DNA of 64,000 nt from Sulfolobus sp. A20 (lineage in GTDB: Archaea; Thermoproteota; Thermoprotei_A; Sulfolobales; Sulfolobaceae): the NCBI RefSeq assembly GCF_001719125.1, contig NZ_CP017006.1, positions 372,001 to 436,000 on the forward strand, in the 5' to 3' direction. Shown here in pieces: positions 1 to 64,000 of this stretch; positions within the stretch are counted from its first letter, which is position 1; each line of letters starts with the position of its first letter. The translations under genes and the position numbers were made by a program. Under the pieces are notes generated by a model that saw only the letters and a program-made list of their open reading frames with translations, had not been told where the DNA came from and did not search any database.

Positions 1-436
1 TTGCTAAACCCGGTAATCCTAATTGTTCTGATACTTCTTTTGCCTTATTATTAGCGAAACTAGGTGCCTTTGAATTATATACTTCTATTAGATTAAATCT
101 ATATCTATATACGTTTTCTCCTATACCTTTTCTGAATATATCAAATGGATGAGATGGGAAAACTACACAAGAGTTTTCCCTAGCATATTCTAATAACTCT
201 GTTATTACACTGGGTGGGGAGGGTATGAAACTACATAGTATCACTACATGTCCATATTGTGTAGTAACCTCTTGTCCTGGTATTACCTTCTCTTCTTTCA
301 CACTTTCCAAACCTCGTGAAGTATCATGGTCAGTGAGAGCGATATAAATGTTCAATTTTTTAGCATATCTTATTAGATCCTTAGGAGAACTCTTTCCATC
401 ACTATAAAAAGAATGTACATGAAAATCAAAAAACAT
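1..436 (-). CDS. PHP-domain metal-dependent phosphoesterase, partial
   Basis: First 145 residues of a PHP-domain protein; the C-terminus lies beyond the left window edge. Visible PHP metal ligands are HVHSFYSDG near residue 6, TDHD near 35, the GQE glutamate near 53 and SHP near 95. The complete motif set argues for an active phosphoesterase rather than the degenerate PHP fold of RNase P p30. The ATG overlaps the asd stop codon (TAATG), so it is probably the last gene of the thrC-aspartate kinase-asd transcript. The substrate cannot be told from sequence. Confidence 0.85.
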
Positions 437-1488
437 TATACATAACCTAATTCTTTCATTACCTCTAAAGTTAAGATCGTGATTCCAGCAGCCCCTCTTA
501 CGAGATTGTCTCCTAAGACAATTAAGCGTAATAATCCTTCCTCTGCTCTTACTCTACCTACAGCTACTGACATACCATTATAATACTGTAAATCTCTCAT
601 TGGCTGTGGCCTATCTTCTTCATCTAGAACCATTATTGGAACTTTAGGTGCTGTAGGCAGGTTCTTCTCTTGAGGTAGGGATCTGAATTCTCTTAAGCTC
701 TTCTTAATTTCTTCCTCATTTACCTTCCCTTCAGTTACTATATTTATTACGCCCATATGCCCTATTTTTACTGGAACCCTTGTGGTAGTAGCATAAATCT
801 GTAGGCCAGCTTGGCTGATGCTATTATTGATTAGTTTACCTAGCATCTTGTTGATTTCTCTCGGTATCTTATCTTCTTCTCCTTTTATCCACGGTATAAC
901 GTTTCCTTCAATTGCCATGAACGGTAAGCCACTGTATCCAGCTCCACTTACAGCTTGTAGAGTGGTTACATAAATACCTTTAGCTTTAACTAATCTCTCT
1001 AGTGGTTTCAAAGGCATTGAAAGAATAGCTGCCGTACAATTCGGGTTCTTAATTAATAATCCTTTCCAATTTTTATTTAGTTTTTGCCTTTTAAGCAATT
1101 CTAAGTGATCCCAGTTGATTTCAGGATTTATTAATGGTACATCGGGGTCCATTCTGAACGGAGAAGCATTAGAAACTACAATTTTGCCTTCTTTAACTAG
1201 TTTTAATTCAACATCCTCAGCAAGCTCATTAGGTAATGCTGAGAGTACTACATCAACGTCCTTATGATCTTCAATATCAGTGGATACCATAGGCAAGTCA
1301 GCTACTTTTTCCGGTATTTCGTCAGGCTCTATCCACTTCACCGCTTCTCTATACTTCTTACCAATTTTAGATGGTGATGCACTAACTTTTACCAACTCAA
1401 TGTAGGGGTGATTTGCTAACATTCTTACCATTTTTTGTCCTACCATTCCGGTGGAGCCTAATAATGAAACTCGTATTTTGTCAACCAC
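436..1488 (-). CDS. asd: Aspartate-semialdehyde dehydrogenase
   Basis: Reduces aspartyl-4-phosphate to aspartate semialdehyde with NADPH, the second step toward threonine, methionine and lysine. The 350-residue product has an N-terminal Rossmann motif GSTGMVGQ (residues 11-18), the catalytic cysteine in KNPNCTAAI near residue 151 and a catalytic histidine region near GHMG. The start is GTG at 1488, preceded by a strong ribosome-binding site GAGGTGAT five bases upstream. It overlaps the end of the aspartate kinase gene by 8 bp, so the two are translationally coupled. Confidence 0.96.
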
Positions 1489-2821
1489 TTACTATCACCT
1501 CATGTAACTCCTTTGATAATCTATCTCCTTCTCCCTTATTAACTATAAAGGTTAAACTAACATTAGATATACCTCTTGAAATTGACAAGGGATCGTATTT
1601 AGCTGCTATGGATAATACTTTAGTCGAAATCTCCTTCTTTCTTATTCCACACCCTATTATTCCTACTACATCAATGTCTTTAACTTCGACGTTCTTTACT
1701 AGTGAACCCTTTAATTCCTCTAACCTATTTAATAATCTACTGGCTGATGTTGAGTCTACTGCTAACTGAATTGTCGTTTCACTTGCGGGTTGAGAAATAG
1801 ATATTATATTGACTCCAGTTTCCTTTGCCTCAGTAGTTATCTTAGCAGCTGAACCGATTTTACCTACAATTTTAGTGCTCTCAACAGTTATTAACTTTAA
1901 ATTATCTAATAACGAAATCCCTTTTAGTCCATCATTGCTGTCACATTTTCCGTCAATTATCGTAAATCCGTCTTCATATAAAGATTCTACGAAAACTTTT
2001 ATGCTAGTGTCAAACAATGGGTCAAAAGTTCTAGGATGTAGCCTCTTAGCTCCCAATTGTGATAGTTCTATAGCTTCTTCTAACGATAATCTAGGAATTG
2101 TTTTCGCATTAGGGAATTTTTTAGGATCTCCGGTCATTATACCCGGTACCTCAGTTATCAGCCTAACTTCATTCATACCTAGTAATTTACCAAACAGGGT
2201 TGCCGTATAGTCACTTCCACCTCTACCTAATGTTGTATACCTTCCATCAATAGTTTTGCCTATAAATCCTGGGATCACGATAACATTTGATTTCACGTTA
2301 CTTATCACATTTAATGTCTCTTTCCTAGATAGATCTTCTATTACGTTCGCCTCTCCGTAGTTACTATCAGTTATTAGAATTGGATAGGGTATACCTTCAG
2401 CCTCTATCCCATTGCTTCTTAATATAGAAGAGAGTAATATCGTAGCCATTCTCTCTCCAAACGACAAGACATAGTCTCTTACTCTAGGAGTTACTTCGTC
2501 CAATACTCTTATAGACCAGGCTATTCTAAATAATTCGTCACTTAATTTTGATAAACCTTTAAATGCGTTCTCGAATTCTTTACCATCCGTAAATTTGGAT
2601 AGTAATTTTACATGCCTTTCATAGATTTCAGTTACAATATCTCCAGAAATCTCAGTGTTTACTGTAATATTCAATAATTCATTCGTTACATTTTTTATCG
2701 CTGATGTCACAACTACTATTCTATTATACTTCTTATGTAGTTCCCTTATTTTATCTACTATTAATTTATAATCATTTTCATCTTTTTGAATTGAACCTCC
2801 TATTTTAACTATTAAATCCAT
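1481..2821 (-). CDS. lysC: Aspartate kinase
   Basis: Phosphorylates aspartate in the first committed step of the threonine, lysine and methionine pathway. The 446-residue protein opens with the kinase signature IVKIGGS (residues 4-10); a second conserved segment, [11 protein letters not shown], lies near residue 196. The C-terminal third looks like a pair of ACT domains (ITVEST near 311 and DVVGIIG near 384), suggesting amino-acid feedback. ATG at 2821 follows GGTGA with five-base spacing. It overlaps thrC by 17 bp upstream and asd by 8 bp downstream, forming a thrC-kinase-asd operon. Confidence 0.95.
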
Positions 2822-3995
2822 TTATTTCACCAGTGATAATTTTTTCTATGTAGTACGGATTAACAAGGATCCTCTTACTAGGTGCCTTAGCCATACTATC
2901 CGGATCTTTAAGTGAATGACCGGTTAAAATTAAAACAGTTTTCTCATCTTTATTCACTATACCCTCATTTAAGGCTTTATAATAGCCTGCTAATGCAGCT
3001 GATGAAGCAGGCTCGGCTCCTATTCCTTCCTTTCTAGCTAGATCTTTTTGTGACTCTAAAATCTCAGAGTCAGACACTATGATCGCACTTCCATTAGAAC
3101 TTTTTATCGCCTTAAAAGCCTTCTTCCAATTTACTGGCTTACCTATTCTTATAGCAGTAGCTAATGTGTCTGGATTATCCGTGAATTCTGGCTCATCTTT
3201 GCCTTTAATTATGGCACTAGCTATGGGTGATGCTCCTTCAGCTTGAACTCCAATCATTCTAGGCACCTTATCAATTTCACCAGTTTTTAACAATTCATTA
3301 AATCCCTTCCAAATTGCGTAAATATTTCCAGCGTTGCCAACAGGAACTATGACGTTTTCCGGTACTCCTATTTCCTCCACGATTTCAAAAGCTATTGTTT
3401 TTTGTCCTTCAAGCCTCCACGGATTAAAGGAGTTCAAGGGATATACTATTCTTAAATCTCTATACAGTCTCATTACAGCTTCCATAGCTACGTCAAAACT
3501 CCCATCAACTTCTAGTATTATAGCACCATATAATATTGATTGGGCTAGCTTACCTATGGCTACCTTACCCTTTGGCAAAACTATAAAACTCTTTATTCCT
3601 GCCCTTGATGCATAGGCTGCTGCTGAGGCTGCAGTATTTCCAGTAGACGCTGCTATTACAGTTCTATAGTTTAAACTTACTGCAGAGCTCACCGCTACTG
3701 TCATTCCTCTGTCTTTAAAGCTACCTGTTGGGTTTAATCCTTCAAATTTAAAGTATAAATTGCGATTTATGTTAGTTGATTGTATTAATGGAGTTCCACC
3801 CTCATTTATGCTCACTAAAGTCTTATATTCTCCCGGTATTAGATCTTTATACCTCCAAACTCCCTTACCTTGCAGATTCTTAAATGAAAAGTCTCTTGGT
3901 GGCTCTACTATTATTTCTAGTAATCCACCACATTTGGGGCATAGTATTTGATTTTGGTCTATCTCACTCTCATATCCACAATTTAAACACTTCAT
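2805..3995 (-). CDS. thrC: Threonine synthase
   Basis: PLP enzyme converting O-phosphohomoserine to threonine. The 396 residues begin with a small zinc ribbon (CLNCGYESE and CPKCGG, residues 3-22), common in archaeal ThrC. The PLP lysine is in [10 protein letters not shown] near residue 94 and the phosphate-binding loop is VPVGNAGN near 217. It is the first gene of the aspartate-pathway operon. A five-codon mini-ORF with a GGTGA site ends just upstream of its ATG (see findings). No homoserine kinase or homoserine dehydrogenase is present in the window. Confidence 0.95.
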
Positions 3996-4055
3996 AATAC
4001 CGCTTAATCTGTTTCCAACAACGATTCACCAGCTGTTAAAGAGGTTTATTTTACA

Positions 4056-4064
4056 AAATATAAG
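4056..4064 (+). promoter_or_regulatory. TATA box of the ubiD gene
   Basis: AAATATAAG is centred 26 bp before the ATG at 4087, the archaeal TATA-to-start-site distance, so ubiD is probably transcribed as a leaderless mRNA. Read on the opposite strand the same bases give CTTATATTT, a possible TATA element for thrC, so the 91-bp divergent gap may hold overlapping promoters. Confidence 0.55.
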
Positions 4065-4086
4065 CTTTGTTGAAACATAATTATAT

Positions 4087-5532
4087 ATGCCTTTTAGGGA
4101 TTTAAGAGAGTATATAGAATTTATGAAAAAAAGAAATAAATTAATTGAAATTAATGATGAAGTAAGTGTAGATTTGGAAATAGCAGAAATTACAAGACAA
4201 GCAACATATAAACATTTGCCTCCTCTTCTCTTCAAAAAGATAAAGGGTTATGAGAATTGGAAGGTAATTTCTAATATATTTTATTCAATTGAAAGTTTCT
4301 ATGAAATCTTTAATACTAAGAATTTGGAATTAATTTCAGAAAACTTTTTGTCAAACTTTTCTAATATCCCTGTCACTTTTTTAGATAAGATAAAGTCTCT
4401 GAAAGACGTTCTTGGATTAGGAAAAATTATGCCCAAAGCTAAATCGCCGGCTTTTAAAGAGGATAGTAGCTTAAATTTACTAAAGATCCCTGCGATTAAA
4501 ACTTGGCCTAAAGATGCTGGAAGGTATCTAACGTTTTCAATTACGATAACTAAGGATCCAGAAAAGGATATACATAACTTAAGTGTATATAGAATTCAAA
4601 TACTAAATGAAAATGAAGCTATAATTCATTGGCAAGCCTTTAAGAGGGGATCAATAACAGCTAAGAGATATTTAGAAAAAGGAATATCTAAAGTACCAGT
4701 TGCGATAGTTACTGGAGTAGATCCAGTAGTAGCATTTACCGCAGCTTCTCCGGTTCCGCCGGGTTTAGACAAATATATGTTTGCTGGCATTCTTAGGGGT
4801 GAAGGTGTTGATGTGACTGAGGTAGACAACCAACTTTTAGTGCCTAGTTATTCTGAAGTAGTTTTAGTAGGTTATGCCGATCTTGAAGACCTTAGGCTTG
4901 AAGGACCTTTTGGAGATCATATGGGATATTATACACCTCCGGATTACTATCCTAAATTTAAATTGGAAAAGGTATATATCAGAGACAATCCTATCTTTCA
5001 TGTAACCTCAGTAGGAAAACCTCCACTAGAGGATGCGTGGATAGGGAAGGCAGTAGAAAGGATTTTCTTACCTTTTGCTAAAATGATCGTTCCGGAACTA
5101 GTTGATATGAATTTGCCAGAGTACGGATTATTTACTGGAATAGGTATATTCTCTATAAGGAAATATTACCCGGGACAAGCAAAGAGGGCCATGATGGCAC
5201 TCTGGGGAATAGGCCAACTGAGTTTATTAAAAATCATAGTAATCGTAGATAGTGACGTTAATGTTCATGACATTAATCAAGTATTATACGCAATATCAGC
5301 TAATGTAGACCCAAAACGTGATATTATGTTAGTTGATAATGTGTTAACAGATTCGTTAGATCCTAGTGTACCATACCCTCCTCTAGGTAGTAAACTAGGT
5401 ATAGACGCTACTCGTAAATTCAAGGAAGAGATGGGTAAGGAATGGCCTGAGGAGTTAAAGTCAGATGAAAATGTAGCTAAAAAGGCTGAGCAAATCTTAA
5501 ACAATTTCATAAAGTTATATCAATCCTCCTAA
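4087..5532 (+). CDS. UbiD-family decarboxylase
   Basis: A 481-residue member of the UbiD family, which uses prenylated FMN to decarboxylate or carboxylate aromatic and unsaturated acids. It is recognisable from [11 protein letters not shown] at the N-terminus, the segment [12 protein letters not shown] near residue 177, and the family core [21 protein letters not shown] near residue 268, with the E..E region at [13 protein letters not shown]. No UbiX flavin prenyltransferase gene is in the window. The substrate is unknown; a role in quinone synthesis is possible but only inferred. Confidence 0.9.
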
Positions 5533-5788
5533 ATGTGACATCATCCTTATATACTATACTTACTTCACTTATATCCTCAAATTTAACTTGTATTTCAAAA
5601 AATTCCTTGCTCTTTAGTTCTTTATCTATTTTTATATTTTCAGTTATAGTTTTAAGTCCTAGTTTATCATCTATCATATTTACAGTTACCCTATATTTTA
5701 GAATAATCTCCAAAACTTTTACAGGAAAATCCAAATTGTTAGTTATTTTAAGGCTTTTTCCACTTAGCTTTACCGTAAAAGGGTTCAT
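5507..5788 (-). CDS. Small conserved-looking protein of unknown function
   Basis: Encodes 93 residues with many alternating hydrophobic and polar positions, consistent with a beta-sandwich, and no signal peptide or membrane segment. It overlaps the 3' end of ubiD by 26 bp tail to tail. The opposite-strand frame over the same DNA is Ser/Leu-rich with no protein-like pattern, so the minus strand was chosen. I do not recognise the family. Confidence 0.55.
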
Positions 5789-5871
5789 AATATATTATTC
5801 TAAACTTAGGGTATTATGTGTTACCTTACTTAAAAGCATGCTGATCTAACTAATTATAATAGAGATCACGT

Positions 5872-6537
5872 ATGGCCTCGAGTAAAGTAGAAGATTTCGT
5901 TAAAAACTGGGGTGGAAAACAAGAGCCAAGCATAGGGGAGAGGATAAAGAACGCATTCAAGCCTCAGCAGCCTTTAAGGTACAGGTTAGTGATGGCAAAC
6001 TATAGGCTAAGGACTATGGTAAGTCGTCTTGACGTTTACATATCTAGATTACAAGAAAGAGATAGGATGTTATTTGAAAAAGTCGTAGAAGCTCAAATGT
6101 CTAAGGATACAGCCAGAGCTGCAATGTACGCTAATGAGATAGCTGAGATTAGGAAGATATCCAAACAGCTAATAACTACGCAAATAGCACTAGAGCAAGT
6201 CCAATTAAGGTTAGAGACTATAACTGAATTAGGTGATGTATTCAATAGCTTAATTCCGGTATTGGGAGTGATAAGAGAATTGAGAAATGCTATGAGGGGA
6301 GTTATGCCAGAGATAAGTTTAGAGCTAGCTGAGTTAGAAGAGGGATTACAAGAGGTCGTAATTGAAGCAGGAGACTTCACCGGTGCTCCAGTCAATTATG
6401 CAGCCTCAAGTCCTGAGGCTAGAAAGATATTAGAGGAGGCTTCAGTAGTAGCAGAACAAAGGATGAAAGAGAAGTTCCCAGAGTTACCAAGTTTCGTAAC
6501 ATCCACTCAGAAGACTGCCGGTACGGAACAGAAATAA
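5872..6537 (+). CDS. cdvB2: ESCRT-III-like cell division protein CdvB2
   Basis: A 221-residue archaeal ESCRT-III protein (Snf7-like) for membrane remodelling at division. It has a basic N-terminal helix, a long helical hairpin ([13 protein letters not shown] near 63, then [14 protein letters not shown] near 86), and ends shortly after KFPELPSF. It lacks the C-terminal winged helix that lets CdvB bind CdvA (compare the gene at 30009), so it is one of the short paralogues; identification as CdvB2 is from recall of S. solfataricus SSO0881. A TATA-like CTTAAAAGC lies near 5828. It is about 23 kb from cdvABC. Confidence 0.85.
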
Positions 6538-6623
6538 TAATTGATAAATAGATTTTTTAAAAAGGCTTATACTATAAAAATAGTTTTTTAAGGTTCGAGG
6601 AGAATGTTTTATGGGGAATTGTT

Positions 6624-9011
6624 TTGGTTGAAGCTTTAAGTGAAGAAGACCTTATTCTCGATATTAATAAGGTAAGAAAGGACATGGTTGATTTAGCTGG
6701 GGGGAAAGGGGCTAATTTAGGGGAATTAATGAGTTCTGGGATTAGAGTACCCCCGGCTTTTGTTATTAGTTCTAAAGCTTTTAAATATTTTTTAGAATAT
6801 AATAAACTTGTTGATCAGATCAAAGAAATTCTTTCTAATTCTTTAATTACTTCAGAAGATGCGAGTAAAAAAATTAAAAACCTAATAATAAGTGCTAAAA
6901 TACCAGACAATTTGTCTTCCATGATTATGAGAGCTTATGAAGAGTTATGTAAAGTAGTAGGTAAAGAAATTTTAGTTGCAGTTAGATCGTCTGCTACTGC
7001 TGAGGACATTGAAGAGGCTAGTTTTGCAGGGCAGCAAGACACTTATTTAAATGTCAGCAAAGAGGAGCTATTGGACAAGGTTAAATTAGTATGGGCTAGT
7101 TTATATAATGCGAGAGCTATAGAGTATAGGAAAAGTAAGGGAATAGATCAAGCATCAGTACTCATTGCAGTTGTGGTACAAAAGATGGTTAATTCTAGGT
7201 CAGCTGGAGTAATGTTTACAATACATCCAATAACTGGCGATGATAACCATATCGTAATTGAGTCTAATTGGGGCTTAGGAGAGACGGTAGTTGGTGGTAA
7301 GGTTACTCCGGACGAGTTTGTAATAAGAAAATCTGATCTGAAGATAATTGAAAGAAAAGTATCAAACAAGAAAATTAAGATAGTTTATGATATTAAAAGT
7401 AAAAGGAACATAGAAGTTGAACTAAACGATAATGAAGCTAATTCAATGAGCATATCTGATGAGGAGGCGATAGAGTTAGCCAAGTTGGGTCTGAGAATAG
7501 AAGAGCATTATGGCAAACCAATGGACATCGAATGGGCTATTGATGCTGACTTAAAGTTTCCCGATAACGTATTCATAGTTCAAGCTAGACCGGAAACATT
7601 CTGGTCCAGCAAGAATAAAGCTAGTAAAAAAGAGGTTAAGGAGGAAGAAATCAAGGGACCTGCTAAGGTTTTAATAAGAGGTTTGCCAGCCTCGCCTGGT
7701 ATAGCTTATGGAAAAGCTAAGGTAATATTAGATATTAAGGATCCCAAGGTAAAGGAATTTCAGAAAGGAGAGATCTTAGTAACTAAAATGACTGATCCTG
7801 ATTGGGTTCCACTCATGAAGATTGCCGGGGCAATAATAACTGATGAAGGAGGGATGACGAGCCATGCTGCGATAGTATCTAGGGAATTAGGGATACCTGC
7901 AATAGTAGGCAGTAGAGATGGTACAAAATTAATAAAAGATGAGCAGATGATCACGGTTGATGCTATAAGGGGTATAGTATATGAAGGTAAGGTATTACCA
8001 TCAGAGGAGGTTAGTGAAGAGGAGAAGAAGCCATCAGTGTCTCAAGGTTTAAGTAGGGAAGTTTTACTTAGCCTCTATCCGGTTACAGCTACAAAGATAT
8101 ATATGAATTTAGGGGAGCCAGACGTAATTGACAAGTACTTAGATCTTCCCTTTGACGGAATAGGGTTAATGAGAATCGAGTTTATAGTGAGTGAATGGGT
8201 AAGATACCATCCATTACATTTGATTAAAATAGGTAATGCGGCTTTATTCATAGATAAATTAGCGGAGGGAATAGCTAAGGTAGCTAGTGCAATTTATCCT
8301 AGACCAGTTGTTGTCAGATTTTCAGATTTTAAAACTAATGAATATAAGAGACTTATTGGTGGTGAAGAGTTTGAGCCAGATGAAAGAAATCCGATGATAG
8401 GCTGGAGAGGAGTTTCTAGATATGTAAGTAAAGAGTATGAACCAGCGTTTAGATTAGAAGTTAGGGCTATACGTAAGGCTAGAGAAGAAATGGGTCTCAA
8501 AAACGTCTGGGTTATGTTTCCTTTTGTGAGAACTACTTGGGAGTTGGAGAAAGCTATTAGAATTATGGAAGATGAAGGATTAAGGAGGTCTTCAGATTTC
8601 AAGGTTTGGATTATGGCTGAGGTTCCATCAGTAGTGGTTTTAGCTGATGAGTTTTCTAAAATAGTAGATGGCTTTAGTGTAGGGAGTAATGATTTAGCAC
8701 AATTAACTCTTGGCGTAGATAGAGACTCAGAGCTTCTTGCTAGAATGGGATATTATGACGAGAGAGATCCTGCAGTCATGCAGTCCATTAAAAGATTGAT
8801 TAAAGTTGCTCATAAATATGGTAAGACAGTTTCTATATGTGGCCAAGCTCCAAGTGTTTATCCAGAGGTAGTAGAATACTTAGTTAAGGCTGGAATAGAT
8901 AGCATAAGTGTAAACCCAGATGCAGTAATTAATGTAAGGCGTCAAGTAGCTTCAATAGAACAGAAATTAATTCTCGAGAAGTTAAATAACAAAGGCAAAA
9001 GTAAAAAATGA
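6624..9011 (+). CDS. ppsA: Phosphoenolpyruvate synthase
   Basis: Makes PEP from pyruvate with ATP, the gluconeogenic entry step. The 795-residue protein has an N-terminal ATP-grasp domain ([10 protein letters not shown] near 25; [22 protein letters not shown] near 120), the swivelling domain with the phospho-histidine in [13 protein letters not shown] near 412, and a C-terminal TIM barrel ([14 protein letters not shown] near 690, ICGQAPS near 738). The start is TTG at 6624 after a GGGGAA element; the ATG at 6604 is in another frame. TATA-like tracts TTTTTTAAAAAG and TTTTTTAAGG lie at 6550-6590. Confidence 0.96.
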
Positions 9012-9013
9012 CT

Positions 9014-9245
9014 TCATTTTACATAACATTTTTTGCATATTCTTCTCGCCCCATCAAAATAGGCAGTACACTCTTCACAGATTATCTCCCCACAGATTTC
9101 ACAAGACCCAATAGCTAAATTTTTGTTACAAACTTTGCATAAACTCATTTCACAGACTTTACATATTCCATTAACGTAATCCGCATGACATACTTGTCTA
9201 CTGCATAACCTACAAGTAAAAAAGGCTATATCTTCTTCGCAGATT

Positions 9246-9256
<11 letters not shown>
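9014..9256 (-). CDS. Cysteine-rich multi-zinc-finger protein
   Basis: About 80 residues with 15 cysteines arranged as serial CxxC pairs (CEIC, CRLC, CKVC twice, CEIC, CEEC, CKKC) plus a CH pair, resembling tandem B-box or treble-clef zinc knuckles. The likely start is TTG at 9256, giving LKCEIC as the first residues and an 11-bp overlap with the end of the inositol-phosphate synthase gene; an in-frame ATG at 9286 would add ten residues. The function is unknown; a protein- or RNA-binding zinc module is a reasonable guess. Confidence 0.6.
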
Positions 9257-10325
<1,069 letters not shown>

Positions 10326-10359
10326 CAACTTTAAAGTTAAATAGCCAAATAAATATATG

Positions 10360-10411
10360 TTGTGATGAAAGGGATTAGTCTGAGCAATGAGGACGTGGAG
10401 CGACTCTGAGG
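10360..10411 (+). ncRNA. Candidate C/D-box methylation-guide sRNA
   Basis: Contains all four boxes at normal archaeal spacing: C box GTGATGA (10362-10368), an 11-nt guide, D' box CTGA (10380-10383), a 3-nt spacer, C' box ATGAGGA (10387-10393, one mismatch), a 12-nt guide CGTGGAGCGACT, and D box CTGA (10406-10409). A TATA-like TTTAAAGTT is centred near 10334, 26 bp before the expected 5' end. It lies just upstream of acylphosphatase. The RNA target was not determined. Confidence 0.6.
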
Positions 10412-10421
10412 TAGGATTAAT

Positions 10422-10694
10422 ATGTTGAAACGCGTGCACATACGCGTATATGGTTATGTTCAAGGAGTAGGGTTTAGAAGATTCGTCCAAATTCACGCTC
10501 ATAGGTTAGGAATTAAAGGATATGCTAGAAATTTAGATGACGGTACAGTAGAGGTTGTAGCAGAAGGTCACGAAGAGGCATTAAAGAAGCTTATAGAATA
10601 TGTTAAGAAGGGCCCACCATTAGCAGAAGTCAGTAATGTAGAGTATTTATTTGAGGAATATAAGGGTGAATTTCACGATTTCGAAACATACTAA
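10422..10694 (+). CDS. acyP: Acylphosphatase
   Basis: Hydrolyses carboxyl-phosphate bonds. The 90-residue ferredoxin-like fold carries the phosphate-binding loop [11 protein letters not shown] (residues 11-21), with the catalytic Arg in that loop, and the catalytic Asn in [14 protein letters not shown]. solfataricus acylphosphatase is 101 residues with a disordered N-terminal tail. Here the DNA that would encode a similar tail (from ATG 10387) is out of frame by two bases and coincides with the C'-to-D segment of the sRNA candidate. ATG 10422 follows GAGGT at about nine bases. Confidence 0.95.
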
Positions 10695-10783
10695 TAGGAG
10701 ATTTTTTCATTAAAAAAGGAAATTGGTTTATTTATTAGTATTATGACGAATATTCCTTTTATCTCCAATCAGTGTATTAGGAA

Positions 10784-10850
10784 CATATATAAAGTAACGT
10801 GTTTGTTAAAGAAGTATTAATTAATGATAAAGAGGAGAAATCTTTTTAAG
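10784..10850 (+). promoter_or_regulatory. Tandem TATA elements of the trp operon
   Basis: Two TATA-like elements precede trpB: CATATATAAAG at 10784-10794 and CTTTTTAAG at 10842-10850, the latter after the purine-rich AGAGGAGAAAT that could serve as a TFB-recognition element. Initiation about 26 bp from the second would start near 10871 and leave a leader of roughly 20 nt containing AGGTG. No operator-like palindrome was noticed. Confidence 0.5.
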
Positions 10851-10884
10851 TGTTAAGTTAAGTTTATTAGCCTAGGTGTTTTTG

Positions 10885-10899
10885 ATGTTCCAATGGTAA
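10885..10899 (+). CDS. Putative four-residue Trp leader peptide
   Basis: ATG at 10885 opens a mini-ORF reading Met-Phe-Gln-Trp-stop. AGGTG at 10874-10878 is six bases upstream, better spaced for this ATG than for trpB (14 bases). The trpB ATG (10893) is formed by the last base of the Gln codon and the first two of the TGG Trp codon. This could couple trpB initiation to Trp-tRNA supply, but a frame this short can arise by chance. Confidence 0.35.
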
Positions 10900-12173
10900 A
10901 GGAAGAGGAAATTATACCTAAGTACTGGTATAACATAATACCAGATTTGCCTAGACCCTTACCTCCACCTAGAGATCCACAAGATGCTGAATTTTCTAGG
11001 ATAGATCTATTACGTAGTATATTACCTCATGAAGTATTAAGGCAACAATTTACTATAGAGAAATACGTTAAGATCCCGGAGGAGGTTAAGGAAAAATATC
11101 TATTAATAGGCAGACCTACTCCTCTAATGAGGGCTAGAGGTTTAGAGAATTTCTTACAGACCCCGGCAAGAATATACTTTAAGTACGAGGGCGCAACTCC
11201 AACAGGTTCTCATAAAATTAACACAGCAATACCCCAAGCTTATTTTGCTAAAAATGAAGGAATAGAACACGTCGTTACTGAAACTGGAGCAGGACAATGG
11301 GGAACTGCAGTAGCTTTAGCTGCTAGGATGTATAATATGAAAAGTTCTATATTTATGGTAAAGGTTAGCTATGAACAAAAACCGATGAGAAGAAGTATAA
11401 TGCAACTATATGGTGCTAATGTTTATGCGAGCCCTACGAATATAACCGAATATGGCAGAAAAATATTAGAAAAGAACCCTAATCATCCAGGCTCTTTAGG
11501 AATTGCTATGAGTGAGGCAATAGAATATGCTCTTAAAAATCAGCATAGATATTTGGTAGGAAGTGTGCTAGACGTCGTTTTGTTACATCAAAGCGTAATC
11601 GGGCTAGAGACAATTACCCAATTAGAATCATTAGGTGAGGAAGCTGATATTCTGATTGGATGTGTAGGGGGAGGGAGTAATTTTGGAGGATTTGTTTATC
11701 CCTTTATAGGGAATAAGAAAGGCAAGAGGTACATTGCGGTGAGTTCAGCTGAAGTACCCAAGTTTAGTAGAGGAGAATATAAATATGATTACCCAGACTC
11801 TGCTGGATTATTACCATTAGTTAAAATGATAACTCTTGGTAATGAATATGTTCCTCCCCCAATTTATGCAGGAGGACTCAGATATCATGGTGTAGCCCCT
11901 ACATTAAGTCTGTTAATGAAAGAAGGTATAGTTGAATGGAGAGAATATAGTGAGAGAGAGATATTTGAAGCAGCTAAAATATTTATGCAAACCCAAGGTA
12001 TTGTGCCAGCTCCAGAATCTGCTCATGCGATAAAAGCAGTAATAGATGAGGCAAATGAGGCTAAGAAGAATAATGAAAAGAAAGTAATAGTGTTCAATTT
12101 AAGCGGACATGGTTTACTTGACTTATCTAACTACGAGTCAATGATGAAGAGGTGGGGAAATAGTGGGAAATAG
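10893..12173 (+). CDS. trpB: Tryptophan synthase beta chain, TrpB2 type
   Basis: Condenses indole with serine to tryptophan. The 426 residues carry the long N-terminal extension and insertions of the TrpB2 class; the PLP lysine is in [13 protein letters not shown] near 108 and the phosphate-binding loop is [11 protein letters not shown] near 258. It is the operon-encoded TrpB2a of Sulfolobus, reported to interact only transiently with TrpA. It overlaps trpA by 11 bp. As first gene of trpBADFEGC it follows two TATA elements and a possible leader peptide. Confidence 0.96.
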
Positions 12174-12906
12174 GGAAAAGATGCTAGTAGTTTATATGAC
12201 CCTAGGTTACCCCGATGTGGAAAATTTCCTAAAGTTTATAACTAGTTTAGAGAGTGCTGGTGCTGACGTTTTGGAATTAGGTATACCCCCAAAGTATGCT
12301 AAGTATGACGGCCCAGTTATAAGGAAAAGCTATGATAGAGTTAAGACTCAAATTAAGGATATTTGGAGGTTAATGAGACAAGTAAGGGATAGTTTAAGTA
12401 TACCTATTGTTGCCTTAACTTATTTAGAGGATTGGATTAATGAACTTAAAACGTTTTTAGACAAGTTAAGGGAAAATGGCATCAACGGTGTTCTATTCCC
12501 AGATTTATTAATTGATTATATAGATGATTTTGAGAAATATGATAAGGAGATTAAAGCGATTGGATTAAAGAACGTAATATTTACTTCTCCTTCTGTTCCA
12601 GATTTACTAATAAACAAAGTGTCAAGGATTTCAGATTTATTTTTATACTATGGCGTTAGACCTACTACAGGAATTCCTATTCCTGTATCGTTAAACGAGT
12701 TAATTACTAGAGTTAGGAAACTGGTAGAGAATAAACTTGTAGTTGGTTTTGGTTTATCAAACGATGATGATATCAAAGAAGCTTTGTCAGCAGGAGCAGA
12801 TGGTATAGCGATAGGTACGTTGTTTATAGAAGAAATGGGGAAAGGTAATTTGGAAAACGCTATTAGGTTAGTTAAGAAGTTTAGGGGATTGTTAGATGAA
12901 TATTAA
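12163..12906 (+). CDS. trpA: Tryptophan synthase alpha chain
   Basis: Cleaves indole-3-glycerol phosphate to indole for TrpB. The 247-residue TIM barrel retains LELGIPP with the catalytic Glu near residue 40, the second acidic site in GVLFPDLL near 110, and the phosphate-binding GFGLSN and AIGTLFIE segments near the C-terminus. It overlaps trpB and trpD by 11 bp each, which indicates coupled translation. Confidence 0.95.
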
Positions 12907-13939
12907 TGAAATTTTAAAGAAATTAGTCGATAGAAAATCTTTAACTGTAGAAGAAGCAGAGAGTTTAGCTAAACAAATAATTAATAGTCAAATCCCTGAA
13001 ATTTTAACTTCAGCAATTTTAGTAGCGTTGAGAATGAAGGGAGAGAGTTCAGATGAAATTGTAGGTTTTGCTAAGGCTATGAGGGAAATGGCAATTAAAA
13101 TTGATGTACCTAATGCGGTTGATACTGCGGGTACAGGTGGAGATGGTTTTGGAACTGTTAACGTTAGTACTGCTGTAGCGATATTGCTTAGTTTAGTTAA
13201 CCCGGTAGCTAAACATGGGAATAAAGCAATTAGTAGTAAGAGCGGTAGTGCTGATTTTTTAGAGGCATTAGGTTATAACATAACCATAGGTCCAGAAAGG
13301 GCTAAGGAATTAATATCTAAGTACAATTTTGTATTTCTCTTTGCTCCCCTATATCATCCAGCAATGAAGAATGTTGCTAATGTAAGAAGGACCTTAGGCA
13401 TAAGGACGATATTTAATATATTAGGACCCTTAACTAATCCTGCTGGAGCAAAATATCAGCTAATGGGAGTCTTTTCCAAGGGTTACGCTGACCTATTAGC
13501 TGAGAGCATATCAGTTATGGACTTTAATAAGGTTATATTAGTCCACGGAGAGCCCGGAATAGACGAGGTGACTCTTCAAGGAAAAACTTATTTGTATATA
13601 ATTAAAAAGTCCTCAATTGAAAAACTAACGTTAAATGTCTCTGATTTTGGTATAGATGAAGTTCCTATTGATAAATTAATTGTAAACTCTGCAGAGGATT
13701 CAGCAATTAGAGTGCTTAGGGCATCTATTGGAAAGGATGAGTATGTGGAGAAGTTTATAAGAGTTAATGCCTCAGTTGGGCTCTTCCTCTTAGGAAAGGT
13801 AAGTGATTTTAAAGAAGGTTATAATTATGCTGGAGAATTGTTAAAAGAAAAATTTGTAGAAAAAATAAAAGAATTGATTTCTGCAAATGGTGATATGAAT
13901 AAATTAAATAATTTGTTGGTGAAGGTAATTGGTAATTAA
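12896..13939 (+). CDS. trpD: Anthranilate phosphoribosyltransferase
   Basis: Transfers phosphoribose from PRPP to anthranilate. The 347-residue protein has the N-terminal helical domain, the PRPP-binding loop [17 protein letters not shown] near residue 77, [21 protein letters not shown] near 106, and [18 protein letters not shown] near 164. It overlaps trpA and trpF by 11 bp each. Confidence 0.97.
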
Positions 13940-14543
13940 ATTAAAAATTTGTGGAAATGCTACGATTTCAGATATTCTAGAACTTGACAAATTAGACGTG
14001 GATTATATAGGTGTCATAACAGATCCTATCAGTACTAGATTTGTTAAAACTGAACTACTATCAATAATTAAAGGCCGTATCAATAAGCCTATTGTTAGTG
14101 TTAAAGTAAATGGAAATATAATTGATTTACTTAAGGAACTTAAAAATGTAGATTATTTGCAAATCCATAGAGTATTGAATGACAAAGAATTGGAAATTTT
14201 AAAATCATATGACACTAAAAGGATAATTTTTTATGTGCCGGCATCTCGCGAATATAAGGGCTACTTTAAGAAAGTCGTGGATTTTGCTGATCTCGTACTG
14301 ATTGACTCATTAATTAAAGGTGTTAGTGTAGACTTGGAAGTTGTGAGAGAGTTGTTTAGTGAATATCCATATTTAGGTGTAGGTGGCAAAATAAACTTGG
14401 ATAATATATATCAGTTTATCACTTTTAATCCTAAGTGGATTGATATTTCGAGTAGCATAGAAATTTATCCCGGGAAGAAGTCGTTAGATAAAGTGAAAAA
14501 GTTAGTAGAGGTAGTAAAGCGTGGAAGTCTATCCAATAAGTGA
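13929..14543 (+). CDS. trpF: Phosphoribosylanthranilate isomerase
   Basis: Isomerises phosphoribosylanthranilate to its carboxyphenylamino-deoxyribulose phosphate. The 204-residue barrel begins with [11 protein letters not shown], whose Cys is the usual catalytic base, and has the acidic residue region near [11 protein letters not shown]. The start is TTG at 13929 inside the end of trpD. The sequence is less conserved than its neighbours, as is usual for TrpF, but operon position makes the call firm. Confidence 0.92.
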
Positions 14544-15786
14544 TTTTGCATCACCGTTTGATGTATTTAAATGTATTGAGAAAAAGTACGAAGTAGCTTC
14601 TCTGCTGGAAAGTATTGTAGGTCCACAATATAAATCTAGATATAGTATCATTGCATGGGATACTAAAAGTCACATTGAAATTCATGGAGATCCATTGGAA
14701 GTCCTTCAAAGTTATATTAGAAATATGGAAATTCTTGAGATACCAGGCTTATTTAAAGGCGGAATGATTGGTTATATTAGTTATGATGCGATAAGATTTT
14801 GGGAGAAGGTAAAGGATCTTAAGCCTAATGCTGAAAATTGGCCTACTGCGGAATTTTTTATCCCAAATAATATCATAATTTATGACCACAACGATGGTAA
14901 GGTATACGTTAACGCTGATATAAGTAGCATAGGCGGTTGTGAAGATGTAGAGAATTTCTCTCTAAGCTTTTACGATGAATCTCTAAATAAAGATAATTTC
15001 ATGAAATCAGTTTCAGATACCTTAGAGTACATAAGAGCTGGTTATGCGTTTCAAGTAGTTTTATCTAGATTTTATAGATATTTGTTTAAAGGAGACTCAC
15101 TTAAAATATATTATAATTTAAGGAAAATTAATCCTTCCCCTTACATGTTTTATCTTAAATTTAAGGATAGATATCTAATAGGATCTAGCCCAGAGTTACT
15201 ATTCCGAATTCAAGATAATATTGTGGAAAGCTATCCTATTGCTGGAACTAGACCAAGAGGCAATGACCCAGAGGAGGATTTAAAACTTGAACTTGAGTTA
15301 CTCAACTCTGAAAAAGATAAGGCTGAGCATCTGATGTTAGTTGATTTAGCTAGGAATGATTTAGGTAAAGTTTCTGTACCTGGAACTGTCAAAGTACCGG
15401 AGCTCATGTTTATTGAAAAATATAGTCATGTGCAACACATAGTTTCTAGGGTTATTGGAATGTTAAAGAAGAGAAATAATGTTTTAGACGTTATACAAGC
15501 TACTTTCCCTGCAGGTACAGTAAGTGGTGCACCTAAGCCTATGGCAATGAATATTATAGAAACTTTAGAGGAATATAAAAGAGGACCTTATGCTGGAGCT
15601 GTAGGGTTTATTTCCTCTGATGGAAATGCTGAGTTTGCAATAACTATAAGGACAGCGTTCATAAATAAAGATCTGTTAAGAATTCATGCAGGTGCCGGCA
15701 TTGTTTATGACTCTAATCCAGAATCTGAATATTATGAGACTGAACATAAGTTAATGGCACTAAAAATAGCCCTAGGTGTTAAGTAA
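14521..15786 (+). CDS. trpE: Anthranilate synthase component I
   Basis: Makes anthranilate from chorismate with ammonia from TrpG. The 421-residue chorismate-binding protein has [16 protein letters not shown] near 80, [14 protein letters not shown] near 173, [22 protein letters not shown] near 240 and [20 protein letters not shown] near 328. The N-terminal [24 protein letters not shown] region matches the tryptophan feedback site of the family. The GTG start at 14521 lies 23 bp inside trpF. Confidence 0.96.
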
Positions 15787-16373
15787 TGGACTTAACATTA
15801 ATAATAGATAATTATGATAGTTTTGTGTATAACATAGCACAAGCTGTGGGAGAATTAGGAAGCTATCCAATAGTAGTTAGGAACGATGAGATAAGCTTGA
15901 AGGGTATAGAGAGGATCAGCCCGGACAGGATAATTATCTCTCCCGGTCCTGGTACGCCGGAAAAGAAGGAGGACATAGGTATAAGTGTGGACGTGATTAA
16001 ATACTTCGGAAAGAGGATTCCCATACTAGGAATATGTTTGGGTCATCAGTCTATAGGTTATGCTTTCGGTGCTGTAATTAGGAGGGCTAAAAAAGTATTT
16101 CATGGGAAAATTAGTAATATTATCTTGGTTAACAATGAAATACCAATAATTTACTCTGGATTGCCTAAGGAGTTTAAGGCTACAAGATATCATAGTCTTG
16201 TAGTTGATAATGTCAAATCACCTCTAGTCATTGATGCTGTCTCGAAAGAGGACGGTGAGATTATGGCTATACACCACGTAGAGTATCCAATATTCGGTGT
16301 TCAATTTCACCCAGAAAGCATAGGGACACAACTAGGTCAGAAGATATTTTATAATTTCCTAAACAGAATATGA
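15786..16373 (+). CDS. trpG: Anthranilate synthase component II, glutamine amidotransferase
   Basis: Class I glutamine amidotransferase that feeds ammonia to TrpE. The 195 residues contain the oxyanion strand SPGPGTPEK near 52, the nucleophile Cys in [10 protein letters not shown] near 82 and the His-Glu pair in QFHPESIGT near 174. Start and trpE stop overlap as TAATG. It forms the TrpE:TrpG complex known structurally from S. solfataricus. Confidence 0.97.
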
Positions 16374-16376
16374 CAT

Positions 16377-17120
16377 ATGCCTAGATACTTAAAAGGTTGG
16401 CTTAAGGAAGTAGTAGATTTATCTCTAAAGAGGACTCCTATTAGTATGTCTCGTCAAAGACAAATTATTTCTTTATATGATAGGATTATTGAATTTAATA
16501 GATCAAATATTACTGCAATTATAGCTGAGTATAAGACAAACTCCCCGTCTGGGCTAAAAGTAGAGATGGATCCAATACATTACGCTAAATTTATGGAAAA
16601 ATATGCAGTAGGTCTTAGTGTATTAACTGAGGAGAAATTTTTTAACGGTTCTTATGAGGTGCTAAGAAAGATAGCTAATTCAGTATCACTACCTATTCTT
16701 ATGAAAGACTTCGTTGTAAAGGAATCTCAAATAGATGATGCTTATAACCTCGGAGCAGATTCCGTTCTTTTGATAGTCAGAATTTTAACTGAAAGGGAAT
16801 TAGAGGGATTATTGGAATATGCAAGGACCTATAATATGGAACCGCTAGTGGAGGTCACTAATGAGTCAGAACTAGAGATCGCTTTAAGACTAGGAGCTAG
16901 GTTCATAGGAGTCAACTCACGAGATTTAGAAACTCTAGCAATAGATAAGGAGAAGCAGAAGAAGATTCTCTCTCTAATACCCTCTAACATAGTAAAGGTT
17001 GCTGAAAGTGGAATATCAAATAAAAATGAAATAGAGGAGTTAAAGAAATTTGGCGCTAATGCTTTTCTGGTTGGAACATCTTTAATGAATAATCCAGAGA
17101 AGATCAAAGAATTTATATGA
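16377..17120 (+). CDS. trpC: Indole-3-glycerol phosphate synthase
   Basis: Closes the indole ring. The 247-residue TIM barrel is close to the well-studied S. solfataricus enzyme. Catalytic residues are visible in [12 protein letters not shown] (Glu and Lys near 51-53), ILMKDFVV (Lys near 110), [23 protein letters not shown] and VAESGI. It is the last pathway gene of trpBADFEGC, followed 18 bp later by the aspartate aminotransferase. Confidence 0.97.
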
Positions 17121-17138
17121 GTTTTATTAATTATTCGT

Positions 17139-18338
17139 GTGTCCTCATCATTCAGTTCTAATATTAGCCAGTTGACCGGAGAAAGTACATTACTTTATAA
17201 GGAAATTGCTAGAAACGTAGAGAAAAATAAGAAAATTAAGATCGTAGATTTTGGAGTAGGTCAACCAGATATTTTGACGTTTAAGCGGATAAGGGAGTCG
17301 GCTAAGAGAGCTTTAGATGAAGGATTCACTTCCTATACTTCAGCCTTAGGTATAGAAGAATTAAGAGGAAAGATTGCAGAATATTTAAATCAGAAATATG
17401 GAAGCGATATTAAGCTTGACGAAGTAATTGTAACACCAGGTGCTAAGACGGCACTTTTCCTCGCGTTTATCTTATATGTTAATCAAGGAGATGAGGTGAT
17501 TCTATTTGACCCATCCTTCTATTCATATGCAGAAGTAGTAAAGTTGTTAGGTGGTAAGCCAATTTATTCTCCCCTAAAGTGGAATAAATCAGAAGGGTTC
17601 TCAGTTGATATTGAGGATCTTAGAAGTAAGATTACTAAAAAGACTAAAATGATAGTTTTCAATAATCCTCATAATCCTACTGGTTCTCTTTTTTCGCATA
17701 GTGATGTAGAGAGAATAATAGAAATAGCTAGAGAGAATAAAATATTATTACTCTCAGATGAGATATACGATCATTTTGTATACGAAGGTAGAATGAAAAG
17801 TGTGCTTGAAGATAGTAATTGGAGGGATTACGTGATTTATATTAATGGGTTTAGTAAGACTTTTTCAATGACCGGTTGGAGGCTAGGGTATATAATAGCC
17901 AATAAAGAAGCTATAACGAAAATGGGCATTTTAGCTTCAAACATTTACACTTGTCCTACGAGTTTCGCTCAAAAGGGTGCATTAGAAGCCTTTAACACTT
18001 TTGATGAAGTCAATGAAATGGTAAAACTATTCAGGAAGAGAAGGGATTTAATATATGATGAATTAAGTAAGATTAAAGGTATACAGGTCTCGAAACCTAA
18101 TGGTGCGTTTTATATATTTCCTAATGTAGGAGAAATTTTAAAAATAGCTAACATTGATGTTAAGACTTTAGCAATAAGGCTTATTGAGAGTAAAGGTGTA
18201 GTGACGATACCAGGGGAGGTATTTCCGTTAAATGTCGGTAAGCAGTTCTTAAGGTTAAGTTATGCTGTTAACGAAAACGTTATAAAAGAAGGTGTAGAAA
18301 GGATAAGAGAGTTTATAGAAGGGATGATGAAACCCTGA
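17139..18338 (+). CDS. aspC: Aspartate aminotransferase
   Basis: PLP transaminase interconverting aspartate and oxaloacetate, with activity on aromatic amino acids in some relatives. The 399 residues include FGVGQPD near 39, NNPHNPTG near 180, [11 protein letters not shown] near 208 and the PLP lysine in [15 protein letters not shown] near 242. The start is GTG at 17139; an upstream ATG that overlaps the trpC stop reaches a stop after 14 codons. It directly follows trpC, so it is probably the last gene of the trp transcript. Confidence 0.95.
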
Positions 18339-18359
18339 TAGTAAGAAAAGTAAAATGAT

Positions 18360-20822
18360 TTAAACTCCCATGGACTGAGAGCTATTATTAACTTTTATTT
18401 CTACTTTTTCTTCTCCATCATTAGTAACAATAAACTCTAAGTTGACTATTTTCAGCGTTTTCATTAAATCATCTTTCACGTCTTCTAAATACTTTATAAC
18501 ATCTTTATTTGCGTAGAATTTTACATTAACTGGTGTATTCATTGATATTCTATTCTTTATTTTTTCTGACCTTACCATAGAGTTAAACTTCTTTATAGCT
18601 TCTCCTAATTTTTCAATTTCACTATCTATAATAATATCGTCTACATTTGGTAATCCTTCTAATAGTACGCTCTTTTTATAACCAAATAGTCTACTATAAA
18701 TCTCCTCTGTGATGTGAGGAGCAATTGGATGAAGTAGTATTATTATATCCCTTATCACTCTCTGAATCGTGTATTTCGCAGAGGCGTCATCTTGGAATAG
18801 TCTATGTTTTATCATTTCTAAGTATTCATCCGCTATTATTTCCCAGAAGTAACTATACATCTCTTGAATCACTACATAAAAGTCGAAGTTTCTATATGCA
18901 TTAATCACTTTTTCAACAAATTTCTTGTGTTCTTGCAAGATCCACTTGTCTACATTGCTCAATTTTTCTGGTTTATCAATCCTTATTTTAGCTATAAAGG
19001 GATACACCAGTCTGGAAGCGTTCCAAAGCTTTTGAAGCAATAATTTTTTACCTTTAACGGTATCCCACTTAAATGGAAAATCATCGCCTATACTTGCATC
19101 AAGCAACGTCATTCTTATAGAGTCAGCGCCATACTCATCTATCTTATCTAAAGGTGAAACAACATTTCCTTTACTCTTACTCATCCTAGTTCCATCCGGA
19201 CCTAAAACTTGCCCATTGACTAAAACATTGGTAAATGGTATATTATTAGCTAACATCAGAGTTCTAAAATATGTATAGAAGAGCCAAGTTCTAATTATGT
19301 CTGTTCCTTGTAATCTCAAGGAGGCTGGGAATATTCGATTAAATAACTCTTTATTTTCATAGAATTTGGTTAGGTAAAGTACAGTTACGCTGGAATCTAT
19401 CCAAACATCTGCTACATCTGTAACTGGTTTCAAATCAAATCCGCATTTTGGGCATTTGTCTACTGGTGGCTTAGCCTTAACTGGGTCTATTGGCAGATCT
19501 TCATCTCTAGCAGGTATTAAATGACCATTGTCGCAATACCAGAAAGGCAACGGTGTTCCGTAAAGTCTTTGTCTGCTGATGTTCCAATCCCATTCTATGT
19601 TGTTTATCCATTCTTCTAAATAATAGGACATTCTGCTGGGTTTAAATTTCATCTTTTTATATTCTTCTAATAATTTTGGTTTAAATTGTAATGTCTTTAT
19701 GTATATTTGTTTCTTAACTAAGAATTCTACCGGGGATAAACAATCACTTCTTTCTGTATGAGACAAAACATTATGCTTTATGTGTTTAATTTCTACTAAA
19801 TATTGATTTTTTTGGAGTATATCAATTATCTTTTTCCTGGCTTGATCTATAGTTAATCCGTCTAAAATCCCATTAGTATTTGCTATCCTCCCTTTCTCAT
19901 CAATTACTATTCTCGTTTTTAGATTATACTTCAATTGCCATTTTATATCTTGTGGATCTCCATAAGTACTAATCATTACAGCACCAGTACCAAATTCCTT
20001 CTCTACCATCTCATCGACGATAATTTTTACCTCTTGATTAAATATAGGTACAATTGCCGTCTTACCAACGTAGTCCTTATATCTTTCATCAGTTGGATTA
20101 ACTGCCACTGCTTGAGTAGCAGCTAATAATTCTGGTCTAGTAGTTGCAATAATGATTTCACCGCCTTCCTTGACTGGAAATTTTATATAAGCTAAAATAC
20201 CTTCTCTCTCTAAGTATCCTATTTCACTTTGAGCTAATGCCGTTTCGCATTTAGGGCACCAAATCACAGGACCTTCTCGTATTTCTATGAGATTCATTCT
20301 ATACATATCTAATAGGCTTTTCTGAATGATTTTTCTATAGTTAGGCTCATAAGTTTTATACTCATATCTTTCCCATTCTGGTCTGTATCCTAATCTTATC
20401 ATAGCTTCTTTCATTTTCTTTATCATATCCTCAGTCCATTCTATGCATTTCTTGAGAAATAGTTCTCTATTCTCTTTAGGAATTTTCAATCTATACTGTA
20501 CTTTTAATTCAGTAGGCAAGCCTTGAGTGTCCCAACCTTGTGGTAAAAGTACATTATAACCTTCTAATCTCTTGAATCTACCTATAGTATCTGATATAGT
20601 AACCCAGTATGCGTGACCCATATGTAGCTCTCCACTTGTAAAAGGCGGAGGAGTATCTATTACATAAGTTGGGGAATTAGTGTCCTCTTCTCTAAACCTA
20701 AATACATCTCTCCAATACTCTTCACTTAACCATATCCTCTGCCATTTCTCCTCAATCTCTTTAGGGTTATAATGTTTTGGCCACTCTTCCATCTTCTTTG
20801 TTATTATATCTTGGTTTAACAA
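18360..20822 (-). CDS. valS: Valyl-tRNA synthetase
   Basis: Charges tRNA-Val. The 820-residue class I synthetase has the HIGH motif as HMGHA near residue 67, [10 protein letters not shown] near 98 (ValRS-like; isoleucyl enzymes have a Cys-His here), the editing domain around [18 protein letters not shown] near 225, zinc-type cysteines CPKC, the KMSKS motif as RMSKSKGN near 546 and an anticodon-binding domain. The start is TTG at 20822, supported by GGTGAT a few bases upstream; the ATG at 20792 is less likely. It faces away from the FAD gene. Confidence 0.95.
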
Positions 20823-20888
20823 TAGATCATCACCTAATAATGGCTACTTTATATAAATATAAAATCATATAATTTATAAGATTTAGGA

Positions 20889-21872
20889 ATGAGGGTAGCA
20901 ATAATTGGAGGCGGAGTGGCAGGATCCACATTAGCGTATTTATTATCAAAGAAAGCCAATCATGAAGTCACAATCTTTGATATAAATGAGAAGTATGTTA
21001 AACCTTGTGGTGATATTGTACCAAATATCTATACACCACCTTTTAATTGGGAAGTTAAGTTTAACATAAAGAGGTTCTCCTTTCGCATAGATGGAGAAAG
21101 GATTTATGACGTAGAGTACTCTCATACTAAATGGCTAGTTATAGATAAGTGGAATTGGATAAATAGTATGCGTAAACACGCAAAGATCGTAGTTTCGCAT
21201 GAAGCATTAAAAGAGAAATTTGATTATGTTATAGATAGCAGGGGTCCATATCCATTAGATAGGCAAGTAGTTTATACAACACGAGCAATAATTGAAACTA
21301 AGAGCTTTGATGATAAGGCGGTGATTGAGTTTAATACCAAGTATACTGGATTTTATTGGATATTTCCTAGTGGAGAAAATGAATATAATGTAGGGGCAGG
21401 GTTTTTGGAATATAAAAATTCTAAGAGTCTACTAAATGAATACTTGAGAGAGAGATTTAAGGATTATAGGATTAAGGACGTTAGAGGTGCCCCCATTAGT
21501 ATCGGAATCCCTTCTATTAAGAAAGGTAGAGTAGGTGAGGCAAGAGGACTTGTATTTCCGTTGAGCGGAGAAGGAATTAGACCATCTGCCATTTCAGCTG
21601 AGTACGCGTTTGAAGCTATTCATAAGGGTAAGGAGCTGGATGACTATTTAGATGATAAGTTAAAAATTTTTGAAAAAAGGATAAATATTCAACTAATGTT
21701 GCTTAATATCTACAAATATTCGAGTATATCCTTGAGGAGAACTTTGATGAAAACGTTCTTTAAAAACGATGTACTCATAGACGCTTATTTGGAAGATAAG
21801 ATAGATTTAGATGGTATAGTAGAATCAATTAAAAGTGTGAAAGGAAATGGATATATTAGTAGAGAATTCTAA
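20889..21872 (+). CDS. FAD-dependent oxidoreductase, geranylgeranyl-reductase family
   Basis: A 327-residue flavoprotein with an N-terminal dinucleotide-binding motif VAIIGGGVAGSTLAYLLSKK, a CGD segment near residue 43, GFYWIFPSGENEYNVGAGF near 155 and a second FAD motif GLVFPLSGEGIRPSAISAEYAFEAI near 221. That arrangement is typical of the GGR family that saturates isoprenoid chains of archaeal lipids. It is shorter than the usual 390-450 residues, so the substrate could differ. A TATA-like AATTTATAAG lies directly upstream. Confidence 0.8.
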   Translation: MRVAIIGGGVAGSTLAYLLSKKANHEVTIFDINEKYVKPCGDIVPNIYTPPFNWEVKFNIKRFSFRIDGERIYDVEYSHTKWLVIDKWNWINSMRKHAKIVVSHEALKEKFDYVIDSRGPYPLDRQVVYTTRAIIETKSFDDKAVIEFNTKYTGFYWIFPSGENEYNVGAGFLEYKNSKSLLNEYLRERFKDYRIKDVRGAPISIGIPSIKKGRVGEARGLVFPLSGEGIRPSAISAEYAFEAIHKGKELDDYLDDKLKIFEKRINIQLMLLNIYKYSSISLRRTLMKTFFKNDVLIDAYLEDKIDLDGIVESIKSVKGNGYISREF

Positions 21873-22233
21873 GAGCAGATCTGGTAAACATGCTATAAGG
21901 ACTTTGATATTCAAAATAGAAAAAGAAAGTATATCACAACTCGAGTTATCAGGTAAAAAGGTAAGCCCTACTTATGTAGTTGGTGATGCAAAAATCGTTA
22001 ATTTACCTAATAAAGGAACTTTTGTTTACGTTCATCTATTGAAAAATATACAAGATAGAGTTGTTGGCAAAGTCATAGTTTATGAGGATGGAAGAGTCGT
22101 CTTGATTATGAAGTATAGAAAATTAAAGTTAAAAATAGTAGAGGGTGAAGGAAGGTATGCCGAATATGTGAAGAGAATTTTTGACAAGCTTAAGATACCA
22201 GTAAAGAAGATAAATACTAATATAAAAGTGTGA
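21847..22233 (+). CDS. Conserved-looking hypothetical protein
   Basis: A soluble 128-residue protein with a basic C-terminal half and no recognised motif. It overlaps the FAD oxidoreductase gene by 26 bp and is followed six bases later by another unknown gene, so the three are probably cotranscribed. Beta-rich segments (TFVYVHLL, GKVIVYEDGRVVLIMKY) suggest a compact single domain. Confidence 0.6.
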   Translation: MDILVENSKSRSGKHAIRTLIFKIEKESISQLELSGKKVSPTYVVGDAKIVNLPNKGTFVYVHLLKNIQDRVVGKVIVYEDGRVVLIMKYRKLKLKIVEGEGRYAEYVKRIFDKLKIPVKKINTNIKV

Positions 22234-22239
22234 TAGATA

Positions 22240-22554
22240 ATGTTTTCCTTATCGTTTCAAGTCCTATCTGATGATCCTTTGAAGTTGAGGTACTTAACTC
22301 AATCAATTAATAATATTTTTAAGGATATATGTGAGCCAGTTAAGGTAGGCGCGTCTTATATATGTGCTCCTAGTCAAAATACACTGATATTACTTTATTT
22401 TAACTCTCAATCAATTAGGGATATGAATGTTCATCTTGAAATAATTTCTAACGATGCAATGTATATTACAAAAACTATTCAAGAAATCAATAATAGATTC
22501 AGAAGCCAAGGCTTTTATATAACTCTCTTAGAAACTTCAAGAACTTCTTTATAA
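22240..22554 (+). CDS. Small hypothetical protein
   Basis: Encodes 104 residues with a mixed alpha/beta pattern (LSFQVLSDD, TLILLYFNSQS, two C-terminal helices) and no recognised family. It is the last gene of the run begun by the FAD oxidoreductase and overlaps, tail to tail by 40 bp, the minus-strand gene ending at 22515. Confidence 0.5.
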   Translation: MFSLSFQVLSDDPLKLRYLTQSINNIFKDICEPVKVGASYICAPSQNTLILLYFNSQSIRDMNVHLEIISNDAMYITKTIQEINNRFRSQGFYITLLETSRTSL

Positions 22555-22841
22555 ATTTCGTATAATATTTTCTCATTTATTTGTATGTTCTTAACTTCTA
22601 CTATAGCATTGCATAAATAGGTAGAAATTCTCGTCTTACATATTATTATCTTTTTGAGTGAGCCATTAGAAATTTTCTCATTCATATCTACATAAATTAC
22701 TTTATTCTTGTCATCATCGACTAGCTTATTCTTAGAAAATTGCTTAATTTCTTGATTGATATCCATATAAATTATAGTACGATTTTCCTCATATATTATG
22801 GAAAATTTTAAATTATCAATGTAGTACTGAACTACGCTCAT
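22515..22841 (-). CDS. Hypothetical protein coupled to a zinc ribbon gene
   Basis: Encodes 108 residues starting MSVVQYYIDNLKFSII; the ATG at 22841 overlaps the stop of the upstream zinc-ribbon gene (ATGA), which is why this start was preferred over an in-frame upstream one. It is rich in beta-strand-like stretches (NRTIIYMDI, NKVIYVDMNEK, KKIIICKTRI) and has a C-terminal helix. No family was recognised. Confidence 0.55.
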   Translation of the reverse strand: MSVVQYYIDNLKFSIIYEENRTIIYMDINQEIKQFSKNKLVDDDKNKVIYVDMNEKISNGSLKKIIICKTRISTYLCNAIVEVKNIQINEKILYEIYKEVLEVSKRVI

Positions 22842-23056
22842 ATTACTTGTACCAACTCTGTTCCACAATAAGGACATTTACCCTTGAGACCTCTTTTATC
22901 AGCTTCACAGAAGTAAGCAGAATATTTCTTCTCACATTTTGGACACTTATATACAATATCAGTTCCTATTACCAATTTCCTATTGCAAATCCTGCAATAT
23001 ACTGTAAGCCAGCCTAAATGACCGTAGGAGTTGGAACCCTTAATCCTTATGCTCAA
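22838..23056 (-). CDS. Small zinc-ribbon protein
   Basis: Encodes 72 residues with three CxxC pairs: CRICNRK near 21, CPKCEKK near 38 and CPYCGTE near 60, plus a further Cys in AYFCEAD, enough for two zinc sites. The start is TTG at 23056, preceded by GGTGA at a suitable distance. It is the first gene of a two-gene unit with the hypothetical gene ending at 22515. The type is common among archaeal transcription or translation accessory proteins; the role is not known. Confidence 0.6.
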   Translation of the reverse strand: MSIRIKGSNSYGHLGWLTVYCRICNRKLVIGTDIVYKCPKCEKKYSAYFCEADKRGLKGKCPYCGTELVQVI

Positions 23057-23100
23057 TCCTTTTCACCATATTTTCAACATCTATAATAACTTATATTTTT

Positions 23101-23694
23101 ATGCATTCTGTTATACCTCAGTATTGTTTAAAAGAATTTTTAGTCTACAAATTACCTTATACTACTGTTATGAATTTGGCAGAGTATTATAAGCTACAGC
23201 CTTTAAATATAGCTGATATAATGCAAATCTTTACGCTACAAAAAGTTAAACAAGAGGAAATTATAGATGGCAAATTTGATTTGGAATCAGTTTCCCCTGA
23301 TCCCACAACAGATATTGTAATCATAACCTATAAGAATGAGAGATATTTAAATGGAAACTTGAGTAATTTGGATTTCTATTTCTCAGAGCCATTAAATGTA
23401 TTAGCAGTAGGAGTCCCTCAACAGTTAAACAATGAACAAGTTATAATTCAAAGGATTGATCTAAATGTTAATAGTGTCGTTGGCTTTACATTAGTTAAAA
23501 AAGATTTACCATTTATCATAATCTACTCAGATAAGGGAACTAAAATACTCTCGATGTCAGATCTCAATCCACCTAAACCCGTTGTAAAGAACAAGAAGAG
23601 ATCAGTTAAAAAGAGAAAGAGGAAGAGTAAAAAACGTGCTAAGAAGTCTAGTTCAAAATCTCAAAATAAGAGCAAAAGTGTTAGAAAGGGTTGA
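23101..23694 (+). CDS. Hypothetical protein with Lys/Ser-rich tail
   Basis: A 197-residue protein with a globular first 155 residues of unknown family and a very basic C-terminal tail ([13 protein letters not shown] near residue 170). Such tails usually bind nucleic acid or ribosomes, which is inference here. Its last 59 bp overlap ogg2 in another frame, so the tail and the glycosylase N-terminus share DNA. A short AT-rich promoter region separates it from the divergent zinc-ribbon gene. Confidence 0.65.
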
Positions 23695-24253
23695 GGAGTT
23701 TAAGTTAAATAATTCTGCTAGTGAGGATGTGTGGTTTAAGGAGTTAGTCCTTTGTATACTTACTGCTAATTCCTCGTTTATTTCAGCCTATAAAGCATTA
23801 CAATGTTTAGGAGAAGATATTTATTACGCTAGTGAGGATAAATTACGTGACGATCTAATATCCTGTGGGTATAGGTTCTATAATTTAAAGGCTAGATATA
23901 TGTTCTTAGCTCGTGAGCAAGTATATACAAAACTGAAAAGCCAGATTAAGCCCATTGCTGACTTAGATCAATTTCTAGCTAGGGAAAAGTTGTTACGAAT
24001 TAAAGGCCTAGGAATGAAGGAAGCTAGTCATTTTCTGAGAAATGTTGGGTATTTCAATTTAGCTATAATAGATAGACACATAATCAGCTTTCTAAAAGAA
24101 ATTGGAGTATTAAGAGAAGTTAAACATCTAACTAAAAAGAAGTACATATTTCTTGAAAATATTTTAAGAAGTATATCATATACATTAAATTTAGACGTAG
24201 GTGTGCTCGACTTATTTATATGGTATAAAGAGACTAAAACTATTGTAAAATAG
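23636..24253 (+). CDS. ogg: 8-oxoguanine DNA glycosylase/lyase, Ogg2 type
   Basis: Excises 8-oxoguanine and nicks the abasic site. The 205-residue helix-hairpin-helix protein has the HhH and catalytic Lys in [17 protein letters not shown] near residue 125 and the catalytic Asp in [10 protein letters not shown] near 146. The N-terminus MLRSLVQN and C-terminus [13 protein letters not shown] match S. solfataricus Ogg2 (SSO0904, recalled), supporting the start at 23636 despite the 59-bp overlap with the preceding gene. Confidence 0.93.
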
Positions 24254-24259
24254 CAATAA

Positions 24260-24269
24260 AAAATATAAA
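24260..24269 (+). promoter_or_regulatory. TATA box for the ser leader and serA transcript
   Basis: AAAATATAAA lies 7 bp after the ogg stop codon. Its centre is near 24265, so initiation would fall near 24291, about nine bases before the leader ORF ATG at 24300. This puts the whole Ser-rich leader inside the serA mRNA. Confidence 0.5.
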
Positions 24270-24299
24270 CCAGTAATTGAACCTTTTAATGACTTTAAA

Positions 24300-24410
24300 A
24301 TGCAACTACGATTGGTAAATCGAGTGTATCTAAAGATTAAAGGTAATAATTATTTCTCTAGTTCTTATTCTGTAAGTGCTTTTCCTATCTCATCATCATC
24401 ATCATGTTAA
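24300..24410 (+). CDS. Putative serine-rich leader peptide of the serA operon
   Basis: A 36-codon ORF between ogg and serA. Ten of its codons are Ser: three clustered near codons 20-22, codons 24 and 26, and five consecutive TCA at codons 31-35. A Cys codon and the stop TAA (24408-24410) follow, 32 bp before the serA ATG. The N-terminal part is basic (Arg and Lys) and unlike any domain. Position, composition and the downstream structure over the serA ribosome-binding site fit a ribosome-sensed attenuator of serine synthesis. No such system in Sulfolobales is known to me. Confidence 0.55.
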   Translation: MQLRLVNRVYLKIKGNNYFSSSYSVSAFPISSSSSC

Positions 24411-24422
24411 ACTAATTCTACT

Positions 24423-24437
24423 TCACCATGTGGTGAT
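24423..24437 (+). promoter_or_regulatory. Hairpin over the serA ribosome-binding site
   Basis: TCACC (24423-24427) and GGTGA (24432-24436) form a five-pair stem with a four-base loop. The right arm is the serA Shine-Dalgarno element GGTGAT, five bases before ATG 24443. The same GGTGATG can alternatively pair over seven positions (one G-U) with CATCATC in the TCA repeat of the leader ORF. Both pairings would hide the site. Confidence 0.5.
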
Positions 24438-24442
24438 GTAGT

Positions 24443-25414
24443 ATGGAGACTATCCAGAATGTTAACTCTTTAAATAAATTAAATCTAAAAGTAATAATAA
24501 CCGATCCAGTTGATGAATACATGATAAAAACTTTACAAAGTTATGGTTTAGCTGTGGACTATAAGCCAGAAATATCTAGAGAAGAACTATTGAAGATAAT
24601 CGATCAATACGAGATACTAGTAGTGAGAAGTAGAACTAAGGTAGACAAAGAAATCATAGAGAGAGGGAAGAATCTTAAAGTTATAGCAAGAGCTGGTATA
24701 GGATTGGATAATATAGATGTAGACGAAGCCTCTAAGAGGAATATAAGAATAGTTTATGCCCCTGGTGCTTCTACAGATTCTGCAGCCGAGCTAACTATAG
24801 GGCTGATGATAGTCGCTGCTAGAAGACTTTATGAGTCTATGAATATGGCTAAGGCTAACATATTTAAGAAAGTTGAAGGCACTGAGTTAGCTGGAAAAAC
24901 AATAGGGATTATTGGCTTTGGTAGGATTGGAACTAAGGTAGCAAAAGTTTGTAAAGCATTAGATATGAGCGTAATAGTTTATGACATAGTAGATATTAAA
25001 GATAGAGCTAAACAATTAGGAGTAGAAATAGCTAATAGTTTAGAAGAGTTATTAAGCAAAGCCGATGTAATTTCTTTTCATGTAACTGTAGATAAAAACG
25101 CTAAGCCAATACTCGATGAACATAATTTCAAATATGTTAAAAATAATGCTATTATAATTAACACTAGCAGGGCAGTGATAGTGGATGGCAAAGCTCTTCT
25201 AAAATATATCAGAGAGAAGAACATAGTATATGCAACTGACGTATTTTGGCACGAGCCGCCAAAAGAGGAATGGGAATATGAATTATTAAGGAATGAGAGA
25301 GTAATAGTAACAACTCATATTGGTGCACAAACTAAAGAGGCTCAGCACAGAGTAGCTGTAGTAACTACAAATAACCTTGTAAACACGTTAAAGGAGATTG
25401 GTGTAATAACTTGA
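24443..25414 (+). CDS. serA: D-3-phosphoglycerate dehydrogenase
   Basis: Oxidises 3-phosphoglycerate, the first step of phosphorylated serine synthesis. The 323 residues have the D-2-hydroxyacid dehydrogenase pattern: [12 protein letters not shown] near 64, [15 protein letters not shown] near 82, [19 protein letters not shown] near 152, the catalytic Arg-Glu-His set ([19 protein letters not shown]) and a C-terminal TTNNLVNTL. It lacks the C-terminal ACT domain through which serine inhibits many homologues, so control may be shifted to expression. It carries a strong GGTGAT site. Confidence 0.93.
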
Positions 25415-26532
25415 TGCTAATTCCGGGTCCAGTAAACGTTCCACTAAGTGTATTGCAAGCTTCTCTAACTCTTGTTAATCATAGATCTGATAAGTTTAGA
25501 GAAACGGTAAAGAACTTAGAGTCTTTAATGATCAATCACTTCAATGCCACTAGAGTTGCTTTATTAAGCGGTTCCGGCACATTAGCCGTAGAGTCAATGG
25601 TCTTCTCCTTATTAAGACGAGGGGAAAAAGTGATAACATTTCCCTATGGAGAGTTTGGTAATAGGCTAAAAGATTCCTTGAATAGAAGAGGTGTAAAGGT
25701 AGTAAGTTATGAGAAGAAAGAAGGGGAATTCTTTACCATAGATGAGGTTAAAAAGGCTATAGAGGAAAATAAGGATGCTACAGCTGTAGCTCTAGTTCAT
25801 AACGAGACGAGTGTTGGTATTGCGTTTAGGGATCTAGAAACTATCAGTAAAGTGGTTAAAGGTAGTGGACTTAAATTACTAGTGGATTCTGTATCAGGAT
25901 TTGCTGCTTTCCCGCTTTATGTTAACAAGTGGAAAATAGATGCAGTAGCTACTGCAAGTCAAAAGGCTTTAGCTAGCATACCCGGCCTAGGCTTTGTAGC
26001 TTTATCAGATGACGGGATTAATGAGATAAATAGTTCTGATTTGCCAGCATATTTAGATTTAGGATTACATTTGAAATTTCAAGATAAGGGAGAGACACCA
26101 TTTACGCCAACAGTTGGGGCATTTTTTGCTTCTGAGAAAGCTGCTAAAATATTAGATAGTGAAGGAATCCAAAATAGATGGAAGAGACATGAGGCATGTT
26201 CATTATATTTAAGGGGAATTATGAGTAAAATTGGTTTTGAAGTGTTAGGGAATATGAATAATTTCTCAAATACTGTAATAGCAGCATTCCCTCCTATTCC
26301 AGTTAATACGTTAATATCTGAATTAGCTAAGAGAAATATCGAGATTAGTAAAGGAATGGGAAACTTGTCGACTAAGATAATAAGAATAGGCATCTTAGGT
26401 GTAGTTGATGATAGGGCTCTAATTAAATTAGTTAATGCAATGAATGAGATCTTGCACACCAATATATATCAAGATCCACCTAACGATTGTAAGTTGCCGG
26501 AAGAGTTAAAAGCAGAAGTTATATGGGATTAA
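25414..26532 (+). CDS. Class V aminotransferase (serine/alanine-glyoxylate type)
   Basis: PLP enzyme of 372 residues starting [10 protein letters not shown]. It has [16 protein letters not shown] near 53, HNETSVG near 129, [14 protein letters not shown] near 155 and the PLP lysine in [15 protein letters not shown] near 190. ATG 25414 overlaps the serA stop (TGATG). Placement after serA suggests it does the phosphoserine or serine transamination step, since archaea often lack classical SerC. Serine-pyruvate or alanine-glyoxylate exchange is the alternative. It overlaps rpoK by 10 bp. Confidence 0.9.
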
Positions 26533-26819
26533 GGGGGAATTTAATTTTGTCTTCACAAGATTTACATTTTAATGAGATTTTCGTCTATTTATGGCAAAAT
26601 AGGTTAACCAAGTATGAGAAAGCCAGAATAGTTAGTGCTAGGGCTTTACAGTTGGCCATGGGAGCTCCTGCACTTATTGATATAAGCAGTTTAAATACTC
26701 CAGATTTAGACGTTGTGACTATAGCTGAGGCTGAGCTTGAAAAGGGTGCATTACCGATTACTATTAGACGAAAGTTACCTAATGGTAAGGTGGTTTTAAT
26801 ATCGGTTAAGAAGAGTTAA
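26523..26819 (+). CDS. rpoK: RNA polymerase subunit Rpo6 (RpoK)
   Basis: Archaeal counterpart of bacterial omega and eukaryal RPB6. The 98 residues contain [20 protein letters not shown] near residue 28, the family signature, and [16 protein letters not shown] at the end. The start at 26523 gives [18 protein letters not shown], matching the recalled N-terminus of the S. solfataricus subunit; a TTG at 26547 after GGGGGA is an alternative. It sits between the aminotransferase and topA. Confidence 0.95.
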
Positions 26820-26827
26820 ATCATGAG

Positions 26828-28852
26828 ATGGACTTATGTAATATCAACAATTTTAATCTTATAATTGCCGAAAAATCTAAAGCAGCTAAAAAAATTGCTG
26901 ATGCACTCTCAGATAAACCCATATTGTGTAAAAAGTATGGTATCAGTTATTGGGTGATATTTTATAAAGGCACTCATTATGTTGTAGCCCCTGCTGCTGG
27001 ACATTTATTTGGATTAGAAGGAAAAGACGGTTTTCCAGTCTTTGACGCTGAATGGAAACCTTTGTGGGATATTGATAAAACAGCGTATTATACAAAAAAA
27101 TACTATAATCTTTTATCTCTTTTAAGTAAGAGAGCGAAAAGTTTTATCAATGCTTGTGATTACGACGTAGAAGGGTCTGTAATAGGCTATTTAATAATAA
27201 AATTTCTTGGTGACGTTAAGAGAGCAAAAAGGATTAAATTCTCAGCTTTAACCAAAAGTGATATAATAAATGCATTTAACAATATTTCAAATTTGGATTA
27301 TAATATGATATCAGCTGGAATAGCTAGACACAAAATAGATTGGATATGGGGGATTAATATAAGTAGAGCATTGATGATAGCGTTGCATAGTATAACTAAA
27401 AAAAGAGTTATATTAAGTGCAGGTAGAGTACAAAGTCCTACATTAGTTCAAGTCGTTAATTCTGAAGTTCAAAGAAATTTGCATATTCCGTTACCCAAAT
27501 TCGGGATAACAATAACGGTAAAGTTTGGTGATTTAACGTTTAATATCTCGTTAGACAAGCAATTCGATAAATTAGATGACGCTAAAAAATTTCTGAATAA
27601 TATTATCGGAAAAAGAGTAAAGATCGTAGAGAGGAAAACGGATTTTAAGATTATAGAAAGACCTTCCCCATTTAATCTTACTGACCTCCAAGTTGAAGCG
27701 GGTAAACTGTTCGGAATCTCACCATATAATGTGGAGAAAATAGCTGAAGAATTGTATTTAGATGGTCTAATAAGTTATCCTAGAACTAATAGTCAAAGAA
27801 TTCCTAAAACGGTCAATATATTTGAAATTGTACAAAATCTCGAGAGGACACAGTATAGAAAATTGATAGGGCTAGTAAAAGAGATGACTGGTAATAAATT
27901 TATTGTTAGGCAGGGTCAGAAGGATGACCCTGCTCATCCAGCTATCCATCCTACCGGTCAACTTAATACTAAATTAGTTGGAAACAGGTTCAAATTATAT
28001 GATTTAATAGTAAGACGATTTTTAGCTTCAATATCTAAAGATGCTAAAGTCAGTATAGTAACCTATCAAATTAAGGGTATCAGAACGGACGTTTCGTTTT
28101 CCCTATCGTTCAATAAAATAGTCGAGAGGAATTGGCTCGACTTATACCCTTATCACTATATTAAGGAGGATAAAGTGATTGATCTTAAAGTTGGTGAGGA
28201 AGGTATTGTCACGAGTGGCAGAGCTAGAATTGTATTAAATAAATCTGATGCCAGATTCACTAGGGTGAGTTTACTTAAGTGGATGGAATCTTCTGGGCTA
28301 GGGACGGAAGCTACACGTGGTCGAATAATCGAATTACTGATAAAGAGGAAATATGTTAAATTAAATGGGAGGTATCTAGTGCCTACTGAACTTGGATTTT
28401 ACGTAGCAGATATATTGAATAAGTTTTTCCCAGTTATAGTTGATGTAAAGTTGACTGCAGACATGGAAAATAGATTAGAGATGATAAAGTTAGGTAAGGT
28501 TTCAGAAGAGGAGGTAGTAAAATATAATATAGAGAGATTAAATCAATTTATTAAAGAATATGAAAAAAATAAGGAAAACGTGGGGATATGGTTAGGTAAA
28601 GCATTGGGATTTTTAAGATATAATAAATGCAAGTATTGTAACTTTGAAAGTTATAAGGACGATTTATGTGTGTATCATTATACTGCTAAACGTAAACTAT
28701 TAGATTCTTTGAATGTCTGGAAAGAAAGAACTGGTTATGCTGAAGATAAAATATTGAAGAAATTATACAGCAGTAAAATTACAGGTATATATATAAAGGA
28801 CGTCATAAAAGATTTTATGAGTAATGATGAAAGTCATGCCAAGCCGATTTAA
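26828..28852 (+). CDS. topA: DNA topoisomerase III (type IA)
   Basis: Relaxes or decatenates DNA through a 5'-phosphotyrosine link. The 674 residues open with the TOPRIM glutamate motif [13 protein letters not shown] and the acidic [11 protein letters not shown] near 114. [14 protein letters not shown] is near 197 and the active-site Tyr is in [11 protein letters not shown] (Tyr about 317). A C-terminal [14 protein letters not shown] cluster may bind zinc. It matches Sulfolobus Top3 rather than reverse gyrase because no helicase domain precedes it. Convergent with cdvC. Confidence 0.95.
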
Positions 28853-28879
28853 TGAGGTATACTCTGGGGTATCTGAATA

Positions 28880-29995
28880 TTATAGTGCTTTAAACTTCTC
28901 AGTCCAAGCTTCATAAGCCTTTATAAGTTCTTGATTAACACTAGGCATCCTAACCTTCAATATTTCTTTAAAGTCTTCCATCGAAACTGGTCTAGGTTCT
29001 GTTAAGTTATTCTTAAACATTTCTTTTATCACTTTAATGTGAGCTGACTGTACTATATCTCTGATGTCACTACTCGTATAACCTTCAGTCATCTTAGCTA
29101 ATTCTTCAAGACTCACATCATTAGCTAGTTTAATTTTTGATGTATAATACTTGAATAATGATAGTCTTTGTTCATAATCTGGTAACTTAACATAAATCCT
29201 TTTCTGGAATCTTCTTAGGAAAGGTTCGTCAAGTCTCCAGGGCTTATTGGTTGCGCCTACAACATAAACCTTATAATTCTCTGACTTATCAAGTAGACCA
29301 TCCATTTCCTTCAGAAACTGGTTTCTCACTCTAGCTTCTCCACCTACTTCCGTTGAATACACTCCTAGCAAGGCATCTATTTCATCTATAAATATAATTG
29401 CTGGCTTATTTTGTTTTTTTGATTCTTCTCTAGCCATTTTGAAAGTATTAGCTACGTTTTTCTCAGCCTCGCCTAACCATTTAGACATTACTGAAGCAGC
29501 GTCTAACTGGATGAATATCGAGTCTATCTCGTTTGCAACAGCAGCTGCTATCATAGTTTTACCGCATCCTGGTGGGCCATAAAGTAAAATTCCTCTAGGC
29601 CATCCCAACGGGAATAGGTCTGGTCTTTTAGTAGGATATATAATAGCCTCTTTTAATGCCTCTTTAACTTCTTCTAGACCTACAATTTCATTAAATGAGA
29701 CTTTAGGTTTCTCAGTTATTATTACTTCTTCATTACCCTTTCCGGTACTATCTCCATCCTCTGAAACTGGGACTAGCTTTTGAAGATAATTTATTCTTTT
29801 CTTGTACTCGTTTATCATTTGCTCATATGCGGTTTTAGCTACTGAATCCGGATATAAGGTTATGATTTGAACTAATACATCTATTGCCTTCTTATAATAT
29901 GTTATCGCATCATCTACCTTACCCTCTTTATCAGCTTTCACGGCTAGTATAGCATATTTTCTCGCCATATCTTCTAGCATTACTTGGGCGCTCAT
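28880..29995 (-). CDS. cdvC: Cell division AAA ATPase CdvC (Vps4)
   Basis: Disassembles ESCRT-III polymers during constriction. The 371 residues comprise an N-terminal MIT domain ([14 protein letters not shown] and [14 protein letters not shown]) that binds CdvB, then an AAA module with Walker A GPPGCGKT near 141, Walker [11 protein letters not shown] near 197 and arginine fingers in [13 protein letters not shown] 29995 (MSAQ) was chosen over the 12-bp-longer frame because GGTGA lies five bases before it. Last gene of cdvABC. Confidence 0.96.
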
Positions 29996-30008
29996 TAGGT
30001 TCACCATT

Positions 30009-30785
<777 letters not shown>

Positions 30786-30797
30786 TCACTAACTTGA

Positions 30798-31514
30798 TCA
30801 AAGAGTATTTATTACCTTTACTGGTATAGGCAATGGTATTTCCGATTTGGATTGATCAGCCTTTGTATCGTTCTGCTGTTGCGTAGTTAAGGAGCCTAAA
30901 GGCTTAAGTTCTATAGATTCCTTATCTAATGAGTCTAGTCTATCTAGTGTCTTCCTTATATCATCTCTCTCTAGAGTATAACTCTCTTTAGATTGCCTTA
31001 GTATCTCAACAGAGTTCTTATATGCTGTTTCAGGGACCTCTGAGGAGATATAACTCATCTTTAAGGAAATTATAGCTTTATCTAAATGTGACAATTGATC
31101 TTCAATCTCATTTAATCTTACCTTCAATTTTCCCTTCAGTTTACTTTGCTCGTCCTTTAACTTTAGCATCTCTGTGTCCAATTTTCTCTTCATCTCATCA
31201 TACTCGCTCTTAGGAATCTCTTGTTTGTTAAATAACTCCTCTAATGCTCTCTGCCTCTTTCTGATTTTTTCCATTAAGGTTAATATTCTCATAGCTTCTG
31301 CTTTCCAATCTGGTAGTATTGATATACTATCTCCATCAAACTTTATTCTTTCTGGTTCTACTGTCATTATTGAGTTTCCTTGAGATACTTCTATTCCGGT
31401 AATAGTCCCATCTATCTCACTGTAAACGTGAACTAAATAACCAAGCTCTCTACTATATATGTCTTTAATTTTTTGTCCTATGAATTTCGTTAGCACTTCG
31501 TACGAAACGGGCAT
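30798..31514 (-). CDS. cdvA: Cell division protein CdvA
   Basis: Membrane- and DNA-associated protein that recruits CdvB to mid-cell. The 238 residues comprise an N-terminal PRC-barrel-like domain ([21 protein letters not shown]), a central coiled coil (about residues 70-200) and a C-terminal peptide [15 protein letters not shown], the ESCRT-III-binding tail. The start at 31514 follows GAGGAG and fits the PRC domain; the longer frame would read through the promoter. Confidence 0.95.
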
Positions 31515-31563
31515 GGTAATACTCCTCAAAAATATTTGGTCTTTTAAGTAATACTTATAAACA
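31515..31563 (-). promoter_or_regulatory. cdvA promoter with repeated GTATTAC motif
   Basis: On the minus strand the TATA element TTTATAAGT (about 31553-31561) overlaps the palindrome AGTATTACT (31547-31555); a second AGTATTACC lies at 31515-31523 directly before the ATG. The paired motif resembles what I recall of the archaeal cell-cycle repressor box (aCcr1) reported at cdvA promoters, but the match to that consensus is from memory. Confidence 0.5.
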
Positions 31564-31571
31564 TTAGGGCT

Positions 31572-31627
31572 CGTCAGAAGGTAGAGACTCATCATTCAAT
31601 AAGAGCTTTTAACCCTCATCATCTTGA
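31572..31627 (-). ncRNA. Candidate C/D-box sRNA upstream of cdvA
   Basis: On the minus strand: C box ATGATGA (31622-31616), a 16-nt first guide, degenerate D' box TTGA (31599-31596), perfect C' box ATGATGA (31595-31589), an 11-nt guide GTCTCTACCTT and D box CTGA (31577-31574). A TATA-like CTTTTTAAGG is centred near 31653, 26 bp before the expected 5' end. The zero-length D'-C' spacer and degenerate D' box are unusual, so the call is provisional. Confidence 0.45.
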
Positions 31628-31680
31628 TGAAAATATTATGTAATCAACCTTAAAAAGCATAGTCTACATTAATTTTATTT

Positions 31681-31944
31681 TTGAATGCAGATATGACACT
31701 TCAAGCACTTAGCAATATTACATCCCAACTATCTCATATCGTCAGCAAAATAAACGTAGAACCATTGAGCTATACGCTGGTTATTATAGGATTCGTTCTC
31801 TTGTTAATTATAATAATAGGAGGAGTTGTGTATGGTTTAGTTAAAGTAGCTAAAGCAGTACCTTCAATGTCAACTAAAGAATTTATCTTATTTCTATTAG
31901 CTATAGCAATATTTCTAGTAGTTCTAGGTATATTATTGCCTTAA
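31681..31944 (+). CDS. Small two-helix membrane protein
   Basis: Encodes up to 87 residues with two hydrophobic helices ([21 protein letters not shown] near 32-52 and [19 protein letters not shown] near 67-85). The start is TTG 31681 or ATG 31693. A TATA-like CTTAAAAAG at 31649-31657 would place the transcript start near 31680, favouring a nearly leaderless mRNA. It is divergent from cdvA and overlaps the end of the convergent enolase gene by 4 bp. Function unknown. Confidence 0.6.
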
Positions 31945-33200
31945 AGCCAAAAATATTTTCCATTATATTCTATTTCATATTTATTTTCTATTTCTAATAA
32001 TCTGTTATATTTACTAATTCTTTCGCCTCTTGCCGGTGCTCCAGTCTTTATGAAATCTGAGGAGACTCCTACTGCTAAGTCTGCTATAAAGTTATCTTCT
32101 GTCTCTCCACTTCTATGGCTTATTATCGTCTTAATTGAATTACTTCTAGCTAAATCTATAAATTTGAATGTTTCAGTTAAAGTGCCAACTTGATTTGGTT
32201 TTACGATAACTCCTCTAGTAGATTTTTTATCTATTCCAGTTTTTAAATATTTTATATTAGTAGCATAAATATCATCTCCAGTTACGATTGTGTTCTTTAA
32301 TTTGCTTTGAAGCTCGCTAAATTTTTCAAATGAATTTTCTTCAAAAGGATCCTCTAAGTAAATTATAGGATATTCTGAAGCCAGCTGAAGGTAATATTCT
32401 TCCAATTTATCTGGAGAAAATTCTTTATCGTCTAGAGTATAAGTATTTTTCTTCTCGTTAAAGAATTCTGAAGACGCTGCATCCATGCCTAGGAATACTT
32501 GTTTTTCATAGCCAAGATTTTTGATAGAAGCAACGAGAAGATCTAGTGCATCTCTAGTGTTTTCTAGAGGTGGAGAAAATCCTCCTTCGTCACCAACTGC
32601 CGTGAAGATCTTACCATATCTTTCAGCTATTAAATTCTTTAGACTTCTATAAATTTCAAGGGAAGCCATTAAAGCTTCCTTAAAGGTCTTAAAATTCGCT
32701 GGAATTATTATGAATTCTTGGATCTTTAGTTTATTTCCGGCATGAACTCCCCCATTGATAATGTTAAGCAGAGGAATCGGAATCCTAGAATATTTGGGTC
32801 CAGAGATGTATTGGAAAGTTTCAAGTTGTAAGGCTTTAGCAGCTGTCTTTAAAACAGCTATAGAAGTGGCTATCATAGAGTTTCCTCCTATTTTGCTCTT
32901 ATTCTCTGTTGAGTCCATTTGGATTAATGTATTGTCGACTTTTGTTTGATCTCTAACATCAAAGCTGTGTAACGAGGGGTCTACTACGTAATTAACTATT
33001 TCTACAGCCTTTTTGACGCTTAGAGTAGCTGGGTCTCTGATTTCTATAGCCTCTTTTGTTCCTTTAGAAGCACCAGCTGGGGCATCTCCAAAAGACTCTA
33101 TTCCTCCCTTAGTTCTTACGAATACTCTTAAAGTTGGGTTCCCTCTCGAATCTATTATTTCGATTCCTCTTATTCTATCTATCAAGAAATAGTTAGTCAT
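31941..33200 (-). CDS. eno: Enolase
   Basis: Interconverts 2-phosphoglycerate and PEP. The 419 residues carry [11 protein letters not shown] near 19, [12 protein letters not shown] near 206, [11 protein letters not shown] near 281, GDDIYATN near 308, the catalytic Lys in [13 protein letters not shown] near 335 and [18 protein letters not shown] near 364. A minus-strand TATA-like element near 33227-33236 lies about 26 bp before the ATG, consistent with a leaderless transcript. Confidence 0.97.
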
Positions 33201-33219
33201 ATAAATCCCCTTATACTGT

Positions 33220-33543
33220 ATGAATCAACAGATATTAATGCTAATGATAAATGTTAGCGTTGAGTCTCTTATCTTCTTCATTTATGGTATTCTATCACCA
33301 ATTTACTATATTATCCTTAAAGATAAGATAAGCAATGAAAGAGCATTCCTTACAGCGTGGATTCTAGCTCCTCACTTAGTTGGTTTTGTTTACTCTCAAT
33401 CTGTTTGGTTAGATATTGTGTTGATAATGTCGTTGTTTTGTGATTTTATTTTATTATATAAAAATGGATTAAAAGTAATATATTCTGGTTCGCCATTTCT
33501 GGTTATTGCTATAGTTATACAGATATTTTTAAAATCCCTTTAA
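33220..33543 (+). CDS. Hydrophobic membrane protein of unknown function
   Basis: Encodes 107 residues with three or four hydrophobic stretches ([63 protein letters not shown]). It lacks charged motifs that would assign a function. It is divergent from enolase with 19 bp between start codons; internal Met codons at 33238 or 33244 are alternative starts. The next two genes follow closely on the same strand. Confidence 0.55.
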
Positions 33544-33558
33544 AAGACTATAGAATTG

Positions 33559-33888
33559 ATGCCAAAAAAGAAACAATCTGACCCATACGTTTGCCCAAAC
33601 TGTGGTAATAGGGCTGAGAAGCCAGATAAGACGTGGCAATTGATATCTCCACTTCCAGATTCCTACGGAAGAATAACAATAACCGTAATGGGTTCATTTA
33701 CATGTAGTAATTGTGGTAATAAATGGAAAGCAGTAGTATCTAAGATTAAGGCTGGAGGTTCTTCCGTAGAAATTGAAGGGAAAAAAGGCGTAAAGAAAAT
33801 CGAGTCTAAGGATTCTAGCCAAAAAGAAGAAGAGGGAGAGGTAATAGAATTGGATTTAAGTGATCTTGATGAAGATGAAGAAGAGTGA
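33559..33888 (+). CDS. Zinc-ribbon protein with acidic tail
   Basis: Encodes 109 residues: a basic N-terminus (MPKKKQSD), a zinc ribbon made of CPNC near 12 and CSNC near 49, and a strongly acidic C-terminus (ELDLSDLDEDEEE). The layout is reminiscent of transcription-elongation-type small zinc proteins such as Elf1 or TFS, but the Cys spacing does not let me assign either. ATG 33559 was preferred over the adjacent TTG. It overlaps the signal peptidase gene by about 20 bp. Confidence 0.65.
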   Translation: MPKKKQSDPYVCPNCGNRAEKPDKTWQLISPLPDSYGRITITVMGSFTCSNCGNKWKAVVSKIKAGGSSVEIEGKKGVKKIESKDSSQKEEEGEVIELDLSDLDEDEEE

Positions 33889-34297
33889 TATTGCAATAAT
33901 TCTAATTATAGCCTTAATATACGTCATAATGTTCTCTAATATAGTCCAGAGTGCAAGCGTAGAAGGTGTCTCAATGTATCCTGTATTTCAAAATGGAGCG
34001 CTGACCTTCTATACTCAGCCTGTTAATGTACAAGTAGGAAATATTATAATATATAGATCACCATATTATAATAATTACGTAATTCACAGGGTAATAGGGA
34101 TAAATCAAGATAGTAATTATGTAACGCAAGGTGTAGATAAAATAACTAATCCTTTACCGGATAATAGAATAGGGTTAGAGCCAATAAATGGTATACCTCA
34201 TAACCTAGTTGTTGGAAAAGTTTTAGAAGTAGATAACGTAACATTTTCAATACCATATCTTGGATACATTTCAATATTGTTTTCCTCTATTATTTAA
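33869..34297 (+). CDS. Signal peptidase I, archaeal type
   Basis: Membrane-anchored peptidase that removes signal peptides. About 142 residues: an N-terminal transmembrane helix (IAIILIIALIYVIMFSNIV), the catalytic Ser in VEGVSMYPVF, and the His of YVIHRVIG that replaces the bacterial Lys in S26B enzymes. The start is ATG 33869 or 33875. Box E corresponds to the VTQGVDKITN region, whose Asp is the third catalytic residue in relatives. It follows the zinc-ribbon gene with overlap and converges on gcvPB. Confidence 0.88.
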   Translation: MKMKKSDIAIILIIALIYVIMFSNIVQSASVEGVSMYPVFQNGALTFYTQPVNVQVGNIIIYRSPYYNNYVIHRVIGINQDSNYVTQGVDKITNPLPDNRIGLEPINGIPHNLVVGKVLEVDNVTFSIPYLGYISILFSSII

Positions 34298-35816
34298 GTG
34301 AAGATATTTTGCCTAATTTTCTTAGCCTTAACACTCTATATGTAGGCGTTATACTAGTAGGATGATTAGCATATACTTGATCAAGTCTCTTTATTGAAGT
34401 ATTACTAGGGCTATCCATTACTGCTTTAGGATTAGTTTTAGCAATTTCCACAATCTTTTTCAAAACATCTGCAAATTGATCTAGTGTTTCCTTCGTTTCA
34501 GTCTCAGTAGGTTCTATCATTAACGACTCTTCAATGATAGGCGGGAAGTAAATGGTCGGGGCATAAAATCCATTATCTAATAGAGCCTTAGCAATGTCGT
34601 TTGCAGTTACGCCATATTTATCAGCTAACGGTTTCGCACTAAATACTACTTCGTGCTTTCTAGGTCTGTTGGGTGCAATTAACTCTAATTCTTTAACTTC
34701 CTTAAGTTTGGCTATTAAGTAGTTTGTAGCTAGTGTACTCATCTTACCTACAGCTTGAACTCCTTGAGGACCTAATCCTAAAATATAAGTATAACTTCTC
34801 GCTAGGTTCCCTACATTTCCGTAGAAAGTGGCTATTTTTCCTATGGTATTTTTTGGAATTTTACTCAAACTATATTTCCCATTTATTTTGTCTACTATCG
34901 GATACGGTAAATAATCTTTCAATTCACCTTTGGCACATATTACTCCAGCACCTGGACCTCCACCACCATGTGGTACAGCAAAGGTTTTATGAAGGTTTAA
35001 GTGTACTATATCAAACCCCATATCGCCTGGTCTGCTAATTCCTAATATTCCATTCAAATTGGCTCCATCGTAATATAGAATTGCATTCTCATTGTGAATC
35101 GTCTTGGATATCTCTAAAATATTCTCCTCAAACAATCCTAAAGTATTTGGATTAGTTAACATAAATCCTGCTGTTCTCTGATTTACTACTTCTCTTAGGA
35201 TATCTAAATCCACTAACCCCTCGCTATTAGACCTAACATAAATTACTTTATAACCAGCCATTGACGCACTAGCTGGATTAGTCCCATGAGCGGTATCAGC
35301 AACTAGAACTTCATCCTTATATGCTCTATTATTAACTTTATGATATTTCTTCATCATTAGGACACCGGCTAATTCTCCAGCTGACCCAGCAGGTACTTGA
35401 AGACTGCACTCGTCCATTCCAGTTATTTCAGCAAACCACTGCTGTAACTCATACATCATCTCTAGAATACCCTGCACGAAATCTTCATCTTCAAGTGGAT
35501 GATGACTTTCAGTTATCTTACTTGAAGCCTCCTCAATTTTCGGATTATATTTCATTGTACAAGATCCTAAAGGTACCATGCCGTTATCTACACCAAAGCT
35601 CATTTGAGAAAGTCTAACGTAATGCCTTATAACTTCTGGTTCAGATAATGAGGGCAGTTCTGGGGAGCTTTCACGTATCAAATTACGCGGAATTTCAATA
35701 TCTTTAACCAAGTTTCTTATTTCCTCATCCTTATTGATTAATACCCCCTGCCTCGTTTTTTCGTGCGGATTTATTTCAAATATTAATGGTTCGTCCCATT
35801 TAGCTTGTTTCCACAT
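34290..35816 (-). CDS. gcvPB: Glycine dehydrogenase (decarboxylating) subunit 2
   Basis: The C-terminal half of the P-protein in archaea and some bacteria. About 508 residues starting MWKQAKWDEPLIFE, with MVPLGSCTMKYNP near 78, TAHGTNPASASMAGYK near 187 and the PLP lysine in HLNLHKTFAVPHGGGGPGAG near 272. With subunit 1 it decarboxylates glycine and loads the aminomethyl group on GcvH. It overlaps gcvPA by 17 bp at the ATG used here (23 bp if the upstream TTG at 35822 is used). Confidence 0.95.
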   Translation of the reverse strand: MWKQAKWDEPLIFEINPHEKTRQGVLINKDEEIRNLVKDIEIPRNLIRESSPELPSLSEPEVIRHYVRLSQMSFGVDNGMVPLGSCTMKYNPKIEEASSKITESHHPLEDEDFVQGILEMMYELQQWFAEITGMDECSLQVPAGSAGELAGVLMMKKYHKVNNRAYKDEVLVADTAHGTNPASASMAGYKVIYVRSNSEGLVDLDILREVVNQRTAGFMLTNPNTLGLFEENILEISKTIHNENAILYYDGANLNGILGISRPGDMGFDIVHLNLHKTFAVPHGGGGPGAGVICAKGELKDYLPYPIVDKINGKYSLSKIPKNTIGKIATFYGNVGNLARSYTYILGLGPQGVQAVGKMSTLATNYLIAKLKEVKELELIAPNRPRKHEVVFSAKPLADKYGVTANDIAKALLDNGFYAPTIYFPPIIEESLMIEPTETETKETLDQFADVLKKIVEIAKTNPKAVMDSPSNTSIKRLDQVYANHPTSITPTYRVLRLRKLGKISSLK

Positions 35817-37164
35817 TTCCAATCGCCTCTGCTAAAACTGAAGCTAAAGTATCTATCGATTGCTTATTATGAACTTCTGTAAAACAGAATAACGCTGTGT
35901 TTTCGGATATTTTTAGCCCTCCTTGTATCTTATGACGTTTTAGCATCTCCTTAATTATATCATATTTCGTAGGAAATTTCAACACAAATTCTTCGAAGAA
36001 ATCAGACTTAAATGCTCTAGTTATTCCACTAATTTGAGTTAATTTTTTCATCGCGTAATGGCTCCTATAGTAAATTTCTTCTGCAAGTTCCCTTATTCCA
36101 TCCTTTCCCAATAGGCTGAGATATACAGCATTTGCTATAGCCATCAGTCCTTCATTGGTAGTTATATTTGACGTAGCTTTTTCCCTTTTTATAAACTGCT
36201 CTCTCGTCTGAAGAATTAGAGTGTACCCTCTATTTCCTTCTGAATCCCTAGTAATTCCAACTATTCTCCCAGGCATCTGCCTTACTAGGGAAGCATCCCA
36301 TCTTACTGCAAATATTCCCATAAGAGGTCCGCCGAAATTCATGGACAAACCTAGTTCTTGTCCATCCCCGACAGCTACATCAATATCGTATTGTCCAGGA
36401 GGTTTTATTAATCCTAACGATAATGGGTTTACACCCATTATGCTAATGGCTTTCTTATGTTTAGCAAGATCAACTATATGCTCAATATTTTCTTCAAAAA
36501 CACCAAAGAAATTAGGCTGCTGGACATAAACAGCAGTAACGTCATCATTAAACTTCTTCTCAAGATCATTTATATCAATTTCACCTTTCTGTCTATCATA
36601 TTTAACTTCAACTACCTTTAAGTCCTTACCTTGTATCCATGTGTTTAATACTTCCTTATGGAATGGATTGGAATTTTCTGGTACTAATACAGTTTTCTTA
36701 CCATTGACTCTATTTGCCATTAACACAGCTTCAGCTAACGCTGAACCCCAGTCATACATTGAAGAATTTACTACCTCCATTTCCAACAATTCAGCCATTA
36801 AGCTTTGATATTCAAATAACGCTTGTAGTAGTCCTTGTGATATTTCTGGTTGATAAGGAGTATATGCAGTATAAAATTCTGATCTACTAGTGATAAATTT
36901 AACTGCGTAAGGGACGTAATGTGGGCAGATTCCCCCACCTATAAATGGTGGGGCAGCTAAGTCAACGTTCCTATTAGCCTTTTTATTGATTTCTTCTAGT
37001 ATCTCATATTCCGATAATGGCTTACCTTTTCCAACGTTGAGTAGTCTTTTTAATTTAAGTTCCTCCGGGATGTCTCTGAATAACTCATCGATATTATTTA
37101 TTCCAATCTCCTTTAGCATATCTTCTACCGAACTTAAGTTTGGAAGCCAAGGATGCTTATCCAT
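35800..37164 (-). CDS. gcvPA: Glycine dehydrogenase (decarboxylating) subunit 1
   Basis: The N-terminal half of the P-protein, 454 residues when started at ATG 37164 (MDKHPWLPNLS), close to the usual length. Family segments are FIGGGICPHYVPYAVKFI near 78, YTPYQPEISQGLLQALFEYQ near 100 and GDGQELGLSMNFGGPLMGIF near 270. This start sits 26 bp from a minus-strand TATA (TATTATAAAA, 37188-37197), giving a leaderless mRNA. The longer frame would run through that promoter and into gcvT. Confidence 0.93.
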   Translation of the reverse strand: MDKHPWLPNLSSVEDMLKEIGINNIDELFRDIPEELKLKRLLNVGKGKPLSEYEILEEINKKANRNVDLAAPPFIGGGICPHYVPYAVKFITSRSEFYTAYTPYQPEISQGLLQALFEYQSLMAELLEMEVVNSSMYDWGSALAEAVLMANRVNGKKTVLVPENSNPFHKEVLNTWIQGKDLKVVEVKYDRQKGEIDINDLEKKFNDDVTAVYVQQPNFFGVFEENIEHIVDLAKHKKAISIMGVNPLSLGLIKPPGQYDIDVAVGDGQELGLSMNFGGPLMGIFAVRWDASLVRQMPGRIVGITRDSEGNRGYTLILQTREQFIKREKATSNITTNEGLMAIANAVYLSLLGKDGIRELAEEIYYRSHYAMKKLTQISGITRAFKSDFFEEFVLKFPTKYDIIKEMLKRHKIQGGLKISENTALFCFTEVHNKQSIDTLASVLAEAIGNVETS

Positions 37165-37202
37165 AAGTCTTAATACATTTTGAGACACTTTTATAATATA
37201 TG
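37164..37202. promoter_or_regulatory. Interleaved divergent gcvPA/gcvT promoters
   Basis: Start codons of two divergent leaderless genes lie only 35 bp apart. The plus-strand TATA for gcvT (TTAATACAT, about 37170-37178) lies next to the gcvPA start, and the minus-strand TATA for gcvPA (TATTATAAAA, 37188-37197) lies next to the gcvT start, each about 26 bp from its own ATG. The two preinitiation complexes should therefore compete or be mutually exclusive. Confidence 0.6.
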
Positions 37203-38240
37203 TTTGTTTCACCGCTTTATGACGTTGAGGAAAAGTTAGGGGCGAATTTCGGAGAGTTCGCCAACTGGGAAATGCCAATGAGTTTTACGAATTACATGGA
37301 AGAACATATGGCTGTGAGAAATAGTGTAGCGTTCTTCGACCTATCTCATATGGGCAGATTAAGAGTTAAAGGTGATCCTAAAGAATTTGATATGTTAATA
37401 GCTAAGGAGATAAATAATTCTAAGGATGGGAACATGATAGGACCTACTGCTTTTCTGAACGATAGAGGCGGATTTATTGATGATGTAATGGTCTACAAGG
37501 TGTCATCCAATGAATGGTTAATAGTTACTAACGCGATAAATAGAGAAAATGTGATAAAATGGATAAGAAATAACTCCAATTTAGACGTGGAAGATTTAAC
37601 GTTCAAGTACGTTATGATAGCTATTCAAGGTAGGAAATTTGAGGATGTTATAGGCAAGATTGATCTCATGCCCTTACAATTTAAATTGAATTCTAAGTTC
37701 TTGGATTATAATGTTTTTTTAATAAGCAGATCCGGTTGGACTGGAGAGAATGGAGTAGAAGTATGGGCAAGTGAAGAAGTCGGAAAACAAATAATCCTTT
37801 CATTATCGAAAACTGGTGTTAAGCCAGCTGGTCTGATAGCCAGGGATAGCTTAAGGCAAGAAATGGGCTTTGTCCTTTACGGTGAGGATATTGACGATAG
37901 GATAACTCCAGTTGAAGCTAGATACTGGGTTTTCTCGCTAAATAAAGATTTTGTAGGTAAACAAGCTATAATTCAGCGATTGGAATCCGGGGTAGATAGG
38001 TTTAGGATAGGATTTAAGATGAAGAAAGGAGAAAGATTTATTCCTAGACATCTATCTAAGATTTATTCTATGTCGAGGGAAATAGGGTACGTAACTAGTA
38101 GTACATTTTCCCCCTACTTAAATAGAGCTATAGGTATGGGCTATGTAGAATCTAAGTATTTCTTCCTAGGCTATAGTCTAACAGTTAACATAAGAGATAA
38201 ACAATATGATATAAAAGTTGACGAATTTCCATTTATTTAG
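37200..38240 (+). CDS. gcvT: Glycine cleavage system T protein (aminomethyltransferase)
   Basis: Transfers the methylene unit from GcvH-bound aminomethyl to tetrahydropterin and releases ammonia. The 346 residues start MFVSPLYDVEEKLGANFGEF, with the folate-binding WEMPMSF, FDLSHMGRLRVKG near 46, the catalytic-Asp region FIDDVMVYK near 96, and SRSGWTGENGVEVW near 175. It is divergent from gcvPA, with gcvH next on the same transcript. Confidence 0.95.
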   Translation: MFVSPLYDVEEKLGANFGEFANWEMPMSFTNYMEEHMAVRNSVAFFDLSHMGRLRVKGDPKEFDMLIAKEINNSKDGNMIGPTAFLNDRGGFIDDVMVYKVSSNEWLIVTNAINRENVIKWIRNNSNLDVEDLTFKYVMIAIQGRKFEDVIGKIDLMPLQFKLNSKFLDYNVFLISRSGWTGENGVEVWASEEVGKQIILSLSKTGVKPAGLIARDSLRQEMGFVLYGEDIDDRITPVEARYWVFSLNKDFVGKQAIIQRLESGVDRFRIGFKMKKGERFIPRHLSKIYSMSREIGYVTSSTFSPYLNRAIGMGYVESKYFFLGYSLTVNIRDKQYDIKVDEFPFI

Positions 38241-38254
38241 TAGGGTAGTTATTC

Positions 38255-38662
38255 ATGAGTGAAGTTAAGGTAGGTAGGTATATAGTTTTAAGGGATAGAT
38301 TTTATACCGAGACAGATGAATGGATAAAATTTGAAGATAGTATTGCAACGGTTGGCATAACGGATTATGCTCAAAAGAAGTTAAGGGATATTGTTGGCAT
38401 AGAGCTACCTCAAGTGAATAGGGAGGTTAATGCAGGAGATTCTGTAGGTGTTATAGAATCCGTGAAGGCATCAGCTGATATATATTCGCCATTAAGCGGT
38501 ATAATTGTAGAGGTTAATCAAAAATTAGTAGAGCATCCTGAGATTATAAATAAGGATCCCTATGGTGAGGGATGGATATTTAAGTTGAGAGTTTCTAGAG
38601 TCGAAGAAAAAGAAAAATTACTTAGTGCTGATAAATATATAGAGAAAATAAAGGGTGGTTAA
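38255..38662 (+). CDS. gcvH: Glycine cleavage system H protein
   Basis: Lipoyl-carrying shuttle of the glycine cleavage system. The 135 residues include [24 protein letters not shown] near 20 and the lipoylated Lys in [18 protein letters not shown] near 71. It is 14 bp after gcvT. The dihydrolipoamide dehydrogenase needed to complete the system is not in the window. Confidence 0.96.
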
Positions 38663-38664
38663 GT

Positions 38665-39411
38665 ATGCAAGAGAGTTTTGACATCAGAGAAAGGTACATC
38701 CCACAGTTGCAGAAACCTACCTACTTAATAGTAAGTTTGCCTGATGCTGGATTAGTAGGAAGTATAGCTGGGGAATTTCTTATTAGCCACCTTAATTTAA
38801 AGGAGTTCGGAGAAGTTTTCTCTCATAAATATCTACCACCAATATCACATATAATTAATGGTGTAGCAAAATCTCCATTACGTTTGTATCATTCAGATAA
38901 TTTCATTTTATTACATTCGTGGGTAGCAATTCCAGCTAATGGGTTATACCCCTTATCTCAACTCGTAACAGAATACGCAGAGAAATACGGTATAGGTACT
39001 ATAATATCAATGACAGGTGTACCAATCTCAAATAGGTTAGATTTAGACAAGCCAACTCCATATTGGATAGCTAATTCGGAAGAATTTGCCAAAGAGTTAG
39101 AGTCCTTAAACTTAATGAAAAAGTTTGAAGAAGGGTATATTTCTGGACCTTATGCACCGATATTACTAGAATCCAGTAAAAAGTCTATAAGAAATATTAT
39201 AATAGTAGTTGAATCATTTCTAGATCTACCGGACCCTGAAGCTTCTGCAATAGCAATTGATATTTTGTCTAAGATGGTGGGGTTTAAAGTAGATACTTCC
39301 TCTTTGCTTAAGGAAGCAGAAGAAATCAGAGGTAAAATAAAAGGGTTAATGCAACAGACGAGGCAAGAAATTCCTAATTATAGTGGACTAAGACCATACA
39401 CTTATGCGTGA
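38665..39411 (+). CDS. PAC2-family protein
   Basis: A 248-residue member of the PAC2 superfamily, which includes eukaryal proteasome assembly chaperones and archaeal PbaB-like proteins. Visible family features are the N-terminal strand YLIVSLPDAGLVGSIAGEFLISHL, then GIGTIISMTGVPI near 111 and the C-terminal LPDPEASAIAIDILSKMVG near 191. It follows gcvH by 2 bp, so it may be cotranscribed. A proteasome-related role is family-based inference. Confidence 0.82.
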   Translation: MQESFDIRERYIPQLQKPTYLIVSLPDAGLVGSIAGEFLISHLNLKEFGEVFSHKYLPPISHIINGVAKSPLRLYHSDNFILLHSWVAIPANGLYPLSQLVTEYAEKYGIGTIISMTGVPISNRLDLDKPTPYWIANSEEFAKELESLNLMKKFEEGYISGPYAPILLESSKKSIRNIIIVVESFLDLPDPEASAIAIDILSKMVGFKVDTSSLLKEAEEIRGKIKGLMQQTRQEIPNYSGLRPYTYA

Positions 39412-39417
39412 CCTTGC

Positions 39418-39783
39418 ATGCCAGCATATAAGGATTTATATGATCTTATTAGATCGATTGTGCAGAAGGAAATAAGTAAAGTAGAAAAAGAATTTGAGAG
39501 GATAGAAAAAGAGTTAAAGGAAGAGTTAGGGGAGTTTAGCTCCCCGTTATATACTGTTTACGAGAATGATGATTACTATTACTACTTAATCGACGTGCCA
39601 AATCTTGATTTATCTACTGTTTTCGTAAAGATTGAAAAAGGATACTTAAAAATAAAATGTAAGGATAAGCTGAACAAGAGCTACGCATTAAATATTCCTT
39701 TACCAGACGACGCTGATGCTGATACTCTCACCTTATCTAGAGCTAAGTGGTTATTAAGGATATCTTTGAAGCGTAAAAAATAA
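39418..39783 (+). CDS. Hsp20/CS-fold-like small protein
   Basis: Encodes 121 residues: a charged N-terminal helix (KEISKVEKEFERIEKELKEELG) followed by an alpha-crystallin-like beta sandwich (YYYYLIDVPNLDLSTVFVKIEKGYLKIKCKD, then NIPLPDDADADTLTLSRAKWLLRISL). That matches the A-x-x-x-N-G/V-L pattern of small heat-shock proteins only loosely. It follows the PAC2 gene by 6 bp. A chaperone role is plausible but not shown. Confidence 0.65.
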   Translation: MPAYKDLYDLIRSIVQKEISKVEKEFERIEKELKEELGEFSSPLYTVYENDDYYYYLIDVPNLDLSTVFVKIEKGYLKIKCKDKLNKSYALNIPLPDDADADTLTLSRAKWLLRISLKRKK

Positions 39784-39858
39784 CGTAAATGTCTTTTCTA
39801 AGTATTTGAAAGACTTTTATAAACAGTGTTTAAGTAATGTAATATAGAGGGGCTATTT

Positions 39859-40854
39859 TTGACTGCTGAGGAGAAAAAATCTAGGGAAATTGAGACTAGA
39901 AAAGTACAGAAATTAGGTTCATCTTCCTTATTCATTACTTTACCTAAAAAGTGGGTTAGTAAATGGAATATAAAGGCTGGTGATAAGGTTATTTTAGAGT
40001 CCTCTGATGATGGAAGTTTAAGATTAGTAGCTGAAAAAGCCAAGTCAAATATTAATAAAAAATATATTTCGATTGATTTAGATTTCTTAAAGCAATCAAT
40101 TTCTACCGTGATTCCGTGTTTATACTCTTTAGGTTATGATGAAATTTCCTTTGAAACTAAGAAAGAGTTTAATAAGAAGGACATAGAAGACGCTATGTTA
40201 ATATCGAAGCAACTAGTTGGTGCAGAAGTTACTGAAAGTTCAGAGAAGAGAATAAAAATAGAATGCCTTTTGGATACTGAAAAACTTGGCGTAGAATCAT
40301 TACTTAGGCGTATATTGAACATCATTTCTAAGAGAATAGATAGTCTGGTAAGTGTTATATCGGGTAATAGTAGTAACGTAAGTGATTTACTATCAAATGA
40401 TGACTTAAAGAAAATACATTTAATGCTATTGAGAAGAATAATAGGAAGCAAGTTCCAATCTAATAATGAATATTATAGAAATTCTTTCATATTAATAAAT
40501 GTACCATTGCTTATGAACGTCGATTACATAATTTCCCGCTTAATTATATCAGCTAGTAAAATAGATAATAAAGAGTTTGTTGAGCCTTTAAAGACAATAC
40601 TCAATAACATTAATGATGTATTAGATGAGATAATAATGAGTATTTTATTTCCCAGCGTAAAGAGAATATCAAATGGGTTTAATTTAATTGCTCAAATAAG
40701 ACAAACTTTATTTGAAATTAAAGATAATTTGCCACAATCATTTAGTTTGTATTTAGAAGATTTAGTGAATTTATTAGAAAATGCTCTCAACAACTCTATG
40801 TGTAGCATTTTCCTAGAGGATTTGCCTTGGATAGAAAAAGATTTAACAAGCTAA
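39859..40854 (+). CDS. AbrB-PhoU regulatory protein
   Basis: A 331-residue protein with an N-terminal SpoVT/AbrB-type DNA-binding swapped-hairpin (RKVQKLGSSSLFITLPKKWVSKWNIKAGDKVILE, residues 14-47) and a helical PhoU-like C-terminal region (about 130-331). The pair is known in archaea as putative phosphate-uptake regulators. The start is TTG 39859, with a TATA-like TTTATAAAC near 39815. No phosphate transporter is nearby. It ends 17 bp before sufC, so a link to Fe-S assembly is also possible. Confidence 0.8.
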   Translation: MTAEEKKSREIETRKVQKLGSSSLFITLPKKWVSKWNIKAGDKVILESSDDGSLRLVAEKAKSNINKKYISIDLDFLKQSISTVIPCLYSLGYDEISFETKKEFNKKDIEDAMLISKQLVGAEVTESSEKRIKIECLLDTEKLGVESLLRRILNIISKRIDSLVSVISGNSSNVSDLLSNDDLKKIHLMLLRRIIGSKFQSNNEYYRNSFILINVPLLMNVDYIISRLIISASKIDNKEFVEPLKTILNNINDVLDEIIMSILFPSVKRISNGFNLIAQIRQTLFEIKDNLPQSFSLYLEDLVNLLENALNNSMCSIFLEDLPWIEKDLTS

Positions 40855-40871
40855 AAAGAAAGAGACATACT

Positions 40872-41618
40872 ATGACTATTTTAAGAATTGAAGATCTACA
40901 TGTAGAAGTAGAAGGAAAAGAAATTCTTAGGGGCATTAATTTAGAAGTTAAGAGCGGAGAAGTTCATGCTTTAATGGGACCTAATGGAAGTGGAAAAACG
41001 TCATTGTCATTGGCTTTGATGGGACATCCTAAGTATAAGATTACTAAAGGTAGAATATTACTCGATGGTGAAGATATAACTAATTTGGAGACGAGCGAAA
41101 AAGCGAAAAAGGGTCTATTCTTAGCCTTCCAAAATCCTATAGAGATAGCAGGAGTCAGATTATCAACACTTTTAGTTACTGAATATAACAAGGTAGGCGG
41201 TACTAGTTCCTCAGCACTAGAGGTGATAAGCAAGATAAAATCCTTAAGTAAGGAAGTAGGACTAGCGGATTCCTTGTTAAATAGAGGAGTATTTGAAGGT
41301 TTTAGCGGAGGGGAGAAAAAGAGAGTAGAGATATTACAAATGTTGTTATTAAAGCCTAAAATAGCTATTTTAGATGAACCAGATTCAGGGGTTGATGTAG
41401 ACGGATTAAGAATTATTTCATATTTCATTAATAAACTGAAAGATGAGATAAATGTTGGCTATCTAATCATAACACATTATAGGAGAATATTAGACTACGT
41501 TAAAGCTGATAAGGTTCATGTATTATACAGGGGGAAAATTATAGCTGAGGGAGGAATGGAGTTAGCTAAATTGATAGATGAGAAAGGTTACGAAGCAATA
41601 ATTGAGAATAATTCATAG
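40872..41618 (+). CDS. sufC: Fe-S cluster assembly ATPase SufC
   Basis: ABC-type ATPase of the SufBCD scaffold. The 248 residues have Walker A MGPNGSGKTS near 36, the Q-loop FLAFQNP near 84, signature FSGGEKKRVEILQ near 143 and Walker B IAILDEPDSGVDVDG near 166. ATG 40872 was chosen over a longer frame starting inside the preceding gene because it gives the standard N-terminus MTILRIEDLHVEV. Confidence 0.96.
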   Translation: MTILRIEDLHVEVEGKEILRGINLEVKSGEVHALMGPNGSGKTSLSLALMGHPKYKITKGRILLDGEDITNLETSEKAKKGLFLAFQNPIEIAGVRLSTLLVTEYNKVGGTSSSALEVISKIKSLSKEVGLADSLLNRGVFEGFSGGEKKRVEILQMLLLKPKIAILDEPDSGVDVDGLRIISYFINKLKDEINVGYLIITHYRRILDYVKADKVHVLYRGKIIAEGGMELAKLIDEKGYEAIIENNS

Positions 41619-41629
41619 ATATTTTTTTA

Positions 41630-41671
41630 TTAAAGATAGACTTATATTTATCTTTAACAGAGTTAAAGATA
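41630..41671 (+). promoter_or_regulatory. sufB promoter with triple TTAAAGATA operator
   Basis: Three copies of a 9-bp element: TTAAAGATA (41630-41638), its inverted copy TATCTTTAA (41649-41657) and TTAAAGATA again (41663-41671). The last two form a perfect palindrome around a 5-bp spacer. A TATA-like CTTATATTTA (41641-41650) lies between the first pair, so a protein bound here would overlap the TATA box and start site of sufB. Confidence 0.6.
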
Positions 41672-41681
41672 GGTTATCAAA

Positions 41682-43121
41682 ATGACTGAAGATAAAATAT
41701 CATTAGATTTAAACGAGATCATCAACGCTACCATAGATGCCAAGCATAATAGATTAACGCAGTTAGAATTTCATAGAAGAATAGTAGAGTCTGGATTGAG
41801 TAGGTCTACGATAGAAGAGATTTCTAAAATTAAGAAAGAACCGGAGTGGATGCTTAAATTAAGATTAAAGAGTTTGGAATTATTTGAGAAACTACCAACA
41901 CCAAATTGGCTTCCAGATGTATTAAACAGTTTAGATATTTCCGCATTAGAACTTTATGTTAAACCTAGTGTAGAGAAGGTTCAGAATTGGGATGAGCTAC
42001 CAAAAGAAATAAAGCAATATTACGACGAGTTAGGTATACCAGAAAGCGAGAAGAAGTTTTTAGGGGGTTTGGTTGCAGTTCTAGAATCAGAGCCAATATA
42101 CTCAAACGTAAAAGTAGAGCTACAAAAGAAGGGCGTCATAATGCTACCGATAGATGAGGCAGTACATAAGTATCCAGATATGATGAAAGAGTACTTTATG
42201 AAGATCTTCCCAGCATCCGATCATAAATTTTCAGCACTTCATGGAGCTTTATGGAGCGGAGGAGTTTTCGTTTACGTACCTAAGAACGTCAAGATAACTA
42301 CGCCAGTAGAGGGATTCTTCATTATTGGTTCAGAGCTAGAAGGACAGTTTGAACATACTTTACTAATAGCAGATGAGAATTCTTATATACACTTTATTGA
42401 AGGTTGTACAGCACCCCAATTCAAGAAATACTCATTCCATGATGGAATGGTTGAGCTTTACGCGAAAAAGAACGCTCATATTAAGTTTACTACAATTCAG
42501 AACTGGAGTAAGAATGTAATTAACTTTAACAATAAACGTGCGTGGGCAGATGAGAATTCTACCGTAGAATGGGTAGAGGGATCGTTAGGATCCAAATATA
42601 GCTTCGTTTATCCATCAACGATACTTAGGGGCAAGAATGCTTCATCAACTAGTTTAGTAGTTACAATGACCAGTGGAGAAGGAGAGTGGAAGGATAGTGG
42701 ATCCAAAATGATCCACGCTGCCCCTTACACTAAAAGTAAGGTTGTTAACAAAAACATTGGATTTAATGGCGGGGTTAACGTATATAGAGGATTAATAAGA
42801 ATAAGTAAGGGAGCCATACAGTCAAAGGCATTTGTTAAATGCGATTCTCTCATGCTAGATGACAAGACTAAAGCTTATACTTATCCGCACAATCAAGTTT
42901 TAGAAGAAGATGCTGACGTAGCTCATGAAGCTCATACATTTAGGATGAATGAGGATCAACTATTCTATCTAATGACTAGAGGTGTTGATGAAAAAGAAGC
43001 TACTTCAATGTTAGTATTAGGATTCATAGATGAAATAATGAAGGAGTTGCCATTTGAATATGCTACAATGTTAAATAAGGTTATAAAGTTAGAATTAGAT
43101 AAGCTAGGCGCAGTGGCTTAA
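41682..43121 (+). CDS. sufB: Fe-S cluster assembly protein SufB
   Basis: Scaffold core protein of the SUF system. The 479-residue SufB/SufD fold has the conserved C-terminal stretch CDSLMLDDKTKAYTYPHNQV near 388, then DVAHEAHTFRMNEDQLFYLMTRG near 412 with the conserved His, and EKEATSMLVLGFIDEI. It starts 63 bp after sufC behind its own promoter and operator-like repeats, and is followed two bases after its stop codon by sufD. Confidence 0.96.
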   Translation: MTEDKISLDLNEIINATIDAKHNRLTQLEFHRRIVESGLSRSTIEEISKIKKEPEWMLKLRLKSLELFEKLPTPNWLPDVLNSLDISALELYVKPSVEKVQNWDELPKEIKQYYDELGIPESEKKFLGGLVAVLESEPIYSNVKVELQKKGVIMLPIDEAVHKYPDMMKEYFMKIFPASDHKFSALHGALWSGGVFVYVPKNVKITTPVEGFFIIGSELEGQFEHTLLIADENSYIHFIEGCTAPQFKKYSFHDGMVELYAKKNAHIKFTTIQNWSKNVINFNNKRAWADENSTVEWVEGSLGSKYSFVYPSTILRGKNASSTSLVVTMTSGEGEWKDSGSKMIHAAPYTKSKVVNKNIGFNGGVNVYRGLIRISKGAIQSKAFVKCDSLMLDDKTKAYTYPHNQVLEEDADVAHEAHTFRMNEDQLFYLMTRGVDEKEATSMLVLGFIDEIMKELPFEYATMLNKVIKLELDKLGAVA

Positions 43122-43122
43122 A

Positions 43123-44277
43123 TTGGGAGTAGTAGAAATTGAATCTGCTAAAAGAATAATTTCTGAAAATTTTGACAGAAAAGTTGAAAGGGAAGAAGCA
43201 TTTTCATTATACTTATCTAAACCATATCAAGTAATTCACGATTCACCTACCATAAAGAATTATACGGATTGGAATTCATACGAGTTATTGAATTTATCGA
43301 AAATTTCTTTGCAAAGAATTCATAGAATAGAAGAAGACAAGAATAACATCATCCAAATTAAGAATGACGATATCCAAATTAGCAAAAGTATTATTTTGGA
43401 TGATGAAATTCATGATAATATAATTAGCACAGAAGAGCATAAGTTAGTAGCGTTGGCCCTATCCCTCTCTCGGCGAATGATAATAAACAGAGAAGGAGAG
43501 TTCTACATCAATCATTATATCTCTGAAGATAACTTATATTCACCGTCTCATATAGTAATAGACGCCCCTGAGAACTCCAAAATCAGAGTTATTTATGATT
43601 TAGCTAACTTAGGAAACAACTCCCTGGCTAGTCCAATTATATCGTTAAATATAGAGAAGAATGCAGAAGTGGAATTACAATTCATTAATACTTCAAGTGA
43701 TAACAGTTTACTGTTTGCGTTCATAAAATCGAATATAAAGGGTAATTTAAGCTCATCAATATTTGTCAATGGTAATAGAATGGGCCACGTTCAATTTATA
43801 ACTAATTTGGAAGAGGGTAGCGTGAGCAAATTTACGTCTAGAGCTTTAGGTTTGTCAGAAAATAAAATAGATGTAGTAAATAATGTAGTCCATATAGGGC
43901 AGAGAAGTGTAAGTAATGGTGTAATGAAAGCTATTGCAGCTGGTAAAGCCTTTACTGTGGTAAGGGGGGTAGCTACAATCTCTGAGTCTGCCACGAACTC
44001 CTCCACCTCAATAATAGGTAGGTCTCTAATTTTAGGTAGTGAAGCAAAATCAATTGTAGCACCTATGCTAGAAGTTAAAACTGGGAGAGTGAACATGGCT
44101 AAACACTCAGCTGCAATATCAAAGATAGATGAAAATCAAATATTTTATCTTCAAACTAGAGGTTTACCTAGAAAAGAAGCAGAAGGTTTGATCATTAGGG
44201 GATTTATAATAGAGGCTGAGGACTCTGAGTCATTAGTGAATAAAATAGAGGAGATTATAAGGAGTCTTGGTTATTAG
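43123..44277 (+). CDS. sufD: Fe-S cluster assembly protein SufD
   Basis: Partner of SufB in the SufBC2D complex. The 384 residues are divergent N-terminally but end with the family pattern GSEAKSIVAPMLEVKTGRVNMAKHSAAISKIDENQIFYLQTRGLPRKEAEGLIIRGF in pieces near 305-365, with the conserved His in KHSA. The start is TTG 43123, immediately after the sufB stop. Confidence 0.93.
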   Translation: MGVVEIESAKRIISENFDRKVEREEAFSLYLSKPYQVIHDSPTIKNYTDWNSYELLNLSKISLQRIHRIEEDKNNIIQIKNDDIQISKSIILDDEIHDNIISTEEHKLVALALSLSRRMIINREGEFYINHYISEDNLYSPSHIVIDAPENSKIRVIYDLANLGNNSLASPIISLNIEKNAEVELQFINTSSDNSLLFAFIKSNIKGNLSSSIFVNGNRMGHVQFITNLEEGSVSKFTSRALGLSENKIDVVNNVVHIGQRSVSNGVMKAIAAGKAFTVVRGVATISESATNSSTSIIGRSLILGSEAKSIVAPMLEVKTGRVNMAKHSAAISKIDENQIFYLQTRGLPRKEAEGLIIRGFIIEAEDSESLVNKIEEIIRSLGY

Positions 44278-44331
44278 TTTCAGTCTACTCTCTCTCTATT
44301 AACTTATTATCAAAGTTTTCTTATAATATAG

Positions 44332-44342
44332 TACGTGACGTA
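44332..44342. promoter_or_regulatory. Palindrome in the RHH gene promoter
   Basis: TACGTGACGTA is a perfect 5+1+5 inverted repeat placed between a TATA-like TTATAATATA (44321-44330) and the ATG at 44361. It is a reasonable autoregulatory operator for the ribbon-helix-helix protein encoded downstream. Confidence 0.45.
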
Positions 44343-44360
44343 TATACTTTTTGATGAAAA

Positions 44361-44579
<219 letters not shown>

Positions 44580-44733
44580 CGATTATAATATCGTTTTTGA
44601 GACATTTAAAACTTATCGCCCTATGTTTTCTCAAAACTAAATAAAGGTTACACAAAATTGTTGATAATGATTCATAAAACGGCTTTGAAGATACGTTATC
44701 AAACTTTTTAAGGTAAAAGTGTTAAATAATAAT

Positions 44734-44988
<255 letters not shown>

Positions 44989-45116
44989 ATGTTAACTCTG
45001 CCCCTTTCCGGTAATTAAAGCTTAAATATTTGGGGTAATTGCCCCAATCAGAGGTAGAGTTGAAAGAAGCAAAAATTCCTCGCTTAAGACAAAAATTCAA
45101 TTTTATTTTTTCGCTG

Positions 45117-45371
45117 TCACTCCTTAACACAGACGTCTTCCTCTTCGCCAATAAAGTCGTTATAATCATGTCGCACTAAGTAAAACGCCTCCAGATCCTC
45201 TATCTCATCTTTCCCAAACCTCGACACTAACTCGCCCTTACTCATACACTTAACTTTACCTAATTCTCTGAACTCCTCAATATCTTTCCTCGACAGTGTG
45301 TAACTATACTGCCCTGCTAAACGCTCTAACTCCTCATCCTTAATCCTCCTTCTCAGTGGGGCCGATATCAT
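45117..45371 (-). CDS. Hypothetical protein, probable integrated-element remnant
   Basis: Encodes 84 mostly charged, helical residues (RRRIKDEELERLAGQYSYTLS, KDIEEFRELGKVK) of unknown family. It lies on the same strand as the int(N) remnant and directly after a frameshifted ORF (TGA and ATG separated by one base), suggesting a former viral or plasmid gene pair. GC and codon use are higher than in the flanks. It may or may not still be expressed. Confidence 0.4.
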   Translation of the reverse strand: MISAPLRRRIKDEELERLAGQYSYTLSRKDIEEFRELGKVKCMSKGELVSRFGKDEIEDLEAFYLVRHDYNDFIGEEEDVCVKE

Positions 45372-45372
45372 C

Positions 45373-45701
45373 TCACGCGTTTGATTCCCTTAACGCGTCT
45401 ATCAACGCTATCGTCACCTTCTCGTAATACTTTGCCATACACGGCATCTTTTCTATCGCCTCCTCCGTTAACCCCTAGAAAAAACTCCTTCTCGGAGATA
45501 ACTTCGCCGTTGGGCGTATTTATAGGAACTACGCCGTTTTCTTCCTCTGCTACTCTTAACCTCCTTGCTCAGCTTTATCTTCTTGTTCCTCTTTTCCAGA
45601 ACATACTCCAGAAAGATCTTGAACTTCAGAATCTCGTTTTTATATACCTCCTCCTTTTCGTCTTGACTGTCGTAAACCTCTTTACTATCTTCACAAGTTA
45701 T
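45373..45701 (-). pseudogene. Frameshifted ORF of an integrated element
   Basis: On the minus strand a protein-like sequence runs through three frames. A Lys/Glu-rich helix (KNEILKFKIFLEYVLEKRNKK) comes first, then EEENGVVPINTPNGEVISEKEFFLG in the next frame, then EEAIEKMPCMAKYYEKVTIALIDALRESNA in the third, ending TGA at 45373. At least two frameshifts are needed to join them and there is no proper start. It lies in the stretch between tRNA-Gln and tRNA-Ser where no intact core gene occurs. No homologue recognised. Confidence 0.5.
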
Positions 45702-45723
45702 CTAATAATGAGCTTAAGCTTGA

Positions 45724-45897
45724 TGTTATGAGGATCATTTGATTGTTAGTGAGACTAAGAGGGTTAATGGTGAGTATTATTTAGAAATTACGAGTCTGGG
45801 CTAGTAGTATTCTTTACGCTTTAGGAGTGGTCTCCACGTTTACGTAAATGGTATTAAGCTTGAAAATTGTAATGACCTTAAAAACGTTAATAACTGA
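45724..45897 (+). pseudogene. Degenerate ORF with two in-frame stops
   Basis: One plus-strand frame reads a protein-like stretch (HLIVSETKRVNGEYYLEITSLG), two consecutive TAG codons (45802-45807), then LRFRSGLHVYVNGIKLENCND and a final TGA. No start codon context is seen. This is consistent with a dead gene inside the remains of the element integrated at tRNA-Gln. Confidence 0.35.
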
Positions 45898-46048
45898 GTT
45901 TCTAGCTTAGAGAGCATCGATTGAGGCTAAGTTTTCTATTCTCTTTCGAATGATTGCCTTCAGATTTCCTCATGCAGATATGAATAAGTGAAATTGCTTA
46001 GAGATTTATCTTTAAAAATTTAATAAACTACCAAGAATAATATCAATT

Positions 46049-46246
46049 ATGGATAAGCCAGATTTTGAGGAAACTTTATACATTGTTTCGGGTATTATAT
46101 TTCTAGCAGCCTTAGGAATTGCCTTAGAGTTTATTGGTCAATATCTATTAGGAGATCTTATGGTAATTATTTCAGTATTGTGGGCTTTATTTATCTTAAT
46201 ATTAATGAAGTATATTGAGAAGAAGGATGACGAAAAATATGATTAA
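46049..46246 (+). CDS. Small two-helix membrane protein
   Basis: Encodes 65 residues with two hydrophobic helices (LYIVSGIIFLAALGIALEFI near 10-29 and LMVIISVLWALFILILMKYI near 37-56) and charged ends (MDKPDFEE and EKKDDEKYD). Preceded by an AT-rich TTTAAAAATTT element near 46012. It ends 7 bp before tRNA-Ser. Function unknown. Confidence 0.55.
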   Translation: MDKPDFEETLYIVSGIIFLAALGIALEFIGQYLLGDLMVIISVLWALFILILMKYIEKKDDEKYD

Positions 46247-46253
46247 AGCTATG

Positions 46254-46358
46254 CGCCGGGGACGGGATTCGAACCCGTGCGCCTCAGAGAGGCAGTGGGT
46301 CCCCCTATTACGCTGGAGTTCTCGAGCCCACCCCCTTAGTCCGCTCGGGCACCCCGGC
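46254..46358 (-). tRNA. tRNA-Ser(CGA) with intron
   Basis: Class II tRNA on the minus strand: acceptor GCCGGGG/CCCCGGC, discriminator G as expected for Ser, long variable arm GCCTC/GAGGC, T arm ACGGGTTCGAATCCCGT. The anticodon stem GTGGG/CCCAC encloses 27 nt; removing a 20-nt intron leaves loop CTCGAGA, anticodon CGA. Leu(GAG) was considered but U33 placement and G73 favour Ser. Confidence 0.88.
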
Positions 46359-46391
46359 AATTATAGATTAAAAAATGATATAAAATAAACT

Positions 46392-47297
46392 TTATGCGGG
46401 AACATAAACAGGATTAACTTCAGTAGATATCCTATTTGTCTTCTTAAATTCCTCCAAGATATTCTTAGGCAATTTAAATGAAACTTCGTGAGAGTATCCA
46501 TCGTAAAACGCTAATTTGTCGTTTATCCTCTCTTTAATTCTCTTATCTATCTCAGCGGGAGATAGAGATGAAGGATCTACTCCGCCATAAACAAACCCCC
46601 ATAATCCATCAAAAGACGCCATATAAGTATATGAGGCTGAAGCAATTCTAAACACTTCCTTTATTGTATTATATATCGTAACATAAACTTCAACCGAAAA
46701 TGAAGGAGAAGTAGCTTGAGTGGCAATTCCCCCACCATCTTTTAATATTCTCTTTAAACTTTCATAAAATTCCTTAGTGTATAACATGTAGGACGTAGAA
46801 TCTTTAATTGGATCAGTTAAATCTAGGATAACAGCATCAAACTTCTGGCTAGTTTCTTTTACGAATTTATAACCATCTCCTATTATTAACTGCGTTCTCT
46901 TGTCCTCAAAAGCACCCTTATGCCATTCTTCTAGATATTTTTTGGCAAAATCTATTACTTTCTCATCAATATCTACCATTACTACTCTTTCCACACTCTT
47001 ATACCTAAGTACTTCTCTTAAAGTAGCTCCTTCTCCTCCACCTAAAATGAGTATATCTTTAGGTTGATTTTGAAGGGATAGTAAAAGAGGATGAACTAAT
47101 AACTCATGATATATGTGTTCGTCATAGACAGTAGATTGAACCTTACCATCGATTATCAGCCCCTTTCCGAATCTCTTAAATTCAACAAGCATTACATGCT
47201 GATATTCACTCTTCTCTTCAGCTAGAACTTTGTCTATTAAGTGACCATGAAACTCATATGGAGTCTGCCATTCTAATAGCCAGTGCCAACCCATCAT
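46392..47297 (-). CDS. speE: Polyamine aminopropyltransferase (spermidine synthase type)
   Basis: Transfers aminopropyl groups from decarboxylated AdoMet to polyamines, abundant in thermophiles. The 301 residues have an N-terminal beta domain ([16 protein letters not shown]), [24 protein letters not shown] near 43, the AdoMet-binding [14 protein letters not shown] near 82 and the catalytic Asp in LDLTDPIKD near 155. The ATG overlaps the rpl37e stop (TAATG), so ribosomal and polyamine genes share a transcript. Confidence 0.94.
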
Positions 47298-47482
47298 TAT
47301 ACTAGCCTAACCCCGTTAACTTTCTTGTTCTGCCAATTATATCTCTTAATTTTCCTTGTTCTTCCGAATCCACAAGCGGCACAGTAATGTTTTCTAACGT
47401 TATATGAGTTCCTACCACATCTTCTACATCTTATATGCGTTGGGGTCTTATTCATTTTTCCAAAAGATGGTGTTCCTTTCAT
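47297..47482 (-). CDS. rpl37e: Ribosomal protein L37e
   Basis: A 61-residue zinc-finger protein of the large subunit. CRRC near 19 and CAAC near 34 form the metal site, and the sequence is rich in Arg and Lys ([18 protein letters not shown]). It lies between the Sm-like gene and speE on the minus strand, with 15 bp to the former. Confidence 0.96.
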
Positions 47483-47497
47483 TTTTCCATTACCTCT

Positions 47498-47728
47498 CTA
47501 CGTCGTTTGTAGTGGAGAGATTAATATTACATTATCTCCTCTTATAACTATTGTTCCTAGTTTTTTGCCGCTTCCATCGCTCTGTATTTCTTCCGAATCT
47601 GATAATACTAAATTCATGTGCTGATCATAACTTCTTAATACTCCTCTTACTTCCTTATTTCCCTTTAGCTTCACTAATACTAAATTGTTTAGTGATTCTG
47701 CTAGTACCTTGTGAGCTGTTTCTGCCAA
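47498..47728 (-). CDS. Sm-like archaeal protein (Lsm/SmAP)
   Basis: A 76-residue RNA-binding ring protein. The Sm1 motif is [29 protein letters not shown] and the Sm2 motif is [16 protein letters not shown]. It is next to rpl37e, a pairing common in archaea and indicative of a role with RNA processing or ribosome biogenesis. Confidence 0.95.
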
Positions 47729-47786
47729 AAAATTCCACCTATCAGAAATGAATGAATTGAGCTTTAAAAGTTAATTGGAAAAGAAG

Positions 47787-47876
47787 TCCCGCCGCGGGGA
47801 CTTGAACCCCGGACCACCCGGTTTCTATCCCCCTATCTACAGCCGGGCGCTCTAAACCGGGCTGAGCTACGGCGGG
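47787..47876 (-). tRNA. tRNA-Tyr(GTA) with intron
   Basis: Acceptor CCCGCCG pairs with CGGCGGG, discriminator A, T arm CGGGGTTCAAGTCCCCG. The anticodon stem CCCGG/CCGGG encloses 21 nt; removing a 14-nt intron at the canonical site leaves loop CTGTAGA, anticodon GTA. No CCA is encoded. Confidence 0.92.
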
Positions 47877-48523
47877 TACACGTATTTTTAATTATCTATA
47901 AGGCATTATAAGTTTTATCCCCAACCGTCTAAATGAAAGCATATAAACTAAGGTATATCATGAGGACTTCAGTGTGTTATTAGGTTAATTTTTCACAAAA
48001 TCTTTAAATGAAGATCTTCTTGATATGCAAATGTAGTAAGTGTATTAGGGATTAGCTTAAGTGCTTTTGAAGCTTCCTATTTGTTTAATTTTTCAAAGTT
48101 GTCAGCAAAACGTTGGAGCTTTTGCATTATACTCATATCTAATAATTCAAAAAGTATGAGAAGGGAATACGTTCCTAAAGATAAATTTCATAAATCAAAG
48201 TAAGGCGGTTCCAGAAGGTTTAGAACCATTAACAGTTCTCCTCCATATTTTTTCCCAAGGATTGATTAGTATTAGGGTAGTTATTATTCTATTTCCTCAC
48301 TACTATAAATCACGAGGCTTTCCCTTTATCATAAATGAGAAGAGAGTGAAATTTATCATAAGAAAATTGTGTAAACTCCTCACTTTAGTTACTAAAAATT
48401 GTATTCATATTAGTACCTGAAAAAAGTATTATAATGGGTAATTTTTATTTAACTTTTTAATTCTTCTCATGATTTTTATAGTTAGAACTGTTTATAAAAA
48501 TAAGCGAAAAATAACGTATTGAA
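47877..48523. other. Gene-poor interval between tRNA-Tyr and the int(N) remnant
   Basis: No convincing complete gene in 647 bp. The only longer open frame is on the plus strand, 48160-48420 (87 codons without a usable start; it contains AVPEGLEPLTVLLHIFSQG and IILFPHYYKSRGFPF). It could be debris of the element that integrated at tRNA-Glu, whose body would have lain on this side. A TATA-like TTTATAAAAA at 48490-48499 precedes the remnant. Confidence 0.45.
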
Positions 48524-48763
48524 ATGCCTAACTTTTACGTCAATTCTAAATTCTTTAAAGAGATTAAGGGTAAGTATTATGTCTATATCATAGAGAAAGA
48601 TCAAGACGGTAAGGAAAGGTAGACTTATCTAGGTCCTTTAGATAAGATCATAGAAACGTATATGGGGGTATTAGGGTGTTTTCCTATAACCTTAAAATGC
48701 CGCGGCCGGGATTTGAACCCGGGTCACGGGCTCGAGAGGCCCGCATACTTTCGGCATGCATAA
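48524..48763 (+). pseudogene. int(N) remnant of an SSV-type integrase at tRNA-Glu
   Basis: Plus-strand frame from ATG 48524: KGKYYVYIIEKDQDGKER, an in-frame TAG (48620-48622), then TYLGPLDKIIETYM, which aligns residue for residue with the int(N) remnant at tRNA-Gln. The frame continues antisense into the tRNA-Glu gene (RGRDLNPG) and stops in its intron. It is therefore the N-terminal half of a split integrase, now also nonsense-mutated. The TATA box 25 bp upstream survives. No int(C) was found. Confidence 0.8.
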
Positions 48764-48794
48764 CCTGCACTTGACCGGGCTATACTACCGCGGC
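48698..48794 (-). tRNA. tRNA-Glu(CTC) with a non-canonical D-arm intron
   Basis: Acceptor GCCGCGG pairs with CCGCGGC; anticodon stem CGGGC/GCCCG with loop CTCTCGA gives anticodon CTC; T arm CCGGGTTCAAATCCCGG. A 22-nt insertion in the D-arm region (about 48749-48770), flanked by AAGT repeats, must be removed for a normal cloverleaf, so the intron is at a non-canonical position and the anticodon loop has none. A TATA-like TTTTAAAAT lies upstream near 48820. Confidence 0.88.
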
Positions 48795-48823
48795 AGTTAC
48801 CATAAATTAGAGGAAAAGTCATT

Positions 48824-49312
48824 TTAAAATTTAATGTTATTTAGTATCTCATCGATTACATCATTCAAGTTTCCTTGAAAGAATTCTGAGAAGATTATTT
48901 CATCATAAATTATATAGTATCCATATGCGTTTTTGAGTAATGAGTATTTATACCCCTTGCAAGTCTCGCAATAACCTCTTATCTCTTTTTTATTACTATT
49001 TTGAATTATACTGAATTTGACTCCATTTTTCTCCATAATTTCCGATACACTCTCTTCTCTCCTAGATAACCTCTTAGCCAAGTGAAAGAGTGCTAATTGT
49101 ATTAGGTCAGTGGTCGTTATACCCTTTTCTCTTAACTTCTTCGGTATTAAGTGTTCTTTATCGGTCTCTCTCAAGACTTCCTTAACTTTTTTGTTTATTT
49201 CTCTAGCGTCAGATAGTATATTTAGGCACTGTTTTGCTAATTCATTTGCTGTTTTATAATCTCCTATCCAAGTCAATATTATAGCCCTATGCAGATTTTC
49301 TACGCAGTTCAT
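48824..49312 (-). CDS. Hypothetical protein
   Basis: About 162 residues from ATG 49312, which follows GGTGA at five bases; a GTG nine bases earlier is the alternative. The N-terminal half is helical (AIILTWIGDYKTANELAKQCLNIL resembles a repeat or HEPN-like helix), followed by a CETCKGY motif near 130. It is coupled to the gene ending at 49318, whose stop it nearly touches. No family recognised. Confidence 0.6.
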   Translation of the reverse strand: MNCVENLHRAIILTWIGDYKTANELAKQCLNILSDAREINKKVKEVLRETDKEHLIPKKLREKGITTTDLIQLALFHLAKRLSRREESVSEIMEKNGVKFSIIQNSNKKEIRGYCETCKGYKYSLLKNAYGYYIIYDEIIFSEFFQGNLNDVIDEILNNIKF

Positions 49313-49317
49313 TTGTG

Positions 49318-49941
49318 TCACCTAGGTCTAATGATTAGGCATATGCTATGATACTCATCGTTAAGTTTCACTACGTAAGAGACTAGTCCGAAGTGGTCGG
49401 GATATCTTACATTTTCTATTATACTTATACTTTCAATTAGTCTCTTAAGTATGTATGATCTTCTATAGCTCATAGTAGCCCTAACATTGACGAAAAGGAG
49501 TCCTCTATCGGCTCTTAAAAACTCTCTTAACTTAGGGTATTTTTCAATGTTTATTACTAAATCTGTTATCGTCTTCGTATATTTTACGTTTCTAAAAGGT
49601 AATATATCTTTTATATTTATGTCAAATTTTTGTATTAGTAAGGTATAAGCGACGCTTTCACCTATAACGCTCGAAATATCTCCGGATAGTAGTTTTCCCC
49701 ATCTACCTAATCGGTATAACTCGATGATTTTCGCTATGTCGGCTGATGAGGTGAGTTTGGAGGTTAAAGCTGTGGTGATGGTAAATAATTTGTCATCCAA
49801 CTCTATTTCCTCTGATGTACCTCCTATTTCGTAAGCCTCTAGAATTTCATTTGCCAGAAACTCTAAATCCTTTTCAGAGTCCGTATCAGTGTGGGGTAAT
49901 AGGTCTTGTTGTATCTCTATCCATGAAATCTTAAGGTTCAC
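49318..49941 (-). CDS. Hypothetical protein
   Basis: A soluble, largely helical protein of 207 residues with an acidic N-terminal third, probably GTG-initiated at 49941. The segments YRLGRWGKLLSGDISSVIGESVAYTLL and ADRGLLFVNVRATMSYRRSYILKRLIESI look like conserved core. No family or catalytic motif was recognised. It forms a two-gene unit with the gene ending at 48824. Confidence 0.6.
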   Translation of the reverse strand: MNLKISWIEIQQDLLPHTDTDSEKDLEFLANEILEAYEIGGTSEEIELDDKLFTITTALTSKLTSSADIAKIIELYRLGRWGKLLSGDISSVIGESVAYTLLIQKFDINIKDILPFRNVKYTKTITDLVINIEKYPKLREFLRADRGLLFVNVRATMSYRRSYILKRLIESISIIENVRYPDHFGLVSYVVKLNDEYHSICLIIRPR

Positions 49942-49964
49942 AATATTTAATATAAGTAAAAAAT

Positions 49965-50966
49965 TTAAGGTTTTAGTAAGACTTTACCTATTTTCTTCTT
50001 ATCCTTTAATATCTCGTATCCTTTATCAATCTCGTCCAGTCTCACTGTCCCTGCTATAACTGGTGTTATTTTACCTTCTCCAGTCAACTTTAATGTTTCT
50101 TCCGCATCTCTCTTAGTTGCAGAAGCATGCCCAATTATTTTTATGTCTTTGAGGATGACGTATCCCAGTCTAAGTTGATAAATTTGAGATGGATCTACGT
50201 TTCCAATCTGAATTAACCTTCCTCCCATCCAAAGACTTTTCAGACTCTCATCAATAGTAGGTGTACCTACAGTATCGATTACTACGTTTATGTCATCAAT
50301 TTTTTTAGCCTCATCGGAAAACTTGTTACCAACTATTACGTGGTCAGCGAATTTAGATATAATTTTAGCTTTTTCTTCAGATGTGGTAACGCCTATAACT
50401 TTAGCCCCTAATGCTTTAGCTACTTGAATTGCATGTATTCCGACTCCTCCACTAGCCCCAGTTACTAATACTGTTTCCTCTTTTTGTAAATTAGCCCTTC
50501 TTAAAGATCTATAAACCATACCGGTTACACATGGTACTAATACCGCACCTTCATCTGATACTGAGCTGCCTACCTTAACTAGGCTGTTAACCTTTATTTT
50601 GGCTTTTTCTGCAAAAAATCCATCCAGTTCTTCAGAGTAACCTAGCCTAGAGTGACAATACGCTTCTTCACCCATTTTACAATATTTACAAGTGCCATCT
50701 GGAGCGTAAAGTAATGATATTACCTTATCTCCCTCTTTAAAACCATTTACGTTTTCCCCAACTTGTTCTATAGTACCTACCACCTCATGTCCTAAAACCA
50801 CTGGATATTTCATTCTGGGATAATAACCTTGTAATTGTAATAAATCCCTATAGCATAATGCAGCTCTATTTACTTTAATTAGGACTTCATCCTTACCTAT
50901 TTTAGGTTCGGGGACGTCTTGTATTACATAACCTTTTCCCTTTCCTGGAACTATTACCGCCTTCAT
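49965..50966 (-). CDS. Acryloyl-CoA reductase (NADPH), zinc alcohol dehydrogenase family
   Basis: Reduces acryloyl-CoA to propionyl-CoA in the 3-hydroxypropionate/4-hydroxybutyrate carbon-fixation cycle. The 333-residue MDR protein has AALCYRDLLQLQGYYPRM near 36, GHEVVG near 60, structural-zinc cysteines DGTCKYCKMGEEAYC near 90 and the NADPH loop VTGASGGVGIHAIQVAKALG near 168. It closely resembles the characterised Sulfolobus tokodaii enzyme from recall. ATG 50966 replaces a 14-codon upstream extension that has no domain content. Confidence 0.88.
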   Translation of the reverse strand: MKAVIVPGKGKGYVIQDVPEPKIGKDEVLIKVNRAALCYRDLLQLQGYYPRMKYPVVLGHEVVGTIEQVGENVNGFKEGDKVISLLYAPDGTCKYCKMGEEAYCHSRLGYSEELDGFFAEKAKIKVNSLVKVGSSVSDEGAVLVPCVTGMVYRSLRRANLQKEETVLVTGASGGVGIHAIQVAKALGAKVIGVTTSEEKAKIISKFADHVIVGNKFSDEAKKIDDINVVIDTVGTPTIDESLKSLWMGGRLIQIGNVDPSQIYQLRLGYVILKDIKIIGHASATKRDAEETLKLTGEGKITPVIAGTVRLDEIDKGYEILKDKKKIGKVLLKP

Positions 50967-51469
50967 TTGATAAACCTTTTGTTTAAAAAGTATAAAAAGT
51001 ATATGCACAGTTTTTCTAGTTTAGACTTTAGTAATGACAATAATATATTAATAGATACTAAAAATAACAACAATAAAAAGGACTTCCAATATTAAGTTTA
51101 AGTAATTCTTTTATTGATAGCAAGAAATTGAATAACTGCTTCCAGGCTTTATTTAGAATTTATCTTTTGACTAGCTATAAGATTTGAAGTAAAATAAGGG
51201 ACAACTCCTTGAGTATGGTTAATAGTAGTAAGGTTATTAAGGTATAAATTAATTAAAGAGTGTGAATAGATCTAGTAAAATTTGACGTCATTATCACTTA
51301 TCATTTACGGCTTTGACTATCCACTTTACTTTTATGACTAAGTTACCATTGACATATTTAACTGTACTTCTGATGTGAGAATTGCTAAACTGATAGTTAA
51401 ACGTCACTGAGTAAAAAATAAAGATTAATTTAAGTTAGTTACCATTGAGTTATGATCAAAAGGTGAATT
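50967..51469. other. Gene-poor interval upstream of the amidase
   Basis: About 500 AT-rich bases. A TATA-like AAAAGTATAAAAAGT near 50985-51000 is the likely acryloyl-CoA reductase promoter region (minus strand). A minus-strand open frame at 51294-51434 is described separately. Otherwise I see no gene, RNA or repeat. Confidence 0.5.
51294..51434 (-). pseudogene. Possible C-terminal gene fragment
   Basis: A minus-strand frame of 46 codons without a start codon reads a beta-rich, protein-like sequence (YSVTFNYQFSNSHIRSTV, then NLVIKVKWIVKAVNDK) and ends at TGA 51294. Its alternating hydrophobic pattern suggests the last strands of a lost gene. It is too short to identify. Confidence 0.25.
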
Positions 51470-51586
51470 ATGTTGTACGAGAGGAATGAATTAAAAGGTA
51501 TTGATGACTTATTGTCAAACAAATTACCAGAACCACTATTCTGTGTGAGTGAAGATGAGGTTAGAAGAATTAAATTCTCGATATAA
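51470..51586 (+). CDS. Small ORF upstream of and overlapping the amidase
   Basis: Encodes 38 residues (MLYERNELKGIDDLLSNKL onward) with an excellent AGGTGA site five bases before the ATG. It overlaps the first 32 bp of the amidase in another frame. Amidases of this family usually have 30-50 more N-terminal residues than the amidase here, so this may be the displaced N-terminus of a frameshifted gene, or a separate coupled leader. Confidence 0.45.
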   Translation: MLYERNELKGIDDLLSNKLPEPLFCVSEDEVRRIKFSI

Positions 51587-52763
51587 TGCTTTTATTACTG
51601 TTAAGGAGATTAAAGGTAGGTCTGAGGGTAAGCTATCTGGTTTAACTTTCGGAGTCAAGGACGTAATTCTAACTAAAGATATTAGGACTACAGCTGGTTC
51701 AAAGATTTTGGAAAATTATATTCCTAGTAAAAATGCTTATATAGTGGATATTATACTACGAGAAGGAGGAGTAATTTTAGGTAAAACCAATACTCACGAG
51801 TTTGCTCTAGGTGCTACTAATACTTCAAGCATAGCTGGTCCTGCAAAAAATCCCTATGACGACCAAAGGATTAGTGGTGGGTCTAGTGGAGGTTCAGCAG
51901 TAGCGGTAGGTTTGGGTTTAGTAGATGTTGGGATAGGGACTGATACTGGAGGATCAGTTAGAGTTCCAGCCTCATTATGTGGCGTTATTGGTTTTAAGCC
52001 AACTACGGGATTAATTCCCACTGATGGTGTGATTCCGTTTAGCTGGACTTTGGATACTATTGGATTCTTGGCTAGGGATGTAGATGTTATTTATAAAGTG
52101 TTTTCTACAGTTTTGCCTAACGACAGGAAAAAGGTTGTTTTATCGAAATTAAGACGTAGACCGAGACTAGGGCTCTTCATGTTTAATGAAAATAATGAGG
52201 TCTCTAAAGTTTTATTGGAGGGTTTAGATAAAATTTCCTCTTACTTTGATCTAATAAATATTGATTTACCCTTATTGAAGGAGAATGGGAGTAAGGTGAG
52301 GAGGATCATAGGGTTAGCTGAAGCTTCCTCCTATCATAGAGATTGGCTGATTAACTATAAGGACAAATATTATTTTAGGGATACTTATTCTCTACTTGTC
52401 AATGGTCTGAACATCTCTGCTGTTGATTATATAGACTCCTTAAGGTTTAGAAGGGAGTTATTAAAGGAATATTTAAAAATATTTAAAGAAGTTGATTTTA
52501 TATTATCCCCTACTACTACAATTACTGCCCCTAAAATCTCTGAGGTCATAAATAATGAGCTTAAGTTCAGAGACTCTTTGATATCTATTACTGAACTATT
52601 TAACGTAGTTGGAGCTCCTTCAATAAGTGTGCCTTTTGGTAAAATTAATGGCTTGCCAATAGGGTTAATGATTAGCGGAGAGTTGTACAAGGATGGTGAT
52701 CTACTAGAGTTCTCTAAGAACTTAATGGAGATATATAATATTAAAGTGAGCGTTTCTCCTTAA
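51555..52763 (+). CDS. Amidase signature family hydrolase
   Basis: Hydrolyses amides through a Ser-cisSer-Lys triad. About 402 residues: the catalytic Lys is in FGVKDVIL near 31, the Gly/Ser-rich signature GGSSGGSAVAVGLG near 108 supplies the cis-Ser, and the nucleophile Ser is in GTDTGGSVRVPASLCG near 130. ADAM-like or GatA-like specificity cannot be settled; no gatB or gatC is adjacent. GTG 51549 is an alternative start. The short N-terminus may reflect a frameshift. Confidence 0.88.
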   Translation: MRLEELNSRYNAFITVKEIKGRSEGKLSGLTFGVKDVILTKDIRTTAGSKILENYIPSKNAYIVDIILREGGVILGKTNTHEFALGATNTSSIAGPAKNPYDDQRISGGSSGGSAVAVGLGLVDVGIGTDTGGSVRVPASLCGVIGFKPTTGLIPTDGVIPFSWTLDTIGFLARDVDVIYKVFSTVLPNDRKKVVLSKLRRRPRLGLFMFNENNEVSKVLLEGLDKISSYFDLINIDLPLLKENGSKVRRIIGLAEASSYHRDWLINYKDKYYFRDTYSLLVNGLNISAVDYIDSLRFRRELLKEYLKIFKEVDFILSPTTTITAPKISEVINNELKFRDSLISITELFNVVGAPSISVPFGKINGLPIGLMISGELYKDGDLLEFSKNLMEIYNIKVSVSP

Positions 52764-52826
52764 TTTTGTTCTTGAACATTTCTAACATCACTTTTTTATT
52801 TAAGTCTTCTGTAAGGAAATCTGGGG

Positions 52827-53444
52827 ATGTTTTTGGAGATAAAAAATAAAATACTTAAGGGTACAACGACTGTTGGTATAAGGGTAAAGGACGGTGTAGT
52901 GCTAGCTGCAGATAGAAGGGCAAGTGCAGGGTTCTTTGTGGCAAATAAAATGGTTAGGAAGGTACTATATATAACGGACAAGATAGGTATAACAACAGCA
53001 GGTAGTGTAGCTGATTTACAATTTATATACGATGTATTAAAGAATATATATCATTATAATTCGATAACTAGATATGGTCCAGTTTCTGTGAAAGGCATTG
53101 CGACTAGGCTTGCTAATATCTTATCAGCTACTAAGTATTTTCCATATTTAGTTCAAATATTAATTGGAGGTTACGATGATCAACCAAGATTATATAATCT
53201 GGATTACTTAGGGGATATCACTGAAGAACAGTATGTGGCTACGGGCTCTGGTTCTCCAGTCGCTATGGGTGTTTTAGAGGATGAGTATGATGAGAGTATG
53301 AGTTTAGACAAGGCTGTAGATTTAGCTAAAAGGGCAGTATTCTCTGCTATAAAAAGGGATTCCTTTACTGGGACTGGCGTTATTGTGACAAAGATTAATA
53401 GTGTTGGACATGAAGAGTATGAGTTTTACCTTAAGAAGATATAG
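52827..53444 (+). CDS. psmB: Proteasome beta subunit, catalytic type
   Basis: The 205-residue 20S core subunit has a 12-residue propeptide ([12 protein letters not shown]) before the autocatalytic Thr of TTTVG. The catalytic Asp17 (VVLAADRR) and Lys33 (VANKMVRK) are both present at the correct distance, so this is the active beta subunit rather than the inactive paralogue that Sulfolobus also encodes. [15 protein letters not shown] near 145 is the S1-region signature. Confidence 0.95.
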
Positions 53445-53483
53445 ATGACTTTTATTTACTAGTTGAGGCTAATATATATCTTG

Positions 53484-53933
53484 ATGATAGTTAGAACGAG
53501 TTCTTTTAAGGTTGAAGACCTTATACCATCCAAATATACATGTGATGGAGAGGATTTGTCACCGACCTTAGAATGGGATGCTGTACCAAGCGCTAAAAGT
53601 TATGCCGTTATTGTAGAGGATCCTGATGCACCCGGCGGGACTTTTATTCACTGGGTCATTTATAATATACCAACTAATAAATTGCCAGAAGGAGTTCCTA
53701 AGGTGTATAAGTCAGAATTTGGTATACAAGGCGTAAATGATTTTGGTAGGGTTGGATATAATGGTCCTTGTCCTCCTAAAGCTCACCCACCACATAGATA
53801 CTACTTTTACGTATATGCATTAGATACTATTTTAAAGGAAGTGAAGAACGTTGATGCTAATGAGTTAAAGTCGTTAATGAAGGGTCATGAAATAGATAAA
53901 GGTTATGTTATGGGTAAATATAAGAGAAAGTGA
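53484..53933 (+). CDS. PEBP/YbhB-family protein
   Basis: A 149-residue phosphatidylethanolamine-binding-protein fold. The family motifs are VEDPDAPGGTFIHWVIYNIP near 42 and GYNGPCPPKAHPPHRYYFYVYALD near 91, which line the anion-binding pocket. The start at ATG 53484 (MIVRTSSFKVEDLIP) was preferred to an upstream frame of seven residues. The physiological ligand in archaea is unknown. Confidence 0.92.
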   Translation: MIVRTSSFKVEDLIPSKYTCDGEDLSPTLEWDAVPSAKSYAVIVEDPDAPGGTFIHWVIYNIPTNKLPEGVPKVYKSEFGIQGVNDFGRVGYNGPCPPKAHPPHRYYFYVYALDTILKEVKNVDANELKSLMKGHEIDKGYVMGKYKRK

Positions 53934-53939
53934 TGCTAA

Positions 53940-54929
53940 ATGTCTGGGAAAGTAGAAGAAGTCTTATGGGCTGAAAAGTACAGACCAAGAAGTTTGGATG
54001 ATATTGTAAATCAGAAGGAAATTGTAGAAAGGTTAAAAAAATTCGTGAAAGAAAAAAACATGCCTCATTTGCTGTTCGCCGGACCTCCCGGTACTGGAAA
54101 GACTACTGCAGCTTTAGCTCTGGTTCATGATCTATATGGCGAAAGTTATGTTGAGTACTTTTTAGAGCTTAACGCAAGCGATGAAAGAGGTATTGATGTA
54201 ATAAGGAATAAAGTTAAGGAGTTCGCTAGAACTGTTGCTCCAACTAATGTGCCTTTTAAAGTTGTTTTGCTAGACGAAGCGGACAATATGACCGCTGACG
54301 CACAACAAGCGCTGAGGAGAACTATGGAATTATACACTGAAAGTACTAGGTTCATTCTAGCTTGTAATTATCTTAGTAAAATAATAGAACCTATCCAATC
54401 GAGAACAGCGTTATTTAGATTTTATCCGTTAAAGAGAGAAGACATAGTAAGCAGATTAGCGTATATTTTAAAGAACGAGAAAGTAGAATATGATCAGAAG
54501 GCTTTAGACACAATATATGATATAACTATGGGCGATATGAGGAAGAGTATAAACATATTACAAGCTGCTTCAGCTTATGGTAAGGTAACTGTAGACTCAG
54601 TGTACAAAGTTTTAGGACTAGCTCAGCCTAAAGAAATAAGAGAGATGCTGAATTTAGCACTTCAAGGAAAGTTTATGCAAGCTAGAGAAAAGTTAAAAAC
54701 TTTGCTAGTGGTTCATGGGCTTTCGGGAGAGGATATAATAAAGCAAATCCATAGAGAGCTAACTTCGTCAGATCTTCAAATATCTGATGAGCTGAGAGTA
54801 CTTTTATTAGATTATATAGGTGAGGCTGAATTTAGGATAATTGAAGGAGCTGATGATGAAATTCAATTATCAGCCACCTTGGCTAAAATAGCAATATATG
54901 GTAATAAATATTTGGGAGATAATAAATGA
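53940..54929 (+). CDS. rfcS: Replication factor C small subunit
   Basis: AAA+ clamp-loader subunit that loads PCNA. The 329 residues start [18 protein letters not shown], with Walker [12 protein letters not shown] near 43, Walker [12 protein letters not shown] near 106, [13 protein letters not shown] (SRC-like motif with Thr in place of Cys) near 149 and the C-terminal collar. Stop and rfcL start overlap (ATGA), matching the 4:1 complex encoded as a pair. Confidence 0.97.
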
Positions 54930-56143
54930 TTCAGTGGTTTCTGAAATATAGGCCAAAATCTTTAGATGAGGTGGAAAATCAAGACGAAGCTAAAAAGGAG
55001 TTAAAGTCATGGATAGATTCATGGTTGAAGGGCAAACCAGATGCCAAAGCTGTGTTGCTTTACGGGCCACCTGGAGTAGGTAAAACGACTATTGCTGAAG
55101 CTCTAGCACATGATTATAAGCTAGAAATGTTAGAGATGAACGCTAGTGACTCCAGAAGACTACAGGATATAAAAAATATAGCAGAAAAAGCTGCTATCTA
55201 CGGAAGTATTTTTGGGACTAAAGGAAAATTAATTCTATTGGACGAGATAGATGGTATAAATTTAAGAGAGGATATGGGGGCCATTCAAGGTATTTTAGAA
55301 TTAATTGAGAACACTAAATATCCAATAGTAATGACTGCCAACGATCCTTGGAATCAATCGCTTAGAGAGCTTAGAAATAAAGTAAAGATGATTAGCTTAA
55401 ATAAGCTAGGGAAATATCCATTGAGAAGAATACTTAAGAAGATATGTCAATCAGAGAAGATTAATTGTGATGATGAAGCTTTAGACTACATTATTGATAC
55501 TAGCGAGGGTGATGCAAGATATGCGATTAACATGCTACAAGGTATAGCAGAAGGATATGGGAAGATAACGTTAGATTTAGTTAAATCTTTAGCGAGAAGG
55601 AAAGAGAGAGAACTTGACCCGTTTGAGACGTTAAGGGATATATTTTGGGCACGCTATGCTTGGCAAGCTAAGAGTGCTGCTACTAGTTCTCAAGTGGATT
55701 ACGATATGTTGTTAAGATGGGTATCTGAAAATATTCCGATACAATACGAAAATATTGAGGATATATGGAGGGCTTATGATTCCTTATCTAAAGCTTCGAT
55801 TTTCTTAAAGAGAGCTAAGGCTGGAGATTGGGATTTGTTATCTTATGCATATGATATGATGAGTTCTGGAGTTGCATTAGCCGAGATCGAAAAAAAGAAA
55901 CCAAATTGGAAGCCTAAATGGAAAAAATATCAGTTCCCCTCTTATATACAACAACTGTTTAAGAGTAAAGAAATTAGAGATTTAAGAGATGAGATCATAA
56001 AAAAGATTAGCGTACATTCTTCTTATGATAAAACGATAAACGATACATTTCCATATTTCCTTTTATTTTACAAAAAGTATGAAAAACAACTTAAATTTAG
56101 TCCAAAAGAGAAGGAGTACATAGAGTCTTTAAATAAATCTTAA
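54926..56143 (+). CDS. rfcL: Replication factor C large subunit
   Basis: The 405-residue large clamp-loader subunit: [15 protein letters not shown] at the N-terminus, Walker [11 protein letters not shown] near 46, Walker [10 protein letters not shown] near 106, and a C-terminal extension with [16 protein letters not shown] near 337. I saw no clear PCNA-interacting peptide at the extreme C-terminus (ending [12 protein letters not shown]). It converges on moaC with a 4-bp overlap. Confidence 0.96.
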
Positions 56144-56592
56144 TATGGTTTCTTTTCCTTATTTGTTACTTTAATTTCCTTTATTTCAGTAAATGGATAT
56201 TTTCCTATATCGTCTTTTTCATATTTCTTTACCATATCCCATATAGTAAGTAGGGCTACTGAGGTTGCTACTAATGCCTCCATTTCTACGCCAGTCTTGT
56301 AATGTGCTAAAACTTTTGATTTAACTCTTACCCCCTCATTCTCTATATCGATTTCAACATCTATTTTCTCTAGTGGTATAGGGTGACATAGTGGTATTAA
56401 CTCATGGGTTCTTTTTGCAGCTAATATCCCAGCGGTTTTTGATACTGTAATTACATCGCCTTTCTCTATTTGATTTTTCCTTATTTTTTCTATTGTCTCA
56501 TGTCTTAGCTTTATAAATCCTTCAGCTTCAGCTTCCCTTAATACTACTTCTTTGCTTGAAATATCTATCATACTAACTTTTTGTTCACTCAT
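56140..56592 (-). CDS. moaC: Cyclic pyranopterin monophosphate synthase
   Basis: Molybdenum-cofactor synthesis step acting after MoaA. The 150 residues contain [15 protein letters not shown] near 8, the active-site stretch [18 protein letters not shown] near 59 and [29 protein letters not shown] near 98. It overlaps the small winged-helix gene upstream by 8 bp. Confidence 0.96.
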
Positions 56593-56782
56593 CTTTATAC
56601 AATTCTTCGAGCAAGTTTATTAAAACTAATATTTTAGGGTTAGAATAATTGATTTTTATAATCTTAGCTCTTTGATCGCTTCCTATAATTTCAATCACCT
56701 CTATTTTTTCTAAATCTTCTAGTTCTTTTTTTAGCTTATTATAATGTAATCCACTGAGTCTATACAGTTTAGTTATGTTCAT
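56585..56782 (-). CDS. Small winged-helix DNA-binding protein
   Basis: A 65-residue protein whose pattern (ITKLYRLSGLHYNKLKKELEDLEKIEVIEIIGSDQRAKIIKIN in pieces) fits a winged helix: recognition helix LHYNKLKKEL, then a beta wing. It overlaps moaC by 8 bp, so it could regulate cofactor synthesis or its own operon; that is inference. Confidence 0.65.
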   Translation of the reverse strand: MNITKLYRLSGLHYNKLKKELEDLEKIEVIEIIGSDQRAKIIKINYSNPKILVLINLLEELYKDE

Positions 56783-56835
56783 GTCACCATATTTTACTAA
56801 TAGATATATTATTTTTAATTTATGTTTATCAAAAA

Positions 56836-58086
56836 TTAAATTTTCGATTGTAATTTCACCATTATTTGTTGTGTTATGAAATCATCTAACCTTTTATCTA
56901 AAGGTAATGATAACGAGACTAGCGTAGTTCGTCCTCTCATTCCCTTTCCACTCTGTCTAGTATTTATTATTCCTATCACTTTTAGCTTTCTTAAATACTC
57001 ATAAACTTGGGTATGTTTTCTAGGCTCCTCACTTAGTTCTTTACATAACTCTATGTATTCATTTTCAAGATTACCTATATTTATTTCATCAACCCTATTT
57101 TTATTTAATATTCTAATTAGTGCTTTCAGAAGTATTAGCTGGTGAAGTTCCAGATAACTTAAACTATCTAAAATTTGCTGTACCTCGGGGTTTATTGTTG
57201 AATTTGCCTTCTTTGCGTGATCAAGAAGGACAATTGGAGATCCTTCCTTCTCAGCTATTTCTGCCGCTAGCCCTAAAGTCTCTATCGCTATTCTAGCATT
57301 TCCATTTCCACCTTTATCAAATCCATAAGTGTTTGATATGTATTGTAAGGCTTCCTCGTCAACTGTATTTTCATTAAATGCTTCTTCTATTCTTGCCTTT
57401 AAAATATCGTATAGTTCAGATGCTTTATAAGGTGGAAATTCAATTACTCTTCTAAGTATATGGTCTCTTATACTTTTATCTAAGCTAGAGAGTGTATGTG
57501 TATCATTAACGATGAATACATAACTTATTCTCTTTACTATAGCAGAGATCTCATCATATAGTCTGACTAAGAAATATATCTCATCGTTTGATACAGTGTT
57601 TAAGAAATAGCTAAACTCATCTAACGTCACAATCACGTGAATATTTCTTTTATCTAAGTATTCATGAATTACCTTAAATACTTCTTGAGAGGAAAGTCCC
57701 CTTAATGGTATAGGAAGTTTTAGTGCATTTGCTATTTCTTGGCTTATCAGATACAATGTTCTATGCCTATAGCAGTTTATGTGAACGTACTTTACTCTTA
57801 CTCCAAACTCTTTCTCAGCTATTTCTTCAAAATTCTTTCCAAATGATTTAACTGTGGCAGTCTTTCCAGTTCCAGTTCTGCCTACTATTACAACTCTTTC
57901 TGAATCTTTAATGTCCTCTATCAGTAAGTTTTTGAATATGAATCCTAATTCTCTTATCTTATCTTCTCTATGAGGTAGGCTATTAGGAACGTAATCTGGT
58001 GATAGTTTATCTTTATGTTTTATTATGACTGTTGGCGTACGCAATGTATCGGATAAGATGTCTTTAGTTGATACCAATACTTTCAC
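56836..58086 (-). CDS. cdc6-2: Orc1/Cdc6 replication protein, Cdc6-2 type
   Basis: A 416-residue AAA+ initiator-family protein with Walker A VGRTGTGKTATV near 68, Walker B IVTLDEFSYFL near 153, sensor 1 FIVNDTHTLS near 193, sensor 2 GNARIAIE near 275 and a C-terminal winged helix (LRKLKVIGIINTRQSGKGMRGRTT). Neighbouring rfc and mcm genes match the S. solfataricus Cdc6-2 locus, not the Cdc6-1 or Cdc6-3 loci that flank origins. Only 26 bp separate it from the next gene, leaving no room for an origin. Confidence 0.92.
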   Translation of the reverse strand: MKVLVSTKDILSDTLRTPTVIIKHKDKLSPDYVPNSLPHREDKIRELGFIFKNLLIEDIKDSERVVIVGRTGTGKTATVKSFGKNFEEIAEKEFGVRVKYVHINCYRHRTLYLISQEIANALKLPIPLRGLSSQEVFKVIHEYLDKRNIHVIVTLDEFSYFLNTVSNDEIYFLVRLYDEISAIVKRISYVFIVNDTHTLSSLDKSIRDHILRRVIEFPPYKASELYDILKARIEEAFNENTVDEEALQYISNTYGFDKGGNGNARIAIETLGLAAEIAEKEGSPIVLLDHAKKANSTINPEVQQILDSLSYLELHQLILLKALIRILNKNRVDEINIGNLENEYIELCKELSEEPRKHTQVYEYLRKLKVIGIINTRQSGKGMRGRTTLVSLSLPLDKRLDDFITQQIMVKLQSKI

Positions 58087-58112
58087 CCTAATCTAAAATA
58101 TGTGGTATTACC

Positions 58113-58622
58113 TTATATTTTGTTTGAGAGAGTTAGCCGAAACTTTTCTTGCCCCTTCCTCAAAAAGGATATTCCACAAAAATCTTTTAACGCATTAACA
58201 TAAATTATTATTTCAGGATTTTTAAAATCTACTTGCCAAAAATTCTTTAGTCCAATGCCAATTGCAATTTCTATTGTTTTACAGTTTATATTAGAGTTTC
58301 TGTTAATACATCTAACATAAAACTTCTTTAAATCATTAAAGTTCTGTCTTATATAATTTATAGTTTTTTCTACTAAATCTTTCTCCAATGGTTTTGTAAT
58401 TAATTGAAAAGGGAAGATTTTTTCTGCACATGAGGGTGGATGAGAAATTAACAGCCCATAAATAGTTAATGGGTCTAATAGTGAACTAATCAGTAAAACG
58501 TTTTTAGTATATTCTATAACTTTAGCGTTAGGGTCTTTAATTAGTAACCTATTTAAAATCTCTGGTATACACTTAATAGCTTTTCCAGTCTTTGTAGTTA
58601 TTAAGCATTTTATCTCCTCCAT
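58113..58622 (-). CDS. THUMP-domain protein
   Basis: Encodes 169 residues whose C-terminal half (KFYVRCINRNSNINCKTIEIAIGIGLKN then NPEIIIYVNALKDFCGISFLRKGQE) is a THUMP RNA-binding fold, as in tRNA-modifying enzymes and Tan1-like proteins. No catalytic domain is attached, so it may act as an RNA-binding partner in tRNA modification. It is divergent from the GINS gene with 33 bp between starts. Confidence 0.75.
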   Translation of the reverse strand: MEEIKCLITTKTGKAIKCIPEILNRLLIKDPNAKVIEYTKNVLLISSLLDPLTIYGLLISHPPSCAEKIFPFQLITKPLEKDLVEKTINYIRQNFNDLKKFYVRCINRNSNINCKTIEIAIGIGLKNFWQVDFKNPEIIIYVNALKDFCGISFLRKGQEKFRLTLSNKI

Positions 58623-58655
58623 CTATTTAAAGTAAAAAGCTAAAGATAATAAAAT

Positions 58656-59195
58656 GTGATCGGAGTTAGGCTCAAAGCAATTAGAAGATTAACTAGGGTA
58701 TATAAACATAAAGTCATGGTCCTTGAAGACTGGAACGGTAGCTCAATTACCTTAAGCGGTTTGCAACTAATTAAAGGTAGTCAAGATGAATTACCTTATT
58801 GGCTAGCATCTGTGCTTGAGAGAAAAAATATAGTGAAAATTGAGGATGAGGTATCTGTAGAAGACCTAGGCAGAATATTATTTCAAGAAAAACAGAGTGC
58901 GAATACGTCAGCTTCCCTAGTACCACTTAGTAGAGATTTCTTCTTTAAAGTAAAATCGTATATTGATATTCTTAATAAAGAGAGTAGTATTGATAATGTT
59001 GATAAAATTAGAAAAGCTAAAAATATACTTAATGAAATATATAAGATACGGTCTAGGAAGGTGATGCAATTAGCTTTTCTTGAGATAGAAGATCAAAATT
59101 TGATCAATAATATGACAGAAGAAGAGCTTTTAATCTATAATACGATAAGACAACTTATCAAGGAACTGTATGGTGATATAATTGGAAATACCTAG
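58656..59195 (+). CDS. gins23: GINS complex subunit Gins23
   Basis: Component of the CMG replicative helicase. Encodes 179 residues with GTG start 58656, followed by the small beta domain (KVMVLEDWNGSSITLSGLQL) and DELPYWLASVLERKNIVKI, then the alpha domain (DLGRILFQEKQ onward; SRDFFFKVKSYIDILNK). The sequence is weakly conserved as usual for GINS; the call rests on the mcm linkage, known for Sulfolobus Gins23. It overlaps mcm by 14 bp. Confidence 0.88.
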   Translation: MIGVRLKAIRRLTRVYKHKVMVLEDWNGSSITLSGLQLIKGSQDELPYWLASVLERKNIVKIEDEVSVEDLGRILFQEKQSANTSASLVPLSRDFFFKVKSYIDILNKESSIDNVDKIRKAKNILNEIYKIRSRKVMQLAFLEIEDQNLINNMTEEELLIYNTIRQLIKELYGDIIGNT

Positions 59196-61242
59196 GCAAG
59201 AAGCTGACTATAGAGACCTTTTTATTGAATTTCTGACAACGTATAAGGATGAGAAGGGAAAAATAAAATATAAAGATAAAATAAATGAAATGATAGCATA
59301 TAGAAGGAAAAGTATAGTAATAAATTTCTCTGACATACTGTCGTTTAATGAGAAAATAGCTGAAGAAATTATAAATAATACTAAAACCGTAATTCCTATT
59401 CTTGAAAACGCCCTGTATGACTATATTTCTCAATTAGATCCTACCTATCAGAGAGATATTGATAAAGTTCACGTAAGGATAATTAATATTCCTAGGGTTT
59501 TTGAGCTTAGAAAAATAAGAAGCTCGGAGATAAATAAGTTAATTAGTGTAGAAGGAATTTTAGTAAAGGTAACACCGGTAAAGGAGAGAGTATATAAGGC
59601 AATTTTTAAGCATATTCACCCTGACTGTATGGCAGAGTTTGAGTGGCCAGAAGAGGGAGAAATGCCAGAGATCGTTGAAATGCCAAGTATATGTCCTAGA
59701 TGCGGTAAGTTGGGTCAATTCAGATTAGTCCCGGACAAAACTAGGTTTGTAGATTGGCAAAAGGCTGTTTTACAAGAAAGACCTGAGGATTTACCCTCTG
59801 GTCAGTTACCAAGGCAATTAGAAATTATTTTAGAAGATGATTTAGTCGACTCAGCTAGACCCGGTGATAGGGTTAAGGTTAGTGGAATACTGGAGATAAA
59901 GCAAGATTCGTTAGTTAAAAGAGGTAGTAAGTCAATATTTGATGTATTTATGAAGGTAAACAGTATAGAAGTTTCTCAAAAAGTTCTTGATGAAGTAATC
60001 ATATCTGAGGAAGATGAAGAAAAAATAAAAGAATTGTCAAAAGATCCGTGGATAAGGGATAGGATAATTGCGTCAATTGCACCATCAATTTATGGACACT
60101 GGGAGATAAAGGAAGCTTTAGCTTTAGCGTTATTTGGTGGAGTTCCTAAGAATAATCCCGATACTCGTATCAGAGGAGATATACATGTTTTAGTGATAGG
60201 AGACCCCGGTACTGCTAAGTCACAAATGCTACAATTTGTTGCTAAAGTAGCCCCTAGAGCGGTCTATACAACGGGTAAAGGATCTACCGCAGCTGGTTTA
60301 ACTGCAGCAGTAGTAAGAGAGAAAGGTACTGGAGAGTATTATCTTGAGGCTGGAGCTCTAGTGCTAGCAGATGGCGGAGTTGCGGTAATAGACGAGATAG
60401 ACAAAATGAGGGAGGAAGATAGAGTTGCAATTCATGAAGCGATGGAACAACAAACGGTCTCTATAGCTAAAGCTGGAATAATTGCTAAGTTAAACGCGAG
60501 AGCTTCTGTGATAGCGGCTGGAAATCCTAAGTTAGGTAGATATATTTCTGGAAGACCAGTATCAGATAATATTAATCTCCCCCCGACGATCTTATCCAGA
60601 TTTGATCTAATATTTATATTAAAAGATCAGCCCAGTGAACAAGATAAGGAATTAGCAAATTACATAGTGGATGTTCATTCAGGCAAAGTTTCTAGAAATA
60701 TTATAGAAATGGACTTATTAAAGAAATATATTGCATACGCTAGAAAATATGTTAGTCCAAAGATTACTGAGGAAGCTAAAAAATTGATTGTTGACTTTTT
60801 CGTGGAGATGAGGAAAAAAAGTATGGATAGCCCGGATAGTCCAATATTAATTACTCCTAGACAGTTAGAATCCTTAATAAGGCTCAGTGAGGCTTATGCT
60901 AAAATGGCACTTAAGCCTATTGTTACTAAAGAAGACGCCGAAAGGGCTATAAACATTATGAGGTTATTCCTAGAGAGTGTGGGAGTTGATATCGAGAGCG
61001 GTAAAATTGATATAGATACTATTATGACTGGGAAACCTAAGAGTGCCAGAGAAAAGATGATGAAGATTCTGGAGATAATAGATTCTTTAGCTGGTAGTAA
61101 TGATTGTGCTAAAGTCAAAGACGTAGAGAAGGAGGCACAGCAAATTGGTATAGATAAATCTACAGTAGAAAAATTGATTATAGATATGAGAAAAAGTGGT
61201 ATAATATATGAATCAAAGCCCGAGTGTTATAAAAAAGTTTAG
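59182..61242 (+). CDS. mcm: Replicative helicase MCM
   Basis: Hexameric 3'-5' DNA helicase. The 686 residues have the N-terminal domain with zinc ligands (HIHPDC and CPRCGK near 150-173), the AAA+ core with Walker A VIGDPGTAKSQ near 341, GKGSTAAGLTAAV, Walker B VIDEIDKM near 403 and arginine finger LSRFDLIFIL near 472, and a C-terminal winged helix ending PECYKKV. Length equals that of S. solfataricus MCM. TTG start 59182, inside gins23. Confidence 0.97.
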   Translation: MEIPRQEADYRDLFIEFLTTYKDEKGKIKYKDKINEMIAYRRKSIVINFSDILSFNEKIAEEIINNTKTVIPILENALYDYISQLDPTYQRDIDKVHVRIINIPRVFELRKIRSSEINKLISVEGILVKVTPVKERVYKAIFKHIHPDCMAEFEWPEEGEMPEIVEMPSICPRCGKLGQFRLVPDKTRFVDWQKAVLQERPEDLPSGQLPRQLEIILEDDLVDSARPGDRVKVSGILEIKQDSLVKRGSKSIFDVFMKVNSIEVSQKVLDEVIISEEDEEKIKELSKDPWIRDRIIASIAPSIYGHWEIKEALALALFGGVPKNNPDTRIRGDIHVLVIGDPGTAKSQMLQFVAKVAPRAVYTTGKGSTAAGLTAAVVREKGTGEYYLEAGALVLADGGVAVIDEIDKMREEDRVAIHEAMEQQTVSIAKAGIIAKLNARASVIAAGNPKLGRYISGRPVSDNINLPPTILSRFDLIFILKDQPSEQDKELANYIVDVHSGKVSRNIIEMDLLKKYIAYARKYVSPKITEEAKKLIVDFFVEMRKKSMDSPDSPILITPRQLESLIRLSEAYAKMALKPIVTKEDAERAINIMRLFLESVGVDIESGKIDIDTIMTGKPKSAREKMMKILEIIDSLAGSNDCAKVKDVEKEAQQIGIDKSTVEKLIIDMRKSGIIYESKPECYKKV

Positions 61243-61457
61243 ACCAATTTCTTATATACTGGAAGAGGTGTCCACATAATCCACGCTGGCACAGTTTTTA
61301 TCAATTCGTAAGCTTCTTCCCAACCAGACAGTCCTATTCTCTTAGCTAACTCTTCTAGAGTTATTTGCGTCCTTACATATTCATTAAGAATTGCTACGAT
61401 ATCATCATTGATCTCTACTTCTCTCCCTGACGATAATTTTACTTTTATTGGCTCCAT
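61239..61457 (-). CDS. Small hypothetical protein with HTH-like segment
   Basis: Encodes 72 residues from ATG 61457 (MEPIKVKLSSGREVEIND). ITLEELAKRIGLSGWEEAYELIK looks like a helix-turn-helix; the C-terminus PAWIMWTPLPVYKKLV is unusual for a DNA-binding protein. It converges on mcm with a 4-bp overlap. Confidence 0.55.
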   Translation of the reverse strand: MEPIKVKLSSGREVEINDDIVAILNEYVRTQITLEELAKRIGLSGWEEAYELIKTVPAWIMWTPLPVYKKLV

Positions 61458-61470
61458 AAGAGTTAGAATG

Positions 61471-61800
61471 CTAAATCCCAAATATAGATTTTACTGTATT
61501 GAAACCGTAGATACTCCATACAACTAAGACTAATATAATTAAGGATATTAGAATAGTCATAGCACCTAAATTATATTCATTTCTATCAATGAAGTATATT
61601 CCAAGTAAAAGAAAAATTACTACCAATATTCCTAAGGCTAAATAACCTGCTGTATTTAAAGCTTGCCCATTATTTAATGGGGATATATAATAGGGAAAGG
61701 CAATCACTCCTAAAATTCCTACTATCATTATGAGAATTAAAATAATGATTACATAACTGTTTATAACCTCGTTGTAAAGTTTACTAGATCTTTTCGGCAT
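61471..61800 (-). CDS. Three-helix membrane protein of unknown function
   Basis: Encodes 109 residues with three hydrophobic helices (YVIIILILIMIVGILGVIAF, TAGYLALGILVVIFLLLGIYF and MTILISLIILVLVVWSIYGF) and a basic N-terminus (MPKRSSK). No motif was recognised. It lies between carS and the small HTH-like gene on the same strand. Confidence 0.65.
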   Translation of the reverse strand: MPKRSSKLYNEVINSYVIIILILIMIVGILGVIAFPYYISPLNNGQALNTAGYLALGILVVIFLLLGIYFIDRNEYNLGAMTILISLIILVLVVWSIYGFNTVKSIFGI

Positions 61801-61809
61801 AGATAATAC

Positions 61810-62310
61810 TCACCAAGGAACACTTTTAATTTTTAGTAAATAAGCAATTCGGTTAGTACTCGTGTGTAATAGAAAGGTTAGCAAGCAAATAAAAACAAAT
61901 TGATACCAATATAAATTAACATGAAATAGCAGTAAGGTTAGTGTTGAAGTTAAAATAAAATCTAATTGATCTAATCCTACTGCTTTCCCCCCTCTTGGTA
62001 TTCCTAATCTTCTCTTTATGAACGCGCCTAACATATCTCCTACTAATGCAGAAAAGGACTCAACAAAAGAAATAAGAATCCAATCAAATGACAATAATTT
62101 GGAAATAATTAAACCCGTAGTAGTGCCGAAAGTTAAACCAATAATTAATCCTTCGAAAGTTTTCCCATCTCCTAATATTCTTCTCTTATCAAAGAAACTC
62201 TTTCCTAGATCGACCGGCGTTCCTTTCTTAATAAATGGCGCACTTCCATTTGCAGTTAGGGCTGGCAAATAATATATTATGCTTATTAATAATTGTAATA
62301 TTAAAGACAT
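61810..62310 (-). CDS. carS: CDP-archaeol synthase
   Basis: Activates unsaturated archaetidic acid with CTP for polar lipid synthesis. The 166-residue integral membrane protein contains the family segments [13 protein letters not shown] near 15, [18 protein letters not shown] near 42 and [29 protein letters not shown] near 89, with hydrophobic helices around them. It overlaps the RadA-paralogue gene by 10 bp. Confidence 0.93.
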
Positions 62311-62828
62311 CCGACTACACCTTTATCGGTTATCTTAAACTTGCATCTCCTTAAATAACCTATAATATATTGTTTAGTTAACCTTAATACATCATCAGAT
62401 AATTTTCTCATTAATTTTTCTCCTGCTACTCTGTTGCTAGAAGAAGACTGCCAGAGAAGCAAAACTCTGGAACAAGATTTTGAAATTGATCTTAACACTA
62501 CAAGATTTCTCAATAATTCTAAAGGATCATGATTAATTCTATATAAAGAATTAATAGTATCCACTATTATCAGTCTTGGTTTATATTCAATAGCCCTAAG
62601 TATTGCATTTTGTAGTTCATAGTTGTTATTTACAGAGGCAAAATATACTCCCTCACCTACTCTGATTTTCTCTAGTCTTGCCTCATAATTGGTTCCCTCA
62701 GTGGATATAAACACTGAAGGTCTAAGTTTTAACGCGACTTCTAAAGCCAAAGCAGTCTTCCCAACACCAGCCTCCCCATATATCGAAACCAACTTGCCCC
62801 TTTCAAATATGAAAGATAAGATATCCAA
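62301..62828 (-). CDS. RadA paralogue (RecA-fold ATPase)
   Basis: A 175-residue RecA/KaiC-core protein: Walker [12 protein letters not shown] near 18, [12 protein letters not shown] near 36 and Walker [10 protein letters not shown] near 85. It lacks the helix-hairpin-helix domain of RadA, so it is a short paralogue. Its position matches S. solfataricus SSO0777 (SsoRal3, recalled), a recombination mediator-like protein. It is followed by carS, an unlikely functional partner. Confidence 0.85.
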
Positions 62829-62861
62829 AGTTTAAATCTCCTAATAATGCTATAACTATAT

Positions 62862-63395
62862 GTGAAAATAAAAAATGTATCAATAACTACTGATTCACCA
62901 AAAATATATAGAGAATTCTTAAGCGAGTTAAAAAAACGTAACGTGAAGCTTAGCGAGAAAGGAGAGGTTAACATTACAGTAAATAATGTTAGAACAAAGG
63001 AAGATTTCCTCAAGGCATTAGGAAAGATTATAGCGTTATCAAGGGGAAAAGAGGAGTTCAATGAGTTACTTATAGGTATAGATACTAACTCTTCTTATCT
63101 TAGCATAGCTGTAATACTTGATGGAGAAGTAATAGAATGTCATAAAGCCCCTAATATTTCCTCATTAATCAAACTATTAAGCGAAGTATTACTAATTTAC
63201 CCAGCAAGAAGAAAAATAATTGGTGTTGGAGTGGGTAATAGTTATGGTAGGGATGTTTATGAAATACTTTGCAAAATTTTTGACAACGTAAAATATGTCG
63301 ATGAGAAACATACGAATTTGAAAACTCATTTTAATCAACTGAGCGATAGAGACTTGAGAGCAGCTTATAGTATAGCATTAAGGGCTTCATCATGA
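62862..63395 (+). CDS. RNase H-fold protein resembling RuvC/YqgF resolvases
   Basis: A 177-residue protein starting at GTG 62862. After an alpha/beta N-terminal part, LLIGIDTNSSYLSIAVILDGEVI (Asp near 73) matches the first strand of RuvC/YqgF folds, KIIGVGVGN is the middle strand, KYVDEKHTN supplies the Glu, and DRDLRAAYSIALRAS the final Asp. The D-E-D layout fits a Holliday-junction-type or archaeal DUF460-like nuclease; activity is inferred. It overlaps the kinase gene by 4 bp and is divergent from the RadA paralogue. Confidence 0.6.
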   Translation: MKIKNVSITTDSPKIYREFLSELKKRNVKLSEKGEVNITVNNVRTKEDFLKALGKIIALSRGKEEFNELLIGIDTNSSYLSIAVILDGEVIECHKAPNISSLIKLLSEVLLIYPARRKIIGVGVGNSYGRDVYEILCKIFDNVKYVDEKHTNLKTHFNQLSDRDLRAAYSIALRASS

Positions 63396-64000
63396 AAAAG
63401 GAAATATTGATTGAAGGTCCTTGTGATATAAAGGTGACTGAAGGAGAAATCAGAATAGTTGGGATAAGATTTGAAAGAAATAATTTAGTTAAAATACCAG
63501 AATCTAAGACATATACACTAATTTTTGATGAGAACACGAAGTTCGAAATGAACTGTAAAGTATTAAATACTGATTTGTCTCTCAATTGGGATGAAGTAGC
63601 AGAACAAATAAGCCAGACAGGTGGTTCAGTTCTACTCTTAGGGGATATAGATTCTGGAAAAACATATTTTACTAATCTAATTTCCAATTTATCTGTCCCT
63701 TTTATCAAAATAATTGATGCCGATGTAGGACAGTCTTCACTATTTTTGCCAACGTTCGTATCATCAGCTACCCCAACAGTGACTTCTCTTGATATCGAAT
63801 ATTACAAGTACAATGATTTAGAATTTTTTGGGGACATAACTCCTTCTACTAATCCTCGTCTACACGTTTCCAAGATTTTAAGAATTTATGAAAAAGAACC
63901 GCACCAGAAGATTACTGTTATAGATACTGATGGATGGATCCATGGATTAAAAGCAATGCTACATAAATTTGAATTAATCTATTCAATTGATCCAGATTAT
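63392..64000 (+). CDS. Clp1/Grc3-like polynucleotide 5'-kinase, partial
   Basis: First 203 residues; the C-terminus lies beyond the right edge. A beta-rich N-terminal domain is followed by Walker A LLLGDIDSGKTYFTN near 84, the DADVGQSSLF motif near 109 (typical of Clp1, Nol9 and Grc3) and a TPSTNPRLH segment near 150. Archaeal homologues phosphorylate 5'-OH RNA or DNA ends. ATG 63392 overlaps the previous stop (ATGA), so it is cotranscribed with the RuvC-like gene. Confidence 0.88.
   Translation, partial: MKKEILIEGPCDIKVTEGEIRIVGIRFERNNLVKIPESKTYTLIFDENTKFEMNCKVLNTDLSLNWDEVAEQISQTGGSVLLLGDIDSGKTYFTNLISNLSVPFIKIIDADVGQSSLFLPTFVSSATPTVTSLDIEYYKYNDLEFFGDITPSTNPRLHVSKILRIYEKEPHQKITVIDTDGWIHGLKAMLHKFELIYSIDPDY

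Follow-up and report, generated by a model that had tools for sequence, protein, structure and literature searches.

In Sulfolobus islandicus, N-terminal fragments of integrase genes (intN) are described beside tRNA genes, and Table 5 of PMC3718332, which covers the strains REY15A, HVE10/4 and LAL14/1, lists such fragments alone at tRNA-Ala(GGC) and tRNA-Pro(GGG), together with an intN fragment accompanied by conjugative-plasmid genes at tRNA-Glu(TTC). For LAL14/1, the same source counts 13 remnants of insertions at tRNA genes. As for complete enzymes, the integrase of pXZ1 and a fusellovirus integrase are reported to target two tRNA-Glu genes whose sequences differ by one nucleotide (PMC8371274, citing Peng 2008).

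The locus considered here is a stub of this type in Sulfolobus sp. A20, and it is very probably the scar left on the attL side by an element like a spindle-shaped virus or pXZ1, which integrated at tRNA-Glu(CTC) and was later lost except for this end. Its features and those of its surroundings, in coordinates of the window (the whole 64,000-nucleotide stretch of DNA analysed), are the following:

44752-44988, minus strand: another int(N), at tRNA-Gln, an open frame of 78 aa (PF07935, E 8e-18)
47919-48523, no strand: strain-specific sequence from the tRNA-Tyr side to the stub, beyond the end of homology with congeners at 47918
48172-48288, plus strand: decayed MFS-transporter gene fragment (tblastn, 49% over 39 residues, 31.6 bits)
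48491-48500, plus strand: TATA-like box, about 33 nt upstream of the stub ATG (from sequence)
48524-48697, plus strand: int(N), N-terminal integrase domain of the SSV type, up to the edge of the tRNA gene (PF07935, residues 1-57)
48620-48622, plus strand: in-frame TAG at codon 33 of int(N), of which intact relatives exist (from sequence)
48698-48763, plus strand: int frame continued through the tRNA 3' half (attL side) to the next stop, reading KCRGRDLNPGHGLERPAYFR
48698-48794, minus strand: intact tRNA-Glu(CTC) with a D-arm insertion, the target (attB) (ARAGORN, Rfam and sequence)

Read on the plus strand from the ATG at 48524, the frame runs for 32 codons to the TAG and then meets no further stop until residue 79, the last 21 or so residues of this 79-residue frame being antisense to the tRNA gene. 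Given that residues 58-76 match any tRNA-Glu, matches to these read-through residues were discarded as merely antisense tRNA-Glu (when genome contigs were scanned with the read-through peptide, 77 of the 80 loci kept begin at residue 49 or later), and the tests of the stub were redone on residues 1-57. In this form, the stub matches PF07935 with E 1.2e-10 and a PHROG integrase family with E 1.6e-8, and its alignment scores are 165 with the SSV4 integrase (maximum of 1000 shuffles, 49) and 199 with the integrase of a Yellowstone SSV, MK054233 (maximum of 1000 shuffles, 55); a search of solved structures with the stub gave no match. The initial annotation had proposed an int(N) remnant with an amber codon at tRNA-Glu, a proposal which hung on alignment with SSV integrase N-termini and which these results bear out. 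Both peptide blocks that it quoted can be read in this frame, the first of them separated from the TAG by six residues. Besides this stop, the stub is one codon short near residue 12, a codon which is present in all eight other rows of the alignment of relatives (alignment A1).

The arrangement is that of the SSV type, given that the N-terminal domain PF07935 is recognised with the tRNA-overlapping residues excluded, and that the recombination site lies inside int, the frame being continuous through the tRNA apart from the TAG. In the pNOB8 type, att lies outside int and the gene is whole after integration, whereas the SSV-type N-domain frame found here enters the tRNA. The catalytic tyrosine-recombinase residues of SSV-type integrases belong to int(C), which is absent at this locus. 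Comparison of sequences thus confirms 48524-48697 (plus strand) as the broken N-terminal domain of an SSV-type ("suicidal", type I) integrase. An AT-rich box lies, by eye, at a similar distance before the start in SSV4 and at four other loci (L060, L065, L066 and L067), and it is plausible that the candidate promoter of the stub is intact.

The target gene was identified as tRNA-Glu from its anticodon, CTC, which was read from the sequence (complement at 48734-48736), and the ARAGORN calls of tRNA-His or tRNA-Arg for 48698-48794 were rejected on the same ground. Both the miscall and the Rfam score, which is slightly under the cut-off (27.3 vs 29 bits), are put down to the D-arm insertion; for S. 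islandicus LAL14/1, PMC3718332 (section 4.6) describes D-loop insertions in the two tRNA-Glu genes. The 53-bp 3' half of the gene is identical at all 53 positions in two congeners (G004 and G005) and at 52 in four (G001, G002, G003 and G006), and the two tRNA-Glu genes of Sulfolobus sp. A20 (CTC and TTC) match at 108/113 bp.

Intact relatives of the stub are found both as other stubs and as complete integrases. In alignment A1, which includes the tRNA-overlapping residues, identity to the stub is 84% for G012, 83% and 76% for two loci of G020, 74% for G003, 73% for SSV4, 70% for the Yellowstone SSV, 59% for pXZ1 and 49% for G014, and the G012 stub, itself intact, is 82% identical over 55 columns. 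The four intact stubs at 74-84% (G003, G012 and the two of G020) all end in tRNA-Glu 3' halves, the 84% (G012) and 76% (G020, 694 kb) relatives at tRNA-Glu(CTC) and the 83% relative (G020, 395 kb) at tRNA-Glu(TTC). Complete integrases with the same N-terminus and a tRNA-Glu core, the search for which had been proposed at the outset, are those of SSV4 and pXZ1. The SSV4 integrase (EU030938, ORF330; SSV3 is similar) has the same N-domain, with 66% identity over stub residues 1-46, and its frame runs into a tRNA-Glu 3' half so that the core is within the gene; it differs in being complete and in having a core with the TTC anticodon, whereas the tRNA of the stub has CTC. The pXZ1 integrase (NC_010365), also of the SSV type, has an internal core which matches the tRNA-Glu(CTC) of the stub at 49/49 positions, although it is complete and its first residues are more diverged, with 58% identity over 64 aligned residues, those of the tRNA part among them. 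The frame in which the stub continues through 48698-48763 (plus strand) is that of both the SSV4 and the pXZ1 integrases.

The target is not written in the N-domain. Up to the core, the N-domains of SSV4 (Glu-TTC) and SSV7 (Gly-type core, anticodon read by eye) are almost the same throughout, and so are those of the Yellowstone SSV (Asp core) and of a viral contig in which the frame runs into tRNA-Gln; nearly the same domain is thus found against tRNA-Glu(CTC), tRNA-Glu(TTC), tRNA-Asp and, in this one viral contig, tRNA-Gln, which means that the domain does not set the target. Since a near-identical N-domain faces different tRNAs, the relatedness of two stubs says little about shared targets. 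In a tree of 17 N-domains, 12 of the 14 inner branches are unresolved and one is starred.

The stub at tRNA-Glu and the int(N) at tRNA-Gln were initially presented as two independent events that use different tRNAs and different frames through the T arm, which holds for both remnants, and from this it was argued that the tRNA cluster is a repeated landing zone, which does not follow from the counts. Over the whole genome (2,688,317 bp), PF07935 matches 11 places, each overlapping a tRNA 3' end or at most 3 bases from one, so that 11 of 46 tRNA hits bear an int(N), and the cluster around the stub has two on five tRNAs (Thr, Gln, Ser, Tyr and Glu). Given that the hypergeometric probability of two or more is 0.34, the cluster is ordinary in this regard.

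Other junctions in the same genome deserve description. A 77-bp piece at G000:C1:812078-812154 (L068:9079-9155, minus strand), 75% identical to window positions 48478-48554, resembles the promoter and first codons of the int(N) family of the stub and lies about 1 kb beyond a different int(N) that abuts tRNA-Glu(TTC); the two are probably the stacked scars of successive integrations. An apparently small captured element of about 4.2 kb lies at tRNA-Arg (G000:C1:596773-601000, L093) and contains an int(N), a 692-aa ORF read by eye as helicase/primase-like, small ORFs and an int(C). Within the window, a ribbon-helix-helix (CopG-type) ORF at 44361-44504 (plus strand) ends inside the 3' end of tRNA-Thr (44486-44578, minus strand), which could be another capture junction. 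Beside tRNA-Glu, the genes at 48824-49321 and 49318-49941 (minus strand) have near-full-length PHROG matches (E 1.8e-69 and 8e-82); the latter gene matches no phage record by tblastn and is present in all six congeners, and both are probably host genes that found their way into PHROGs by another route.

In the stretches fetched from the six congeners G001-G006 (for G004, 3.5 kb on that side), no stub of the same family abuts tRNA-Glu(CTC), and the other int(N) present in them (G003, at tRNA-Val; G004, L062) are less similar and occupy other positions. Homology with these genomes resumes at 48698, the tRNA 3' end, in five of the six, and at 48695, 3 bp earlier, in G004, a junction as expected for integration at tRNA-Glu(CTC). 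Given these stub-free congeners, the integration may postdate their split from Sulfolobus sp. A20, or they may have lost the stub.

On the other side, homology stops at 47918 in G001, G002, G003, G004 and G006, the stretch of G005 having ended earlier. The interval from tRNA-Tyr to tRNA-Glu (window 47876-48700) is rearrangement-prone. A block comprising FKBP, egsA, a beta-CASP nuclease and tRNA-Val (gene names assigned by reading of the sequences) sits between these two tRNAs in G001, G002, G003 and G006, adjoins ahcY in Sulfolobus sp. A20 (G000:C1:438101-442015) and in G005, and lies some 41 kb from the Lsm gene in G004. Displacement of this block by the integration was considered and rejected, given that G005, which has no stub, also has the block beside ahcY.

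A full element had been suggested at 47.9-48.5 kb, where only 605 bp separate 47918 from the stub, and the sole piece recognised in them is the decayed MFS-transporter fragment. Among 32 genomes, this flank has otherwise only short or weak matches, the best of which is to G007, of another genus (70% over 106-108 bp, E 1e-6), and the 31.6 bits of the fragment compare with 21.6 bits for the best of 100 shuffled queries. In G007, the match falls within an MFS-transporter gene that is whole (PF07690 at E 3.3e-15; also PF00083), 1.2 kb from the tRNA-Glu of that genome and beside the same neighbour genes as in Sulfolobus sp. A20; the stretch around this gene has no phage match, and at the tRNA-Glu of G007 there is at most a very weak stub trace (residues 31-57). 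The fragment may belong to the host or have been cargo of the element.

The other end of the element was sought over the whole genome. When up to 3 mismatches are allowed, the 27-base core has five occurrences, all of them inside tRNA genes, without mismatch in tRNA-Glu(CTC), in tRNA-Glu(TTC) at 811 kb and in tRNA-Asp at 813 kb, with 1 mismatch at 2196 kb and with 3 at 657 kb, so that no further att copy was found. No int(C) assignable to the stub was found genome-wide with the SSV4 integrase as query, a search which an int(C) far from SSV4 might escape; the sole int(C) found, at 600.3-601.0 kb, was rejected as a partner, given that it lies 3.3 kb from the separate int(N) at tRNA-Arg. The partner int(C) and second att copy of an SSV-type integration are thus missing at the locus, which is explained as loss, and the stub is accordingly filed as a relic of the SSV type, neither an integrase nor a provirus. 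DNA searches found no fusellovirus structural genes in the inserted segment (among the 20 of 69 phage records listed, matches begin at 48507 or later), and the single plasmid match to the locus is the integrase part. Neither attR nor any element gene was recognised there, and the element may have been either a virus or a plasmid.

The homology of the stub, its junction at the tRNA 3' end, the stub-free sites of the congeners and the missing other end are the observations on which integration and loss are proposed. We infer the reaction, the order of the losses and their cause as follows. The SSV-type integrase of the element would have recombined its internal copy of the tRNA-Glu(CTC) 3' half with the host tRNA gene, which would have split the integrase gene, kept the tRNA intact and left some 58 codons from the start of int directly abutting its 3' end. 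Deletion or rearrangement would later have removed the remainder of the element, int(C) and the other att copy included, and the remaining stub would be decaying, with one nonsense codon and one codon missing. Position alone points to the CTC gene, and not to its near-identical TTC counterpart, as the site of integration, and the stub might instead have originated at another tRNA-Glu locus, e.g., the TTC gene, and been copied when tRNA-Glu genes recombined. The 108/113-bp match of the two genes, the 77-bp piece about 1 kb beyond the TTC gene (812.1 kb) and the equally close relative at a TTC gene (83%, G020 395 kb) speak for such copying, but the piece is short and only 75% identical, and the closest relative (84%, G012) and the 76% one (G020 694 kb) are at CTC genes. 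Copying is thus considered very unlikely, and direct integration is the simpler reading, given that pXZ1 has the CTC core inside the same type of integrase.

A different question is whether selection has maintained the stub as a small protein that binds DNA, e.g., one hindering new integration at the tRNA. This would agree with the 8 of 11 int(N) stubs of Sulfolobus sp. A20 that have no in-frame stop (3 contain one), and with the 10 int(N) loci vs one int(C) returned by the SSV4 integrase query, but the excess is explained without function by retention beside an indispensable tRNA gene, and the copy at tRNA-Glu(CTC) is cut off at residue 32, which makes selection on it scarcely credible. The orthologous stub of G012 and G020 (L065/L067) also fits no constraint, with 10 of 15 changes altering amino acids vs 11.6 expected (P = 0.24) and a dS of 0.14, against 0.07-0.21 for 12 flanking ORF pairs. 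For stubs in general the picture is mixed, and evidence for selection comes from the orthologous stub at tRNA-Pro(GGG) in G006 and G001 (L197, G006:C2:2246595; L199, G001:C1:1475081; the G001 tRNA is called Ser by ARAGORN), which is open in both genomes and has a dN/dS of 0.20, with amino-acid changes below expectation (P = 0.001) and a dS of 0.48, like that of two flanking ORFs (0.41 and 0.36). The more general notion that orphan int(N) are not all scars, and that some are maintained as small DNA-binding proteins which sit on the attachment site in the tRNA and impede later integration, is itself very unlikely; if true, the tRNA-Pro(GGG) stub of the two congeners would be a guard and the TAG copy at tRNA-Glu(CTC) a failed one.

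Constraint on the L197/L199 stub is only a lead, because nine stub pairs were tested, and a later related integration may have replaced the stub. Too few amino-acid changes (P < 0.05) occur in four of the nine pairs (L187/L212, L189/L212, L190/L196 and L197/L199), but not in the other five (L187/L189, L191/L207, two L194 pairs and L017/L020). Flanks were measured for L197/L199, L190/L196, L187/L189 and L191/L207, on flanking ORF pairs with dN/dS under 0.6 that include overlapping antisense ORFs, and of these four only L197/L199 has a dS like its flanks. The stubs of L190/L196 (dS 0.83 vs 0.43 in flanks), L187/L189 (0.34 vs 0.01 or less) and L191/L207 (0.36 vs 2.67) look like separate integrations. 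In L187/L189 (G003:752206 and G001:1307275), the adjoining DNA is nearly identical and the int(N) at the tRNA differs, as given by this dS, and a stub at one tRNA thus seems to have been replaced by newer integrations.

The single TAG had also been taken as a sign of relatively recent decay, which the scar itself does not favour, given that neither an int(C) nor another att copy was found for it and that one codon is missing besides the stop. Moreover, stops are a weak clock, given that only 6.7-6.8% of single changes in two intact relatives create one, so that one stop is expected after about 15 changes in the roughly 171 bases. The L065/L067 stub, for example, is open in both genomes, yet differs at 15/171 bases, in a stretch that is 95.5% identical over 13.95 kb, and no int(C) was found in the 5.6-7.6 kb of adjoining sequence fetched on that side.

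Among the known systems, the plasmids pKEF9 and pARN4 carry the tRNA-Glu(CTC) 3' half at 43/43 bp, but the neighbouring annotated tyrosine recombinase gene does not include this match, and integration there would therefore leave the gene unsplit. The titles and abstract openings found in literature searches do not name the tRNA-Glu(CTC) stub locus, and the word "integrase" is absent from the main text of the Sulfolobus sp. A20 genome paper (PMC5127849). The stub alone matters little, as one more scar in a known Sulfolobales pattern, and its use is comparative: stub counts per tRNA gene provide the background for judging claimed integration hot spots, and with the tRNA-Pro stub pair one can test whether int(N) stubs may be more than debris. 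The S. islandicus intN fragments in Table 5 of PMC3718332 belong to another species, and that table has no intN entry for the CTC gene; the stub of Sulfolobus sp. A20 is a further case, at tRNA-Glu(CTC), of this published kind of scar.
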